From assembly GCA_022843465.1 (NCBI GenBank), contig JALHNO010000006.1:124001-188000 (forward strand): DNA of 64,000 nucleotides, read 5' to 3'. Shown here in pieces: positions 1 through 64,000 of the stretch. Made by a program: the position numbers and the translations under genes. The stretch comes from Pseudomonadota bacterium (lineage in GTDB: Bacteria; Pseudomonadota; Gammaproteobacteria; Xanthomonadales; Ahniellaceae). Position 1 is the first letter of the stretch, and each line of letters opens with the position of its first letter. A model generated the notes under the pieces. That model was not told the origin of the DNA. It worked only from the letters and a program-made list of their open reading frames with translations, and did no database searches.

Positions 1-1509
1 GACCGTGTAGCTGAACTTGGCTTCGCCATCGGCCGGAATGTTCAGGTTGAAGTCGATGGTCTCGGCATCGCGCTTGACGTAGTCGCGACTCGAGCTCTTG
101 ATGGACCAGCCGCTCCAGCGGTAGAGGTACTCGCGCGCCACCACCGTAGTGGCCTCCTGCTTGCGATTGCGCACGCTGACTTCGAAGCTCTCCTCGATCC
201 ACTTGGCATTGATGTCGACCTTGAAGTCGGTCTGCTTGCGCTCGCCGACCACGTCGAAACTCTCGCCCAGCTTGATGCGAAGATTTTCGTTGCGCGGTGT
301 GTGCTTGATCAGGTCCTCGCCGATGAACTCCAGACTGCCATCGGTCTTGCTCGCCTGGTTGACGCGCACTCGACCCGCCGGCAGTGGAATGCCGAGGCCA
401 TTGCTCTTGTCGTTCTTGAACTCGAGGTAGGCGCCGACCGTGCCGGGCTGGGTGGCCCCAAAGCCCTGATCGGTTACCGGTGCGCCATACCAGCGCCAGG
501 GTCCCGGCCCGGCGGTGAACACCAGTTCACGTTTGCAACCGACACCGATCGCCGACGGAAACAGCTCCAGTTGCTTGGTCGAGTTGTTGGGCAGGTCGGT
601 CCGACGACCCAGGGTATACATGTGGTACTCGAACAATGAGGACTCCTGGAAGCCATCACTGACGGCCTCGGCGACCCGCATCGTTTTCATCATTGGAGCC
701 GCCGCTGCCATCGGTGCCGCTGGTGCGCGATTGACCTCGCCAGCGACCAGTTTCAGCTGGGTTGCCGGAAAACTGCCGCCGCTCTGGTTGACGATGGTGA
801 CCCAGGCCGCCAGATTCATCGTGCAGCGTTCGGAATCCGAGCCCAGCGTGACGTTGTAGTCGCTCCACCAGGTCACGCCCTGGGTCTGGTAACTCACCAC
901 CGCATCATGTTCGCCGCCCTTGCGCGCATTGACCAGCCAGACCAGGGTCGGGCGTGTGATCAGACCACCCGGCAGCGAGGGAAACTGGATGCTGGAATAG
1001 CTGCTCAGTGTCACCACCTCGCCGGATTCCTTCATCAGGATCAGGCCATTGCTGGCCGACAGCAGGGTGCCGCTGATCTCGGTGAATTTCTGCGCCTGGA
1101 TCTGTCCGACGATCACCTGCTCGCCGATATAGCGTTGCAGAAGTTTCAGTCCATCGACCAGGTCGAACTGGTAATTCTGTTCGACGACGCGGGTACCGTC
1201 GGGATCCGTGAGTGAGGCAAAGCTCACCGTGGTCGGATCGATGCGGGTGGCGACATCGGTGAAGCGCACCTCGCCGCTGCCATTGGGCAAGGTCAGTGGA
1301 CGCCGATCACGGACCAGGGCATAGCCGGGCAGTGCACTGCCGTAATTCTGCAGGGCCTCCGGGCTGAGCTGGCCCGGCTGCGCCGAGCTGTAGATCGTCA
1401 GGGCGTACTGCGGATCGGCGGCGCGGACTTCGTTCATGGTGGTGCTCAGACTCAGGCTAAGGGCGATCGACAGACCAAGGGCACTGGGTGTCAGGGTTCG
1501 ATGCGTCAT
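1..1509 (-). CDS. DUF4139 domain-containing exported protein (C-terminus cut by window edge)
   Basis: The frame is open from the ATG at 1509 to the window edge, so 503 residues are visible and the C-terminus is missing. A GGAG ribosome site lies just upstream of the start. The N-terminus (MTHRTLTPSALGLSIALSLS) is a probable signal peptide. The middle and C-terminal parts match my memory of DUF4139 proteins: the GVTWWSDYNVTL segment, then beta-rich sequence with YRWSGWSIKSSSRDYVKRD. Function is unknown; such proteins are probably periplasmic or outer-membrane-associated beta proteins. The gene lies downstream of moaB on the same strand, 138 bp away, with no clear terminator between them, so cotranscription is possible. 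The family call is from recall of motifs, not a search. Confidence 0.72.
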   Translation of the reverse strand, partial: MTHRTLTPSALGLSIALSLSLSTTMNEVRAADPQYALTIYSSAQPGQLSPEALQNYGSALPGYALVRDRRPLTLPNGSGEVRFTDVATRIDPTTVSFASLTDPDGTRVVEQNYQFDLVDGLKLLQRYIGEQVIVGQIQAQKFTEISGTLLSASNGLILMKESGEVVTLSSYSSIQFPSLPGGLITRPTLVWLVNARKGGEHDAVVSYQTQGVTWWSDYNVTLGSDSERCTMNLAAWVTIVNQSGGSFPATQLKLVAGEVNRAPAAPMAAAAPMMKTMRVAEAVSDGFQESSLFEYHMYTLGRRTDLPNNSTKQLELFPSAIGVGCKRELVFTAGPGPWRWYGAPVTDQGFGATQPGTVGAYLEFKNDKSNGLGIPLPAGRVRVNQASKTDGSLEFIGEDLIKHTPRNENLRIKLGESFDVVGERKQTDFKVDINAKWIEESFEVSVRNRKQEATTVVAREYLYRWSGWSIKSSSRDYVKRDAETIDFNLNIPADGEAKFSYTV

Positions 1510-1647
1510 GTCAGCTCCATTCGTCGGTAGTGGAAACGGTACAACGAATGCACGGCATCGTCGGGGTTCCAGCGCACGATCGGGTTCAGTTGCGGTTGCG
1601 ACCCGCCTCGGCCTCGGTCTCCATCCCGACCCAGCGAACGGCGGCGG

Positions 1648-2172
1648 TCAGCCAGGTTCGCGCAGCCGCGGTTTCAGCGTCACCAGGTTGCAGGGCCGCG
1701 TACGGGCATCCAGTTGCGCCGCGAGTATCTGCTCCCAGGCCAGGCGGCAGGCGCCGGTCGAACCCGGAAGGCAGAAGATGAAGACTGCATTGGCCAGTCC
1801 GGCGAATGCGCGTGACTGCAGTGCCGAGGTGCCGATGTCGTCCACGCTGAGGGCGCGGAACAGTTCGCCGAAGCCGGGCATTTCCTTGTCGAGCAGGGGC
1901 CGGATCGCCTCGGGGGTCGAATCGCGGCCGGTGAATCCGGTGCCGCCGGTGATCAGAATGCCGTCGATCGCTGCGTCCGCAATCCAGGCCGACACGACGG
2001 CACGTATCCGGTAGCGATCATCGGGCTCGATACGGCGCTCCGCGAGATGGTGGCCAGCCTCGGCGAGTGCGCCGGCCAGATAGGCGCCGGAGCTGTCGCT
2101 TTCGAGCGTGCGCGAATCGGAAACCGTCAGCACCGCGATGTTGAGGGGAATGAATCGGGCTTCGGCGCTCAT
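1648..2172 (-). CDS. moaB: MoaB/MogA-family molybdenum cofactor biosynthesis protein B
   Basis: A 174-residue protein of the MoaB/MogA family, which acts on molybdopterin (adenylylation) in molybdenum cofactor synthesis in the cytoplasm. Family motifs are in order: LTVSDSRTLESDSSG near the N-terminus, ITGGTGFTGRD in the middle and CLPGSTGACRLAWE near the C-terminus. The start at 2172 is chosen over an upstream in-frame start at 2262 because AAAGGAG lies six bases before this ATG and the family begins at about this point. It follows prfA by 91 bp on the same strand. MoaB and MogA are hard to separate by eye; overall length and the PGST motif favour MoaB. Confidence 0.88.
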   Translation of the reverse strand: MSAEARFIPLNIAVLTVSDSRTLESDSSGAYLAGALAEAGHHLAERRIEPDDRYRIRAVVSAWIADAAIDGILITGGTGFTGRDSTPEAIRPLLDKEMPGFGELFRALSVDDIGTSALQSRAFAGLANAVFIFCLPGSTGACRLAWEQILAAQLDARTRPCNLVTLKPRLREPG

Positions 2173-2263
2173 GCTGCTCCTTTGCGAATCGCTGCTGGGC
2201 CTGACTTCAACATCATCCTGGATTGTGGGCGGCGGAACCCGAGTCGTCCGGCGCGCCTGCAAT

Positions 2264-3352
2264 TCACGCCGCCTCGGTCATCAACTTCAGTTCGTCCGCC
2301 TGATGTTCGAGCGTCAGCGGATCGACGACCTGATCAAGATCACCCGCGACGATGCTTTCCAGCGAGTACAAAGTCAGGTTTATGCGGTGGTCGGTCAGCC
2401 GGCCCTGCGGAAAATTGTAGGTGCGGATGCGTTGCGAACGATCACCGGAACCGACCTGGGTGCGCCGCAGTTCCGACTGGGCCTGGTGTTGCTTCTGCTG
2501 CTTCTCATCGAACAGGCGCGCCGCCAGCAGGCTCATCGCCCGTGCCCGGTTCTTGTGCTGGGAGCGTTCGTCCTGGCATTCGACCACGGTTCCGCTGGGC
2601 AGGTGGGTGATCCGAATGGCCGAGTCGGTCTTGTTGACGTGCTGGCCGCCGGCGCCGGAAGCGCGAAAGGTGTCGACCTTCAACTCGGCCGGGTTGAGTT
2701 CGATCGCCGCGATCTCGTCGAGTTCGGGCAGCACCGCGACGGTTGCCGCCGATGTGTGAATCCTGCCCTGCGACTCGGTTGCCGGTACCCGCTGGACCCG
2801 GTGCGTGCCGGACTCGAACTTCAGGCGCGCAAATGCGCCAGCGCCTTCGACGCGGGCGATCACTTCCTTGAAGCCGCCATGCTCCCCCGGACTGCTGGAC
2901 AGGACCTCGACCTGCCAGCGTCGACGTTCGGCATAGCGCAGGTACATGCGGAACAGATCGCCGGCGAAAATCGCGGCCTCGTCGCCGCCGGTGCCGGCGC
3001 GGACTTCGAGGAAGATATTGGCGTCATCACGGGGATCGCGCGGTACCAGCAGGCCGCCGAGCTCAGCGTCGAGGTCCTGCAGCTGCTGTTGCAGGGATTC
3101 GATTTCCTCCTCGATCATGCCGCGCATGTCGGGATCGGCGTCGGCCGCCATCGCCCGCGCGCCTTCCAGTGCCTGCTGCTGGTGGTCGTATTCGCCGAGC
3201 TTGCGGGCGATCGGCTCGATCTCGGCGTATTCCTGTGAAAGCGATCGAAAACGCTTGTTGTCGGCGAGCGCGTCCGGCTCGGCGAGCAGTCGCTCGACTT
3301 CTTCCTTGCGCTCGGCAAGTGCTTCGAGTTTGCGGCGGATCGAAGGCGTCAT
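2264..3352 (-). CDS. prfA: Peptide chain release factor 1 (RF1)
   Basis: A 362-residue class I release factor that recognises UAA and UAG in the ribosomal A site and triggers peptide release. The stop-codon-reading tripeptide PAT is at residues 190-192, in the RF1 form (PxT). The catalytic GGQ is at 235-237 within [10 protein letters not shown]. The N-terminal helical domain and the C-terminal LTLYSLE segment are also present. The ATG at 3352 overlaps the hemA stop codon by four bases (ATGA), so translation is coupled to hemA. Length fits the family (about 360). Unlike many relatives, prmC does not follow; moaB does. Confidence 0.97.
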
Positions 3353-4623
3353 GGTGTCTTGCTGTCTTTGTCCGGCGCCGCCGCGAACAGGCGTTCGCCA
3401 GCTCGGATCAGTTCGGCGTCTCCGCGCAGCGCGGCATCGCGCAAGCGGCTGCTGGGTCCGTGCAGCAGTTTGTTGGTCAGCGTGTGAGCCATGAACTGCA
3501 GCACATCTTCGGCCGGCTGCCCGTTGCGGAGCATTTGCCGGGCGCGTTCCAGTACCTGGTCGCGCTGCGCTTCGCCATCGCTGCGCAAGGCTTTCAGGGG
3601 GCCCTGATAGTCGAGCGCCTGGCACCAGTTCATGTACTGGTCGACCTGCAGGCTGATGATCGCCTCGGCCTCGACTGCGGCTTCCTGGCGCGAACGCATC
3701 GACTCGTCGATCAGTCTGCCGACATCGTCAACGGTGTAGAGATAAACGTCTTCGAGGGCTCCGACCGCTTCGGCGATGTCCCGCGGGACGGCAAGATCGA
3801 GCATGAACATCGGCCGCCGCCGGCGTGCCCGCAGCGCAGCCTCCACCATGTCCAGTGGTACCACCGGCGCGCGGCTGGCAGTCGAGGAGATCACGATGTC
3901 GGCGTCGGCCAGATGGATCGGCAGGTCGCTCAGGGCCAATGCCTGGGCGCCATAGGTTTCGGCCAGGGTCTGGGCATTGGCGAGTGTCCGGTTGGCGACC
4001 AGCAGCCGATGCACGCCAGCGTCCAGCAGATGCCGGGCGGCCAGTTCGATCGTATCGCCGGCGCCGATCAGCAGGACGGTCGCCTTGCGCAGATCGGCGA
4101 AGATCTGGCTGGCCAGGCGGACTGCCGCGAAGGCCACCGAGACCGGGCTGGAGCCGATCCGGGTTTCGGTACGTGCCCGCTTGGCGACCGCGAAAGCGTT
4201 CTGGAACAGGCGATTGAGACGGGTATCCAGGGCGCCGGCCGACAGGGCGGACTGGTAGGCAGCCTTCAATTGGCCGAGGACCTGGGGCTCACCCAGGATC
4301 ATCGAGTCCAGGCCGGTTGCAACCCGGAAGATATGGCGGGCTGCCTCGTGTTCGCGATGCCGGTAGAGATAGCTCTCCAGCCGGCCTGCGCTCAGTCCGA
4401 AATGGCCGTGCAACCACTCTGCCAGGATGTTTTCTCCGCCTTCATCCACCTGGCAGTACAGTTCAGTGCGGTTGCAGGTAGACAGAATGGCGGCTTCCCG
4501 CACGCCCGCCAACGATTTCAGCGCATTGAGGGCCGCCTGGCTCTGCTCCGGCGCAAACGCGAGCAGCTCGCGCAGGGCGAGCGGTGCGGTCTGGTGATTG
4601 AGTCCGAGCGCGACGAGGGGCAT
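3349..4623 (-). CDS. hemA: Glutamyl-tRNA reductase
   Basis: A 424-residue enzyme that reduces glutamyl-tRNA(Glu) to glutamate-1-semialdehyde with NADPH, the first step of C5 tetrapyrrole synthesis. The N-terminal signature [13 protein letters not shown] begins at residue 7. The catalytic cysteine is C50 in [10 protein letters not shown]. The [13 protein letters not shown] segment and an NADPH-binding [16 protein letters not shown] segment follow. The gene is first in a hemA-prfA-moaB string and is divergent from the lipoprotein-lolB operon, with only 65 bp between starts. The promoter must lie in that gap; on the minus strand TTGATC and GAGAAT are spaced by 17 bases there, a plausible but unproven sigma70 site. 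Confidence 0.97.
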
Positions 4624-4688
4624 GGCATGACAAAATACAATGGACGCGCATTCTCGGCGGGTTGGACCTTACGATCAAGGAATCTGCA
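4624..4688. promoter_or_regulatory. Divergent promoter region between hemA and the lipoprotein-lolB operon
   Basis: This 65-bp gap separates two divergent operons, so both promoters must be here or reach into the coding sequences. For hemA (minus strand) a TTGATC/GAGAAT pair with 17-base spacing is visible. For the plus-strand operon TACAAT at 4635-4640 could be a -10 box, but its -35 position inside hemA is poor. The individual boxes are inferred. Confidence 0.4.
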
Positions 4689-6371
4689 TTGAAACTTCTG
4701 TACCGTGGCATCGCATTGCTGGTGATTCTGGGCCTGACTGCCTGCGCAGGCGTCCCTGGTCAGGAGGCACGCCTGCATCCGGATGGCGAGGCACGCGCGC
4801 TGACTTCGGCGGACCTGGTGCTGTCTGAGCGCATCGCAGCTGAATTCGCGTTGCAGCAAGGAGATGCCGGTGCGCATCTGCTGCATCTGGTCAAGGCGGC
4901 AGAAGCCTCGGACCAGCCCGCCCCGGCGAAGGCTGCGCTGCGGGCCGCGCTTGCGGCCTCCAACCTGCCCCTGGCCGAGGCGATGCTCGCGCGTTTCCAG
5001 CGGCTCGCGCCGGATTCGACTGAGCCGAGAGCCTGGGCCGTGGCATTGGCACTCCATGCCGGCCGGTCCGCAGAAGCCTGGAGCCTGGCCAGTCCTGATG
5101 CCGGCGGCAAGATCGAGAACAGGAGCCTCGGCGAGGCGCTGGCTGCAGTTCCCGTGCGCGAGCGGGTGCTCCCCTTTATTGAACGCACGATCCAGACCAG
5201 CGAGGACCTGTCTACAGCATTGCGTTGGTGTTCTTTCGTCCATCGGCTCAACGAATCGAATCTCGCGCTGATCCTGGTTTCGGGCCTGGTCGATCGCTTC
5301 CCCGAGCGGGGATCGGCGCTGGCCTGGCGAGCGCAGCTGAAGCGCGACATGAAGGACAACGAGGGGGCTCTGGCCGATTTTCGCGCTGCGCTCGCTCTCG
5401 ATCCGGACTCCCGGTTTCTCCGGCTCTCGATTGCGCAACTTGAGGACGCCGCGGGAGATTCAGCGGCCGCCGCTCGACGCGTTGCCGAAATCCAACCCCC
5501 TGATGATCTGGTTGTGCAGGCGCAGGTTGCCTATGCCGCGCGCTCGCAGGACGCCGCTCTGTTGCGCGACGCCTATGAAGCACTGCAGTCGTTGCCGGAA
5601 CCGCGCCCCGCGTTGCGACTGCAAATGCTCGGCACGGTAGCGGAGCGCCTGGGCCAGCCAGCCGAAGCGATCACCTGGCTGAAGTCGGTGCCTTCCGGGC
5701 CCGAGCAGGCCGAGTCATGGTTGCGTGCCTCTGTCCTGATGGACCAGCAGGGTGACGCTGATGCCGCGCTCGCCCAGCTCAGGCAGGTCCGCAGTCTCGC
5801 CGGAATCGATCGTGAGGCCCTGGTCAGCAGCTATCTGATCGAGGGCAATCTGCTCAGCCGCTCCGGTCAACCACAGGCGGCCCGCGCGCTCTACGGGGCG
5901 GCACTTACCCAGCTCCCCGACGAGCCGCAACTGCTGTATGCCCGGGCCCTGGAGCAAGCCGAGCTTGACGACATCGCAGCCGCCGAAGCGGACCTGCGGC
6001 GTGTGCTGGCCATTGATCCGGAGCATGCCGATGCGATGAATGCGCTTGGCTACACGCTTGCCGACAAGACTGATCGCCTCAGTGAGGCCCTTGCCCTGAT
6101 CCAGGCGGCGCTCAAGCTCAGGCCGGATGATGGCGCGATGCTCGACAGTCTTGGCTGGGTAACCTTCCGGATGGGGAAGCCCGGTCAGGCGGTCGAGTTC
6201 CTGCGGGCCGCGCATGCCCAGTTGCAGGATGTCGAGATCGCCGCGCATCTCGGCGAGGCCTTGTGGGCCAGCGATCAGCGTGAGGAAGCGCGCAAGATTT
6301 GGCGCGAGGCCCGGCTGCTTGAGCCGCAGAACCCGGTCCTGCTCGACACCTTGCGCAGGCATGGCCTGTGA
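4689..6371 (+). CDS. Tetratricopeptide-repeat lipoprotein upstream of lolB
   Basis: A 560-residue protein with a lipoprotein signal peptide: KLLYRGIALLVILGLTAC ends in lipobox L-T-A-C, predicting an acylated cysteine at about residue 19. Most of the rest is alanine- and leucine-rich helical sequence. It includes clear TPR units in the C-terminal third, such as PQLLYARALEQAELDDIAAA and ADAMNALGYTLADKTDRLSE. The start is taken as TTG at 4689 because AAGGA lies seven bases upstream and this gives a clean signal peptide; an in-frame TTG at 4662 would add nine residues. It overlaps lolB by four bases. A TPR protein beside lolB is a recurring gammaproteobacterial arrangement. It may take part in envelope assembly, but its partner is unknown. 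Confidence 0.88.
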   Translation: MKLLYRGIALLVILGLTACAGVPGQEARLHPDGEARALTSADLVLSERIAAEFALQQGDAGAHLLHLVKAAEASDQPAPAKAALRAALAASNLPLAEAMLARFQRLAPDSTEPRAWAVALALHAGRSAEAWSLASPDAGGKIENRSLGEALAAVPVRERVLPFIERTIQTSEDLSTALRWCSFVHRLNESNLALILVSGLVDRFPERGSALAWRAQLKRDMKDNEGALADFRAALALDPDSRFLRLSIAQLEDAAGDSAAAARRVAEIQPPDDLVVQAQVAYAARSQDAALLRDAYEALQSLPEPRPALRLQMLGTVAERLGQPAEAITWLKSVPSGPEQAESWLRASVLMDQQGDADAALAQLRQVRSLAGIDREALVSSYLIEGNLLSRSGQPQAARALYGAALTQLPDEPQLLYARALEQAELDDIAAAEADLRRVLAIDPEHADAMNALGYTLADKTDRLSEALALIQAALKLRPDDGAMLDSLGWVTFRMGKPGQAVEFLRAAHAQLQDVEIAAHLGEALWASDQREEARKIWREARLLEPQNPVLLDTLRRHGL

Positions 6372-6961
6372 ACGCGCGCCTGGTTGCCACGGGCTTGCTG
6401 TTGTTGCTGCTGGCATCCGGCTGCGCGACCCAGCAGAGCCGTCCACTGCCGCAGGTAGCACAGGTCCGCGCCAGCACTGCGCCCAGCCATTGGGTGCTCG
6501 AGGGGAAAATTGCGGTCAGCGACGGCCGCGAAAGTGGCAGTGGCCGGCTCACCTGGTCGCAACGTGGCAGCGAGTACGCCATCGTGATGCGGGCGCCGGT
6601 CAGTGGCCAGAGCTGGCGACTATCGGGAAGCGCGGGTTACAGCCAGCTTGAGGGCGTCAGGCCGGCGCCGGTGATCGGCGACTCGGCGCAGCAATTGCTG
6701 CGGCGTGAGCTGGGATGGGAGCTTCCGGTGGGCGAGATGGCCGACTGGATTTTCGCAGTCGGGCTGGTCGATCGTGCGATCACCCAGCGTGATGCGCAGG
6801 GCGCCCCACTGAAGGTCCGCGATGCCGGTTGGCAGCTCGAGTACCGCGACTGGCAGTACGTTGATGGTGTGAGCTATCCGCGCCGGATCACCGCGCGGCG
6901 TGGCGAGCACCGGGTGCGGCTCGCGATTCAGCGTTGGCGCCAGGATCCGGTCGAAAGATGA
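6368..6961 (+). CDS. lolB: Outer-membrane lipoprotein receptor LolB
   Basis: A 197-residue lipoprotein that accepts lipoproteins from LolA and inserts them into the outer membrane. It has a signal peptide rich in leucine with lipobox L-A-S-G-C, predicting acylation at C19, followed by HWVLEGKIAVSDGRESGSG and GWELPVGEMADWIFA, both LolB-like. The start is GTG at 6368, overlapping the stop of the TPR lipoprotein gene (GTGA). The end overlaps ispE by ATGA. The lolB-ispE-prs order is conserved in gammaproteobacteria and supports the assignment. Confidence 0.93.
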   Translation: MNARLVATGLLLLLLASGCATQQSRPLPQVAQVRASTAPSHWVLEGKIAVSDGRESGSGRLTWSQRGSEYAIVMRAPVSGQSWRLSGSAGYSQLEGVRPAPVIGDSAQQLLRRELGWELPVGEMADWIFAVGLVDRAITQRDAQGAPLKVRDAGWQLEYRDWQYVDGVSYPRRITARRGEHRVRLAIQRWRQDPVER

Positions 6962-7830
6962 CGCTTGCTCGTGAGCCGAGCCAGTGGCCGGCACCGGCCA
7001 AGCTCAACCTGTTCCTGCACATCGTAGGTAGGCGAGAAGACGGCTATCACCTGATGCAGACGGTGTTCCAGCTCGTCGATCTCGCCGACCAGATCGAGCT
7101 TCGTGTCACCGGGGACGGTCGTATCCGGCGCCAGCTTGGTCTCGCCGACGTGGCACAAGCGGATGATCTCGCCGTGCGGGCCGCGCAGGCTTTGCAGCAG
7201 TTCAGCGGCTGCCGGCAGGGTGCCGACATCTGGGTGCACAAGCATGTCCCGGTAGGTGCCGGACTCGGCGGTGGCAGCTCCGACGCCGCCACGGTTCTGC
7301 TGGCGCTCAATGAGCTGTGGCAGACCGGCCTGAGTGCGACTGAGCTGCTGCGGCTGGGTCGATCACTGGGCGCCGATGTGCCGGTGTTCATTGCCGGGGA
7401 GAGTTGCTGGGCGGAGGGCATTGGCGATGAGTTTGTGCCGCTGATGTTGACCGATTGCTGGTATGTTATTGTTTATCCTGACGAATCGGTGAATACGGCC
7501 AGTGTTTTCGCAGATCCCGCGTTGACACGGAACACGCCGCACACCACAATCCCACGCTTGCTTTCGGGCGAACCCACTCACAACGATCTGCAGGCCGTGG
7601 TCTGCGCGCGCTCGCCGCGCGTTGCGGCGGCGCTGGATTGGCTGCAGGGTTACTCGGCAGCGCGAATGAGCGGGAGTGGCTCGGCAGTGTTCGCGAAGTT
7701 TGCGGGCGCTGCCGAAGCTGAAGCGGTGGCGCGGCAATGTCCACCGCAGTGGCAGGTTTTTGTGGCAAGGGGCTTGCCGCGTTCGCCGTTGCATCAGGCT
7801 CTGGAAGCCTGGCGCCGGCGAGAGCGGTAG
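6958..7830 (+). CDS. ispE: 4-diphosphocytidyl-2-C-methyl-D-erythritol kinase
   Basis: A 290-residue GHMP-family kinase of the MEP isoprenoid pathway, which phosphorylates CDP-methylerythritol at the 2-hydroxyl. The N-terminal PAPAKLNLFLHIVGRREDGYH and the glycine-rich ATP loop PVGAGLGGGSSDAA are diagnostic. A third GHMP motif is ARMSGSGSAVFA. The ATG at 6958 overlaps the lolB stop (ATGA); an earlier in-frame start at 6934 is less likely because the family begins near the PAPAKLN motif. tRNA-Gln and prs follow. Confidence 0.96.
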   Translation: MTLAREPSQWPAPAKLNLFLHIVGRREDGYHLMQTVFQLVDLADQIELRVTGDGRIRRQLGLADVAQADDLAVRAAQALQQFSGCRQGADIWVHKHVPVGAGLGGGSSDAATVLLALNELWQTGLSATELLRLGRSLGADVPVFIAGESCWAEGIGDEFVPLMLTDCWYVIVYPDESVNTASVFADPALTRNTPHTTIPRLLSGEPTHNDLQAVVCARSPRVAAALDWLQGYSAARMSGSGSAVFAKFAGAAEAEAVARQCPPQWQVFVARGLPRSPLHQALEAWRRRER

Positions 7831-7856
7831 TCCGGGCATACGTAAGTACGGAACAC

Positions 7857-7932
7857 TGGGACGTCGCCAAGTCGGTAAGGCACGGGATTTTGATTCCCGC
7901 ATTCGAAGGTTCGAGTCCTTCCGTCCCAGCCA
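7857..7932 (+). tRNA. tRNA-Gln (anticodon TTG)
   Basis: A full cloverleaf with an encoded CCA end. The acceptor stem TGGGACG (7857-7863) pairs with CGTCCCA (7922-7928), followed by discriminator G and CCA at 7930-7932. The anticodon stem CGGGA/TCCCG encloses loop TTTTGAT with anticodon TTG at 7890-7892. The T-arm GTTCGAGTC is present. It lies between ispE and prs. Confidence 0.97.
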
Positions 7933-7974
7933 ACATCTTCGGTTCGATGACTTGCGCAGCGCGGAGCAGGAATT

Positions 7975-8934
7975 ATGTTGAAGACGGACGGCATGCTGGT
8001 TTTTTCCGGCAACGCGCACCGCACCCTTGCTCTGGCGGTATGCAAGCAACTGGGTGCCCCGCTGGGCAAGGCGCTGGTCGGGAAGTTTTCCGATGGCGAG
8101 GTGCAGGTCGAGATCGAAGAGAATGTGCGTCGTCAGGAAGTGTTCGTGGTGCAGCCGACCTGCGCGCCCACGGCCGAAAACCTGATGGAGCTGCTGGTCT
8201 TGATCGATGCGCTGAAGCGCGCGTCGGTGGCCTCGGTGACTGCGGTCGTGCCGTATTTCGGCTACGCCCGGCAGGATCGTCGTCCGCGTTCCGCGCGGGT
8301 GCCGATTACCGCCAAGGTCGCTGCCAAGATGATTCAGGCAGCGGGTACCGATCGGGTTCTGACGGTGGATGTACATGCCGACCAGATCCAGGGCTTCTTC
8401 GATATTCCGATGGACAACGTGTATTCCTCTCCGGTGCTGCTGGCCGATGTCTGGCGCAATCACGGGACCGACGGAATCATCGTGGTGTCGCCCGATGTGG
8501 GTGGTGTGGTGCGCGCGCGGGCAATTGCCAAGCGACTCGATGACGCCGATCTGGCGATTATCGACAAGCGGCGACCGCGGGCGAACGAAGTAGCCGTGAT
8601 GAACATCATCGGTGATGTGGAAGGCAGGACCTGTGTGCTGGTTGATGACATCGTGGATACCGCTGGAACCTTGTGCGCCGCTGCGGCAGCGCTGAAGAAC
8701 CGCGGTGCCAAGCGCGTTGTGGCGTACTGCACGCATCCGGTGCTGTCCGGTCCTGCGGTCACCAATGTGATGGGTTCGGGGCTGGATGAGCTGGTCGTGA
8801 CCGACACCATTCCGTTGTCGGAAGCCGCGCGTGCCTGCGGCCGCATCCGGCAGCTCTCGGTCGCCCAGCTGCTTGCCGAAACGATGCGGCGCATCGCTTT
8901 CGGTGAGTCGGTCAGCTCGCTGTACGTGGATTGA
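7975..8934 (+). CDS. prs: Ribose-phosphate pyrophosphokinase
   Basis: A 319-residue PRPP synthetase that makes 5-phosphoribosyl-1-pyrophosphate from ribose-5-phosphate and ATP for nucleotide, histidine, tryptophan and NAD synthesis. Seen motifs are [10 protein letters not shown] near the N-terminus, [17 protein letters not shown], the flexible loop [12 protein letters not shown], the [12 protein letters not shown] helix region and the PRPP-binding [14 protein letters not shown]. The start at 7975 has AGGA four bases upstream; an internal ATG at 7993 is possible. It is followed by two small hairpins and rplY. Confidence 0.97.
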
Positions 8935-8941
8935 TTTACCG

Positions 8942-8994
8942 GGCTCGGCACTACTGCCGGGCCTACCACCAGTCCCTTTGGTCGCGAAGGGGCT
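8942..8994 (+). other. Two consecutive stem-loops between prs and rplY
   Basis: GGCTCGGCA (8942-8950) pairs with TGCCGGGCC (8955-8963) around a CTAC loop with one wobble pair. AGTCCCTT (8971-8978) pairs with AAGGGGCT (8987-8994). Neither is followed by a T tract, so these look like RNA processing or leader elements of rplY, not terminators. Function is inferred only. Confidence 0.4.
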
Positions 8995-9012
8995 TCAACT
9001 TGAGGAAGTGCA

Positions 9013-9762
9013 ATGGCAACTGTTCATGAAATCCAGGCCGATCGCCGCGAGCTAGAGGGGAAGGGTGCGAGCCGCCGCCTCCGCCACGCGGACAAGGTCC
9101 CGGCCGTGCTCTACGGCGCCAAAAAGGCTCCGGAAAGCATCCAGCTCGATCACAAGCTCGCAATGCTGTACTCGCAGAACGAGTGGTTCTACTCGTCCAT
9201 CCTGCTGATGAAGATCGGTGGCGAGACCCAGAAGGTGTTGCTCCGTGACATGCAGCGTCACGCCTTCAAGCCACGCATCACCCACCTCGATTTTCAGCGC
9301 GTTTCGGAGACCGAGAAACTGCGCCTGAAGGTGCCGTTGCACTTCGTCAATCAGGAAATTTCGCCCGCAGGCAAGACCGCTGGCGTGACCGTGACCCACG
9401 AGCTCAACGAAGTCGAAATCTACTGCCTGCCCAAGGACATCCCCGAGTTCGTCGAGGTCGATCTGTCCGAGCTGAAGGAAGGCGATATCGTGCATCTCTC
9501 CAGCCTCAAGCTGGGCGCTGGCGTCAGCATTCCGTCCCTGCGTCTGGGCAAGGAATACGATCTGGCCGTGGCCTTGGCCCGTATGGCGCGCGAAGAAGTC
9601 GAAATTGCTCCTGAGGGCGACGCCGCCGCTGCCGCACCCGCAAAAGGTGCAGCCCCGGCAAAGGGCGCAGCTGCAGCCAAGGGTGCAGCCCCTGCAAAGG
9701 GTGCTGCTCCGGCCAAGGGCGCAGCGCCTGCGAAGGGTGCGGCTCCTGCCAAGAAGAAGTAA
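9013..9762 (+). CDS. rplY: 50S ribosomal protein L25/general stress protein Ctc
   Basis: A 249-residue long-form L25 (Ctc type) that binds 5S rRNA. The N-terminal domain begins ATVHEIQADRRELEGKGASR and contains VPAVLYGAKK. The second beta domain holds KLRLKVPLHFVN and PEFVEVDLSELKEGD. The C-terminus is a low-complexity tail of alanine, proline, lysine and glycine, starting near residue 200 and ending PAKKK. It is built from six direct 18-base repeats (listed separately). GAGGAAG lies just before the start. The prs-rplY-pth order is conserved in gammaproteobacteria. Confidence 0.96.
   Translation: MATVHEIQADRRELEGKGASRRLRHADKVPAVLYGAKKAPESIQLDHKLAMLYSQNEWFYSSILLMKIGGETQKVLLRDMQRHAFKPRITHLDFQRVSETEKLRLKVPLHFVNQEISPAGKTAGVTVTHELNEVEIYCLPKDIPEFVEVDLSELKEGDIVHLSSLKLGAGVSIPSLRLGKEYDLAVALARMAREEVEIAPEGDAAAAAPAKGAAPAKGAAAAKGAAPAKGAAPAKGAAPAKGAAPAKKK
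9640..9747 (+). repeat. Six tandem 18-bp coding repeats in the rplY tail
   Basis: Units start at 9640, 9658, 9676, 9694, 9712 and 9730, each encoding AKGAAP (the second reads AKGAAA). Consensus is GCNAAGGGYGCNGCNCCN; units differ mainly at third positions. They are in frame and followed by AKKK and the stop. The array suggests expansion by slippage or unequal exchange within the gene. Confidence 0.93.
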
Positions 9763-9861
9763 CCGGCCGGCAACTGTCCGGCGGCAAGCTGGGCAGCGCT
9801 GGGGCGTGGGGGCCGGACCGGGGAATCGGTCCGTCTCCCCGCCGCAACCCAACGGGATCGC

Positions 9862-10440
9862 ATGAACGGCATCCGTCTCATCGTCGGGCTTGGCAATCCA
9901 GGTGGCGAGTACTCCAGAACCCGGCACAACGCCGGTTTCTGGTTTCTCGATGCTCTGGCCACCGAGCTGGGTGCCCGACTGGGCACTGACAGCAAGCTGC
10001 ATGCCGAGAACGGCAAGGTGATTGTGGGTGGCCAACCGGTCTGGTTGTTGAAGCCGGGCGCCTTCATGAATCGCAGTGGGCTGGCAGTCACCGCGGCGCA
10101 GCGCTATTTCAAGATTGCGCCCGAGGAAACCCTGGTCGCGCACGATGATCTGGACCTGCCAACCGGCACCGTCAGGCTGAAATTTGATGGCGGCCACGGC
10201 GGGCAAAATGGCTTGCGCGACATCATTGCGCAGCTGGGTCACGGGCAATTTCACCGGCTGCGCCTTGGTATCGGTCATCCCGGCCACAAGGATCAGGTAA
10301 CGCCCTGGGTTCTGGGTCGTCCCGGTCAGGACGATGAAAAGCGCATCCGGGGCGCAGTGGAGCGTGCGCTCCAGGAGGTGCCGGCACTGGTCTCCGGCGA
10401 GTTCGAGCGTGCAATGCGTCAGCTGCACTCCGCTAAGTAG
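9862..10440 (+). CDS. pth: Peptidyl-tRNA hydrolase
   Basis: A 192-residue enzyme that cleaves peptidyl-tRNA released from stalled ribosomes and recycles tRNA. Key features are the N-terminal [20 protein letters not shown] with the catalytic histidine in RHNAG, the substrate-contact asparagine in FMNRSG, the aspartate in VAHDDLDLP, and [12 protein letters not shown]. The length is typical. It lies 99 bp after rplY and 95 bp before ychF. Confidence 0.97.
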
Positions 10441-10535
10441 CGAGCATTTGGGTTTGGTGCGTGTGGTGCCTGCGCCGGCAGATGGATCGGCGCGGCCCCC
10501 GCGCCAAACCCAAGTACTTGGCTCGAGGAATGGCA

Positions 10536-11627
10536 ATGGGCATCAAATGTGGAATCGTCGGGTTGCCCAATGTGGGCAAGTCGACCCTGTTCAATGCGTT
10601 GACCAAGGCCGGGATCCCGGCGGCCAATTACCCGTTCTGCACCATCGATCCCAATGTCGGCGTGGTGGCGGTGCCAGATCTGCGCTTGAAAGCGCTGTCA
10701 GCGATCGCGAAGCCGCTGAAGATCATCCCCACTGTCATCGAATTCGTTGACATTGCCGGTCTGGTCGCCGGTGCGTCCAAGGGTGAAGGTCTGGGCAACC
10801 AGTTTCTCGCCCATATCCGGGAGGTCGACGCCATCGCCCACGTGGTGCGCTGTTTCGAGCACGGCGACATCGTGCACGTTGCGGGCAAGATCGATCCGCT
10901 GGCTGATGTCGAGACCATCGATACCGAGCTGGCGTTGTCCGACCTTGATGCCGTCGACAAGGCGCTCAATCGCGCAGAGCGCTCGGCCAAGTCGGGCGAC
11001 AAGGAAGCCCTTGCTCGCAAACCTGTGCTGGAAAAGCTGGCCCGGGCCTTGAACGAAGGCAAGCCGGCGCGCAGTGTCGAACTTGATGCCGATGAGCGCG
11101 CGACCATCCGCGATCTGTTCCTGCTCACCATGAAGCCCCTGTTCTACGTCGCAAACGTCCGTGAAGATGGCTTCGAGAACAATCCCTTTCTGGACAAGTT
11201 GCGCGCCCATGCCGCTGCCGAGGGGGCAGAAGTCGTACCCGTTTGCGCCGCCATCGAAGAGGAAATATCGCAACTGGAGGACGAGGACAAGGGTGTCTTT
11301 CTCGCCGACCTTGGCCTAGACGAGCCCGGGCTGGATCGGGTGATCCGCGCCGCCTATGCACTGTTGGGGCTGCAGACCTACTTCACGGCCGGCGAAAAGG
11401 AAGTCCGGGCCTGGACCGTAAAGCGCGGCTCTACGGCGCCGCAGGCGGCTGGCGTCATACACACGGACTTCGAGCGCGGCTTCATTCGGGCCGAAACGAT
11501 CGCCTATGACGACTACATCAAGCACAAGGGCGAGGCCGGCGCCCGTGAAGTGGGGCGGCTGCGTCTGGAGGGCAAGGAGTACATCGTTCAGGAAGGTGAC
11601 GTTCTGCATTTCCGGTTCAACGTCTAG
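10536..11627 (+). CDS. ychF: Redox-regulated ribosome-associated ATPase YchF (OLA1 family)
   Basis: A 363-residue Obg-family P-loop NTPase, the same length as the E. coli protein, which prefers ATP. The Walker A motif GLPNVGKST is near the start. [20 protein letters not shown] follows, and the altered G4 region reads [12 protein letters not shown] domain closes the protein ([14 protein letters not shown] onwards). The ATG at 10536 is preferred over an ATG six bases earlier: the GAGGA ribosome site directly abuts the first ATG but is well spaced from the second, which also gives the family N-terminus [17 protein letters not shown]. Confidence 0.96.
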
Positions 11628-11683
11628 GCACGGCGCGAATTGCAGCGCCGGGAACTTTCGCCGCAAATTCCGTTCCAATTAGC

Positions 11684-11712
11684 TTGACATCATGGTCCCC
11701 GATGGCCAGAAT
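11684..11712 (+). promoter_or_regulatory. Sigma70 promoter of the tRNA-Tyr-Gly-Thr-tuf operon
   Basis: TTGACA at 11684-11689 and CAGAAT at 11707-11712 are spaced by exactly 17 bases, immediately before the tRNA-Tyr gene. The stretch after the -10 box (GCGCGG) is GC-rich, as in stable-RNA promoters under stringent control. The transcription start is expected near 11718-11720, a few bases before the mature tRNA. Confidence 0.75.
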
Positions 11713-11724
11713 GCGCGGCTCCGT

Positions 11725-11810
11725 GGAGGGATACCCAAGCGGCCAACGGGGGCAGACTGTAAATCTGCTGGCTCATGCCTTCGGTGGTTCGAATCCACCT
11801 CCCTCCACCA
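11725..11810 (+). tRNA. tRNA-Tyr (anticodon GTA)
   Basis: An 86-nt class II tRNA with a long variable arm. The acceptor GGAGGGA (11725-11731) pairs with TCCCTCC (11800-11806), followed by A and CCA. The anticodon stem GCAGA/TCTGC encloses CTGTAAA, with GTA at 11759-11761. It is first in the tRNA cluster ahead of tuf, the classical tyrU-glyT-thrT-tufB order. Confidence 0.97.
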
Positions 11811-11853
11811 GTAGATTTTGCAGTATCGCGGTGCCAAAGAATCAGTCGGAACG

Positions 11854-12011
<158 letters not shown>

Positions 12012-12024
12012 AGTTGAAAGTTTC

Positions 12025-12100
12025 GCTCACGTAGCTCAGTCGGTAGAGCACCTCCTTGGTAAGGAGGAGGTCGATGGTTCGATTCCATTCGTGAGCACCA
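12025..12100 (+). tRNA. tRNA-Thr (anticodon GGT)
   Basis: A 76-nt cloverleaf. The acceptor GCTCACG (12025-12031) pairs with CGTGAGC (12090-12096), then A and CCA at 12098-12100. The anticodon stem CCTCC/GGAGG encloses TTGGTAA with GGT at 12058-12060. It is third in the tRNA cluster and lies 37 bp before tuf. Confidence 0.97.
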
Positions 12101-12137
12101 CCCCATCAAAACCAATCAGTTTTCGGAGTCAGCCGCC

Positions 12138-13328
12138 ATGGCCAAGGAAAAGTTCGAGCGCAAGAAGCCGCACGTGAACGTGGGAACGATCGGTCACGTG
12201 GATCACGGAAAGACGACGCTGACGGCGGCGCTGACGAAGATTGGCGCAGAGCGTTTTGGCGGCGAGTTCAAGGCGTACGACCAGATCGACGCGGCGCCGG
12301 AAGAGAAGGCGCGCGGCATCACGATCTCGACGGCGCACGTTGAGTATGAGTCGCCGAACCGCCACTACGCGCACGTTGACTGCCCGGGCCATGCTGACTA
12401 TGTGAAGAACATGATCACGGGTGCGGCGCAGATGGATGGCGCGATCCTGGTGTGTTCGGCAGCTGACGGCCCGATGCCGCAGACCCGCGAGCACATTCTG
12501 CTGGCGCGTCAGGTGGGTGTGCCGTACATCGTGGTGTTCCTGAACAAGGCCGACATGGTGGACGACGCCGAGCTGCTTGAGCTGGTCGAGATGGAAGTGC
12601 GCGAGTTGCTGTCGAAGTACAACTTCCCTGGCGACGACACGCCGATCATCCGCGGTTCGGCGCTGAAGGCGCTTGAGGGTGACCAGAGCGAAATCGGCGT
12701 GCCGGCGATCATCAAGCTGGTGGAGGCGCTGGACAGCTACATTCCGCAGCCGATGCGCGACGTGGAAAAGCCGTTCCTGATGCCGGTGGAAGACGTGTTC
12801 TCGATTTCGGGACGCGGCACGGTGGTGACGGGACGCATTGAGCGTGGCGTGATCAAGGTGGGCGAGGAAATCGAGATTGTCGGTATTCGTCCGACGGTGA
12901 AGACGACGGTGACGGGCGTTGAGATGTTCCGCAAGCTGCTGGATCGTGGCGAGGCGGGCGACAACGCGGGTCTGCTGCTGCGCGGCACCAAGCGCGACGA
13001 CGTGGAGCGCGGCCAGGTGCTGTGCAAGCCGGGTTCACAGACCCCGCACACGGAGTTCGAGGCTGAGGTGTACGTGCTGTCGAAGGAAGAAGGCGGTCGT
13101 CATACGCCGTTCTTCAAGGGTTACCGCCCGCAGTTCTATTTCCGCACGACGGACGTGACTGGCGCCTGCCAGCTGCCGGAAGGCGTGGAGATGGTGATGC
13201 CGGGTGACAACGTGAAGATGGTGGTGACGCTGATTGCGCCGATCGCCATGGATGAAGGTCTTCGTTTTGCGATTCGCGAAGGTGGCCGCACCGTCGGCGC
13301 CGGCGTCGTCGCAAAGGTCATCAAGTAA
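12138..13328 (+). CDS. tuf: Translation elongation factor Tu, copy 1
   Basis: A 396-residue EF-Tu, the GTPase that delivers aminoacyl-tRNA to the ribosome. The P-loop GHVDHGKT is at residues 19-26. DCPGHADYV and NKADMVD are the next two GTPase motifs, followed by the two beta-barrel domains, ending in [11 protein letters not shown]. This copy closes the tRNA-Tyr-Gly-Thr operon, as tufB does in E. coli. The nucleotide sequence is identical to copy 2 (28938-30128) from codon 5 to the stop; only codons 2-4 differ, all silently. Threonine is encoded by ACG in 20 of 25 cases in my hand count, unlike neighbouring translation genes. Confidence 0.99.
12150..13328 (+). repeat. 1179-bp direct repeat, tuf copy 1 (second copy at 28950-30128)
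   Basis: The two copies are offset by exactly 16,800 bases and I see no difference between them from codon 5 through the stop codon. Identity ends abruptly at both gene edges: upstream flanks and codons 2-4 differ, and downstream sequence diverges right after TAA. This is the pattern expected of recent gene conversion limited to the coding region. Confidence 0.95.
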
Positions 13329-13424
13329 TACTGCTGGCGCGGGTGTCTCGGCACCCGGACCGGTTTAAATACGATGCGGGCGGCGGGCCGAGAGCTTGCC
13401 GTCCGCTTTGGCTTGATCTGCAAC

Positions 13425-13500
<76 letters not shown>

Positions 13501-13548
13501 ACTTAGGTGAACATCGCGCGGGTAACTCCGTCGGTGTCAGGAAAACGA

Positions 13549-13935
13549 ATGAACGCACAAGTGGATTCCAGCGGATTCAGCAACAGCGACAAGACCAAGC
13601 TCTGGCTTGCAATCGCCGTCGCAACGGCCGGACTGGTAGCTTTCTACTGGCTCGAGGGACGCTATTCGATGTGGGCCCGCAGTGGTCTGCTGATCGGTGG
13701 CTTCGTGTTGGCGATCCTGTTCATCGCGTTCTCCGGTTTTGGCCGATTCCTGCGTGAGTATGCTGTCGAGTCTCATTTTGAACTGCGCAAGATTGTGTGG
13801 CCGACGCGGCAGGAGACGGTGCAGACTACCCTGGTGATCGCTGTGGTTGTGATCATTGTCAGCCTGATGCTCTTTGCATTCGACTCGACACTGGGTTTCG
13901 TTTTCCGCTGGTTGTTCAGCGCCTCTTTCACCTGA
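13549..13935 (+). CDS. secE: Preprotein translocase subunit SecE
   Basis: A 128-residue inner-membrane subunit of the SecYEG channel. Three membrane helices are predicted near residues 18-35, 45-62 and 92-112, the three-helix form of gammaproteobacteria. The conserved cytoplasmic hinge is [12 protein letters not shown] at about 78-89. The ATG at 13549 is chosen because AGGA lies six bases before it; an upstream in-frame ATG at 13507 directly follows the tRNA-Trp end and has no good ribosome site. nusG follows after 13 bp. Confidence 0.93.
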
Positions 13936-13948
13936 TCTGGAGGCGAGC

Positions 13949-14509
13949 ATGAGCAAACGCTGGTATGTGGTCCACGCCTATTCGGGGTTCGAGCATCAGG
14001 TCGCGCGATCGCTGCGCGATCGCGTCGCCCGCGCCGCAATGGAAGAGAAGATCGGTGAGGTCCTGGTGCCCACTGAAGAAGTGATCGAAATGCGCGCGGG
14101 TCAAAAGCGCAAGAGCGAGCGCAAGTTTTTTCCAGGCTATGTGCTTGTGCAGATCGAGACCAGTTCGGATGACGGCAAGATCAGGATTGACGATGAATCC
14201 TGGCATCTGATCAAGGAAACGCCCAAGGTGATGGGCTTCATCGGTGGCACGGCCGAGCGCCCGCTGCCGATCAAGGACTCCGAGGCGGATGTGATCCTGC
14301 GCCGGGTTCAGGACGGCGCCGACAAGCCGCGTCCGAAGATTCTGTTCGAGCCAGGCCAACTGGTTCGTGTTACCGAAGGGCCGTTCAACGATTTCCACGG
14401 GACCGTCGAAGAAGTCAATTATGAAAAGAGTCGCCTGCGTGTGGCGGTTCTGATTTTCGGGCGTTCCACACCTGTCGAGCTTGAGTTCGGTCAGGTGGAG
14501 AAAGCCTAA
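13949..14509 (+). CDS. nusG: Transcription termination/antitermination factor NusG
   Basis: A 186-residue RNA polymerase elongation factor that links polymerase to Rho or to ribosomal S10. The N-terminal NGN domain begins [17 protein letters not shown] and contains [11 protein letters not shown]. The C-terminal KOW domain is around residues 133-186 ([20 protein letters not shown]). The start ATG follows a GGAGG site. It is co-oriented with secE and followed by rplK after 104 bp. Confidence 0.97.
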
Positions 14510-14613
14510 GGGTGTGATGGAAGTGTCAGTTCCGCACTGGAGCTGGTCGCTGCACATCACCGTATTCAACTAGCGAGGAGCCGCAAGGCGCCAGTACTCG
14601 CAGGAGACTTGTC

Positions 14614-15042
14614 ATGGCAAAGAAAGTAGTTGGTTATATCAAGCTGCAGGTGAAGGCCGGTCAGGCCAACCCCTCGCCGCCCGTCGGTCCGGCGCTCGGT
14701 CAGCGCGGACTGAACATCATGGAATTCTGCAAGGCGTTCAACGCCGCGACGCAGAAGATGGAGCCCGGTATCCCCATTCCGGTCATCATCACTGCCTATT
14801 CCGACCGCAGCTTCACCTTCATCACGAAGACCCCGCCGGCGTCGATTCTGCTCAAGAAGGCAGTGGGCATCCAGTCTGGCTCCAAGCGTCCGAACACCGA
14901 GAAGGTGGGCAAGGTCACGCGTGCCCAGCTTGAGGCGATCGCTACGCAGAAGATGGCGGATCTCACCGCAGCAAGCATGGATGCGGCAGTTCGCACCATC
15001 GCGGGCAGCGCGCGCAGCATGGGTCTGGTGGTGGAGGGTTGA
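14614..15042 (+). CDS. rplK: 50S ribosomal protein L11
   Basis: A 142-residue protein that binds the GTPase-associated centre of 23S rRNA together with L10. [20 protein letters not shown] at the N-terminus, the proline-rich [18 protein letters not shown] and the C-terminal RNA-binding [14 protein letters not shown]-like segment are all typical. The start follows AGGAG. The stop lies two bases before the rplA ATG. Confidence 0.98.
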
Positions 15043-15044
15043 TC

Positions 15045-15749
15045 ATGGCAAATATCAGCAAGCGTTACCGTTCCATCCAGGACACCGTTGCGGCCGGCAA
15101 AAGCTACGCCATCGACGATGCACTGAACATCATCAAGAACAACGCCAAGGCGAAGTTCAACGAGTCCGTTGACGTGGCAATCCGCCTCGGCATCGACGCC
15201 AAGAAGTCGGATCAGGGCGTGCGTGGCTCTACCGTGCTGCCCAATGGCACCGGCAAGACCGTGCGCGTGGCCGTGTTCTGCCCGACCGGCGCCAAGGCTG
15301 AGGAAGCCCTGGCGGCAGGTGCCGATGCGGTCGGTATGGATGACCTGGCCGAGAAGATGCAGGCCGGTGATCTGAACTACGGCGTCGTCATCGCAACACC
15401 GGACGCGATGCGCGTTGTCGGCAAGCTCGGCCAGTTGCTCGGTCCGCGTGGACTGATGCCGAATCCGAAGGTGGGTACGGTCACTGCCGATGTCGCAACC
15501 GCGATCAAGAATGCGAAGGGTGGACAGGTTCGCTACCGCAACGACAAGGCCGGCATCATTCACTGCAGCATCGGCAAGGCAAATTTCGATCTGGAAGCCT
15601 TGAAGGGCAACCTCACCGCCTTGTTGAGCGACGTCGTCCGTGCCAAGCCGTCGACGGCAAAGGGCCAGTATCTCGTCAAGATCTCGCTCTCCAGCACCAT
15701 GGGCGTCGGAATCACGGTTGATGCCGCCACGCTGACGCTGGGCAAGTGA
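15045..15749 (+). CDS. rplA: 50S ribosomal protein L1
   Basis: A 234-residue L1-stalk protein, normally also the translational repressor of the L11 operon. The N-terminus [12 protein letters not shown] and the signature [18 protein letters not shown] are present. The ATG at 15045 is used, not the TTG two codons earlier, because GGAGGG precedes it at a good distance. It follows rplK by two bases, consistent with coupled translation. Confidence 0.98.
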
Positions 15750-16170
15750 TGTTCCGCTGATCCCGAGGGGTCAGCAAAAGCTCTACCCGGTGATCGTTTC
15801 GATCGCCGAACAATTTTGAGGGCTGACCCGACGTTCCCGTCGGGATGGCCGTCAAAGACCACAGGTGGTGTACCCCTGCGTGGCAAGACGCCACAGACCT
15901 TCGGGTCACAGTCAGGGTGAGCCTTAATCGGGAAGGATGCCGACCTGCGTAGATGGTGCCGCCCTCCGAAGCAATTCGGAAACTGGCCACCAACTTCCGG
16001 CTCTGCCGGCGGTCGGCGCGAAGGATCGCACCGCCCGAGAAATATCCGCTATGGCTGCGCAGGACGCGCTGCCATGGAGCCAGAGGATCGTGTTGGCCCC
16101 GTTCTGTTGTCCCCGCGCAAGCGGTGAAGATTTCCGGGTACTTCGCTTTCCCAAGTTCGGAGGTAATGCA
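15750..16170 (+). promoter_or_regulatory. rplJ leader: probable L10(L7/L12) autoregulatory RNA region and promoter
   Basis: This 421-bp stretch between rplA and rplJ carries no credible gene and has several complementary blocks. For example GGGTCAGC at 15769-15776 can pair with GCTGACCC near 15822. In gammaproteobacteria this interval holds the rplJL promoter and the structured leader bound by L10-L12 for feedback control. The CTGCGTAGATGGTG block near 15945 looks like the conserved part of that leader. Assignment rests on position and general resemblance; no covariance search was possible. Confidence 0.65.
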
Positions 16171-16704
16171 ATGCCGCTCAATCTGGAACAGAAGAAAGAG
16201 CTCGTTGCCGAACTGGCGGATGTGGCTGCCAAAGCGCATTCAATGGTTGCCGCCGAGTATTCAGGTCTTACGGTGTCCCAGCTGACCCAGCTTCGCAACA
16301 AGGCGCGCCAGAATGGCGTGTTCCTCAAGGTTGCGAAGAATACGCTGGTTCGTCGTGCAGTAGAGGGTACGGACTTTGCGTGCGTCCAGGACGCGCTCAA
16401 GGGACCGATGATTTATGCCTTCTCCGAAGAAGATCCGGGTGCTGCCGGTCGGTTGATCAAGGATTTCGCCAAAGGCAATGACAAGCTGCAAGCCAAGGTT
16501 GTTTCGATCGGAGGCCAGCTGTATCCGGGCTCCCATATCGAGCGTCTGGCTTCGCTCCCGACCCGTGATCAAGCGCTGTCCATGCTGCTTGGCGTGATGA
16601 AGGCACCGATCGAGAAACTCGTTCGCACCCTCATTGAGCCAGCCGCCATGGTGACGCGTGCGGTCAAGGCCGTCGGTGACCAAAAGCAAGCTCAAGCCAG
16701 CTAA
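16171..16704 (+). CDS. rplJ: 50S ribosomal protein L10
   Basis: A 177-residue stalk-base protein that anchors L7/L12 dimers to the ribosome and represses its own operon. The N-terminus [20 protein letters not shown] and the segment [19 protein letters not shown] are L10-like. The C-terminal helix that holds L12 dimers ends in [12 protein letters not shown]. The ATG at 16171 follows GGAGG; longer in-frame extensions would run into the leader and are rejected. rplL follows after 48 bp. Confidence 0.97.
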
Positions 16705-16752
16705 TCCCTTTCGGCTGATTGTTTCAACATCAAAACATAGAGGTAATTCACC

Positions 16753-17130
16753 ATGGCCGTTTCAAAAGAAGACATTCTCGACGCAATCGCCAAGATGTCG
16801 CTGATCGACATCACCGATCTGGTCAAGATGATGGAAGAGAAGTTCGGCGTCACCGCCGCCGCCCCGGTCGCTATGGCTGCCGGTCCGGCCGCCGCCGCCG
16901 CCGCTCCGGTTGAAGAGAAGACCGAGTTCACTGTCGTGCTGAAGGCCGCCGGTGAGAAGAAGGTCGAAGTGATCAAGGCTGTTCGCGCGATCACTGGCCT
17001 GGGTCTGAAGGAAGCCAAGGATCTGGTCGAGTCCGCTCCGGCGACCGTCAAGGATGCAGTAAGCAAGGCCGACTCCGACAAGTTCAAGAAAGAACTCGAG
17101 GCAGCTGGCGCCACGGTTGAGCTGAAGTAA
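16753..17130 (+). CDS. rplL: 50S ribosomal protein L7/L12
   Basis: A 125-residue stalk protein that recruits translational GTPases. The N-terminal dimerisation domain ([20 protein letters not shown]) is followed by an alanine/proline hinge at about residues 36-53. The C-terminal domain contains [20 protein letters not shown] and [12 protein letters not shown]. The length is typical. A GAGGT ribosome site precedes the start. Confidence 0.98.
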
Positions 17131-17167
17131 GGCTCAATTTGAAGCTCGGGATTTTTCCGGGCGCGGC

Positions 17168-17195
17168 AAGGCTGGGGGTGAAAGCCCCCGGCCTT
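17168..17195 (+). other. Stem-loop in the rplL-rpoB gap (attenuator or RNase III site candidate)
   Basis: AAGGCTGGGGG (17168-17178) pairs with CCCCCGGCCTT (17185-17195), 11 pairs including one T-G, around a six-base loop. It lies in the 231-bp space between rplL and rpoB, where E. coli has a partial terminator and an RNase III cleavage site. Only ATCGTG follows, not a T tract, so an efficient terminator is unlikely. The role is inferred from position. Confidence 0.6.
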
Positions 17196-17361
17196 ATCGT
17201 GTTTCAGATATTCGTCAATGCATTCGCAAGGATTCATGCATATGGCGAATGGTGGAATGCGGTTCCAGCTGGGAACCGGCGCCATTCGCGATCTGCATTA
17301 ACCAGGGAACTCCGGACCTTGAGCCAGAGCCTCCCCATCAACCAAGGGTGGTAGCGCGACC

Positions 17362-20300
17362 ATGACCTACTCGTTCACCGAGAAGAAGCGAATCCGCAAG
17401 GATTTCGGCAAACGTCCCTCCGTATTGGGCGTTCCCTATCTGCTGGCGATCCAGACTGACTCCTACAGGGAATTCCTGCAGGCAAACGTCACCGTCAAGA
17501 ATCGAGAGGACAAAGGTCTGCACGCAGCGCTGAAGTCGGTGTTCCCGATCAGCAGCTATTCCGGCAATGCCGCACTCGAGTACGTCAGCTACCGCCTCGG
17601 CGAACCGCCGTTCGACGAAAAGGAATGTCGCTCGCGCGGCCTGACCTTCGGCGCGCCATTGCGCGTACTCGTCCGCCTGGTCATCTATGACAAGGACAGC
17701 CCGGGCGCCAACAAGGCGGTCAAGCAGGTCAAGGAGCAGGAAGTCTACATGGGCGAACTTCCGCTCATGACCGGCAACGGTACCTTCATCATCAATGGTA
17801 CCGAGCGTGTGATCGTTTCGCAGCTGCACCGTTCGCCGGGCGTGTTCTTCGACCATGATCGCGGCAAGACGCACAGCTCGGGCAAGCTGTTGTACTCGGC
17901 GCGCGTGATCCCTTACCGCGGCTCATGGCTCGACTTCGAGTTCGACGCCAAGGACTGTCTGTTCACGCGTATCGATCGCCGCCGCAAGTTGCCGGTGACC
18001 ATCCTGTTGCGTGCGCTCGGATACACCAACGAGGAAATGCTTAACAATTTCTTCGAGATCAACGAATTCCAGATCAATGCCAGTGGCGGCGCCGAGTTGC
18101 GCCTGATCCCCGAGCGCCTGCGTGGCGAATTTGCTGCGTTCGATATCCGCATCGGCGACGAGATCATCGTGGAAGCCGGCAAGCGAATCACGGCGCGTCA
18201 CGTCAAGCAACTGCAGGTCGCCAAGATCGGCGCTCTCGAGGTACCTGATGAGTATCTGATCGGGCGCATTCTCGGGCACGACGTCGTCGACAAGAAGTCG
18301 GGCGAACTGCTGGCTGCCGCCAACGACGAGTTGCATGCCGATCATCTCGCGAAGTTCCGCAAGGCGGGCATCACGATGGTGGGCACGCTGTTCGTCAATG
18401 ACCTTGATCGCGGCGCGTACATCTCGCAGACCCTGCGTATTGATCCGACCAAGACGCCGCTGGAAGCGCTGGTCGAGATCTACCGCATGATGCGTCCAGG
18501 CGAGCCGCCGACCAAGGAAGCCGCGCAGAACCTGTTCCAGAATCTGTTCTTCACCTTCGAGCGTTACGACCTTTCGGGCGTCGGCCGGATGAAGTTCAAT
18601 CGTCGCGTCGGTCGCCGCGAAACCGTAGGCACGCCGGTGCTCTACGATGGCAAATATTTCTCGGGTCGTACCGACGAGGAAGGCAAGCGCCTGTTCAAGC
18701 AGGTGGGTGCCGAATTGTCCGACATTCTCGAGGCGATGAAGGTCCTGATCTCGATCCGCAACGGTCAGGGTGTGGTCGATGATATCGATCACCTCGGCAA
18801 TCGCCGTGTCCGTTCGGTTGGCGAAATGGCCGAGAACGTATTCCGCGTCGGTCTGGTGCGCGTCGAGCGCGCCGTCAAGGAACGTCTGTCGCTGGCCGAA
18901 TCCGAAGGTTTGACCCCGCAGGAACTGATCAACGCCAAGCCGGTTGCAGCGGCGGTGAAGGAGTTCTTCGGCTCGTCCCAGCTTTCGCAGTTCATGGACC
19001 AGAACAATCCGCTGTCCGAGGTCACCCACAAGCGTCGCGTCTCGGCGTTGGGACCGGGCGGCCTGACCCGCGAGCGTGCCGGCTTCGAAGTACGTGACGT
19101 CCATCCCACGCACTACGGTCGTGTCTGCACGATCGAAACACCGGAAGGCCCGAACATCGGCCTGATCAACTCGCTCGCTGTGTACGCGCGCACCAACAGC
19201 TATGGCTTCCTTGAGACGCCGTTCCGCAAGGTTGTGGCCGGCAAGGTAACCGACGAAATCGATTTCCTGTCTGCGATCGAGGAAAACGAATTCGTCATCG
19301 CCCAGGCTAACTCCCTGCTGAGCGAGAAGGGCGCATTTACCGAAGAGTTTGTCTCCTGCCGCCACCGTGGAGAGTCCGAACTGCGTCAGCCCAAGGACAT
19401 CGGCTACATGGACGTTTCGCCCATGCAGACAGTATCCGTCGCGGCAGCGCTGGTCCCGTTCCTTGAGCACGACGATGCCAACCGTGCATTGATGGGCGCC
19501 AACATGCAGCGGCAGGCAGTGCCGACGCTGCGTGCGCAGACCCCGATGGTCGGCACCGGCATCGAGCGCGATGTGGCCCGTGACTCTGGCGTGCTGGTTG
19601 CCGCCAAGCGCGGTGGTGTAATCGATCAGGTGGATGCTGCTCGAATCGTTGTGCGCGCCCATGAGGCCGAGGTTGGCGACGGCGATGCCGGCGTCGACAT
19701 CTACTCACTGGTCAAGTACACCCGTTCCAATCAGAACACCTGCCTCAACCAGCGTCCGCTGGTGAACGTCGGTGACGTGGTGGCAAAGGGCGATGTGCTG
19801 GCCGATGGACCGTCCACGGATCTCGGCGAACTGGCGCTCGGCCAGAACATGCTGGTCGCGTTCATGCCGTGGAACGGGTACAACTTCGAGGACTCGATCC
19901 TGCTCTCCGAGCGGGTCGTGAAGGAAGATCGTTACACAACGATCCACATCGAAGAGCTGGCCTGCGTCGCCCGCGACACCAAGCTCGGTCCGGAAGAAAT
20001 CACCGCCGATATCCCGAATGTCTCGGAACAGGCGCTGACGCGTCTGGATGAGTCCGGCGTGGTCTACATCGGTGCCGAGGTCAAGGCCGGCGATATCCTG
20101 GTCGGCAAGGTCACGCCGAAGGGCGAGAGCCAACTCACACCCGAAGAGAAGTTGCTGCGTGCGATCTTTGGTGAAAAGGCTTCCGATGTGAAGGATAGCT
20201 CGCTGCGCGTTCCGCCCGGCATGGACGGCACTGTCATCGATGTCCAGGTATTCACCCGGGACGGCATCGAAAAGGACAAGCGCGCGCGTCAGATCGAAGA

Positions 20301-21519
20301 GTCCGAGATCAAGCGCGTCAAGAAGGACTTCGACGATCAGTTCCGTATCCTCGAGGCAGCCATCTTCGCGCGTCTGCGCACCCAGGTCATCGGTCGTGTG
20401 GCGATGAGCGGACCCCATGGTCTGAAGAAGGGCGAGCTCAACAACGAGTATCTCGATACGCTGAAGAAGGATGAGTGGTTCTCGATCCGGATGAAGGACG
20501 AGGACGCTGCCGATTTCATTGAAAAGGCGCAGGAGCAGGTTGCTCGCCACCGTGCCGAATTCGACAAGCGCTTCAATGACAAGAAGGCCAAGATCACCGC
20601 AGGCGATGACCTCGCCCCTGGTGTGCTGAAGATGGTGAAGGTCTATCTGGCCGTGAAGCGCCGCATCCAGCCTGGCGACAAGATGGCCGGACGCCACGGC
20701 AACAAGGGCGTGGTTTCGACCATCGTGCCGGTGCAGGACATGCCGTACGCCGCCGACGGTCGTCCGGTCGACATCGTGCTCAATCCGCTTGGCGTCCCCT
20801 CGCGTATGAACATCGGCCAGATTCTGGAGACGCATCTGGGCTGGGCGGCCAAGGGTCTGGGTGAGCAGATCGCCAAAATGATCGAAGCCAACCAGAAGGC
20901 CGCTGATCTTCGCAAGTTCCTCGACTCGATCTACAACCATGACAAGTCGGAGCATGGCGAGCGCGTCAAGCTGGCGAGCCTGAAGGATGAGGAGATTCTG
21001 GCGCTTTCGCGCAAGCTGACCGAAGGTGTGCCGATGGCTACGCCGGTGTTTGACGGCGCCTACGAGTCCGAGATCAAGCGCATGCTCAAGCTTGCGGGTC
21101 TGCCCGAGCATGGTCAGACCACCCTCTATGACGGGCGTACCGGAGAGGCATTCGATCGCGAAGTGACGGTGGGTTACATGTACATGCTCAAGCTCAACCA
21201 CCTGGTTGACGACAAGATGCATGCACGCTCGACCGGTCCGTACTCGCTGGTGACTCAGCAGCCGCTCGGTGGCAAGGCCCAGTTTGGTGGTCAGCGCTTC
21301 GGTGAAATGGAAGTCTGGGCGCTCGAGGCCTACGGTGCTGCATACACGTTGCAGGAGATGCTGACCGTCAAATCCGACGATGTCGGCGGCCGCAACCAGA
21401 TGTACAAGAATATTGTCGATGGCGACCACGAGATGGCAGCGGGCATGCCGGAGTCCTTCAATGTGCTGGTGAAGGAAATCCGATCGCTGTGCATCAATAT
21501 TGAGCTGGAAGGCCAGTGA
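17362..21519 (+). CDS. rpoB: DNA-directed RNA polymerase subunit beta
   Basis: A 1385-residue catalytic subunit of RNA polymerase. The N-terminus ([20 protein letters not shown]) matches the family. The rifampicin-binding cluster lies around residues 534-560 and has the sensitive wild-type residues ([24 protein letters not shown]). Downstream are [20 protein letters not shown] and the clamp-proximal [20 protein letters not shown]. The length is close to other gammaproteobacterial beta subunits. rpoC follows 18 bp later. Confidence 0.99.
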
Positions 21520-21537
21520 GCTTAGGAGATTGAAGTC

Positions 21538-25755
<4,218 letters not shown>

Positions 25756-25827
25756 CTGTTGTTGAATCACAGCGAAATGAAGCGCAGGAAGCGCTTCGTG
25801 TTCGGGGAATGGATGCCTGACTGTGCG

Positions 25828-25857
25828 TTGACAGTCCAGTTAAGGACCTGTTAAAGT
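25828..25857 (+). promoter_or_regulatory. Promoter of the str operon (rpsL-rpsG-fusA-tuf)
   Basis: A perfect -35 box TTGACA at 25828-25833 is followed after 17-18 bases by TTAAAG/TAAAGT (25851-25857). The start of transcription is expected near 25863-25865, a few bases before the GC-rich hairpin at 25867. It lies between rpoC and rpsL, so the str operon can be expressed separately from rpoBC. Confidence 0.7.
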
Positions 25858-25866
25858 CTCAAAGCT

Positions 25867-25904
25867 GACAGGCCGGCTTTCCGCCGGCCTGTCTTTCGTT
25901 TCTT
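25867..25904 (+). terminator. Intrinsic terminator-like hairpin between rpoC and rpsL
   Basis: GACAGGCCGGC (25867-25877) and GCCGGCCTGTC (25883-25893) form a perfect 11-bp stem with a TTTCC loop, followed by TTTCGTTTCTT. It should end rpoBC transcription. Because the str promoter lies just upstream, the same hairpin would also stand at the very 5' end of rpsL transcripts, where it could act as an attenuator or an RNA-stabilising cap. Confidence 0.75.
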
Positions 25905-25919
25905 AGGACTCTTTCACAA

Positions 25920-26294
25920 ATGGCGACGATTAATCAGTTGGTGCGCCGCGCGCGCAGCCCGAAAACCTACAAGAGCCCGTCACCCGCTCTTGATAGCTGC
26001 CCGCAGCGTCGGGGAGTTTGTACCCGTGTTTACACCACCACCCCGAAGAAGCCGAATTCGGCACTTCGCAAGGTGGCAAAGGTGCGTCTGACCAATGGCT
26101 TCGAAATCATCAGCTACATCGGTGGTGAAGGCCACAATCTGCAGGAGCACTCGGTGGTTCTGATCCGTGGCGGTCGCGTCAAGGATCTTCCCGGTGTGCG
26201 CTATCACACGGTCCGCGGAAGCCTCGATGCTTCCGGCGTCGCGAAGCGTCGCCAGAGCCGTTCGAAGTACGGCGCCAAGCGCCCGAAGTCCTGA
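25920..26294 (+). CDS. rpsL: 30S ribosomal protein S12
   Basis: A 124-residue decoding-centre protein. The residues linked to streptomycin resistance are wild type: K43 in TTTPKKPNS and K88 in [14 protein letters not shown]89 is the usual methylthiolation site. The C-terminus is arginine/lysine-rich ([15 protein letters not shown]). The ribosome site AGGA is rather far (12 bases) from the ATG. It is first gene of the str operon. Confidence 0.99.
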
Positions 26295-26320
26295 TCCACG
26301 TTAGACAAGGCTGATTCCTT

Positions 26321-26788
26321 ATGTCGCGTAAAGGTTCCACTCCACAACGCACCGTGCTGGCCGATCCCAAGCATGGCAGCGAAATGATTGCCCGTTTCAT
26401 CAACATGGTGATGAAGAGCGGCAAGAAGTCCGTCGCCGAGAAAATCGTCTACGGAGCGCTCCAGGTCATCGGCGAAAAAAATGCCGAGGCGCTGACGCTT
26501 GTAGAAAAGGCGCTCAATAATGTCGCGCCCGCCGTCGAGGTGAAGTCGCGTCGCGTCGGTGGTGCTACCTATCAGGTTCCGGTCGAAGTGCGTCCGGCAC
26601 GTCGTCTTGCTCTGGCCATGCGCTGGACCATCGATGCCGCGCGCAAGCGTGGTGAGAACTCGATGCCGCGCAAGCTGGCCGGCGAGTTGCTGGATGCCTC
26701 GGAGAGTCGCGGCGGCGCTGTCAAGAAGCGCGAAGAAACCCATCGTATGGCGGATGCGAACAAGGCGTTCGCGCATTACCGCTGGTAA
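26321..26788 (+). CDS. rpsG: 30S ribosomal protein S7
   Basis: A 155-residue primary 16S rRNA binding protein that nucleates the head of the small subunit, and in E. coli represses the str operon. It has the N-terminal [16 protein letters not shown] and the signature [19 protein letters not shown]. The C-terminal AHYRW is the short-form end. It lies 26 bp after rpsL and 21 bp before fusA. Confidence 0.98.
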
Positions 26789-26809
26789 CGGACGACCGAG
26801 GACAAGATC

Positions 26810-28903
<2,094 letters not shown>

Positions 28904-28937
28904 CAGTTCCAACGAATTTATTTGAGGTTTTTCAGTC

Positions 28938-30128
28938 ATGGCAAAAGAGAAGTTCGAGCGCAAGAAGCCGCACGTGAACGTGGGAACGATCGGTCACGTG
29001 GATCACGGAAAGACGACGCTGACGGCGGCGCTGACGAAGATTGGCGCAGAGCGTTTTGGCGGCGAGTTCAAGGCGTACGACCAGATCGACGCGGCGCCGG
29101 AAGAGAAGGCGCGCGGCATCACGATCTCGACGGCGCACGTTGAGTATGAGTCGCCGAACCGCCACTACGCGCACGTTGACTGCCCGGGCCATGCTGACTA
29201 TGTGAAGAACATGATCACGGGTGCGGCGCAGATGGATGGCGCGATCCTGGTGTGTTCGGCAGCTGACGGCCCGATGCCGCAGACCCGCGAGCACATTCTG
29301 CTGGCGCGTCAGGTGGGTGTGCCGTACATCGTGGTGTTCCTGAACAAGGCCGACATGGTGGACGACGCCGAGCTGCTTGAGCTGGTCGAGATGGAAGTGC
29401 GCGAGTTGCTGTCGAAGTACAACTTCCCTGGCGACGACACGCCGATCATCCGCGGTTCGGCGCTGAAGGCGCTTGAGGGTGACCAGAGCGAAATCGGCGT
29501 GCCGGCGATCATCAAGCTGGTGGAGGCGCTGGACAGCTACATTCCGCAGCCGATGCGCGACGTGGAAAAGCCGTTCCTGATGCCGGTGGAAGACGTGTTC
29601 TCGATTTCGGGACGCGGCACGGTGGTGACGGGACGCATTGAGCGTGGCGTGATCAAGGTGGGCGAGGAAATCGAGATTGTCGGTATTCGTCCGACGGTGA
29701 AGACGACGGTGACGGGCGTTGAGATGTTCCGCAAGCTGCTGGATCGTGGCGAGGCGGGCGACAACGCGGGTCTGCTGCTGCGCGGCACCAAGCGCGACGA
29801 CGTGGAGCGCGGCCAGGTGCTGTGCAAGCCGGGTTCACAGACCCCGCACACGGAGTTCGAGGCTGAGGTGTACGTGCTGTCGAAGGAAGAAGGCGGTCGT
29901 CATACGCCGTTCTTCAAGGGTTACCGCCCGCAGTTCTATTTCCGCACGACGGACGTGACTGGCGCCTGCCAGCTGCCGGAAGGCGTGGAGATGGTGATGC
30001 CGGGTGACAACGTGAAGATGGTGGTGACGCTGATTGCGCCGATCGCCATGGATGAAGGTCTTCGTTTTGCGATTCGCGAAGGTGGCCGCACCGTCGGCGC
30101 CGGCGTCGTCGCAAAGGTCATCAAGTAA
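28938..30128 (+). CDS. tuf: Translation elongation factor Tu, copy 2
   Basis: Encodes the same 396-residue EF-Tu as the gene at 12138-13328, in the tufA position behind fusA. Codons 2-4 read GCA AAA GAG here against GCC AAG GAA in copy 1; from codon 5 to the stop the DNA is identical. The upstream sequence (GAGGTTTTTCAGTC) and downstream sequence are unrelated to those of copy 1. This copy is therefore a genuine second locus, kept identical by conversion. Confidence 0.99.
28950..30128 (+). repeat. 1179-bp direct repeat, tuf copy 2 (first copy at 12150-13328)
   Basis: The second member of the perfect tuf repeat described at 12150-13328. Recombination between these direct copies would delete or duplicate 16.8 kb of essential genes, so selection must act against such exchanges while conversion keeps the copies equal. 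Confidence 0.95.
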
Positions 30129-30190
30129 CTACAACCGTACGAGCGAAGCGGGGTGTGCGCGCCCTGCTTACCGTGAAATGAGGAATGGCA

Positions 30191-30502
30191 ATGGCTGACC
30201 AGAAGATTCGAATCCGCCTCAAGGCTTACGATCATCGCCTGATCGACAAGTCCGCAAGCGAGATCGTGGAAACCGCGAAGCGTACCGGTGCCCAGGTGCA
30301 TGGTCCGATTCCGCTTCCGACCAAGATCGAGCGTTACACCATTCTGGTGTCGCCGCATGCCGACAAGGATGCGCGGGACCAGTACGAGACACGCACACAC
30401 AAACGTGTGCTGGATATCGTTGATCCCAACGATAAGACAGTAGACGCGCTGATGAAGCTTGACCTCGCCGCTGGCGTGGATGTCCAAATCAAGCTGTATT
30501 AA
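30191..30502 (+). CDS. rpsJ: 30S ribosomal protein S10
   Basis: A 103-residue protein of the 30S head and the NusB partner in antitermination, the same length as in E. coli. It contains [16 protein letters not shown] and [19 protein letters not shown]. The ATG at 30191 is chosen over an ATG six bases earlier that directly abuts the AGGA site. It is first in the S10 operon, 62 bp after tuf. I see no separate promoter or a long S10-type leader here, so the operon may be read from the str promoter. Confidence 0.98.
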
Positions 30503-30524
30503 AGCGCCGGAATAGGACAGAGAA

Positions 30525-31172
30525 ATGAGTATCGGGTTGGTTGGCCGCAAATGCGGAATGACAAGAGTCTTCACCCCAGCGGGTGAGTCGGTGCCGGTGA
30601 CGCTGATCGAGGCGTCGCCAAATCGCATCACGCAGGTGAAGACGAAAGAAACGGATGGCTACACCGCCATCCAGGTGACTGCGGGCAAGAAGCGTGCCGC
30701 GCTGGTGACTAAGCCGTTGGGCGGGCACTACGCCAAGGCCAAGGTCGAAGCCGGTCGTGGTCTGTGGGAGTTCCGGGTTGCCGAAACAGAAATTGGCAAC
30801 TATTCGGTCGGCTCCGAGTTGGCTGCTGCTGACGTCTTCAAGGTCGGTCAGATCGTGGACGTTGCCGGCGTTACCAAGGGCAAGGGCTTTCAGGGCACCA
30901 TCAAGCGCTGGAACTTCACCATGGGCGACGCTACCCACGGTAACTCGCTGTCGCATCGCTCGCCGGGCTCCATCGGACAACGGCAGACGCCGGGCCGCGT
31001 GTTTCCGGGCAAAAAGATGTCGGGACACATGGGTTCAGTGAACCGTACTGCAGTCAATCTTGAGGTTGTGCAGATCGATACCGAACGCAACCTGATTGCG
31101 ATCAAGGGCGCGGTTCCGGGTGCCAGTGGCGGAAACGTCATCGTGGTTCCGGCTGCCAAGGCCGCGAAATAA
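30525..31172 (+). CDS. rplC: 50S ribosomal protein L3
   Basis: A 215-residue early-assembly protein near the peptidyl transferase centre. It has the N-terminal [20 protein letters not shown], the long loop with [20 protein letters not shown] and HMGSVNRT. It lies 22 bp after rpsJ and 10 bp before rplD. Confidence 0.98.
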
Positions 31173-31182
31173 GGATACGGCC

Positions 31183-31785
31183 ATGCAACTGAATCTCATA
31201 GACAGCAAGAAATCCGTGGACGTCAACGACGTCATCTTCGGCCGTGAGTTCTGCGAAGACCTGGTCCACCAGGTTGTGACCGCATACCGCAACGCCGGGC
31301 GTGCCGGTACCAAGGCGCAGAAATCGCGCGGCGACATGTCTGGTACCACCAAGAAGTTCAAGAAGCAGAAGGGCGGCGGTGCCCGTCACGGCGATTACCG
31401 CGCTCCGATATTCGTCGGTGGTGGTGTGACCTTCGCAGCGCGCCCGCGCAGCTTCGAGCAGAAGATCAACCGCAAGATGTATCGCGGTGCAATCGCGACC
31501 ATACTCTCCGAGCTTCTGCGTCAGGATCGGCTGAAGATTGCCGAGTCGTTTGATCTTGAGGCTCCGAAAACCAAGCTGCTGGCAGCCAAGATGGCGAGCC
31601 TCGGCACCGGTCGTACCCTGGTCGTCACGGAGGCGGGTGCTGACAACCTGTTTCTGGCCGCGCGCAATCTGCATCATGTGGCCATCGTGGATGTTGCGGG
31701 CATGAGCCCGGTGGATCTGGTGGGTTGCGACAATGTCGTGATGACGCTGGATTCGGTGAAGAAAGTCGAGGAGTGGCTGGCATGA
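31183..31785 (+). CDS. rplD: 50S ribosomal protein L4
   Basis: A 200-residue exit-tunnel protein. The extended tunnel loop is around residues 45-75 ([20 protein letters not shown]), and the C-terminal domain ends KKVEEWLA. In E. coli it represses the S10 operon. The start ATG follows AAGGATACGGCC. Its stop overlaps the rplW start by four bases. Confidence 0.97.
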
Positions 31786-32078
31786 GCAACGAGCGTTTGA
31801 TGCAGGTGCTGCGCGCCCCTATCGTTTCCGAGAAGACTTCGCGCATCCAGGAAAAATCCAATCAGTTCGTCTTCGAAGTGGCCACAACTGCTACCAAGCA
31901 GGACGTGAAGCAGGCCGTGGAAGAGCTGTTCAAAGTCAAAGTGACCGCTGTGAATGTGGTCAATGTCAAGGGCAAGTCCAAAGCATTTCGCGGTCGCCTC
32001 GGCGTCCGGGGGGCTCTCCGCAAGGCGTATATCAGCCTGCAGGAAGGCCAGTCGATTGATGTTGTGGCCAAGCCCTGA
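31782..32078 (+). CDS. rplW: 50S ribosomal protein L23
   Basis: A 98-residue protein at the tunnel exit that docks trigger factor and SRP. It contains [20 protein letters not shown] and the [16 protein letters not shown] beta hairpin. The ATG at 31782 overlaps the rplD stop (ATGA), so an upstream start at 31725 inside rplD is rejected. Confidence 0.97.
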
Positions 32079-32089
32079 GGTAAACGAAG

Positions 32090-32917
32090 ATGGCACTGAT
32101 TACATTTAAGCCGACCTCGCCAGGACGCCGCCAGATGGTGCGCGTGTCCACGCCTGGTTTGCACAAGGGTGGACCGCTGCAGTCGCTGGTTGAGTCGCAG
32201 AGCAACACCGGCGGTCGAAACCATTATGGCCGCATCACCACGCGCCACAAGGGCGGCGGCCACAAGCAGAACTACCGCCTGATCGACTTCAAGCGCGACA
32301 AGGAAGGCATCGCCTGCCGCGTCGAGCGCGTTGAATATGATCCGAATCGCACCGCCCATATCGCCCTCGTCTGCTATGCCGATGGTGAGCGTCGCTACAT
32401 CATCTCGCCCAAGGGCCTGAAGGTGGGTGACCAGTTGATTGCCGGCAAGGACGCTCCGATCAAGGTCGGCAACTCTCTGCCGCTGAACAATATCCCGGTC
32501 GGTACATCGGTGCATTGCATCGAGATGCGTCCAGGCAAGGGCGCCCAGATCGCCCGTAGTGCCGGTGCGTCGGCACAGTTGATCGCCCGCGAACACGGAT
32601 ACGCTACGCTGCGTCTGCGCTCCGGCGAAATGCGCAAGGTTCCGACTGATTGCCGCGCGACGATTGGCGAAGTCGGCAACGGCGAGCATGGTCTGCGCAA
32701 GATCGGCAAGGCCGGCGCCCAGCGCTGGCGCGGTATTCGTCCGACGGTGCGAGGCGCCGCGATGAACCCGGTCGATCATCCGCATGGAGGTGGTGAGGCC
32801 CGCGCCGGTCAGGGTAATCCGCATCCGGTGTCGCCGTGGGGCACGCCAGCCAAGGGTTACAAGACCCGCAAGAACAAGCGCACTCAGCGCTTCATTGTCC
32901 GCGATCGCAGGGGTTGA
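32090..32917 (+). CDS. rplB: 50S ribosomal protein L2
   Basis: A 275-residue protein needed for subunit joining and peptidyl transfer. It shows [20 protein letters not shown], and the C-terminal [15 protein letters not shown]-type motif reads [18 protein letters not shown], including the conserved histidine. Gap to rpsS is 6 bp. Confidence 0.98.
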
Positions 32918-32923
32918 TAGGTC

Positions 32924-33202
32924 ATGGCACGTTCACTTAAGAAAGGTCCATTCATCGACCTGCACCTGCTGAAGAAGGTTGAGGCTACCGCCGCTTCCAA
33001 CAGCAAGCGCCCGATCAAGACTTGGTCGCGCCGCTCGATGATTCTGCCGGAGATGGTTGGTATGACCATCGCCGTTCACAACGGCAAGGCCCATGTACCG
33101 GTGCTCGTCAACGAGAACATGGTCGGTCACAAGCTCGGCGAATTTGCTGCCACCCGCACCTTCAAAGGGCACGGCGGCGACAAGAAAGCCGGCGGCAGAT
33201 AA
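32924..33202 (+). CDS. rpsS: 30S ribosomal protein S19
   Basis: A 92-residue head protein that contacts the A-site tRNA region with S13. It begins [19 protein letters not shown] and contains [14 protein letters not shown] and [14 protein letters not shown]. It lies between rplB and rplV with short spacers. Confidence 0.98.
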
Positions 33203-33214
33203 GGAGAGATGATC

Positions 33215-33550
33215 ATGGAAGCCAAAGCAATTCTGCGCTCCGCGCGCATCTCTCCGATGAAGGCCCGACTGGTCGCTGACCAGGTTCGCGGTCTGCCCGT
33301 CGGTCGCGCTACCAATGTTCTGACGTTCTCCAACAAGAAAGCGGCTGCGTTGTTCAAGAAGGTACTGCTGTCGGCTATCGCCAATGCAGAGAACAACCAG
33401 GGCGCCGATGTGGATGAACTGAAGGTGGCCCAGGTCTTCGTTGATGAAGGTCCGGTCATGAAGCGTATGCATGCGCGCGCCAAGGGCCGCGGTTCACGTA
33501 TTTTGAAGCGCACCAGCCACATCACTGTGGTTGTTGGCACCGGCAAGTAA
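33215..33550 (+). CDS. rplV: 50S ribosomal protein L22
   Basis: A 111-residue exit-tunnel protein. It contains [20 protein letters not shown] and, toward the C-terminus, the tunnel hairpin [20 protein letters not shown]. The ATG at 33215 is preferred over the ATG at 33209: AAGGAG is correctly spaced from it and the family starts with MEA-type sequence. Confidence 0.97.
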
Positions 33551-33562
33551 GCGAGGACGACG

Positions 33563-34324
33563 ATGGGTCACAAAGTTCATCCTACGGGTATCCGCCTTGG
33601 TATTTCCAAGGATTGGAACTCGAAGTGGTTTGCCAACAAGCGCGAGTTCGCCGGTTTTCTGGCTGCTGATCTGCGCGTTCGTGAACTGCTCCGCGAGAAG
33701 CTGGCTCAGGCCGGCGTCTCCAAGATTCACATCGAGCGTCCTGCCAAGAATGCCCGTGTCACCATTCATACGGCGCGTCCGGGTGTGGTGATCGGCAAGA
33801 AGGGCGAGGACATCGAGAAGCTGCGCAAAGCGGTTTCCGACCTGATGGGCGTCCCCTCGCACATCAATGTCGTCGAAGTCCGCAAGCCCGAACTCGATGC
33901 CCAGCTGGTCGCCGAATCGATTGCTCAGCAACTCGAGCGGCGCATCATGTTCCGCCGGGCAATGAAGCGTTCGGTCGGCAACGCGATGCGACTCGGTGCG
34001 CTTGGCATCAAGATCAATGTCGGTGGCCGTCTGAATGGTGCGGAAATCGCGCGTTCGGAATGGTATCGCGAGGGCCGAGTGCCATTGCATACGCTGCGCG
34101 CCGACATCGATTACGGATTTGCCCAGGCCAAGACCACCTTCGGCATTATCGGAATCAAGACCTGGATTTACAAAGGCGACGTTTTTGATCTCAGCGCAGT
34201 TGCCGCTGAGGCCGCCGCTGAATCCAATGATCGTCCGTCGGGACGAGGTGATCGTGCAGAACGCGCGCCGCGTGGTGATCGCGCTGAGCGCGGTGATCGC
34301 GAGCGTCCGGGCAAGGGAGCTTAA
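33563..34324 (+). CDS. rpsC: 30S ribosomal protein S3 with charged C-terminal tail
   Basis: A 253-residue mRNA-entry protein. It has [20 protein letters not shown], the KH domain with [13 protein letters not shown], and [19 protein letters not shown]. The body ends near residue 210; residues 211-253 form a tail rich in Arg, Gly, Asp, Glu and Ala with RGDRAER repeated. E. coli S3 is about 233 residues with a shorter tail. A longer in-frame start at 33531 is rejected because it lies inside rplV. Confidence 0.98.
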
Positions 34325-34327
34325 GTC

Positions 34328-34741
34328 ATGCTGCAACCCTCACGTACCAAGTATCGAAAGGTCCACAAGGGCCGCAACCGGGGCGTCAGTCAGAATGGCG
34401 CGTCGGTGAGCTTTGGTGAATACGGTCTGAAGGCCACGACCCACGGCCACATCACCGCTCGCCAGATCGAGGCCGCTCGTCGTACAATCTCCCGCTTCGT
34501 CAAGCGTGGTGGCAAGTTGTGGATCCGTGTTTTTCCGGACAAGCCGATCACCCGTAAGCCGATTGAAGTCCGCATGGGTAGCGGCAAGGGCGGCGTCGAG
34601 TTCTGGGTGGCGGTTATTGCACCGGGTCGCGTCATTTATGAAATGGAAGGTGTGCCGGAAGCAACTGCGCGCGAGGCGTTTCGCCTGGCGGCAGCCAAGT
34701 TGTCGGTGCAAACCACCTTCGTGACACGTACGGTGCGCTAA
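34328..34741 (+). CDS. rplP: 50S ribosomal protein L16
   Basis: A 137-residue protein at the A-site side of the 50S subunit. It has [19 protein letters not shown], the [20 protein letters not shown] helix and the [14 protein letters not shown] loop with the conserved arginine. It starts three bases after rpsC and its stop shares one base with the rpmC start. Confidence 0.98.
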
Positions 34742-34926
34742 TGGACATCAAAGAACTGAGAAGCAAGAGTGTGGCCGAGTTGGACAAGCATGTAGGAGAG
34801 CTGCGTCGTGAGCAGTTCAACCTGCGCATGCAGCGCGGGACCGGTCAGCTGACGCAGACGCACCAGATCAAGAATGTGCGTCGAGATATCGCGCGTACCA
34901 AGATGGTTCTGGGCCAGAAGAACTAA
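34741..34926 (+). CDS. rpmC: 50S ribosomal protein L29
   Basis: A 61-residue helical protein at the tunnel exit. It contains [20 protein letters not shown] and [17 protein letters not shown]. The ATG at 34741 shares its first base with the rplP stop codon, indicating tight coupling. Confidence 0.97.
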
Positions 34927-34936
34927 GGACGCCGCC

Positions 34937-35197
34937 ATGACAGAGAAAAAGAAATCGCTCCGTACCGTCGAAGGACGCGTGGTGAGCAACAAGATGACCC
35001 AGACCGTGACGGTCCTCCTCGAGCGTCAGATTCAGCATAGCCTTTACGGCAAGCTGCTGCGTCGCTCGACCAAGGTCCATGCACACGACGAGACCAGCCA
35101 GTGCAAGGAAGGTGATCTGGTACGCATTGCAGAATGCGCGCCGGTTTCCAAGACCAAGAACTGGCGCGTCGTCGAAATCCTTTCAAGTGCTGGCTAA
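34937..35197 (+). CDS. rpsQ: 30S ribosomal protein S17
   Basis: An 86-residue OB-fold protein that binds the 5' domain of 16S rRNA. It contains [20 protein letters not shown] and [14 protein letters not shown]. The start at 34937 follows AAGGAC at a normal distance; an in-frame ATG at 34874 lies inside rpmC and is rejected. Confidence 0.97.
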
Positions 35198-35212
35198 GCA
35201 GGGAGAATCGTC

Positions 35213-35581
35213 ATGATCCAGATGCAAAGCCACCTCGCAGCAGCCGACAACAGCGGCGCTCGCGAACTGATGTGTATCAAGGTGCTCGGCGGCTCCAAGC
35301 GTCGTTATGCCGGAATTGGCGACATCATCAAGGTGTCGATCAAGGAAGCGATTCCGCGCGGCAAGGTCAAGAAAGGCGAAGTGTATGACGCCGTTGTTGT
35401 CCGGACCCGCAAGGGTGTCCGCCGGCCGGATGGCTCGCTGATCCGCTTCGATGGCAACGCCGCCGTGCTGCTGAATACCAAGCTCGAGCCGATCGGCACG
35501 CGCATCTTTGGACCGGTCACGCGCGAACTGCGCAGTGAGCGCTTCATGAAGATCGTGTCGCTTGCGCCTGAAGTGTTGTAA
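35213..35581 (+). CDS. rplN: 50S ribosomal protein L14
   Basis: A 122-residue intersubunit-bridge protein. It begins [20 protein letters not shown] and contains [20 protein letters not shown] and [13 protein letters not shown]. It is the start of the spc-type gene set, here continuous with the S10 set. Confidence 0.98.
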
Positions 35582-35592
35582 GGAACCGTGCC

Positions 35593-35907
35593 ATGAATCG
35601 TATTCGCAAGGGCGATCAGGTCATCCTGAACGCAGGGAAGGACAAGGGCAAGACCGGTGAGGTGCTGCGTGTGTCCGAGAAGGGCATTTACGTGCAGGGA
35701 CTCAACCTGGTCAAGCGTCATACCAAGCCGAACCCGCAGGCCAATCAGCCTGGCGGAATCGTCGAGCGCGAGGCGCCTGTGCACCAGTCCAATGTGATGT
35801 TGCTGAACTCAGCTTCCGGAAAGGGCGAGCGCGTCAGTTTCAAGACGCTCGAAGGCGGCCGCAAGGTCCGCACCTTCCGCAAGTCTGGTGAAGTTGTAGA
35901 CGCGTGA
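35593..35907 (+). CDS. rplX: 50S ribosomal protein L24
   Basis: A 104-residue assembly initiator with a KOW motif: [20 protein letters not shown] near the N-terminus. The [20 protein letters not shown] segment follows. It lies 11 bp after rplN and 10 bp before rplE. Confidence 0.98.
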
Positions 35908-35917
35908 GGCCAGGACA

Positions 35918-36460
35918 ATGACTACCCGATTTGAAAAACACTATAAAGAAGTCGTCGTTCCGGCCTTGACCGAGCGCTTTGGCTACAAGAACCCGATGCA
36001 GGTGCCGCGACTCTCCAAGATCACGCTGAACATGGGCGTGGGTGAGGCAGCCGCCAACAAGAAGGTGCTTGAGCATGCGCTTGACGACATGACCAAGATC
36101 GCCGGCCAGAAGCCCGTTGCGACCAAGGCGCGCGTTTCGGTTGCGACCTTCAAGATCCGTGATGGCTGGCCGATCGGTTGCAAGGTCACTTTGCGCCGTG
36201 CCCAGATGTTCGAGTTCCTGGATCGTCTGATCACCATTGCCCTGCCACGAGTCCGCGACTTCCGCGGCGTCAGTGGTCGTGCCTTCGACGGTCGCGGCAA
36301 CTTCAACTTTGGTATCAAGGAACAGATCATCTTTCCTGAAATCAACTTTGACGCCATCGACGCCCTGCGCGGCATGGACATCGCGATCACCACGACCGCG
36401 AAGTCTGATGGCGAGGCGAAGGCCTTGCTCGAAGGCTTCAGCTTTCCCTTCCGTAACTAA
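35918..36460 (+). CDS. rplE: 50S ribosomal protein L5
   Basis: A 180-residue 5S rRNA-binding protein. It contains [20 protein letters not shown] and, further on, [20 protein letters not shown]. The length is typical for proteobacteria. The next gene, rpsN, starts 18 bp later. Confidence 0.98.
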
Positions 36461-36478
36461 GTACGAGAATCGATTCCA

Positions 36479-36784
36479 ATGGCCAAGACTTCAATGGTGA
36501 ATCGCGACATCAAGCGCGCGAAAACCGTTAAGAAATATGCTGCCAAGCGCGCTGAACTGAAGCGCAAAGTGGTGGACCAGAAACTCTCGTATGACGAGCG
36601 GGCGCAAGCTCAGGCGAGTCTGCAGAAACTCCCGCGTGACGCGAGCCCCTCGCGTGTGCGCAACCGTTGCGAGCTGTCCGGACGTCCGCGTGGCGTCTAC
36701 AGCAAGTTCGGTTTGGGGCGCAACAAGTTGCGCGAAGCCACCATGCGCGGTGACGTGCCGGGTCTGCGCAAGGCAAGCTGGTAA
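36479..36784 (+). CDS. rpsN: 30S ribosomal protein S14 (zinc-independent long form)
   Basis: A 101-residue S14. It is the long, cysteine-poor form without the CxxC pairs of the zinc type. It ends with the conserved [18 protein letters not shown], and [19 protein letters not shown] lies before that. It sits 51 bp ahead of rpsH. Confidence 0.98.
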
Positions 36785-36835
36785 ACAATTCACTCAACGT
36801 GCCGGATATCGGTGCACTCTCACGGAGCAATCCTC

Positions 36836-37231
36836 ATGAGCATGACTGATCCTATCGCTGACATGTTCACCCGCATCCGCAACGGCCAGGCCGTTGGCAA
36901 GGTGTCGGTGAAGATGGGAGCGTCCAAGGTCAAATTCGCCATCGCCAATGTTCTCAAGGCCGAGGGCTACATCAACGACGTCAATGTACGTGACGTCGAT
37001 GGCAAGAAAGAGCTGGAAATCGCCCTTCGGTACTACCAGGGCAAGCCGGCGATCGAGCGCCTGCAGCGCGTCAGCCGTCCCGGCCTGCGCGCCTATCGCG
37101 GCAAGGATGCTCTGCCCAAGGTTATGGGCGGTCTCGGTGTGTCCATCGTCTCCACTTCCTCAGGCATCATGACGGATGGCCAGGCCCGCTCCAAGGGTCT
37201 CGGCGGTGAAGTCATTTGTCTCGTCGCCTAA
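36836..37231 (+). CDS. rpsH: 30S ribosomal protein S8
   Basis: A 131-residue central-domain protein and, in E. coli, the repressor of the spc operon. It starts [18 protein letters not shown] and ends with the [20 protein letters not shown] segment. The ATG at 36836 has GGAG eight bases upstream; the ATG at 36812 would add eight residues the family lacks. Confidence 0.97.
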
Positions 37232-37241
37232 GGAGTATTCC

Positions 37242-37766
37242 ATGTCACGAGTAGCTAAAAAGCCAGTTGCGCTGGGTGCTGGGGTCGAATGCACGGTTTC
37301 CGGGTCCACGGTCGCAGTGAAGGGCCCCAAGGGCCAACTGCAGATGCCGATTCCGAAGGACGTCAGCATCAAGGTCGAAAACGGTGTTGTCCTGTTGAGC
37401 CCGACCGGTTCCAGCGCGGCAATGGCGGGCACGATGCGCGCCTTGGTCAGCAACATGGTAACCGGTGTGACTACCGGGTACGTACGCAAGCTTGAGCTGG
37501 TTGGCGTTGGCTATCGCGCTGCGATGGCTGGCAAGGATCTCAATCTTTCGCTCGGTTTTTCGCACCCGGTAGTGTTCAAGGCGCCGGAAGGTGTGACGCT
37601 TGAGACACCGACCCAGACCGAAATCCTGATCAAGGGTGCTGACAAACAGCGCGTTGGTGAGGCTGCGGCCAAGATTCGCTCGTTCCGTTCACCTGAGCCG
37701 TACAAGGGCAAGGGCGTACGTTATTCGGGCGAGAAGATCACGCTGAAAGAAGCCAAGAAAGCTTAA
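37242..37766 (+). CDS. rplF: 50S ribosomal protein L6
   Basis: A 174-residue two-lobed protein near the factor-binding site. It begins [19 protein letters not shown] and contains the C-terminal [20 protein letters not shown] signature. AAGGAG lies nine bases before the start. An upstream in-frame ATG inside rpsH is rejected. Confidence 0.97.
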
Positions 37767-37795
37767 TTCAGGCGCCAAGACAGAGGAATGCAATC

Positions 37796-38152
37796 ATGAT
37801 GGAAAAGAACCAGTCCCGTCTGCGCCGAGCCAAGGCCACCCGAGCGCGTATCCGCAAGCTCAATGTGGCCCGGCTTACCGTGCATCGTTCCGGGCAGCAT
37901 ATCTACGCCCAGGTCATCGCCGCTTCCGGCGACAAGGTGCTGGCCTCGGCCAATACCCTGCAGGATGGCGTTATCGCCGGCGTGAAGGGCACCAAGAACA
38001 AGACCGCAGCAGCCGCTGTGGGTAAGGCAATCGCCGAGCGTGCCAAGGCCGCCGGTGTTGAAAAGGTAGCGTTTGACCGCTCCGGGTTTCTTTATCACGG
38101 ACGTATCCAGGCGCTTGCCGACGCTGCCCGCGAGGGTGGTTTGCAGTTCTGA
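37796..38152 (+). CDS. rplR: 50S ribosomal protein L18
   Basis: A 118-residue 5S rRNA-binding protein. It has [20 protein letters not shown] at the N-terminus, [18 protein letters not shown] in the middle and [20 protein letters not shown] at the end. Two ATG codons occur in tandem at 37796 and 37799; the first is nine bases from AGGA and is used. Confidence 0.97.
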
Positions 38153-38229
38153 TCCACTGATGTCAATACAACTCCAAGCGGCCCAGGCCGTAACGATCAA
38201 GACTCCGATGGAGTCAGCAAAGGTGATGA

Positions 38230-38742
38230 ATGAGTACAAATGAGCGTGATAACGGCGATGGCCTGCTCGAGAAGCTGATTGCCGTCAATCGTGTCGCCAA
38301 GACCGTAAAGGGTGGTCGCCAGATGAGTTTCACGGCTTTGTCCGTGGTGGGCGACGGCGACGGCAAGGTCGGTCTCGGCTATGGCAAGGCGCGCGAAGTG
38401 CCTGCAGCGATCGCCAAGGCAATGGATCGTGCCCGCAAGGCCATGGTTTCGGTTTCGTTGAAGAACGGCACCCTGCAGTATGCGATCAAGGCCAACCACG
38501 GTGCGGCGCGTGTTTACATGCAGCCTGCGTCCGAGGGTACCGGCGTGATCGCTGGCGGCGCGATGCGCGCCGTGTTCGAGGTTGTCGGCGTCAAGAACGT
38601 ACTTGCCAAGGCGGTGGGTTCGCGCAATCCGATCAATCTTGTCCGCGCCACCATCAGGGGCCTGCAGCTGATCCAGTCGCCGGCGGATATCGCTGCCAAG
38701 CGCGGCAAGAAACTTGAAGATCTGGTGGGAAGCCATGACTAA
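38230..38742 (+). CDS. rpsE: 30S ribosomal protein S5
   Basis: A 170-residue protein at the mRNA entry channel and decoding fidelity region. It contains [40 protein letters not shown] and [20 protein letters not shown]. It is separated from rplR by 77 bp, the largest gap within the spc set, and overlaps rpmD by eight bases. Confidence 0.97.
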
Positions 38743-38941
38743 GTCCAGTGCAAAAGCTGCCACAGCAAAGACCGTAAAGGTTCGCCTGGTCAAGAGCCAG
38801 AACAGCTGCCCGGCAATTCATCGTCTCAGCGTCAAGGCGCTTGGCCTCGGCAAGCTCAATTCGGTTTCCGAATTGAAGGACTCGCCGCAGGTTCGTGGCC
38901 TGATCAACAAGGTCAACTATCTGGTTCGCGTCGAAGATTGA
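38735..38941 (+). CDS. rpmD: 50S ribosomal protein L30
   Basis: A 68-residue L30. The core is [19 protein letters not shown] and [16 protein letters not shown]. It carries about ten extra N-terminal residues ([10 protein letters not shown]) compared with the 58-59 residue E. coli protein. The ATG at 38735 overlaps the end of rpsE, so translation is probably coupled. Confidence 0.95.
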
Positions 38942-38971
38942 TTCGACCTGTACCGATAACTGGAGATTCTC

Positions 38972-39406
38972 ATGCGGCTCAATACACTTAAACCCGCGCC
39001 TGGCGCGCGCACGGAACGCACTCGCGTTGGCCGTGGTATCGGTTCGGGTCTTGGCAAAACTGCCGGTCGCGGCCACAAGGGCTCGTTCGCCCGCGCTGGC
39101 AAGGGCAAGATCAAGCCTGGATTCGAGGGCGGCCAGATGCCGCTGCAGCGTCGCCTGCCCAAGGTCGGCTTCCGCTCCAAGCTGAAAGCCAATACCGCCG
39201 AAGTTCGTCTGTATCAGCTGGAAAAGCTGTCGGATCTGACCGTTGATTTCGCTGCCCTGCTTGCAGCCGGTCTGGTCGACCCGCGCGCCAAGCGTGCTCG
39301 TCTGGTCAAGAAGGGCGAAGTTTCCCGTCCTTACAAGCTGGTCGGGATTGCCACGACCGCGGGCGCCAATGCGGCGATTCTCGCGGCCGGCGGCTCGGTG
39401 GAGTAA
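38972..39406 (+). CDS. rplO: 50S ribosomal protein L15
   Basis: A 144-residue late-assembly protein. It starts MRLNTLKPAPGARTERTRVG with the glycine-rich RGIGSGLGKTAGRGHKGSFA, followed by FEGGQMPLQRRLPKVGF. The secY start lies three bases after its stop. Confidence 0.97.
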   Translation: MRLNTLKPAPGARTERTRVGRGIGSGLGKTAGRGHKGSFARAGKGKIKPGFEGGQMPLQRRLPKVGFRSKLKANTAEVRLYQLEKLSDLTVDFAALLAAGLVDPRAKRARLVKKGEVSRPYKLVGIATTAGANAAILAAGGSVE

Positions 39407-39409
39407 TAC

Positions 39410-40762
39410 GTGGCCAAGCCGATGACATCGCAAGCGGGTGGAGTACTGCCCAGTATTCCGGCGGAACTCAAGCAGCGCCTGTGGTTTGTGCTGCTGGCGT
39501 TGATCGTCTTCCGTCTCGGTACCTTTGTCCCCGTTCCCGGCATCAACCCGGAAGCGATGGTCCAGTTGATGGATCGGCAGAAGGGCACCGTGCTGGACAT
39601 GTTCAACATGTTCTCCGGCGGTGCGCTCGAGCGCATGAGTGTGCTCGCACTGAACGTGATTCCCTACATCTCGGCGTCCATCATCATGCAGTTGATGGCG
39701 ACGATGGTGCCGACGTTCCAGGCGATGAAGAAAGAGGGTGAATCCGGTCGTCGCAAGATCACCCAGATCACCCGCTACGGCACCGTGGCGCTTGCGATGT
39801 TCCAATCGTTTGGCGTCGCCATGGCGCTTCAGGCTCAGACCCTGAACGGTGGCGGCGGAGTCGTCGTGAATCCTGGTGTAGGTTTCATCATCAGTTGCGT
39901 AGTGGGTTTGACAGCCGGAACCCTGTTCCTGATGTGGCTGGGTGAACAGATAACGGAGCGCGGTGTCGGCAACGGCATTTCGCTGATCATCTTCGCCGGA
40001 ATCGTTGCTGGACTACCGAGTGCCCTGATCCAGACCCTGCAGCAGGTGGGTGACGGCCAATTGCCGGCTTTGTCGGCGATACTGATCGCCATCATCGTGG
40101 CGCTCACCACCTACTTTGTTGTGTTCATGGAGCGTGGACAGCGCCGTATCACGGTGAATTACGCGCGCAAGATGGGCGGCGCCAATGCCTACAACAACCA
40201 GAGCTCTCATCTGCCGCTCAAGATCAATATGTCGGGCGTGATTCCTGCGATCTTCGCATCGTCCTTCATCATGTTCCCGGCGACACTGGCGAGCATGGGC
40301 GATCTGGCCAACAACGGTTTGCTGCGACGCTTCTCGGCACTGCTTTCGCCGGGATCGGTGCTGTACATGGTGGTGTTTGCGGCCTTGATCATCGTATTCG
40401 CCTTCTTCTACACGGCGATGGTGTTCAATTCCCAGGAAACGGCCGAAAACCTCAAGAAGTCTGGAGCGCTTATTCCGGGTATCCGGCCAGGCAAGGCGAC
40501 CGCGGACTACATCGATGGTGTGCTGACTCGGCTGACCGGTATCGGCGCCATGTATCTGGTCGCGGTCTGTCTGTTGCCCACCATGCTGCAAACCCGGTTT
40601 GGCGTACCGTTCTATTTTGGCGGCACTTCGCTGCTGATCGTGGTGGTGGTGGTCATGGACTTCACCGCCCAGATCCAGGCGCATCTGATGTCACATCAGT
40701 ATGAAAGCCTGATGAAGAAGGCCAACCTCAAGAGCTACGGCCGCGGCGGACTCGTCCGCTGA
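39410..40762 (+). CDS. secY: Preprotein translocase subunit SecY
   Basis: A 450-residue pore subunit of the SecYEG channel with ten predicted membrane helices. It begins after a GTG start at 39410 with GGTGGAG reaching into the rplO stop. It contains [16 protein letters not shown], the plug-region [19 protein letters not shown], and [18 protein letters not shown]-like sequence ([16 protein letters not shown]). The C-terminal [15 protein letters not shown] is also typical. Confidence 0.98.
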
Positions 40763-40813
40763 GGCCATTCACCCGCACATGATGTGCGGGGCTGCGATCA
40801 CCGCTCTCGGGGC

Positions 40814-40841
40814 TTGGCGGTGGTCGTTTAGTGTGTATAAT
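40814..40841 (+). promoter_or_regulatory. Promoter of the alpha operon (rpsM-rpsK-rpsD-rpoA-rplQ)
   Basis: A consensus -10 box TATAAT at 40836-40841 is preceded after 16 bases by TTGGCG (40814-40819). It lies in the 117-bp gap between secY and rpsM, where rpmJ is found in many relatives. The leader to rpsM would be only about 30 nt, too short for an E. coli-like S4-binding pseudoknot of full size. Confidence 0.7.
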
Positions 40842-40879
40842 ATCCAGTTCCTTACGCCAACAGTTTTGGAGAAGACGCG

Positions 40880-41236
40880 ATGGCGCGTATAGCGGGTGTC
40901 AACATCCCGGTCCACAAGCATGCCTGGATCGGTCTAACAAGTATTTTTGGAATCGGTCGCTCGCGATCCCGGAAGATCTGTCTTGTAGCAGGAGTCAATC
41001 CTGCCATCAAGGTGAAGGATCTTACCGAGGCCGAGGTCGACAAGCTGCGCCAGGAAGTGCAGAAGTTTATCGTTGAGGGTGATCTGCGCCGCGAAGTCGG
41101 TATCAGCATCAAGCGCCTGCAGGATCTCGGTACCTACCGTGGCCTGCGCCATCGTCGTGGTCTCCCGTTGCGCGGTCAGCGCACGCGTACCAATGCGCGT
41201 ACGCGCAAGGGTCCGCGCAAGGCGATCAAGAAGTAA
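40880..41236 (+). CDS. rpsM: 30S ribosomal protein S13
   Basis: A 118-residue head protein that contacts P-site tRNA and 50S bridges. It begins [18 protein letters not shown] and contains [19 protein letters not shown] and [18 protein letters not shown] lies upstream of the start. It is first in the alpha operon. Confidence 0.98.
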
Positions 41237-41257
41237 CCTCTTAACGGACCTGCCCTC

Positions 41258-41656
41258 ATGAGCAAGCAAGCATCGTCGGCCAACAAGCCGAAGAAGAAGG
41301 TCAAGCGCGTCGTCACTGATGGCATCGTGCACGTGCAAGCCTCCTTCAACAACACCATCGTCACGATCACGGATCGTCAGGGCAATGCCCTGTCGTGGGC
41401 CACCTCGGGTGGCGCCGGTTTCCGCGGTTCCCGCAAGTCGACCCCTTTTGCGGCCCAGGTAGCCGCCGAGAAGGCCGGCCGCGCCGCCCAGGAGTACGGA
41501 CTCAAGAATCTTGAAGTCCGCATCAAGGGACCGGGACCAGGCCGCGAATCCGCCGTTCGTTCACTGAATGCGATCGGCTACAAGATCGGCAACATTATCG
41601 ACATCACGCCCATCCCGCACAACGGCTGCCGTCCGCCGAAGCGTCGCCGAGTGTAA
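41258..41656 (+). CDS. rpsK: 30S ribosomal protein S11
   Basis: A 132-residue platform protein at the E-site mRNA path. It contains [40 protein letters not shown] and [12 protein letters not shown] at the C-terminus. It lies 21 bp after rpsM and 12 bp before rpsD. Confidence 0.98.
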
Positions 41657-41668
41657 AGGAAGAGAATC

Positions 41669-42298
41669 ATGGCTCGTTACATTGGACCCAAATGCAAGCT
41701 TTCGCGTCGTGAAGGCGCGGATCTCTCCCTCAAGAGCCCGGCGCGGGCGTTGGACTCGAAGTGCAAGCTGGAGCAGAAGCCCGGTCAGCACGGTGTGTCG
41801 GCGAAGAAGGCCAAGCTGTCGGACTATGCCGTCCAGCTGCGTGAAAAGCAGAAGGTAAAGCGCATCTACGGCGTGCTTGAGCGCCAGTTCAGCAACTACT
41901 ACGTCAAGGCTTCGAACATCCGTGGTGCCACCGGCGAAAACCTGCTGCGCCTGCTGGAATCACGTCTCGACAACGTGGTCTATCGGATGGGTTTCGCGGT
42001 CACCCGCGCTGCAGCCCGCCAGTTGGTTTCGCACAAGTCGATTCTGGTCAATGGCAAGAGCGTGAACGTTGCCTCCTACCAGGTCAAGACCGGCGATTCG
42101 ATTGAAGTGGCAGAGCGCGCGCGTGGTCAGATGCGAATCCAGGAAGCGCTGACGCTTTCCCAGGAAATGGACCTGGTGCCGAGTTGGATCGAAGTCGACG
42201 CCAAGAAGATGGCGGGTACGTTCAAAGCGGCCCCGGAACGTGCTGACTTGCCCTCGGACATCAATGAGAACTTGATTGTCGAGTTGTACTCGAAGTAA
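41669..42298 (+). CDS. rpsD: 30S ribosomal protein S4
   Basis: A 209-residue primary rRNA binder and usual alpha-operon repressor. It starts [18 protein letters not shown] and has the S4 RNA-binding domain [20 protein letters not shown] with [17 protein letters not shown]. The N-terminal zinc-type cysteine set is reduced (C9 and C31 only). Confidence 0.98.
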
Positions 42299-42316
42299 CC
42301 GGAGAACCCGAATACC

Positions 42317-43312
42317 ATGGCTGCTACGGCTACTAGCGTAATGCGCGCTCGCGGAATTTCGGCCGAGAAAATCGGTCCGAACCGCGCCCGCGTCTTTGTC
42401 GAACCGCTTGAACGCGGATTCGGCCACACCCTCGGAAACGCGCTTCGTCGCGTCCTGCTGTCGTCCATTCCGGGCGCGGCGATCACCGAGGTCGAAATTG
42501 ACAACGTGCTGCACGAGTACACCACGCTCGAGGGTTTGCAGGAGGACGTCATCGACGTACTGCTGAACCTGAAAGACGTGGCGCTGCGCATGCACAGTCA
42601 CGACGAAACCATGCTGACCCTGAGCAAGAAGGGCCCGGGTGTCGTGACAGCAGGTGACATCAAGGTTGATCACAGCGTCGAAGTGGTGAATCCTGATCAC
42701 GTCATCTGCACGCTGACCAAGGACACCCAGATCAGCATGCGTCTGCGCATTGCCAAGGGTGTGGGTTACCAGCCGGTGGCTTCGCGTCGTCGCCCCGATG
42801 ACGAGTCGCGTCCGATTGGTCGCTTGCAGCTGGATGCCAGCTTCAGCCCAATCCGCCGCGTGGCCTATGAAGTCGATAGCGCGCGTGTTGAGCAGCGTAC
42901 CGATCTGGACAAGCTGATTCTCGACATCGAGACGAATGGCACGGTGGATGCCGAGGACGCGGTTCGCCGCGCCGCTGATATCCTGGCCGACCAGCTCTCC
43001 GTGTTCGGTGATTTCACCCGTCGCGATACCGGTGCTGCCAAGCCGGTCGCCTCTGGTGTTGATCCGACCCTGCTGCGTCCGATCGACGATCTGGAACTGA
43101 CCGTGCGTTCGGCGAACTGTCTGAAGGCCGAGAGCATCTACTACATCGGCGATCTGTGTCAGCGCACCGAAGTTGAGCTGCTGAAAACACCCAACCTCGG
43201 CAAGAAGTCGCTCACCGAGATCAAGGAAGTGCTCGCCGCGCGCGGTCTGTCGCTCGGCATGAAACTCGAAAACTGGCCCCCGGCTGGCGTCCAGCACGGC
43301 ATGCTGGGCTGA
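42317..43312 (+). CDS. rpoA: DNA-directed RNA polymerase subunit alpha
   Basis: A 331-residue assembly platform of RNA polymerase. The N-terminal domain contains [20 protein letters not shown] and [20 protein letters not shown]. The C-terminal domain that reads UP elements and activators contains [20 protein letters not shown] and [19 protein letters not shown]. The length fits the family. Confidence 0.99.
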
Positions 43313-43347
43313 GCCCGGTCTGAGCCAATACTCAAGGAACTAGTGTC

Positions 43348-43737
43348 ATGCGCCACATGAAATCGGGTCGTAAACTCAACCGCACCAGCAGCCACCGTGA
43401 AGCGATGTTCCGCAACATGGCCAGTTCGCTGTTCCAGCACGAGTTGATCAAGACCACCTTGCCGAAAGCCAAGGAATTGCGTCGCGTTGCCGAGCCGCTG
43501 ATCACGCTCGCCAAGGTCGACGGCGTCGCCAATCGTCGACTGGCCTTCTCGCGTTTGCGCGACAAGGTCGCCGTCGGCAAGCTGTTCTCCGAGATCGGCC
43601 CGCGTTATCGCGAGCGTCCAGGAGGCTATCTGCGCATTCTCAAGTGCGGTTTCCGTGACGGCGATTGCGCACCGATGGCTTTCGTCGAACTGGTGGACCG
43701 TCCCGCCAACGGTGAGCTGTCCGACTCTCCGAACTGA
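43348..43737 (+). CDS. rplQ: 50S ribosomal protein L17
   Basis: A 129-residue exit-tunnel-side protein and usual last gene of the alpha operon. It starts [20 protein letters not shown] and contains [20 protein letters not shown] and [14 protein letters not shown]. No terminator follows directly; the next strong one is at 45248, after two unrelated genes. Confidence 0.98.
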
Positions 43738-43781
43738 TCCGAGAGCAAACGGAGTGCGAGAGTAAGTTGGACAAGAACGAT

Positions 43782-44720
43782 ATGAGCAAGCGTACCTATA
43801 CTTGGCGAACTCTCAGTATTCTACTATTGGCAGGTGTTGGAGGTATTGTCGTCGCGTTCTGCAATCTCCGTAGTCGGGATTCCGGCCCTGTTGAGGAGAA
43901 ATCTGCCAACGACCATGTTGCGCACTCTGCTGGGGAGATTGGTAATGAACCCAGCGCGGGTGAATCGGGTGGCGTCGTGGATTCACCCCTCTCCGGCGGC
44001 GTTTCGGACGTTTCACCAGCAAGTCACGTTAGTGAGCTTACTGCTTTGCTGGCGACTCGCAAGAACGTTCTCGTCTCGCTGGGGCGACTAAAGGAACTCG
44101 CCCTCGCGGGTGATGATGCGGCAGCGCTTCAGATTTTTGATGACCTGCGGCTGTGCGGCCTGTCTGAGAGTAGAGGCAAAATTCTTGAAGACCTAGCGGT
44201 GACATCATTGCCTCCTTTGCAAGATGAAGCAGTTGAGTACGCGGTGACGGCGTCGGAGCAAGATTTTGAAAAGTGCGCCGGGCTCGATTCGACAGAGTTG
44301 GCCTCCAAGTTTGATTGGTTAGCTCTTGCCGCGCGCAGGGGGAGCGTAGCCGCGAAATCACAGTTCTATGTCTACGCGCTTGAGCAGTTTGATACGCCCC
44401 AGGAATTGGTCGCCAATGCGCAGCGTGTGGATGCTTTAAAGACCGAAGCGATTCGTCACCTAAGTGACGCAGCGGCTGCCGGCAAGCCAGAATCGATGAT
44501 GGCTCTTTTTGACGAATATCAACGTGGAGTCATTGTTGATCGGAACGCTGAGCTGGCGTACACGTATGCCCGGCTGTTGGAGCGAAGAGGGCTCCTTAAG
44601 CCCAACACTTTGGCGTATTTGCATACTCAGATGAGTCAACTGCGGTCTGAGCTGACTGCCGTACAGATTGAGGGCGCCGAGCAGCGATCGGAGGCGCTGT
44701 ATCGTCGTTGTTGCGGATAG
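43782..44720 (+). CDS. Unrecognised membrane-anchored protein with Sel1-like helical repeats
   Basis: A 312-residue protein of no family I can name. Residues 8-25 (TLSILLLAGVGGIVVAF within) form one N-terminal membrane anchor or signal. A serine/glycine-rich linker to about residue 80 follows, then helical sequence. The part AIRHLSDAAAAGKPESMMAL followed by DEYQRGVIVDRNAELAYTYA resembles a degenerate Sel1/TPR unit. The ATG at 43782 is used; TTG at 43767 is an alternative and neither has a strong ribosome site. It is 44 bp behind rplQ with no terminator between. Codon and base use is more AT-rich than in the flanking genes, suggesting a later insertion. Confidence 0.7.
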   Translation: MSKRTYTWRTLSILLLAGVGGIVVAFCNLRSRDSGPVEEKSANDHVAHSAGEIGNEPSAGESGGVVDSPLSGGVSDVSPASHVSELTALLATRKNVLVSLGRLKELALAGDDAAALQIFDDLRLCGLSESRGKILEDLAVTSLPPLQDEAVEYAVTASEQDFEKCAGLDSTELASKFDWLALAARRGSVAAKSQFYVYALEQFDTPQELVANAQRVDALKTEAIRHLSDAAAAGKPESMMALFDEYQRGVIVDRNAELAYTYARLLERRGLLKPNTLAYLHTQMSQLRSELTAVQIEGAEQRSEALYRRCCG

Positions 44721-44753
44721 CGGCTGAACATTGAGACAAACTTGGGGAATTCC

Positions 44754-45182
44754 GTGAAAAAGACACTACTGCTTTTGTTGTTGATGGTCCCAGGGCTAGC
44801 TATGGCGGAAAATCATGGCAGCTTTGATTGTGGAAGTGATTGCTTGCTTGGACGGCCGCTCGTCGATCCGGACACATTGGTGTTCATTCAGAGTGTGGCC
44901 AACCAGAGTATCAGCGCTTGGCATTCGGGCGACACCATCACCATCTGCAACACCACGACTTGCGCCAGCTACAGGCTTACGTCAGTGGTTGCTGGCCTGA
45001 CCTCGCTGGCGTTTATTGGGGAGGTTTCGCGCAGTGTCGTCTTTCCGGCCGGGGGTAGTGGAGGTGGTGGCATGCCGCCTGACCTATTCTGGAACGGTGC
45101 AGGGTGGTACTTGGGCTATCAGGTTGTTTGTACTGTAGGTGGAGTACGCATTTCGTGCGAAGACGAAACCGACTTTCACTAA
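44754..45182 (+). CDS. Unrecognised small secreted cysteine-containing protein
   Basis: A 142-residue product with a clear signal peptide (KKTLLLLLLMVPGLAMA, cleavage before ENHG). The mature part has three cysteine pairs: CGSDC at the N-terminus, CNTTTC in the middle, and two near the C-terminus in VVCTVGGVRISCEDE. These suggest an exported disulfide-bonded beta domain. The start is GTG at 44754 with GGGGA at a good distance. It lies 33 bp after the previous gene, so the two are probably cotranscribed and may act together in the envelope. Base composition is lower in GC than the ribosomal genes. Confidence 0.68.
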   Translation: MKKTLLLLLLMVPGLAMAENHGSFDCGSDCLLGRPLVDPDTLVFIQSVANQSISAWHSGDTITICNTTTCASYRLTSVVAGLTSLAFIGEVSRSVVFPAGGSGGGGMPPDLFWNGAGWYLGYQVVCTVGGVRISCEDETDFH

Positions 45183-45247
45183 CGCGGTGCTGAGGAAAGC
45201 TTGGAGAGGATTGCCTCTGCCAGCTCCTGCCGGCTTTACGTCAATCG

Positions 45248-45277
45248 AAACCCCGGGTCGTGAGGCCCGGGGTTTTT
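45248..45277 (+). terminator. Intrinsic terminator after the alpha operon extension
   Basis: AAACCCCGGG (45248-45257) pairs with CCCGGGGTTT (45266-45275), a 10-bp stem with an eight-base loop, followed by more T and TCGTTTA. It is the first strong terminator after rplQ and so would end transcription of rplQ together with the two following genes. Confidence 0.88.
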
Positions 45278-45280
45278 CGT

Positions 45281-45598
45281 TTAGGATGCCGTCGTGACCC
45301 TTATGACGATTTTGGTGCATGCGCGTAAGCCGCCAATTTTGACTGGATTGCCCGAGCGCAATGTGGTTGCATCGGGTGACGGTGACTTGATTGCGGTAGT
45401 CAGTATGCCCGGTCTCTCTTGCTCAGCAGCGCGGTGTTTCCGTGCGGTGCGCGGCAGGCGACGATGCGCCTTTTCCCGGACTGATGGCTGAATGCTTCAC
45501 CGTCTGTGGAACGAGCGGGGTTTGACAAGGTCTACAGCAATCCCGGACTGGCGGACTGCCCATTGCTGGTCTAATCAATTCGAACTGGACGGAAATTC
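45281..45598. other. Intergenic stretch without a supported gene
   Basis: From the terminator to dsbB there are 318 bp. A GTG-started frame of 65 codons (45294-45491) exists but has no ribosome site, no recognisable motif and arginine/cysteine-rich shadow-like composition. A TTGACA hexamer at 45522 has no fitting -10 box. The stretch may contain the dsbB promoter or decayed sequence; I cannot assign more. Confidence 0.5.
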
Positions 45599-46123
45599 AT
45601 GCAACTCAATCCCTTCAAGCTGTCGTTCCGAGCGCTGATGTTCCTAGGCGCTTCTGCTTGTGCCGCGCTGGTGGCCTATGCCTACTATCTGCAGACAGCG
45701 CAGGGGTTGGAACCATGTCCGCTCTGCATCTTCCAGCGGATCGGGTTCATCGCGGCGGGCATCGTCATGCTGCTGGCGGCACTTCACAACCCGCAGCGAG
45801 TGGGCCGTCGCATGTACTGCCTGCTGGCCTCGATAGCGACAATTGCTGGGGGCTCGGTGGCCGCGCGACATATCTGGCTGCGGCACTTGCCGCCAGATCA
45901 GGTTCCAGACTGTGGGCCTGGTCTTGACTACATGCTCGAAGCATTTCCCTTGGGCAAGACCCTGAAAACGGTATTCACTGGCTCGGGGGAGTGTGCTGCG
46001 CCTGACGGCTGGTTGATGCTGGGGCTGGACATGCCAAGCTGGGCGTTGATCGGATTTGTCGGATTGCTGATGTTGAGCATTTTTGCGGGATTCGTGGCCA
46101 AGGGAAGGGAAGCAAGCCGATGA
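45599..46123 (+). CDS. dsbB: Disulfide bond formation protein B
   Basis: A 174-residue inner-membrane quinone reductase that reoxidises periplasmic DsbA. Four membrane helices are predicted. The first redox pair is the CPLC in LEPCPLCIFQRIGF (first periplasmic loop). The second pair is formed by the cysteines of PDCGPGL and SGECAAPDGW in the long second loop. The last four bases overlap the next gene (ATGA). Its product would support folding of exported cysteine proteins such as the one at 44754. Confidence 0.95.
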   Translation: MQLNPFKLSFRALMFLGASACAALVAYAYYLQTAQGLEPCPLCIFQRIGFIAAGIVMLLAALHNPQRVGRRMYCLLASIATIAGGSVAARHIWLRHLPPDQVPDCGPGLDYMLEAFPLGKTLKTVFTGSGECAAPDGWLMLGLDMPSWALIGFVGLLMLSIFAGFVAKGREASR

Positions 46124-47469
46124 GTGATGTTGATCAGTGGTTGCCTGGCAACTGGCAGACCAAGGTTGCCACCCAGCAGCCGAATTACCCCGATGCTGCC
46201 GCGCTGGCGCAGGCGACCGGCGCGCTGGGTGGTCTGCCGCCCCTGGTGACATCGTTCGAAATTCTCGCGCTGAAGCGGCTGCTGTCCGAGGCTGCCGAGG
46301 GGAAGCGCTTCCTTCTGCAGGGTGGTGATTGTGCAGAGAGCTTTTCCGAGTGCGATTCGGCAACGATCTCCAATCGTCTGAAGGTCCTGCTGCAGATGAG
46401 TGTGGTGCTGATTCATGGATTGAAGCTGCCTGTGGTCAGGTTGGGTCGCTTCGCTGGCCAATATGCCAAGCCGCGTTCGGCCGATCTTGAGGAACGTGAT
46501 GGCGTGACGCTGCCGAGTTATCGCGGTGACATCGTCAACGCCCCGGAGTTCACAGCAGCGGCGCGTGTGCCGGACCCGCAGCGACTCCTTCGCGGGCATG
46601 CGCATTCGGCGATGACGATCAATTTTGTCCGGGCACTCATCGACGGCGGATTCGCCGACCTGCATCACCCGGAATATTGGGAACTGGGGTGGATGCAGCA
46701 CTCGCCACTGCAGGACGAGTACCGCCGCATGGTGGAGGCGATTGGCGAGTCGGTGCGCTTCATGGAGACCCTGGCCGGCGAACCACTGGGCAGCTTTTCC
46801 CGCGTTGATTTCTATACCTCGCATGAGGCCCTGGTGCTGCACTACGAAGCGGCACTGACGCGCCAGGTACCGCGCCAGAGCGGATGGTTCAATCTGTCCA
46901 CGCATTTCCCGTGGATCGGTATGCGTACCGCCCAACTCGACGGCGCCCACATCGAATATTGCCGGGGCATCCGCAATCCAATCGGCTTGAAAGTTGGGCC
47001 AAGCGTGACGCCTGATCAACTGCTTCCAGTAATCGATGCGCTCAATCCGGGCAATGAACCGGGTCGCCTGACCCTGATCCATCGTATGGGCGCAGCCAAG
47101 ATCGGCAGTGCGCTCCTGCCTCTGCTCAATGCAGTACAGCGTGAGGGGCGCAATGTCCTCTGGTGTGCTGATCCCATGCACGGAAATACCGAGAGCACCT
47201 CGAATGGATTCAAGACCCGCCGTTTCGAGAACATCCGCAGTGAACTCGATCAGGCCTTCGATATCCATGCTGCGGCAGGTACGCGGCTGGGTGGCGTGCA
47301 TCTGGAATTGACCGGAGAAAATGTAACCGAGTGCCTGGGTGGTGCCCGCGACTTGACGGAAATCGACCTTGGGCGCGCCTACAAGTCGACCGTGGATCCG
47401 CGCCTCAACTATGAGCAGTCGCTTGAGCTTGCGATGTTGATCGTGCGTAAGCGCGGTCCGGGGCGCTGA
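46120..47469 (+). CDS. Class II 3-deoxy-7-phosphoheptulonate synthase
   Basis: A 449-residue plant-type (class II, AroA_II) DAHP synthase, which joins phosphoenolpyruvate and erythrose-4-phosphate in the first shikimate step. Seen motifs are LLQGGDCAESFSECD with the metal-ligand cysteine, VVRLGRFAGQYAKPRS, WIGMRTAQLDGAHIEYCRG, NPIGLKVGP, and CADPMHGNTESTSNGFKTR. The C-terminal GGVHLELTGENVTECLGG is also typical. The ATG overlaps the dsbB stop. It is unrelated in sequence to the AroF/G/H class I enzymes. Confidence 0.95.
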   Translation: MSDVDQWLPGNWQTKVATQQPNYPDAAALAQATGALGGLPPLVTSFEILALKRLLSEAAEGKRFLLQGGDCAESFSECDSATISNRLKVLLQMSVVLIHGLKLPVVRLGRFAGQYAKPRSADLEERDGVTLPSYRGDIVNAPEFTAAARVPDPQRLLRGHAHSAMTINFVRALIDGGFADLHHPEYWELGWMQHSPLQDEYRRMVEAIGESVRFMETLAGEPLGSFSRVDFYTSHEALVLHYEAALTRQVPRQSGWFNLSTHFPWIGMRTAQLDGAHIEYCRGIRNPIGLKVGPSVTPDQLLPVIDALNPGNEPGRLTLIHRMGAAKIGSALLPLLNAVQREGRNVLWCADPMHGNTESTSNGFKTRRFENIRSELDQAFDIHAAAGTRLGGVHLELTGENVTECLGGARDLTEIDLGRAYKSTVDPRLNYEQSLELAMLIVRKRGPGR

Positions 47470-47595
47470 GTTCGAGCCGGAAAAGCAGACCGCTGCGCTG
47501 GGGTTTGTGGGTAGGAAACTGTAGTGCCAGGCGTTGCCGACGCAGCCTCCGGTTCGTCGTCAACGCAATCCGTTTGTTGCGCAGCGGGAGTCGCG

Positions 47596-49020
47596 ATGGA
47601 GTCGGATCGACCGGTATTCGATGAAATGGGCTGGCCGCAGGAAGTGCGTCCGCCCTACGCCCTCGTCGATGCCTGGCTGAAGTCTTTGCCGCGCGATCAG
47701 CTGGACTTGAAGCGCCGCGAGGCCGAGGTGCTGTTTCGCCGTATCGGTATTACTTTCGCGGTCTACTCCCAGGGCGGCGACCCCGAGCGCCTGATCCCGT
47801 TTGATCTGATACCGCGGGTACTCGCCCAGGCCGAATGGCAGCGACTTCGTGCCGGCCTGGAGCAACGTACACGGGCATTGAACGCATTCATCCACGATGT
47901 CTATCACGATCGTGAGATCGTCCGGGCCGGACTGGTACCTGAGCGGCTGGTGCTGCACAACGCGCAGTTCCGTCCCGAAATGGCTGGGCTCGATCTTCCT
48001 GGTGGAATCTACTCGCACATCGCCGGCATCGATATGGTGCGCACCGGGCCGGACGAGTACTTCGTGCTCGAAGACAATTGCCGAACACCCTCCGGCGTCT
48101 CCTACATGATGGAGAACCGCGAAGTGATGCTGCGCCTGTTTCCCGACCTGTTCCGCCAGAATCAAGTGGCGCCGATTGCCCACTATCCGGATGAACTGCT
48201 GGCGACGCTGCGCTCGGTGGCGCCGCCCAACTGTCAGGGCGAGCCCCACATCGTGCTGCTGACGCCGGGAATCTACAACAGTGCCTATTATGAGCATGCC
48301 TTTCTTGCCGACGAGATGGGCATTGATCTGGTTGAAGGTGCCGATCTGCTGGTGCGCAATGACATCTGCTACATGCGCACCACATCGGGATTGCAGCGGG
48401 TTGATGTGATCTATCGGCGCATCGACGACGATTACCTGGATCCCCTGGTGTTCCGTGCCGACTCGACGCTGGGCGTGCCGGGTCTGCACTTCGCCAACCG
48501 GGCCGGCAACGTGACCTTGACCAATGCGGTGGGCGCTGGCATTGCTGACGACAAGGCGGTCTATATCCATGTGCCCGAGATGGTGCGCTTCTATCTTGGC
48601 GAGGAACCCCTGCTGCGCAATGTGCCAACGCATGACTGCAGTGATCCGCAGCAACTGCGCTATGTGCTGGAACACCTGCACGAGCTCGTGGTCAAGGCAG
48701 TACACGGTTCCGGAGGCTATGGCATGCTCGTCGGGCCGCACGCCAGCCGCAGTGAACTCGAGGCCTTTCGAACGCTGCTGAAGGCGCGTCCGCATGAGTA
48801 CATCGCGCAACCGACCCTCGCACTTTCGACAGTGCCCACCTTTGTCGAGGCTGGAATCGCCCCGCGTCACGTGGATCTCAGGCCGTTCGTGCTGAGCGGC
48901 GCCGATCGTGTCCGCGTGGTCCCGGGCGGATTGACACGGGTGGCGCTCAAGGAAGGTTCGCTGGTGGTGAATTCCTCCCAGGGCGGTGGCACCAAGGACA
49001 CCTGGGTGCTGGAGGACTGA
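47596..49020 (+). CDS. Circularly permuted type 2 ATP-grasp protein
   Basis: A 474-residue protein of the circularly permuted ATP-grasp family (former DUF404/DUF407), predicted to make amide bonds using ATP. Motifs are EDNCRTPSGVSYMMENR near residue 159, the glycine loop VVKAVHGSGGYGMLVGP near 367, YIAQPTLALSTVPTF, and HVDLRPFVLSGADRVRVVPG near the C-terminus. The ATG at 47596 follows GGGAG by five bases; a GTG at 47524 would add 24 unlikely residues. Its stop overlaps the alpha-E gene start (TGATG). In this family the gene is usually found with alpha-E and transglutaminase-like genes, as here. The substrate is unknown. Confidence 0.93.
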   Translation: MESDRPVFDEMGWPQEVRPPYALVDAWLKSLPRDQLDLKRREAEVLFRRIGITFAVYSQGGDPERLIPFDLIPRVLAQAEWQRLRAGLEQRTRALNAFIHDVYHDREIVRAGLVPERLVLHNAQFRPEMAGLDLPGGIYSHIAGIDMVRTGPDEYFVLEDNCRTPSGVSYMMENREVMLRLFPDLFRQNQVAPIAHYPDELLATLRSVAPPNCQGEPHIVLLTPGIYNSAYYEHAFLADEMGIDLVEGADLLVRNDICYMRTTSGLQRVDVIYRRIDDDYLDPLVFRADSTLGVPGLHFANRAGNVTLTNAVGAGIADDKAVYIHVPEMVRFYLGEEPLLRNVPTHDCSDPQQLRYVLEHLHELVVKAVHGSGGYGMLVGPHASRSELEAFRTLLKARPHEYIAQPTLALSTVPTFVEAGIAPRHVDLRPFVLSGADRVRVVPGGLTRVALKEGSLVVNSSQGGGTKDTWVLED

Positions 49021-49967
49021 TGCTCGCACGTACGGCTGAAAACCTGTTCTGGTTGGCGCGCTACATGGAGCGCGCAGACTATCTTGCGCGCCTGCTGCAG
49101 GTAGCTGGACACATGAACTCGGTGCGTGTGGATTCCGATCGCAACAGCGAATGGGAGTCCGCGATCGTGGCTTCGGGATGCCGCGTCGGTTACTTTGCGT
49201 CGCATGCCGAGGCTGCCGAATCGCAAGTCATCCAGTATCTGGCGTTCGACCGCGACAATCCCTCATCGATCGCCAACTGTATCGAGATTTCCCGTCGCAA
49301 CGCACGCGCCGTGCGCACCGCCCTGACCTCGGACATGTGGGAGGCAGTCAACGGGACCTGGCAGGAATTCGCCGGGTTCCAGGACGCCAGTGGCGACCCG
49401 GATCGTCTCGCCGCTTTTCTCGATTGGCTGAAAGCACGCGTGCGGCTGTTTCATGGCGTCAGCACCAATGACATGCTGCGTCGCGATGAATACTGTTTCG
49501 TGCGCATTGGGCAGTTTCTCGAACGCGCAGACAATACTGCCCGCCTGCTTGATGTGAAGTATCACGTGCGGCTTCCACAGGCGACCGATGTCGGCGGTGT
49601 CGTCGACTATTACCAGTGGCTGGCGATCCTGAGGGTCGTCGGTGCGCGCCGTGCCTATCGGGTGCTGTTCAAGGGACAGGTCGAGTCGGTCCATGTTGCC
49701 GAGTTGCTGATCAGCCGTACGGAATTTCCGCGATCGCTGGTGTTCTGCTATCGACAGCTTACGCAGCATCTGGATGCGATCCAGGATCAGAGCCCGCAGT
49801 TGACTGCCGAGGCCAAGCGCCAGGCGCATTCGCTGTACGCGCAGTTGCGCTTCGCACGCATTGACCACATCATCAGCGGCGGACTGCACGAATATCTGAC
49901 CAGTATCGTGCAGCAGACTGATGAGCTTGGCAGCCAGATCGCGCGCGGACACCTGTTTCAATCATGA
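49020..49967 (+). CDS. Alpha-E domain protein (former DUF403)
   Basis: A 315-residue all-helical protein. The N-terminal MLARTAENLFWLARYMERAD is the hallmark of the alpha-E family, and a similar ERADNTARLLDVKYH appears near residue 165, as expected for an internally repeated helical fold. Its biochemical role is not established; it is a regular partner of circularly permuted ATP-grasp proteins. It overlaps the ATP-grasp stop by one base and the transglutaminase start by four, so the three are translationally coupled. Confidence 0.92.
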   Translation: MLARTAENLFWLARYMERADYLARLLQVAGHMNSVRVDSDRNSEWESAIVASGCRVGYFASHAEAAESQVIQYLAFDRDNPSSIANCIEISRRNARAVRTALTSDMWEAVNGTWQEFAGFQDASGDPDRLAAFLDWLKARVRLFHGVSTNDMLRRDEYCFVRIGQFLERADNTARLLDVKYHVRLPQATDVGGVVDYYQWLAILRVVGARRAYRVLFKGQVESVHVAELLISRTEFPRSLVFCYRQLTQHLDAIQDQSPQLTAEAKRQAHSLYAQLRFARIDHIISGGLHEYLTSIVQQTDELGSQIARGHLFQS

Positions 49968-50779
49968 AGCTCAACATTCTGCATCAGACCCGTTACCGTT
50001 ACGCCGAGGCTGCAAGTCTGATCGTGCAGGCGCTGCGCATGTGGCCCGTCGAGAGTGCCGGGCAGCACTGCCAGTCCTGGCGCGTCGAGGTCGATGGCAG
50101 CCTGCTGCAGCCGACTTGTGTGGATGGTTTCGGCAATCGGGTGGCAACCCACAGCGTCGATCGCATGGTCGACACCGTGCTGATCAGTGTGCGTGGAGTG
50201 ATCGAAACCCGCGACTGCCAGGGCGTTCACGTTGATCCGAATCCCGGCCTGCCCCCTGCGTTCTATGTAGCCAGCACCGAACTGACGGCAGTCAACGCGC
50301 AGATCTCGGAATTGGCGCGCGTGGCCTCTGGCCCGGGCGGCGCTCTTGAGCGCATGCATCTCCTTTCCAACGCGGTGCGCGATCGCATCGAATACCGAAC
50401 CGAGCAGACCGGCGTCGAGACCACCGCGGCCGAGGCTCTGGTGCTCGGCGCAGGTGTCTGTCAGGACCACGCCCAGGTGATGATCAGTGCTGCCAGGAGC
50501 CTGGGATTTGCCGCGCGCTACGTCAGTGGCTATCTGTGTCCCGCTGGCGAGGAGGCAGCAGCCAGCCACGCCTGGGCCGAGGTCCATGTCGAGGATCTGG
50601 GTTGGGTGGGATTCGATCCGGCCAATCGTCAATGCCCCAATGAGCGCTACGTGCGCATCGCCTGTGGTCGCGACTATCGGGACGCCGCGCCGGTACGCGG
50701 TGTGCGCATAGGTGGACTGGCGGAGACGCTGGAGGTCCAGGTCCAGATCGCGGAGTCGATCGGCGCGGCCCAGCAATGA
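49964..50779 (+). CDS. Transglutaminase-like cysteine peptidase-family protein
   Basis: A 271-residue protein with an N-terminal beta domain (KLNILHQTRYRYAEAASLIV) and a transglutaminase-like core. The catalytic triad is complete: C166 in GAGVCQDHAQ, H202 in SHAWAEVHVE and D218 in GFDPANRQCPN. It has no signal peptide, so the enzyme is probably cytoplasmic. Bacterial members are more often peptidases than crosslinkers. The ATG overlaps the alpha-E stop (ATGA). Together with the ATP-grasp ligase it could cut or modify the same small peptide; that is inference. Confidence 0.93.
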   Translation: MKLNILHQTRYRYAEAASLIVQALRMWPVESAGQHCQSWRVEVDGSLLQPTCVDGFGNRVATHSVDRMVDTVLISVRGVIETRDCQGVHVDPNPGLPPAFYVASTELTAVNAQISELARVASGPGGALERMHLLSNAVRDRIEYRTEQTGVETTAAEALVLGAGVCQDHAQVMISAARSLGFAARYVSGYLCPAGEEAAASHAWAEVHVEDLGWVGFDPANRQCPNERYVRIACGRDYRDAAPVRGVRIGGLAETLEVQVQIAESIGAAQQ

Positions 50780-50888
50780 TGCAGCCGTTGCGGTGGCACG
50801 GACCGATCCACCGTGTCGATGCGCTTGCTAGGATTCCCTGACTGATTGATCGCGCGGGTTGTGCCCGACCCGGCGAAGCGGAGCAGAC

Positions 50889-51671
50889 ATGACGTATTGC
50901 GTGGGACTCTACCTCGACGAGGGACTGGTGATGCTGGCCGATACCCGCACCAATGCGGGCATGGACAATGTTTCCACCTTCACCAAGCTGCATGTGTTCC
51001 ACCGCCCTGGGGAGCGCATGATCGCTGCGATGACCGCAGGCAATCTCGCGGTTTCGCAGGCGGTGATCAATCTGATCCAGGAAGGCATTAGCGACCCCGA
51101 GACCGGCAAGTTGGAAACCATCCATAGCGTGCCCAGCATGTTCCGCGCCGCGGCCCTGGTCGGCGAGGCGGTGCGTCGCACACACAAGGTGCACGGCGCG
51201 GCGATGCGCGAGCAGGACGTCGCCTTCGACGTCGCCGTGCTGCTGGGTGGCCAGTTGGCCGGTCGGACGACACGGCTGTTCCAGATCTATGCCGCCGGAA
51301 ACTTCATCGAAGCCACCCGTGACACGCCCTTCCTGCAGATCGGCGAGCACAAGTACGGCAAGCCGATCCTGGATCGCGCCGTCAACCGGGCGACCACGCT
51401 CGATGATGGCGTCAAACTCGCGCTCATCTCGATGGATTCGACCCTGAGATCCAATCTCAGTGTCGGCATGCCGCTTGATCTGCTGGTGTTTCGCAATGGT
51501 CAGCTTGATTCCGCGCAGTCGCATCGAATCTGCGACAGCGATCCGTATTTCCGCATGCTGCGCGAACACTGGTCGCTGGCGCTCAGTCAGGCACATCGGA
51601 GAATCCCGGCGCCAAGCTGGATGGAAGCCACACCCGCCGATGCGGATGCCAGCGGCTCGACGTCTGAATGA
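50889..51671 (+). CDS. Anbu-type proteasome-like N-terminal nucleophile hydrolase
   Basis: A 260-residue member of the Anbu (ancestral beta subunit) group related to HslV and proteasome beta subunits. After Met removal the N-terminus is Thr (MTYCVGLYL), the expected nucleophile. D18 in LADTRTNAG and K33 in STFTKLHVF take the positions of the usual Asp17 and Lys33. The ATG at 50889 has CGGAG upstream; a longer start at 50859 would bury the threonine and is rejected. It lies 109 bp after the transglutaminase gene, and TGCTAGGAT at 50826-50834 could be an extended -10 promoter. No unfoldase gene is nearby, so small peptides are a likely substrate. Confidence 0.9.
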   Translation: MTYCVGLYLDEGLVMLADTRTNAGMDNVSTFTKLHVFHRPGERMIAAMTAGNLAVSQAVINLIQEGISDPETGKLETIHSVPSMFRAAALVGEAVRRTHKVHGAAMREQDVAFDVAVLLGGQLAGRTTRLFQIYAAGNFIEATRDTPFLQIGEHKYGKPILDRAVNRATTLDDGVKLALISMDSTLRSNLSVGMPLDLLVFRNGQLDSAQSHRICDSDPYFRMLREHWSLALSQAHRRIPAPSWMEATPADADASGSTSE

Positions 51672-51770
51672 CAGTCGTCGCTCGGGCGCGCAGTCGGCCC
51701 AGCGCAGCGATCAGGCCAGAGTCGCAGCTTGGGCTACACTCGCCGCCATCACGGCCTGGAGCGTAGATCG

Positions 51771-52409
51771 ATGACCGAGACCAGTATTCCCGGAGTCTTG
51801 CCGCGTTCGGAAGCACGATTCCTGGTGGTGATCGTGCTCGCGGTGCTGCTGTGGTCAGGTATTGCCCCCCATGATCGCCTGACCTGGTTCATGGAGGTGA
51901 TCTGGGTGATGGTCGGCGTGCCGCTGATCATGCTGACCTGGTCGCGGTTTCCATTGACCCGACTGCTGTGCTGGCTGCTCGCGATCCACGCCATCATCCT
52001 GCTGGTCGGCGGCCGCTACACCTATGTCGAGGTGCCGATCGGCAACTGGCTGCGCGACACCTTCGACCTGGCGCGCAACCACTATGACCGCCTGGGTCAT
52101 TTCGCCCAGGGTTTTGTTCCGGCCATTCTGGCGCGCGAGCTGTTGCTGCGGCGGACGCCGTTGCGTGATGGTGCCTGGTTGTTCTATCTCGTCGCCAGTT
52201 GCTGCCTGGCGTTCAGCGCTTTTTTCGAGTTTCTTGAATGGTGGTCTGCGCTGATCATGGGTGGCCGTGCCGAGGCCTTTCTTGCAACCCAGGGCGATAT
52301 CTGGGACACCCAGTGGGACATGTTTCTGGCGCTGACCGGAGCGGTGCTGGCGCAGTTGCTGCTTGCCCGCGTCCACAGCCGGCAGCTGGGTCTGGCGCGC
52401 GGCGGCTGA
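51771..52409 (+). CDS. DUF2238 (YjdF-like) integral membrane protein
   Basis: A 212-residue protein with about six hydrophobic helices. The segment NHYDRLGHFAQGFVPAILAR, with histidines and an aspartate between helices, and FEFLEWWSALIMGGRAEAF followed by DIWDTQWDMFLALTGA are the conserved parts of DUF2238. Function is unknown. The ATG at 51771 is preferred; an upstream in-frame start at 51729 has no ribosome site. It is convergent with the CoA-transferase gene, 18 bp away. Confidence 0.85.
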   Translation: MTETSIPGVLPRSEARFLVVIVLAVLLWSGIAPHDRLTWFMEVIWVMVGVPLIMLTWSRFPLTRLLCWLLAIHAIILLVGGRYTYVEVPIGNWLRDTFDLARNHYDRLGHFAQGFVPAILARELLLRRTPLRDGAWLFYLVASCCLAFSAFFEFLEWWSALIMGGRAEAFLATQGDIWDTQWDMFLALTGAVLAQLLLARVHSRQLGLARGG

Positions 52410-52427
52410 TCGGCCTGAGTTGCGGGC

Positions 52428-53624
52428 TCAGTCGGCGTCGCGGTGGCCACTGTCCGGCGCAGGCTCGAATTCCCGACGAATCTGGTCACCATGCTGATCA
52501 AGCAGCGGCGGTGGCTGGGCTGCTGACAAGGGGGTGCCTGAAAAGCGCACCGGGTTGCCGATCGTCGGCAAGTCCGACTTTTGCGGATGCTTCAGGTGCT
52601 GCAGCAATCCACGCGCGCTCACCTGTTCCGATTGCATGACCTGATCGATCGGATTGACCTGCCCACAGGGAATTCCAGCGGCCTCGAACAGGGCATGCCA
52701 GTGCCCAAGCGGCCGCTGCTGCAGGCGTGTCTGGATAAGCTCGATCAAGTCCGAACGATGCGCAACCCGGCCTGAATTGCGGACGAATCGTTCGTCATCA
52801 GCAAGCTCGGGCAGGCCGATGCTGAAACAGAAACTGCGGAACTGCTGATCATTTCCCACCGCCACCATCAGATGGCCATCGGCGACGGCGAACACCTGGT
52901 AGGGCACGATATTCGGGTGCGCATTGCCGCAACGAACGGGATTGGCACCACTCAGCAGTTGGTTCATCGCCTGGTTGGCGAGACTGGCGACCTGGACATC
53001 GTAAAGCGCGATATCGATGTGCTGACCGAGGCCGCTGCGCTCGCGGGCGTACAGTGCCGCCAGAATGCTGGCCGCGGCGTACATGCCCGCCCCGAGATCA
53101 GCGACCGCGACGCCGGTTTTCATCGGCGCGCCATCGGGCTCTCCGGTCACGCTCATCAGTCCCGCCTCAGCCTGGATCATGGCGTCGTAGCCGGCGCGAT
53201 GCGCGTTCGGTCCGGTCTGGCCGAAGCCACTGATCGAGCAATAGATCAGTCGCGGGAACAGGGCGTGCAGGCTGGCAAAGTCCAGGCCATAGCGAACCAG
53301 GCTGCCGACCTTGAAGTTCTCTACCAGTACGTCGGATTCGGCGAGCATCGAACGGATCAGGTCTTGGTCCTCGGTTCTGGCGATATCCAGGGCGATCGAG
53401 CGCTTGCCGCGGTTGCAGGACAGAAAGTACGCCGACTCGCGGGTATCCTGGCCGGATTCATCCTTGAGCCAGGGCGGACCCCATTGGCGGGTGTCGTCGC
53501 CGCTGCCGGGGCGCTCGACCTTGATCACATCGGCGCCGAGATCGGCGAAGAACTGGGTCGCCCAGGGGCCGGCCAGGATGCGGGACAAATCAACTACGCG
53601 TAGTCCGCTCAATGGCCCCGGCAT
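52428..53624 (-). CDS. CaiB/BaiF family (class III) CoA-transferase
   Basis: A 398-residue class III CoA-transferase, which moves CoA between organic acids. It starts PLSGLRVVDLSRILAGPWAT and contains ADVIKVERPGSGDDTRQWGP, NRGKRSIALD and ISGFGQTGPNAHRAGYD. The catalytic aspartate is expected at D176 in VAVADLGAGMYA. The ATG at 53624 follows AAGGAACGGACC; an upstream extension to 53708 is rejected. The acid substrate cannot be read from the sequence. It is divergent from mgtE with 147 bp between starts. Confidence 0.93.
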   Translation of the reverse strand: MPGPLSGLRVVDLSRILAGPWATQFFADLGADVIKVERPGSGDDTRQWGPPWLKDESGQDTRESAYFLSCNRGKRSIALDIARTEDQDLIRSMLAESDVLVENFKVGSLVRYGLDFASLHALFPRLIYCSISGFGQTGPNAHRAGYDAMIQAEAGLMSVTGEPDGAPMKTGVAVADLGAGMYAAASILAALYARERSGLGQHIDIALYDVQVASLANQAMNQLLSGANPVRCGNAHPNIVPYQVFAVADGHLMVAVGNDQQFRSFCFSIGLPELADDERFVRNSGRVAHRSDLIELIQTRLQQRPLGHWHALFEAAGIPCGQVNPIDQVMQSEQVSARGLLQHLKHPQKSDLPTIGNPVRFSGTPLSAAQPPPLLDQHGDQIRREFEPAPDSGHRDAD

Positions 53625-53771
53625 GGTCCGTTCCTTGATTTCTTCGATGGTGGTCGGCGCAGTCCCGCGCCAGCTGACACCTGATCGCGCTGCCGCTACC
53701 TTAGGCAATCAGGGCTGATCGGCTTGCGCCAGCAATCAATCAGCCCGCTGTCTTTCCAGGAGAAAGCGTGC

Positions 53772-54965
53772 ATGGATCGTTCGCTGCTCGAAAACATTAC
53801 CACCACCGATGGCAAGAGCGCTGCGCGTCTGCTCAGCGAGGAATCCGACGCCCGCATCGCGGAATTGCTGAGTCTGATGCATCCCGGCGCCGCGGTCGAA
53901 ATCCTCGATCACTTTCCCGACGCCAGACGCCAGAGCATTGCCGCCGCCGCGCCCAAGAATGGCGCGCAACTCTGGCTGCTCGATCATCAGTTCGACGAAG
54001 GTTCGGTCGGTCGGTTGATGGAGCGTGCGCTCGCGGTGTTTCGCCCCGAGACCACAGTTCAGCAGGTGATCGATTCGCTGCGCGATCTGATCCGCAACAC
54101 CTTCGTCGTCTACGTGTTTGTTACCGACAGCGAGGGCAAGCTGGTCGGTGTGGTCGCATTTCGCGAGTTGTTGTTCGCGCGCAAGGATCAGGCGCTTGCC
54201 GAGGTGATGATCCGCAGTCCGTTCTCGTTGCGCCCGGAAGCCGAGCTGGTCGATGCCATGCGTGAAGTCGTGACCCGCCACTACCCGGCGTACCCGGTGT
54301 GCGATGGCGAGGGTCGCCTGCTCGGTCTGGTGCGCGGTCAGGTGCTGTTCCAGCAGCAGGCGTTCGAGATCTCGGCGCAGGCCGGATCGATGGTCGGTGT
54401 CGAGAAGGAAGAGCGCATCAGCACGCCCTGGCTGACCAGCTTCAAGTTCCGGCATCCCTGGCTGCAATTGAATCTGGTCACCGCATTTATCGCGGCCGGC
54501 GTGGTCGGCTACTTTCAGGACGCGGTCAATCAGATCGTGCTGCTTGCAGTGTTCTTGCCGGTGCTGTCCGGGCAGTGCAGCAATACTGGCTGCCAGACGC
54601 TGGCGGTCACGCTGCGCGGCATGACCCTGGGCGAACTCAAACCGGGTCAGGCCCGCCGCGTCGTATTCAAGGAAGCCTGGCTGGGCTGGTGGAACGGGCT
54701 GATCGTCGGTGTCGTGGCTGCGATCGGCATGTACGCGATGGCGACCATGCAGAAGCATCCTGGGGCCTTGACCCTGGCCGGCATCACCGCGTTCTCGATG
54801 GCGGTGAGCTGCATGATGTCCGGCGCCGCCGGCAGCCTGATTCCGCTCGGCATGAAGCGCATGGGGGCCGATCCGGCCACCGCCTCAGGCATCTTCCTGA
54901 GCACGGCGACCGATGTGGTCAGCATGGGCGTCTTTCTGGGGCTGGCGACCTGGTTGCTGCTGTGA
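53772..54965 (+). CDS. mgtE: MgtE-family magnesium transporter with shortened N-domain
   Basis: A 397-residue magnesium channel/transporter. A short helical N-domain (about residues 1-75) precedes a CBS pair at about 75-200 (FVVYVFVTDSEGKLVGVVAF and HYPAYPVCDGEGRLLGLVRG). A five-helix membrane domain runs from about 225 to the end. The membrane part carries SGQCSNTGCQTLAVTLRG, corresponding to the family G-N-x-G-x-Q signature, and DPATASGIFLSTATDVV with the pore aspartates. Usual MgtE proteins are about 450 residues, so the N-domain is reduced. AGGAGAAAG precedes the chosen ATG. Confidence 0.9.
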   Translation: MDRSLLENITTTDGKSAARLLSEESDARIAELLSLMHPGAAVEILDHFPDARRQSIAAAAPKNGAQLWLLDHQFDEGSVGRLMERALAVFRPETTVQQVIDSLRDLIRNTFVVYVFVTDSEGKLVGVVAFRELLFARKDQALAEVMIRSPFSLRPEAELVDAMREVVTRHYPAYPVCDGEGRLLGLVRGQVLFQQQAFEISAQAGSMVGVEKEERISTPWLTSFKFRHPWLQLNLVTAFIAAGVVGYFQDAVNQIVLLAVFLPVLSGQCSNTGCQTLAVTLRGMTLGELKPGQARRVVFKEAWLGWWNGLIVGVVAAIGMYAMATMQKHPGALTLAGITAFSMAVSCMMSGAAGSLIPLGMKRMGADPATASGIFLSTATDVVSMGVFLGLATWLLL

Positions 54966-55055
54966 TGGCCGCCCGTCGATAGTCAGGCGTTGGGCACAGT
55001 CGCGCCGATTTCAGCGCGACCCTGCGAGCGTGTTGCAGTATCGGGGCTGCGCTGC

Positions 55056-57470
55056 CTATTCGAACCCGTTTTCGAAAATCTGCGGCAGCCCCGACTGCGC
55101 CGCGCGGCAGGCCGGTCCGGCGGATTCGAGACGGATATTGTCGATCCACCAGCCGTCACGAACCTGGCTGACATCCGAACTCAGGCGGAAGCGCACGCGT
55201 GCGGTCGGCTGATTGTCCAGTTGCGGCAGGGCGATCGATTCGTGCTTCCAGGCGTTGTCGCCGTCGCAGCGAAATACAAAACTGGACCAGTTGGTGCCTG
55301 CAGCATTGGTCGCGTATTCGACATGACCAAAATCGTAGGTCGCCTCGGTGACGCAGCGGTGGTCGAATTCCAGGCGCACGCCGTCGAGGCCGGAGAAATC
55401 CCGCGCTGGTGAAGTCAGCGACACGTTCGTGTTGTTGCTGTAGTTGCCGGTTGGACTATCGCTCCAGAAGGTCGTACTGGCGCCATTGATGCCGATGCCG
55501 GTCTGCGCGCCCCACGGTGCCTGAGCAGTCCAGCCCGGGTTGCTCCCCTGGACGTCATCGACGAAGGCATTGCAGGTCGGCAGCATGTTGATATTGCGCA
55601 CGCTGGATTGGCCGGCCGTCAGCGTGATGCCGCCGACGGTCTCATCGAGAAATCCAGCTCTGCGCGCGGTGACGCTGACAGTCGCCGGCAGACTGCGATA
55701 GCTGTAGCTGCCATCAGCTGCGCTGCTCAGATTGTCGCTGCCGATGCTCAGCGTCGCCACCAGGGGGCTCGAGCTGATCGCATGGCGCACGCTGCCGCTC
55801 AGGATTCCGACGCTAGCCGGATCCACCAGGGTGAAAAATGCTGCGTTTGGCGCGCCGGCTGCCGCGGCATCGCTGGCCTGCACATAGAGCAGATGTTTGC
55901 CCAGGGCCAGGCCAGTGGTCGACAGAGAACCGCTCACTGCTTCGACGGCGCTGTTGAAGCTGCCGTCAGTGGCCGTCAGTGCCATCGCAACGGCGCCAGC
56001 CTGCCAGGGCACCACATCGAAGTAGGCATTGGCCGCCGCGATGTTCTGCGTGGCTTGGGTACCATTGCTGTTGTTGAAGCGACTGTCGTCGGCGACCGCC
56101 GTGACCTCGATTGCTTCACCGGGGAACGGCAGATTGGGACTGATCTGGATCGCGCGCGCGTCCGGTCCGGACGGCAGTTGATACGGCGCATGCAGTACGC
56201 GCGCGGCGTACTTCAGCATTTCCAGATTGTCGGGAAGGATTTCAGCGTCGAAGTTCGCACAGCTGGCCTGGAAGCTTCCGCCGCCAAGTTCGATCGTCAG
56301 CGCGGGCACCCCGAGCGAAGCGTAGGCGTTGTCATCGGATGCGCCGTCGGCGGGCAGGCTGTTGGACTGTTCGGGGCTGTAGCCATTGAACCAGGCCAGG
56401 CGGCGTCCGAGCGTGACCAGTTCGGTGTTGTTGCCGGTGGCGGGATTGCCGGGTCCGCCGGTCATGCCCCAGGGCCATAGCACCAGGTTTGCCACGCTGT
56501 GGATGTCCATGAACATGCCACGCGTATCCATCGCAGCCGGCGTCGTCAGATCACTGGTGGAGGGCGCGCCAGGGCGGCGATCGGGAAAGATGCTGGTGAT
56601 GTAATTGACGATCGCCTGGTTCTCGGGCTCGGAACCTGCGCTCAGGCCGCGATAGGTTTCAGCGGTCGTCGATCCGGACGAGCCACCAAACGCGCCCCAG
56701 CCAAACGGGTAGTTGCGATTCAGGTCGACCCCGATTTGAGTCCCTGAACCGGCGCCTTGAAAATGTCGATTTTTTCGCTGATTCGTGTTGACGGTTTCGA
56801 TGTACAGCCGCCCATCGGGATTGGCCTGCAGCAGCAGATGGAACTCGTTGTGGTCTACCAGCCAGGTCGCATTCGGGTCGCTGCCGTAGTTTTCCAGCAG
56901 CCAGCGCGCGAACGCCGTGTTGAGCGGTGCCGTGGCGAATTCGCGGGCGTGCACGGCACTCATCGCAAATAATTTGGGCTTGTCCGCAACGATGGCCGAA
57001 TTGGTGATCTTCAGTACGAACATGTCGAAGCCGGGGTTGCCGCCGGCATCGATCTTCTCCCAGCTGTCGCCGATATCGAGCTTGCTGGCAAGGGTGGGAT
57101 AACTCGCGACCAGACTGTCCATCAGGGCATAGGTTTCCGCTACGGTCGGGTAGCAGGGGAAGCCCGGGATCGTCTTGGCCAGCATCGCATCGCGCTGGGC
57201 GAGTTCGGCAGAGTGGACGCTGTCGAAGCGGGCGCGAATGCCCTGCTTGCCGATCCAGGCCCAGTCTTCGTCGCTGGCTTCGAGGATCATGTCGCCGGTT
57301 TTCTGGTCGCGTATGTAGTGATCGAATCGCTGACCCAACAGTTGCCGCTCGTGGTCTGATTGCGGGTTGACCCGGATTGCGATGTTGGCGGCGAGCACTT
57401 GGCCACAGAGGCTGGACACAGCAAACATCAAGGCAAGGCGAGGCAAGCGCGTCGTGAGTCGTGAGGGCAT
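55056..57470 (-). CDS. Secreted M14-family zinc carboxypeptidase with C-terminal beta domains
   Basis: An 804-residue exported metallopeptidase. A signal peptide ends around residue 27 (CGQVLA before ANIAIRV). The zinc and catalytic residues of carboxypeptidase A are present: H174 and E177 in VHAREFATAP, N251-R252 in DLNRNYPFGWG, H324 in MDIHSVANL and E394 in ALTIELGGG. After about residue 440 come beta-rich regions, including a CarboxypepD-regulatory-like segment (GILSGSVRHAISSSPLVATL). A carbohydrate-binding-like or MAM-like domain ends in WIDNIRLES. The last residues are QIFENGFE, a short tail like those of many exported Xanthomonadales proteins. The ATG at 57470 is used; a TTG at 57494 is possible. 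Confidence 0.9.
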   Translation of the reverse strand: MPSRLTTRLPRLALMFAVSSLCGQVLAANIAIRVNPQSDHERQLLGQRFDHYIRDQKTGDMILEASDEDWAWIGKQGIRARFDSVHSAELAQRDAMLAKTIPGFPCYPTVAETYALMDSLVASYPTLASKLDIGDSWEKIDAGGNPGFDMFVLKITNSAIVADKPKLFAMSAVHAREFATAPLNTAFARWLLENYGSDPNATWLVDHNEFHLLLQANPDGRLYIETVNTNQRKNRHFQGAGSGTQIGVDLNRNYPFGWGAFGGSSGSTTAETYRGLSAGSEPENQAIVNYITSIFPDRRPGAPSTSDLTTPAAMDTRGMFMDIHSVANLVLWPWGMTGGPGNPATGNNTELVTLGRRLAWFNGYSPEQSNSLPADGASDDNAYASLGVPALTIELGGGSFQASCANFDAEILPDNLEMLKYAARVLHAPYQLPSGPDARAIQISPNLPFPGEAIEVTAVADDSRFNNSNGTQATQNIAAANAYFDVVPWQAGAVAMALTATDGSFNSAVEAVSGSLSTTGLALGKHLLYVQASDAAAAGAPNAAFFTLVDPASVGILSGSVRHAISSSPLVATLSIGSDNLSSAADGSYSYRSLPATVSVTARRAGFLDETVGGITLTAGQSSVRNINMLPTCNAFVDDVQGSNPGWTAQAPWGAQTGIGINGASTTFWSDSPTGNYSNNTNVSLTSPARDFSGLDGVRLEFDHRCVTEATYDFGHVEYATNAAGTNWSSFVFRCDGDNAWKHESIALPQLDNQPTARVRFRLSSDVSQVRDGWWIDNIRLESAGPACRAAQSGLPQIFENGFE

Positions 57471-57617
57471 GCGAGGATCCGTGACAGGGTTCAATCGCGC
57501 ATTCTAACGGCGAATACCGGGTCGCGCTGCTTAGGCTCCAGTCGGTGATCGCAGACATCGGGTACAGCGACCATCTGCGGATGTTGCGCTGCGGCGTGCT
57601 GTTGCGCTGCCCTCGCC

Positions 57618-57697
57618 TAGAATGCACGAGCCTCGGCTCCGGCCGCGAGGGGAGGGCAACCCGCCTGTGATCTCTGATCACGGCGGGTTTTTTCTTT
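57618..57697 (+). ncRNA. Candidate small RNA or attenuated leader upstream of glnE
   Basis: TAGAAT at 57618-57623 could be a -10 box. It is followed by CCTCG/CGAGG inverted sequence (57631-57650) and then a complete intrinsic terminator (57658-57697). A transcript of roughly 65-70 nt would be made of two hairpins with GGAGGG between them. No plus-strand gene precedes it, and no good -35 box is visible. It could be a small RNA or a premature-termination leader of glnE. Confidence 0.4.
57658..57697 (+). terminator. Strong intrinsic terminator ahead of glnE
   Basis: AACCCGCC (57658-57665) pairs with GGCGGGTT (57682-57689). After a one-base bulge GTGATC (57667-57672) pairs with GATCAC (57676-57681) around a TCT loop. 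TTTTCTTT follows. The T tract exists only in the plus direction. Upstream on this strand there is no gene for more than 2.5 kb, because the carboxypeptidase is on the minus strand. Confidence 0.88.
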
Positions 57698-57766
57698 GCG
57701 GTCCGGCCGCGTATTGGGATCGCTGCGACTTGGTTCCGGATCCTTGCCATCTGCGAAACTGGTCGC

Positions 57767-60577
57767 ATGCAAAAACGCCAAATTTCCGCAGCCACCCATC
57801 CCGATCTCGACACCTGGCTCGATGAACAGGTGACGCAATTCCGCGTCCGCGCCGAACTCGCGCCCGTCGATCCGCGATCAAGTGATCGCGACGTCCAGCT
57901 GCTGCGGCATGCCTTTTTGGCCAGCAGTTTTTTCGCCGAGGAGGCCCGCCGGCGACCGCTTGAGATCGCCAAGTTGCTGGCAGCGCCTGCACAGTTGCCC
58001 GAGTGGCAGGCGCAGGCCGATGAAGCAGTGGAAGCCTTTGCCCTGCGACTGCGGAAATTCCGTCGGCTCTGCAGTGTCGCGCTGATCCTGCGTGATCTTG
58101 CCGGTATCGATGCAGTGGCAGACACCTTGCGGCTGTCCAGTCGTATCGCCGAAACCTGTATCGCCGCGGCGCTTGCCCAGGCAGAAGTCCAGCTGGCACA
58201 GAGATTCGGCGTACCGCGTTCCCACGAAGGTGTGATCCAGCAGTTGGTCGTGATCGCGATGGGCAAGCTCGGTGGCGGTGAATTGAATTTCTCCTCCGAT
58301 GTCGATCTGATTCTGGCGTTTCCGGAGTCGGGCCACAGCGATGGCGCGCGCGCGCTGGACAACGAGGAATATTTCACGCGACTGGGTCAGCGTCTGGCGC
58401 AACTGCTCGCGGATGTCAGTGATGAAGGGCTGGTGCTGCGCGTCGACTACCGGCTGCGCCCCTACGGCAACTCCGGTCGGGTTGCACTCTCGTTCACTGC
58501 GATGGAACAGTACTACCAGCGCGAGGGCCGGGACTGGGAACGCTATGCCTGGATCAAGGCGCGACCGGTCGCCGGTGACCTGGAGGCCGGTCGCCGGCTG
58601 ATCGAGATGCTGCGGCCGTTCGTGTATCGACGCTATCTCGATTTCACCGCGATCGAGGGCCTGCGCGATCTCAAGGGCCGGATCGATCTCGAGGTCGATC
58701 GCCAGGACCTGGCGGAGAATCTGAAACTGGGGCCGGGCGGCATCCGTGAGCTCGAATTTGCCGTGCAACTGGCGCAGTTGATCCGCGGTGGCCGTGAGGT
58801 TGCGCTGCGCTGCCCGGGCTTTCTGGACGCACTGGCCGCATTGCAGGGCGGCGGCCAGTTCGAGACGGAAATGGCGGTCCGGGTGCGCACGCTTTACCTG
58901 TTTCTCCGACATATCGAGAACCGGGTGCAGATGTATGCGGACGAGCAGACGCACGCCCTGCCCGGTGATCCGGAGGATGCGCTGCGGGTCGCGCTCGCCC
59001 TCGGCTTTCCAGATCTGCCGGCACTGCAGCTGGTGATCGATGAGGTACGCGGTGAAGTGCAGGAACTGTTCACGCAGACACTGGACGCTCCGGATCGTCC
59101 CCGGCGCGTGGACTCGGGTGGACCGGAGGGTGCGGCGAGTCTGGATCTGCCGCAGTTCTCGGCAGAAGTCCAGGAGGCGACCACCCTGCTGCTGAACAGT
59201 CTGCCGGTGCGTCGCCTGGATGCGCGGGCGCGCAAGCGCTTCGAGCGCGCCCTGCCGTTGTTGATGCTGGCGGCGCGCAAGACCAAGGCACCCGATACCG
59301 CCGCGCTGCGCCTGCAACGTTTGCTGCATGCCATCGCGGGGCGACCGAGTTATCTGGCCTTGCTGGCGGAACGACGCGGTGCCCGCGAGCGCGTGGCCCA
59401 TGTCTTCTCTCGCAGCGCGTTTCTGGCCGAGCGGGTGATCGCGCATCCCCTGCTGCTGGATGATCTGCTCGATTCGCGTGTGGATGCCGAAGTCATGCAG
59501 CCGGCTGACCTGGATCGGCTGTTCACCGCCAGCCTGGCGCGGGTTACCTCGGGCGATCCGGAGCTGGAACTCGCCGCCCTCCACGAGGCGCGCCAGAGCG
59601 CCGTGTTCCGTACCGCGCTGGCCTGGTCGAATCGGCGGCAGACCGCAGGTTTCACCGCTGCCATGCTGGCTGAAATTGCCGAGCGCTGCGTGACCCGGGT
59701 GCTGGCGTTGGCGCGTCGCGATCTGGAACTGATGCATGGGGATTTTCCGGAAGGACTGCTGGTGCTTGCGTATGGGAGCTTTGGTGGCGGCGAACTTGGC
59801 TTCGGCTCGGACCTGGATCTGGTATTCGTGTTCGATCCGGATGTTGCCAATACGCTGAGTACGGGCGCCCGTGCGCTTGAGGGTGGCCGCTACGTGGCGC
59901 GGCTTTCGCAGCGCGTATTGCACTGGCTGAGTACGCCCACGCATGCCGGACCGTTGTTCGAGACCGATGTCCGTCTGCGCCCCGACGGCGCCAAGGGCTT
60001 GCTGGTTTCTCCGCTGAGCGGCTTTCGCGAGTATCAATTGCAGCGCGCCTGGGTGTGGGAACATCAGGCTCTGGTCCGCGCACGCGCGGTGGCCGGTCCG
60101 GCCCGGCTTGCGGAAGAATTCCGTGCGGTCCGTGATGAAGTGCTGCGACGCGAACGCAAGCTTGATGAGGTCCAGTCCGAGGTCGGCCGCATGCGCAGCC
60201 GCTGGCGCCAGGAGCTCGATCGCAGCAGCACCACGCTGTTCGATATCAAGCAGGGCCGCGGCGGTCTCGTCGATATCGAGTTTCTGTTGCAGGGACTGGT
60301 GCTGGCGCATGCGCAGCGTCTGCCCGAGTTGACGATGACCGGCTCCAGCGCGCGTCTGATCGACAGCCTGGCCGCCTGCGGACTGATCGCAGCGGATGCT
60401 GCCGATCTGTTGCTGCGTGCCCACGAACACTGGTTGGGCCGGGCGCTTGACTGTGCCCTTGATGCTTCGCCGCGTGTGCTGGTGCGCGATGCCCAGACCG
60501 ATCAGCTGGCGGCGCAGGTGTACGCCCTGTTCGAGCGGTCAGGGTTTGCCGATCGGCCTTCAGGAAGTTCAGAATAG
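57767..60577 (+). CDS. glnE: Bifunctional glutamine synthetase adenylyltransferase/adenylyl-removing enzyme
   Basis: A 936-residue enzyme that adenylylates glutamine synthetase when nitrogen is plentiful and removes AMP when it is scarce. Both nucleotidyltransferase domains are intact. The N-terminal deadenylylase has IAMGKLGGGELNFSSDVDL near residue 165. The C-terminal adenylylase has AYGSFGGGELGFGSDLDLVF near 669. DIKQGRGGLVDIEFLLQGL follows in the C-terminal part. The ATG at 57767 has only a weak ribosome site. The terminator 70 bp upstream may limit its expression. Confidence 0.96.
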   Translation: MQKRQISAATHPDLDTWLDEQVTQFRVRAELAPVDPRSSDRDVQLLRHAFLASSFFAEEARRRPLEIAKLLAAPAQLPEWQAQADEAVEAFALRLRKFRRLCSVALILRDLAGIDAVADTLRLSSRIAETCIAAALAQAEVQLAQRFGVPRSHEGVIQQLVVIAMGKLGGGELNFSSDVDLILAFPESGHSDGARALDNEEYFTRLGQRLAQLLADVSDEGLVLRVDYRLRPYGNSGRVALSFTAMEQYYQREGRDWERYAWIKARPVAGDLEAGRRLIEMLRPFVYRRYLDFTAIEGLRDLKGRIDLEVDRQDLAENLKLGPGGIRELEFAVQLAQLIRGGREVALRCPGFLDALAALQGGGQFETEMAVRVRTLYLFLRHIENRVQMYADEQTHALPGDPEDALRVALALGFPDLPALQLVIDEVRGEVQELFTQTLDAPDRPRRVDSGGPEGAASLDLPQFSAEVQEATTLLLNSLPVRRLDARARKRFERALPLLMLAARKTKAPDTAALRLQRLLHAIAGRPSYLALLAERRGARERVAHVFSRSAFLAERVIAHPLLLDDLLDSRVDAEVMQPADLDRLFTASLARVTSGDPELELAALHEARQSAVFRTALAWSNRRQTAGFTAAMLAEIAERCVTRVLALARRDLELMHGDFPEGLLVLAYGSFGGGELGFGSDLDLVFVFDPDVANTLSTGARALEGGRYVARLSQRVLHWLSTPTHAGPLFETDVRLRPDGAKGLLVSPLSGFREYQLQRAWVWEHQALVRARAVAGPARLAEEFRAVRDEVLRRERKLDEVQSEVGRMRSRWRQELDRSSTTLFDIKQGRGGLVDIEFLLQGLVLAHAQRLPELTMTGSSARLIDSLAACGLIAADAADLLLRAHEHWLGRALDCALDASPRVLVRDAQTDQLAAQVYALFERSGFADRPSGSSE

Positions 60578-60688
60578 GTCAGTAGTGGCGACGGTTCCCC
60601 GGTCAGCGTCGCATGCCGGCAGGCGAGTTGCAGGTGGCCAGACCCAACGTAGTGCGGCGACGAGTCCGGCAACGTGTTCGCAGGATGC

Positions 60689-61651
60689 TCAGCCGCGTCC
60701 CGAGTCGCGCCAGAGCTGAAGTACACGCTGCGCGGTTTCCGCCGTCTCATTGAGACCTGGTCGCGGCGCGGCTGGGTCAGACCAGTCGGACAGCAGCTGG
60801 CGCTGGCGCAGTGCTGCGTCGAACAGACCGAGTTTTCCCTGTGGCGGTGCCAGTGCAAAGCTGACCACAGAGACACCGACGGCACAGGCCTCGCTCAGCA
60901 TGTTCACCGAATCGGCAGTGACGACAATGCGATCGGAACAGGCGAGCGCCGCGCGGTAGGGATTGGCGCCGTCGCGGGCATCGATCCACACGCGCGCGTC
61001 CAGCGACTGTCCGAGTGCGCGCAGTTGCGGCTGCCAGGGCGCAGGTGTGCGCCGTGAACCGCACAGCAGGATGCTGCCACCCTCACGACGGCGCAAGGCC
61101 CGCAATTTTTCTGCCAGCGCTGCAATCGAATCCGGATCGAGCGGCGCATCGCGATGCGGTCCGCCGATCATCACGCTGGTCAGTGGCCGGTCCAGTTGTG
61201 CGATCAGTGGCATCGACTGGCGGGCGGTATGCAGCCAGGCCGCATTGACAGCATTGAGTGCACCGATGGTGCTCAGCACATTGCCGCCGCGCAGGGCATC
61301 GTGTGCCGGCGTGATCACCACATCGAACTCAGCCGGATCGATGCGCGGATCGAGAATCTGTACGGTGAATACGCTGCCGTTGGCGCCGCGTTTGAGCGCG
61401 CGCAGTGCAAGTGCTGACTGGCGTCCGCAACCGATCGCGATATCGGGCCAGCCGGCTTCCTCGGGCAGAGGCAGTCGCGCCAGGGCGCCTGGCACGCCGC
61501 GTGGCGAAGTCCAGCGCCAGGGCGCCGGAAAGCGCAGCCGGACATGGTGCGCCGCGCCGCCCATCGCAGCGGCGAGCGCGTCAGCCTGGTGGAAATTGCC
61601 GGCGCGTTCGTCGGTAAGGGTCCAGATTCTGGGGCTCGAAGGACGATCCAT
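60689..61651 (-). CDS. ELM1/DUF1022-family protein
   Basis: A 320-residue protein similar to the mitochondrial-fission ELM1 family found in many proteobacteria. Motifs are RIWTLTDERAGNFHQADALA at the N-terminus, DIAIGCGRQSALALRALKR and TVQILDPRI, and the C-terminal SDRIVVTADSVNMLSEACAV followed by PQGKLGLFDAALR. The fold is probably glycosyltransferase-B-like; function in bacteria is unknown. The start is taken at ATG 61651 because the family begins here; an upstream GTG-type extension to 61723 is rejected. Confidence 0.87.
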   Translation of the reverse strand: MDRPSSPRIWTLTDERAGNFHQADALAAAMGGAAHHVRLRFPAPWRWTSPRGVPGALARLPLPEEAGWPDIAIGCGRQSALALRALKRGANGSVFTVQILDPRIDPAEFDVVITPAHDALRGGNVLSTIGALNAVNAAWLHTARQSMPLIAQLDRPLTSVMIGGPHRDAPLDPDSIAALAEKLRALRRREGGSILLCGSRRTPAPWQPQLRALGQSLDARVWIDARDGANPYRAALACSDRIVVTADSVNMLSEACAVGVSVVSFALAPPQGKLGLFDAALRQRQLLSDWSDPAAPRPGLNETAETAQRVLQLWRDSGRG

Positions 61652-61833
61652 GAACCGAAGGGTAGCGCGCACCGGCACGCTCCGGGAGTGAGCACAGCCC
61701 GACCGGATGCGGCGCCGGCGCATGCTGATGCGCTAAGGTTGCGCCGCGTCCGCCGGCGGCTTGCGAACCTGCATGCCGGGTTTGCAGCGCTGGCGCTGCC
61801 GCGATTCCCCTTCATTCGTTAGGCTTCCGACCC

Positions 61834-62439
61834 ATGAATACACCCCTCGACAGCGCCGCGCTCGATCAGCTTTTCCTGGAGGCGCGCACATTTTCTGCGA
61901 ACCCCGACCCCTGGCAGCCGCGCACGGTCCCGGAGGATCTGCTGCGTCAGGTCTGGGATCTCGCCCGTATGGGTCCGACTGCATCCAACTGTCTGCCGGC
62001 GCGTATCGCCTTCGTCCGCAGTGGCGAGGCCAAGGCGCGGCTGGCGCCCCTGCTCGATGAGGGCAATCGCCCGAAGACGCTGGCGGCACCGGTGACCGCG
62101 ATCCTGGCGATGGACATGAAGTTCTATGAACTGCTGCCAAGACTGTTTCCACACGTCGACGCCCGTGCCTGGTTCGCCGACAAGACCGAGGCCGAGCTGT
62201 TGCCGGTGACCCTGCGCAACAGCAGCCTGCAGGGTGCCTATCTGATCCTGGCGGCGCGGGCTCTGGGGCTGGACTGCGCACCGATGTCCGGCTTTGACAG
62301 CAAGGGCATTGATGCCGAGTTTTTCCCGGGAACTTCCTGGCGTTCGAATTTTCTGATCAATATCGGGTATGGCCGCCGCGAGACCCTGCGTCCGCGCGGA
62401 CCGCGCCTGGCGTTTGACGAAGCCTGCCAGCTGTTGTGA
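61834..62439 (+). CDS. Nitroreductase-family protein, probably malonic semialdehyde reductase (RutE/HadB-like)
   Basis: A 201-residue flavin-dependent reductase of the nitroreductase family. The segments ARTFSANPDPWQPRTVPEDL, WDLARMGPTASNCLPARIAF and NSSLQGAYLILAARALGLDC followed by APMSGFDSKGIDAEFFPG match the RutE/HadB subgroup, which reduces malonic semialdehyde to 3-hydroxypropionate. No other rut genes are adjacent, so the physiological substrate here is open. The stop overlaps nothing; a YceI-family gene follows 41 bp later. Confidence 0.85.
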   Translation: MNTPLDSAALDQLFLEARTFSANPDPWQPRTVPEDLLRQVWDLARMGPTASNCLPARIAFVRSGEAKARLAPLLDEGNRPKTLAAPVTAILAMDMKFYELLPRLFPHVDARAWFADKTEAELLPVTLRNSSLQGAYLILAARALGLDCAPMSGFDSKGIDAEFFPGTSWRSNFLINIGYGRRETLRPRGPRLAFDEACQLL

Positions 62440-62480
62440 TCGACTGTCCAACCATCCATGACCTGCACCGGAGCCATCCC

Positions 62481-63086
62481 ATGAAGCTTTTGCGTATCGC
62501 CCCCCTCGCCTTGATTGCCGCCTCTGTGCCCGCGTTTTCGGCCGAGCCCTACGCCTTTGATGCTGCCCACACCAGCATCAGTTACTCGATCGAGCATATG
62601 GGCCTTTCGGAGATGCATGGCGTGTTCCGCAAGTTCGATGGTGCCCTGATGCTCGATACCGCCGATCTTTCGAAGTCGTCGGTCTCGGTCAAGATCGATG
62701 CCGCCAGCATCGATACCGGCGTCGACAAGCTCGACGAACATCTGCGGGCGCCCGATTTTTTCGACGTAGCCAAGTATCCGCAGATCAGTTTCACCAGCAC
62801 CACCGTGGAGCCGACTGGCGCCAACAGCTTCAAGTTGACGGGTGATCTCACCCTGCACGGCGTGACCAAGTCGGTCACGCTCGACGCCACCATGCGCACG
62901 ATCGCCTCGCATCCGTTCCGCAAGGTGCCGGCGGCTGGTTTCCGCGCGACCGGAACGCTGAATCGCTCTGATTTCGGCATCGTCACCTATCCAGGTGCGC
63001 TGGGTGAAGTGGTGAAGATCCGGATCGATACCGAAACGGTGCAGAGTGCGCCGGCGCCGGCAGCAAAGCCGGATGCCGAGGGCTGA
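62481..63086 (+). CDS. YceI-family periplasmic protein
   Basis: A 201-residue exported lipocalin-like protein. The signal peptide KLLRIAPLALIAASVPAFSA is cut before EPYAFDAAHT. The family core follows: HTSISYSIEHMGLSEMHGVF, DASSIDTG-type sequence (DAASIDTGVDKLDEHLRAPD), FFDVAKYPQISF and GDLTLHGVTKSVTLD. Members bind isoprenoid or amphiphilic ligands in a beta barrel. The ATG at 62481 follows CGGAG; the longer in-frame start at 62436 gives no signal peptide. Confidence 0.93.
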   Translation: MKLLRIAPLALIAASVPAFSAEPYAFDAAHTSISYSIEHMGLSEMHGVFRKFDGALMLDTADLSKSSVSVKIDAASIDTGVDKLDEHLRAPDFFDVAKYPQISFTSTTVEPTGANSFKLTGDLTLHGVTKSVTLDATMRTIASHPFRKVPAAGFRATGTLNRSDFGIVTYPGALGEVVKIRIDTETVQSAPAPAAKPDAEG

Positions 63087-63106
63087 GGCAGGGCCCCACC
63101 CGCTGA

Positions 63107-63187
63107 GGTCGCGGCGTGCTGCCGCGACCGGATACCTCGAAGCGGGAGCGAACCCGCCCGAATGACCGCGCCTCTGGCCGCGGTCAT
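63107..63187 (+). repeat. Three consecutive palindromes between the YceI gene and the zinc-finger gene
   Basis: GGTCGCGGC/GCCGCGACC (63107-63129, loop GTGCT), GCGGG/CCCGC (63142-63157) and ATGACCGCG/CGCGGTCAT (63162-63187) stand in a row. None is followed by a T tract. The middle one, GGGAGCGAACCCGC, resembles repetitive extragenic palindromes of pseudomonads and xanthomonads. Whether the unit is dispersed in the genome cannot be seen here. Confidence 0.6.
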
Positions 63188-63221
63188 CGGCTAAACTGGG
63201 CGCCTGCATTCTGGAGCTTCC

Positions 63222-63428
63222 ATGTCGCGTCCCGATCCGGCCACTGAAAATCTGAAACCTGCCAACGCCGAGCGCGCGCAGAGCGTGTCGGCAGCGGATA
63301 TGCCGTTGAGCTGCCCGACACCGTCCATGCATCTATGGAATTCCCACCCGCGCGTGTATCTGCCGATCGAACAGGGCGGCGAAGCGCGTTGTCCGTATTG
63401 CGGCACGCTGTTCCAGTGGACCCGCTGA
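63222..63428 (+). CDS. Small CHCC-type zinc-finger protein
   Basis: A 68-residue protein with the ligand pattern of the zf-CHCC family: a cysteine in PLSCPTP, a histidine in NSHPRVYLPIE, and the pair CPYC in EARCPYCGTLFQW. It is related to the zinc-binding part of the complex I subunit NDUFS6, but free-standing bacterial members have no proven role. The start ATG lies 9 bases after GGAG. A glycosyltransferase gene begins about 40 bp downstream and is probably cotranscribed. Confidence 0.87.
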   Translation: MSRPDPATENLKPANAERAQSVSAADMPLSCPTPSMHLWNSHPRVYLPIEQGGEARCPYCGTLFQWTR

Positions 63429-63465
63429 GTCCGTCGAAGTCCTGGCGCACAAGCCGCTGAACGCC

Positions 63466-64000
63466 GTGCCGGCCGTGGCGAAACCCTATACCGTTGTGCA
63501 ACTGCTGCCGGCGCTCGAGTCCGGTGGCGTCGAGCGGGCGGTACTCGAAATCGCCGAGGCACTGGTGCGTGCCGGCCATCGCGCGATTGTGGTGTCCGCG
63601 GGTGGTCGCCTGGTTCCCGACTTGCAGCGCCTCGGCGCTCGGCACATCACGCTGGCGATCGGCGACAAGTCGTTGCTGGCGCTGCGTCATCTCGCGGCGC
63701 TGCGCCGAATCCTGCGTGACGCCGATATCGTGCATGCACGATCGCGCCTTCCGGCCTGGCTGGGTTGGCTGGCCTGGAAGTCACTGGCGAGTCGCAGGCC
63801 GCGCTGGGTCACCACCGTTCATGGCCTGAACACGCCGGGCTTCTACAGTTCGATCATGGTGCGCGGTGAACGGGTGATCGCGGTTTCACGCACGGTACGT
63901 GACTACCTGCTGCAGCACTATCCACGCCTGGATGCCGACCGGATCCGGCTGATTGCACGTGGCATGGACCCGCAGCGGTTTCCGTCCGGCCATCGTGCCG
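63466..64000 (+). CDS. Glycosyltransferase family 4 protein (cut by window end)
   Basis: The frame is open to the window edge. The visible N-terminal GT-B domain starts YTVVQLLPALESGGVERAVL with the family GGxER motif, followed by ALVRAGHRAIVVSAGGRLVP, DADIVHARSRLPAWLGWLAW, VTTVHGLNTPGFYS and GERVIAVSRTVRDYLLQHYP. Such enzymes transfer sugars in lipopolysaccharide or other surface glycans. No ATG is available near the start; GTG at 63466 (or 63475) is the best choice and no clear ribosome site is seen. Confidence 0.85.
   Translation, partial: MPAVAKPYTVVQLLPALESGGVERAVLEIAEALVRAGHRAIVVSAGGRLVPDLQRLGARHITLAIGDKSLLALRHLAALRRILRDADIVHARSRLPAWLGWLAWKSLASRRPRWVTTVHGLNTPGFYSSIMVRGERVIAVSRTVRDYLLQHYPRLDADRIRLIARGMDPQRFPSGHRA

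Follow-up and report, generated by a model that had tools for sequence, protein, structure and literature searches.

In Sinorhizobium meliloti, the 77-nt small RNA MmgR (alpha-r8 family) has a promoter that is bound by PhaR/AniA, which represses it (PMC12542648). PhaR recognizes the motif WNWD2NYGCRNYGCRNH2WNW, and it binds to and represses the mmgR gene; mutating the palindrome abolishes its binding to the promoter (PMC12542648). In the published model, PHB granules sequester PhaR (PMC12542648). MmgR is tied to both PHB and nitrogen status (PMC12542648, PMC7143759), and it is an Hfq-dependent RNA with three stem-loops; a loop has an anti-Shine-Dalgarno motif (PMC7143759). In Xanthomonas, the C-rich loops of another small RNA, sX13, pair with GGGG motifs (PMC3771888).

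We analyzed a 64,000-nt stretch of DNA ("the window") from a gammaproteobacterium that belongs to the same order as Xanthomonas and Lysobacter. We think it quite likely that positions 57582-57693 of the window are a free-standing small RNA gene that is repressed by PhaR, is linked to PHB, and encodes an RNA that works in trans by means of the conserved core (GGGGAGGG), and that this gene represents an order-wide family that is outside of Rfam. Like MmgR, the predicted RNA is short, has a PhaR-type site in its promoter, and has a link to PHB (predicted, in our case). Unlike MmgR as the cited articles describe it, the present RNA has two hairpins, comes from Gammaproteobacteria, and has a G-rich core that resembles a Shine-Dalgarno sequence; the C-rich anti-Shine-Dalgarno loop motif of MmgR and the alpha-r8 family was not found, as the core is GGGGAGGG, and we saw no sign of homology to the MmgR described there. 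Similarly, sX13 is a small structured RNA from the same order and part of a system of pairing between G-rich and C-rich sequences, but the C-rich loops are in sX13 as described, while the present RNA would provide the GGGG side. It is possible that the present RNA and sX13 are related as sponge and target. The other close comparison is to phasin genes that are controlled by PhaR. The identical operator palindrome is present at the phasin promoters of this order, but phasin is a granule protein whose genes often have two sites, while the RNA gene has one site before it.

The locus upstream of glnE

The features of the locus are listed in Table 1. The initial annotation of this region had noted a strong intrinsic terminator on the plus strand before glnE, with nothing on that strand for over 2.5 kb before it. 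Both statements are correct: the terminator ends 73 bp before the ATG of glnE, and the nearest preceding gene on the plus strand (MgtE-type, 53724-54965) ends 2.6 kb 5' of the terminator. The terminator's stem is formed by CCCGCC.TGTGATC and GATCACGGCGGG and is followed by six T. The same annotation had suggested an RNA with two hairpins and a single-stranded GGAGGG. This stretch is conserved (see below), but it does not look clearly single-stranded: in the predicted window RNA, the G residues of the core are mostly paired (unpaired probability of 0.05-0.26, versus 0.72 for the A). Among the 8 RNAs that we folded, the core is clearly exposed in just one (L050), where it is mostly open.

Table 1. 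Predicted and annotated features around the small RNA gene (window coordinates)
Feature	Position	Strand	Evidence
M14 zinc carboxypeptidase gene, divergent neighbor	55056-57494	-	PF00246
PhaR-type operator box TGTTGCGCTGCGGCG (predicted)	57582-57596	+	Sequence, box statistics, phasin promoters, motif published in PMC12542648
Candidate -35, GTGCTG (weak; first base shared with the box; 16-nt spacer)	57596-57601	+	Inferred from alignment of relatives
Candidate -10, TAGAAT	57618-57623	+	Sequence; equal position in relatives
Competing hairpin, GAGC CUCG GCUC	57629-57640	+	Alternative to the 5' hairpin at 57634-57645
Predicted small RNA, about 64-67 nt	57630-57693	+	Covariance-model match at 57634-57695 (L044 1501-1562); 5' end predicted
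5' hairpin, CGGC UCCG GCCG (consensus register)	57634-57645	+	Hand-given structure on alignment A8
Conserved core GGGGAGGG	57649-57656	+	Alignments A6 and A8, pattern scans
Intrinsic terminator	57659-57693	+	Sequence, fold stability, helix 2 of the family structure
glnE, downstream neighbor, outside the RNA gene	57767-60577	+	PF03710, NF008292

A generic scan for terminators across 8 kb (54000-62000) found no enrichment (2 terminators versus 4.7 expected), and a strict scan for sigma-70 promoters in this region did not report a promoter at the candidate -35 and -10. The case therefore rests on the stability of the fold and on conservation. The predicted fold of 57600-57695 has z = -4.8, and none of 200 shuffled sequences was as stable.

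By its match to the consensus, the predicted promoter is weak, and we infer that transcription would start within 57628-57632, near 57630. The relatives share TGYTGC..YGC..CKTG directly 5' of a -35-like hexamer. In most members of families f1, f11, and f12, this hexamer is followed by 16-17 nt and then a -10-like hexamer; the spacing is less clear in families f2 and f3. For example, two loci (L047 and L048) have TTGCAC at the -35 position, and relatives have TAGAAT, TATGTT, or TAGTAT at the -10 position.

The core includes a GGA, so the RNA might instead be a decoy that titrates CsrA/RsmA. Known decoys of this kind carry several GGA motifs. Only one GGA is found in 57630-57693, and we consider a decoy to be very unlikely.

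The divergent M14 peptidase ends with ...QIFENGFE, and its counterpart by another element (L039 near 1090) has ...LLGNGFEPVGR. Perhaps secreted proteins share a signal of this kind at the C-terminus.

Conservation and structure of the RNA family

When we used a 101-bp stretch as the query for a DNA search of 61 genomes, we obtained five clear matches, from the window genome and four relatives (G001, G006, G008, and G043); the last of these belongs to another family than the window genome. Reading the sequence by anchoring on glnE gave three more carriers (G007, G005, and G004). A covariance model built from five sequences (R1) had matches in 61 of 299 genomes from the order (E ≤ 0.05), and many of the weak matches are plain CCCGC terminators. 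A second model (R2) was built from 39 members and covers the RNA alone. (R1 was built without any use of the upstream box, but a box pattern had recruited 17 of the 39 sequences that went into R2.) R2 had matches in 117 of the 299 genomes (E ≤ 0.01), including false positives, and it gained family f2, which we take as Xanthomonadaceae. Nineteen covariance matches that lack the core were set aside as false positives.

We also searched 321 genomes from the class (E ≤ 1e-4). The genomes with matches were three members of the order and four others; we examined five loci in those four genomes, and all of them lack the core. Among the genomes searched, the covariance model finds the RNA within this order only. 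A pattern scan that left the terminator out of the pattern gave 31 loci; Dokdonella immobilis, Mizugakiibacter sediminis, Rudaea, and Pseudolysobacter are among the named carriers. At 23 of these loci, a terminator directly follows the core. The other 8 loci have no terminator after the core and are mostly from unrelated phyla, and we discarded them.

At the gathering score, Rfam 15 identifies only tRNAs in the window, and other matches to RNA families are below the threshold. Within the main texts of open-licence articles in PMC, we found no description of this RNA. For example, the main text of a screen for small RNAs in Xcc (PMC7694677) mentions neither glnE nor PhaR. The family is new: it is found across the order of Xanthomonas and Lysobacter and is absent from Rfam.

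In the alignment of 39 members, the two hairpins have standard pairs in 86.6% of cells, as compared to 76.8% in shuffles and 36-44.5% if the structure is slid along the alignment. We specified this structure manually, based on a single member, and this favors it in the pairing figure; relatedness was not corrected for. The covariation score was 0.291 versus 0.151 in shuffles, and none of 500 shuffles reached the observed values. Two-sided changes occur at 12 of the 17 pairs. The terminator helix (helix 2) is paired in 90.5% of cells, with two-sided changes at 8 of its 12 pairs. The 5' hairpin has two-sided changes at 4 of its 5 pairs, but just 75% of its cells are paired, and RNAalifold recovers the terminator alone from the alignment, without predicting the 5' hairpin.

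A conserved terminator, or another DNA element, might be present here without any functional transcript. We consider this highly improbable, as the terminator is conserved together with the box, the core, and a 5' hairpin that shows compensatory changes, and no gene feeds into the terminator. The conserved core GGGGAGGG is the obvious candidate for the working part of the RNA, although its exposure varies.

In family f2 (L132-L138 and L140-L147), the RNA segment CAUCCCGACGUGGGGGAGGGAGCA hardly varies between genera and is better conserved than the rest of the transcript. This segment is therefore a good seed for a target search.

Gene context

The initial annotation had offered two explanations for the terminator: a small RNA, or a leader that stops most transcription of glnE. 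In the second case, transcription would start before 57634, would mostly stop at the terminator, and would sometimes read through to form the glnE mRNA. Some of the gene context fits a leader. At 41 of 62 loci with the element, glnE follows in the same direction; it was never in the other orientation. The gap is about 73 bp in the window and is at most 371 bp at 34 of these 41 loci. (One of the short-gap loci extrapolates to -118, with uncertainty about the start codon.) The place before glnE is an old one.

However, a cis-acting leader should always be co-directional with and adjoin its gene, and this is the case for no more than those 41 of the 62 loci. Even among those 41, the gap is over 1 kb at 7. 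At the Dokdonella-type loci, 2.0-2.4 kb separates the RNA from glnE, and at the two long-gap loci for which we read the intervening gene (L095 and L103), it encodes 613 amino acids on the opposite strand (a PF00884 sulfatase in L103). At the other 21 loci, there is no glnE in the DNA examined, although this extends for less than 500 bp downstream at two of them (L046 and L089) and for only 1.5 kb at another two, which are of the Dokdonella type (L058 and L067). Families besides Dokdonella's have the RNA at places away from glnE: neither at G002 (L052) nor at the f11 loci does the DNA examined contain glnE. At L048 and L052, the large ORF that comes next runs in the opposite direction. The loci without glnE and the Dokdonella gap gene indicate that the RNA gene is autonomous, and we consider a glnE leader improbable.

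The small-RNA explanation, by contrast, is borne out by the conservation of the promoter region, the core, and the terminator across many genera, and the proposed comparison to related genomes showed that the RNA is kept with its terminator across the order. The suggested role in nitrogen control is supported only indirectly: the conserved box points to PhaR, which regulates PHB and hence carbon storage, and glnE is a frequent neighbor.

We noticed a few other features of the neighborhoods. At Dokdonella-type loci (L103:3094-4935, L095:2162-4003, and L058:1624-3063), the small RNA is directly followed by a sulfatase-type gene, which is encoded on the other strand and lies before glnE wherever the sequence reaches glnE. 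By our reading of the translations alone, the neighbors in f11 appear to be an amidohydrolase (L045), aspartokinase-like proteins (L047 and L048), and an arginine-deiminase-like protein (L053). In G001, a contig break that is filled with short repeats of the CCCTCTCTCCCGGCCTC type separates the element from glnE (L002 1800-2037 and the start of the reverse-complemented L032).

The PhaR-type box and a probable link to PHB

The window box has two mismatches to the palindrome TGYTGCRNYGCARCA, with an exact match to the core YTGCRNYGC, and TTGCGCTGCGG within the box fits the PhaR operator core NYGCRNYGCRN, as expected for a member of the PhaR regulon. We scored the box for 44 loci from R1 or R2 that have the core. 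(L045 was left out because the end of the contig cuts the locus.) Just upstream of the core GGGGAGG, 42 of the 44 loci have a box within two mismatches of TGYTGCRNYGCARCA, while dinucleotide shuffles gave 0.58 of 44. The best match has one mismatch at 9 loci, two at 33 loci, and three at 2 loci. None of the 19 covariance matches without the core has a box with two or fewer mismatches.

Is the palindrome a PhaR site in this order? The window genome encodes PhaR (PF07879 at G000:C4:97925-98107), and it has the exact palindrome at 4 sites. One of these (C14:143560-143574) precedes a phasin gene (PF09361), 87 bp before the start of the phasin domain. More broadly, we scanned 260 bp upstream of the best 30 of the order's phasin matches: 20 of these 30 genes have the exact palindrome, and 24 have it within one mismatch, versus about 0.1 of 30 in shuffles. 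Because the palindrome lies upstream of phasin genes and also matches the S. meliloti motif, we take it to be the PhaR site of this order.

The phasin promoter of the window genome (G000, L115 1500-1600) has a second site, TTGCAATGCGGCGTCAC, about 90 bp further upstream, which resembles the box of the small RNA. Exact palindromes are also found 5' of an ORF for an esterase-like secreted protein (G000 C8:118421, L114) and of a FimV-like ORF (C21:76933, L116); these two could be further targets of PhaR. The window genome contains a class III PHA synthase but lacks class I (PF07167), for which 3 of 41 genomes were positive. In three relatives, PhaR-type palindromes with at most one mismatch are found near class III PHA synthase genes (L205 946, L206 941, and L208 750).

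Across the order, PhaR (PF07879) is present in 201 of 299 genomes. A whole-genome search for the box plus the core found the pattern in 102 of the 299 genomes (probably including some chance matches, such as G003, G009, and G237, which were left in the count) versus 3 for a reversed control. The pattern was found in 102 of the 201 genomes with PhaR and in none of the 98 genomes without it (P = 1.8e-23, Fisher exact test, not corrected for ancestry, which confounds this association). Since the other 99 genomes with PhaR lack the pattern, PhaR does not need the RNA in order to function. Six genomes that were scored as lacking PhaR have matches to R2. For example, G055 carries a genuine element (L048), and its assembly is 84% complete; the match in G066 has neither the core nor the box.

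If the small RNA is real, the box might still be a site for another regulator, or a plain GC-rich element of the promoter. Indeed, in most of the families, the second half-site runs into the -35 and reads GCG or GCN instead of GCA. But the box matches the palindrome of the phasin promoters, it has just one mismatch at the f11 loci, and all 102 of the genomes with the pattern have PhaR, so we give this alternative a low probability.

We return to a small RNA gene that is repressed by PhaR. This reading builds on what was computed: the conservation of the RNA family, its structure, the box, and the association with PhaR. Without PHB, PhaR would occupy the box, directly 5' of the -35, and would keep the RNA off (we infer repression rather than activation). 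Once PHB granules form, PhaR would be sequestered, and the RNA would be made alongside phasin. It would be about 65 nt long, would end at the strong terminator, and would act in trans through the G-rich core GGGGAGGG. Since a PhaR-type site is in the promoter of a small RNA, the RNA probably connects the storage of carbon with other parts of metabolism.

We considered phasin as a direct target of the RNA and found this unlikely: the duplex energies of the core with phasin start regions were no better than with shuffled ones (-13.6 versus -14.7), and 29 of 30 start regions lack a complement to the core. The RNA might still influence phasin expression indirectly. In the neighborhoods of phaC and phaE, there was no consistent complement to the core, with 4 complement matches across 11 loci.

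A more tentative scenario, which we think is rather doubtful, is that an order-wide RNA family that reports the status of PHB granules through PhaR arose here independently of the rhizobial MmgR; that its core pairs with C-rich sites, possibly sponging sX13-like small RNAs with C-rich loops; and that its place by glnE couples carbon storage to the control of glutamine synthetase. If this is true, then the coupling of carbon storage to glutamine synthetase would extend to plant-associated and environmental relatives. In the literature that we examined, the small RNAs controlled by PhaR amount so far to one alphaproteobacterial case, MmgR. If a different class has a second and unrelated RNA under PhaR control, this would suggest that the combination of a PHB sensor and a small RNA is a recurrent design. 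The set of genomes, along with the operator and the core as defined here, offers a ready means to find the targets.
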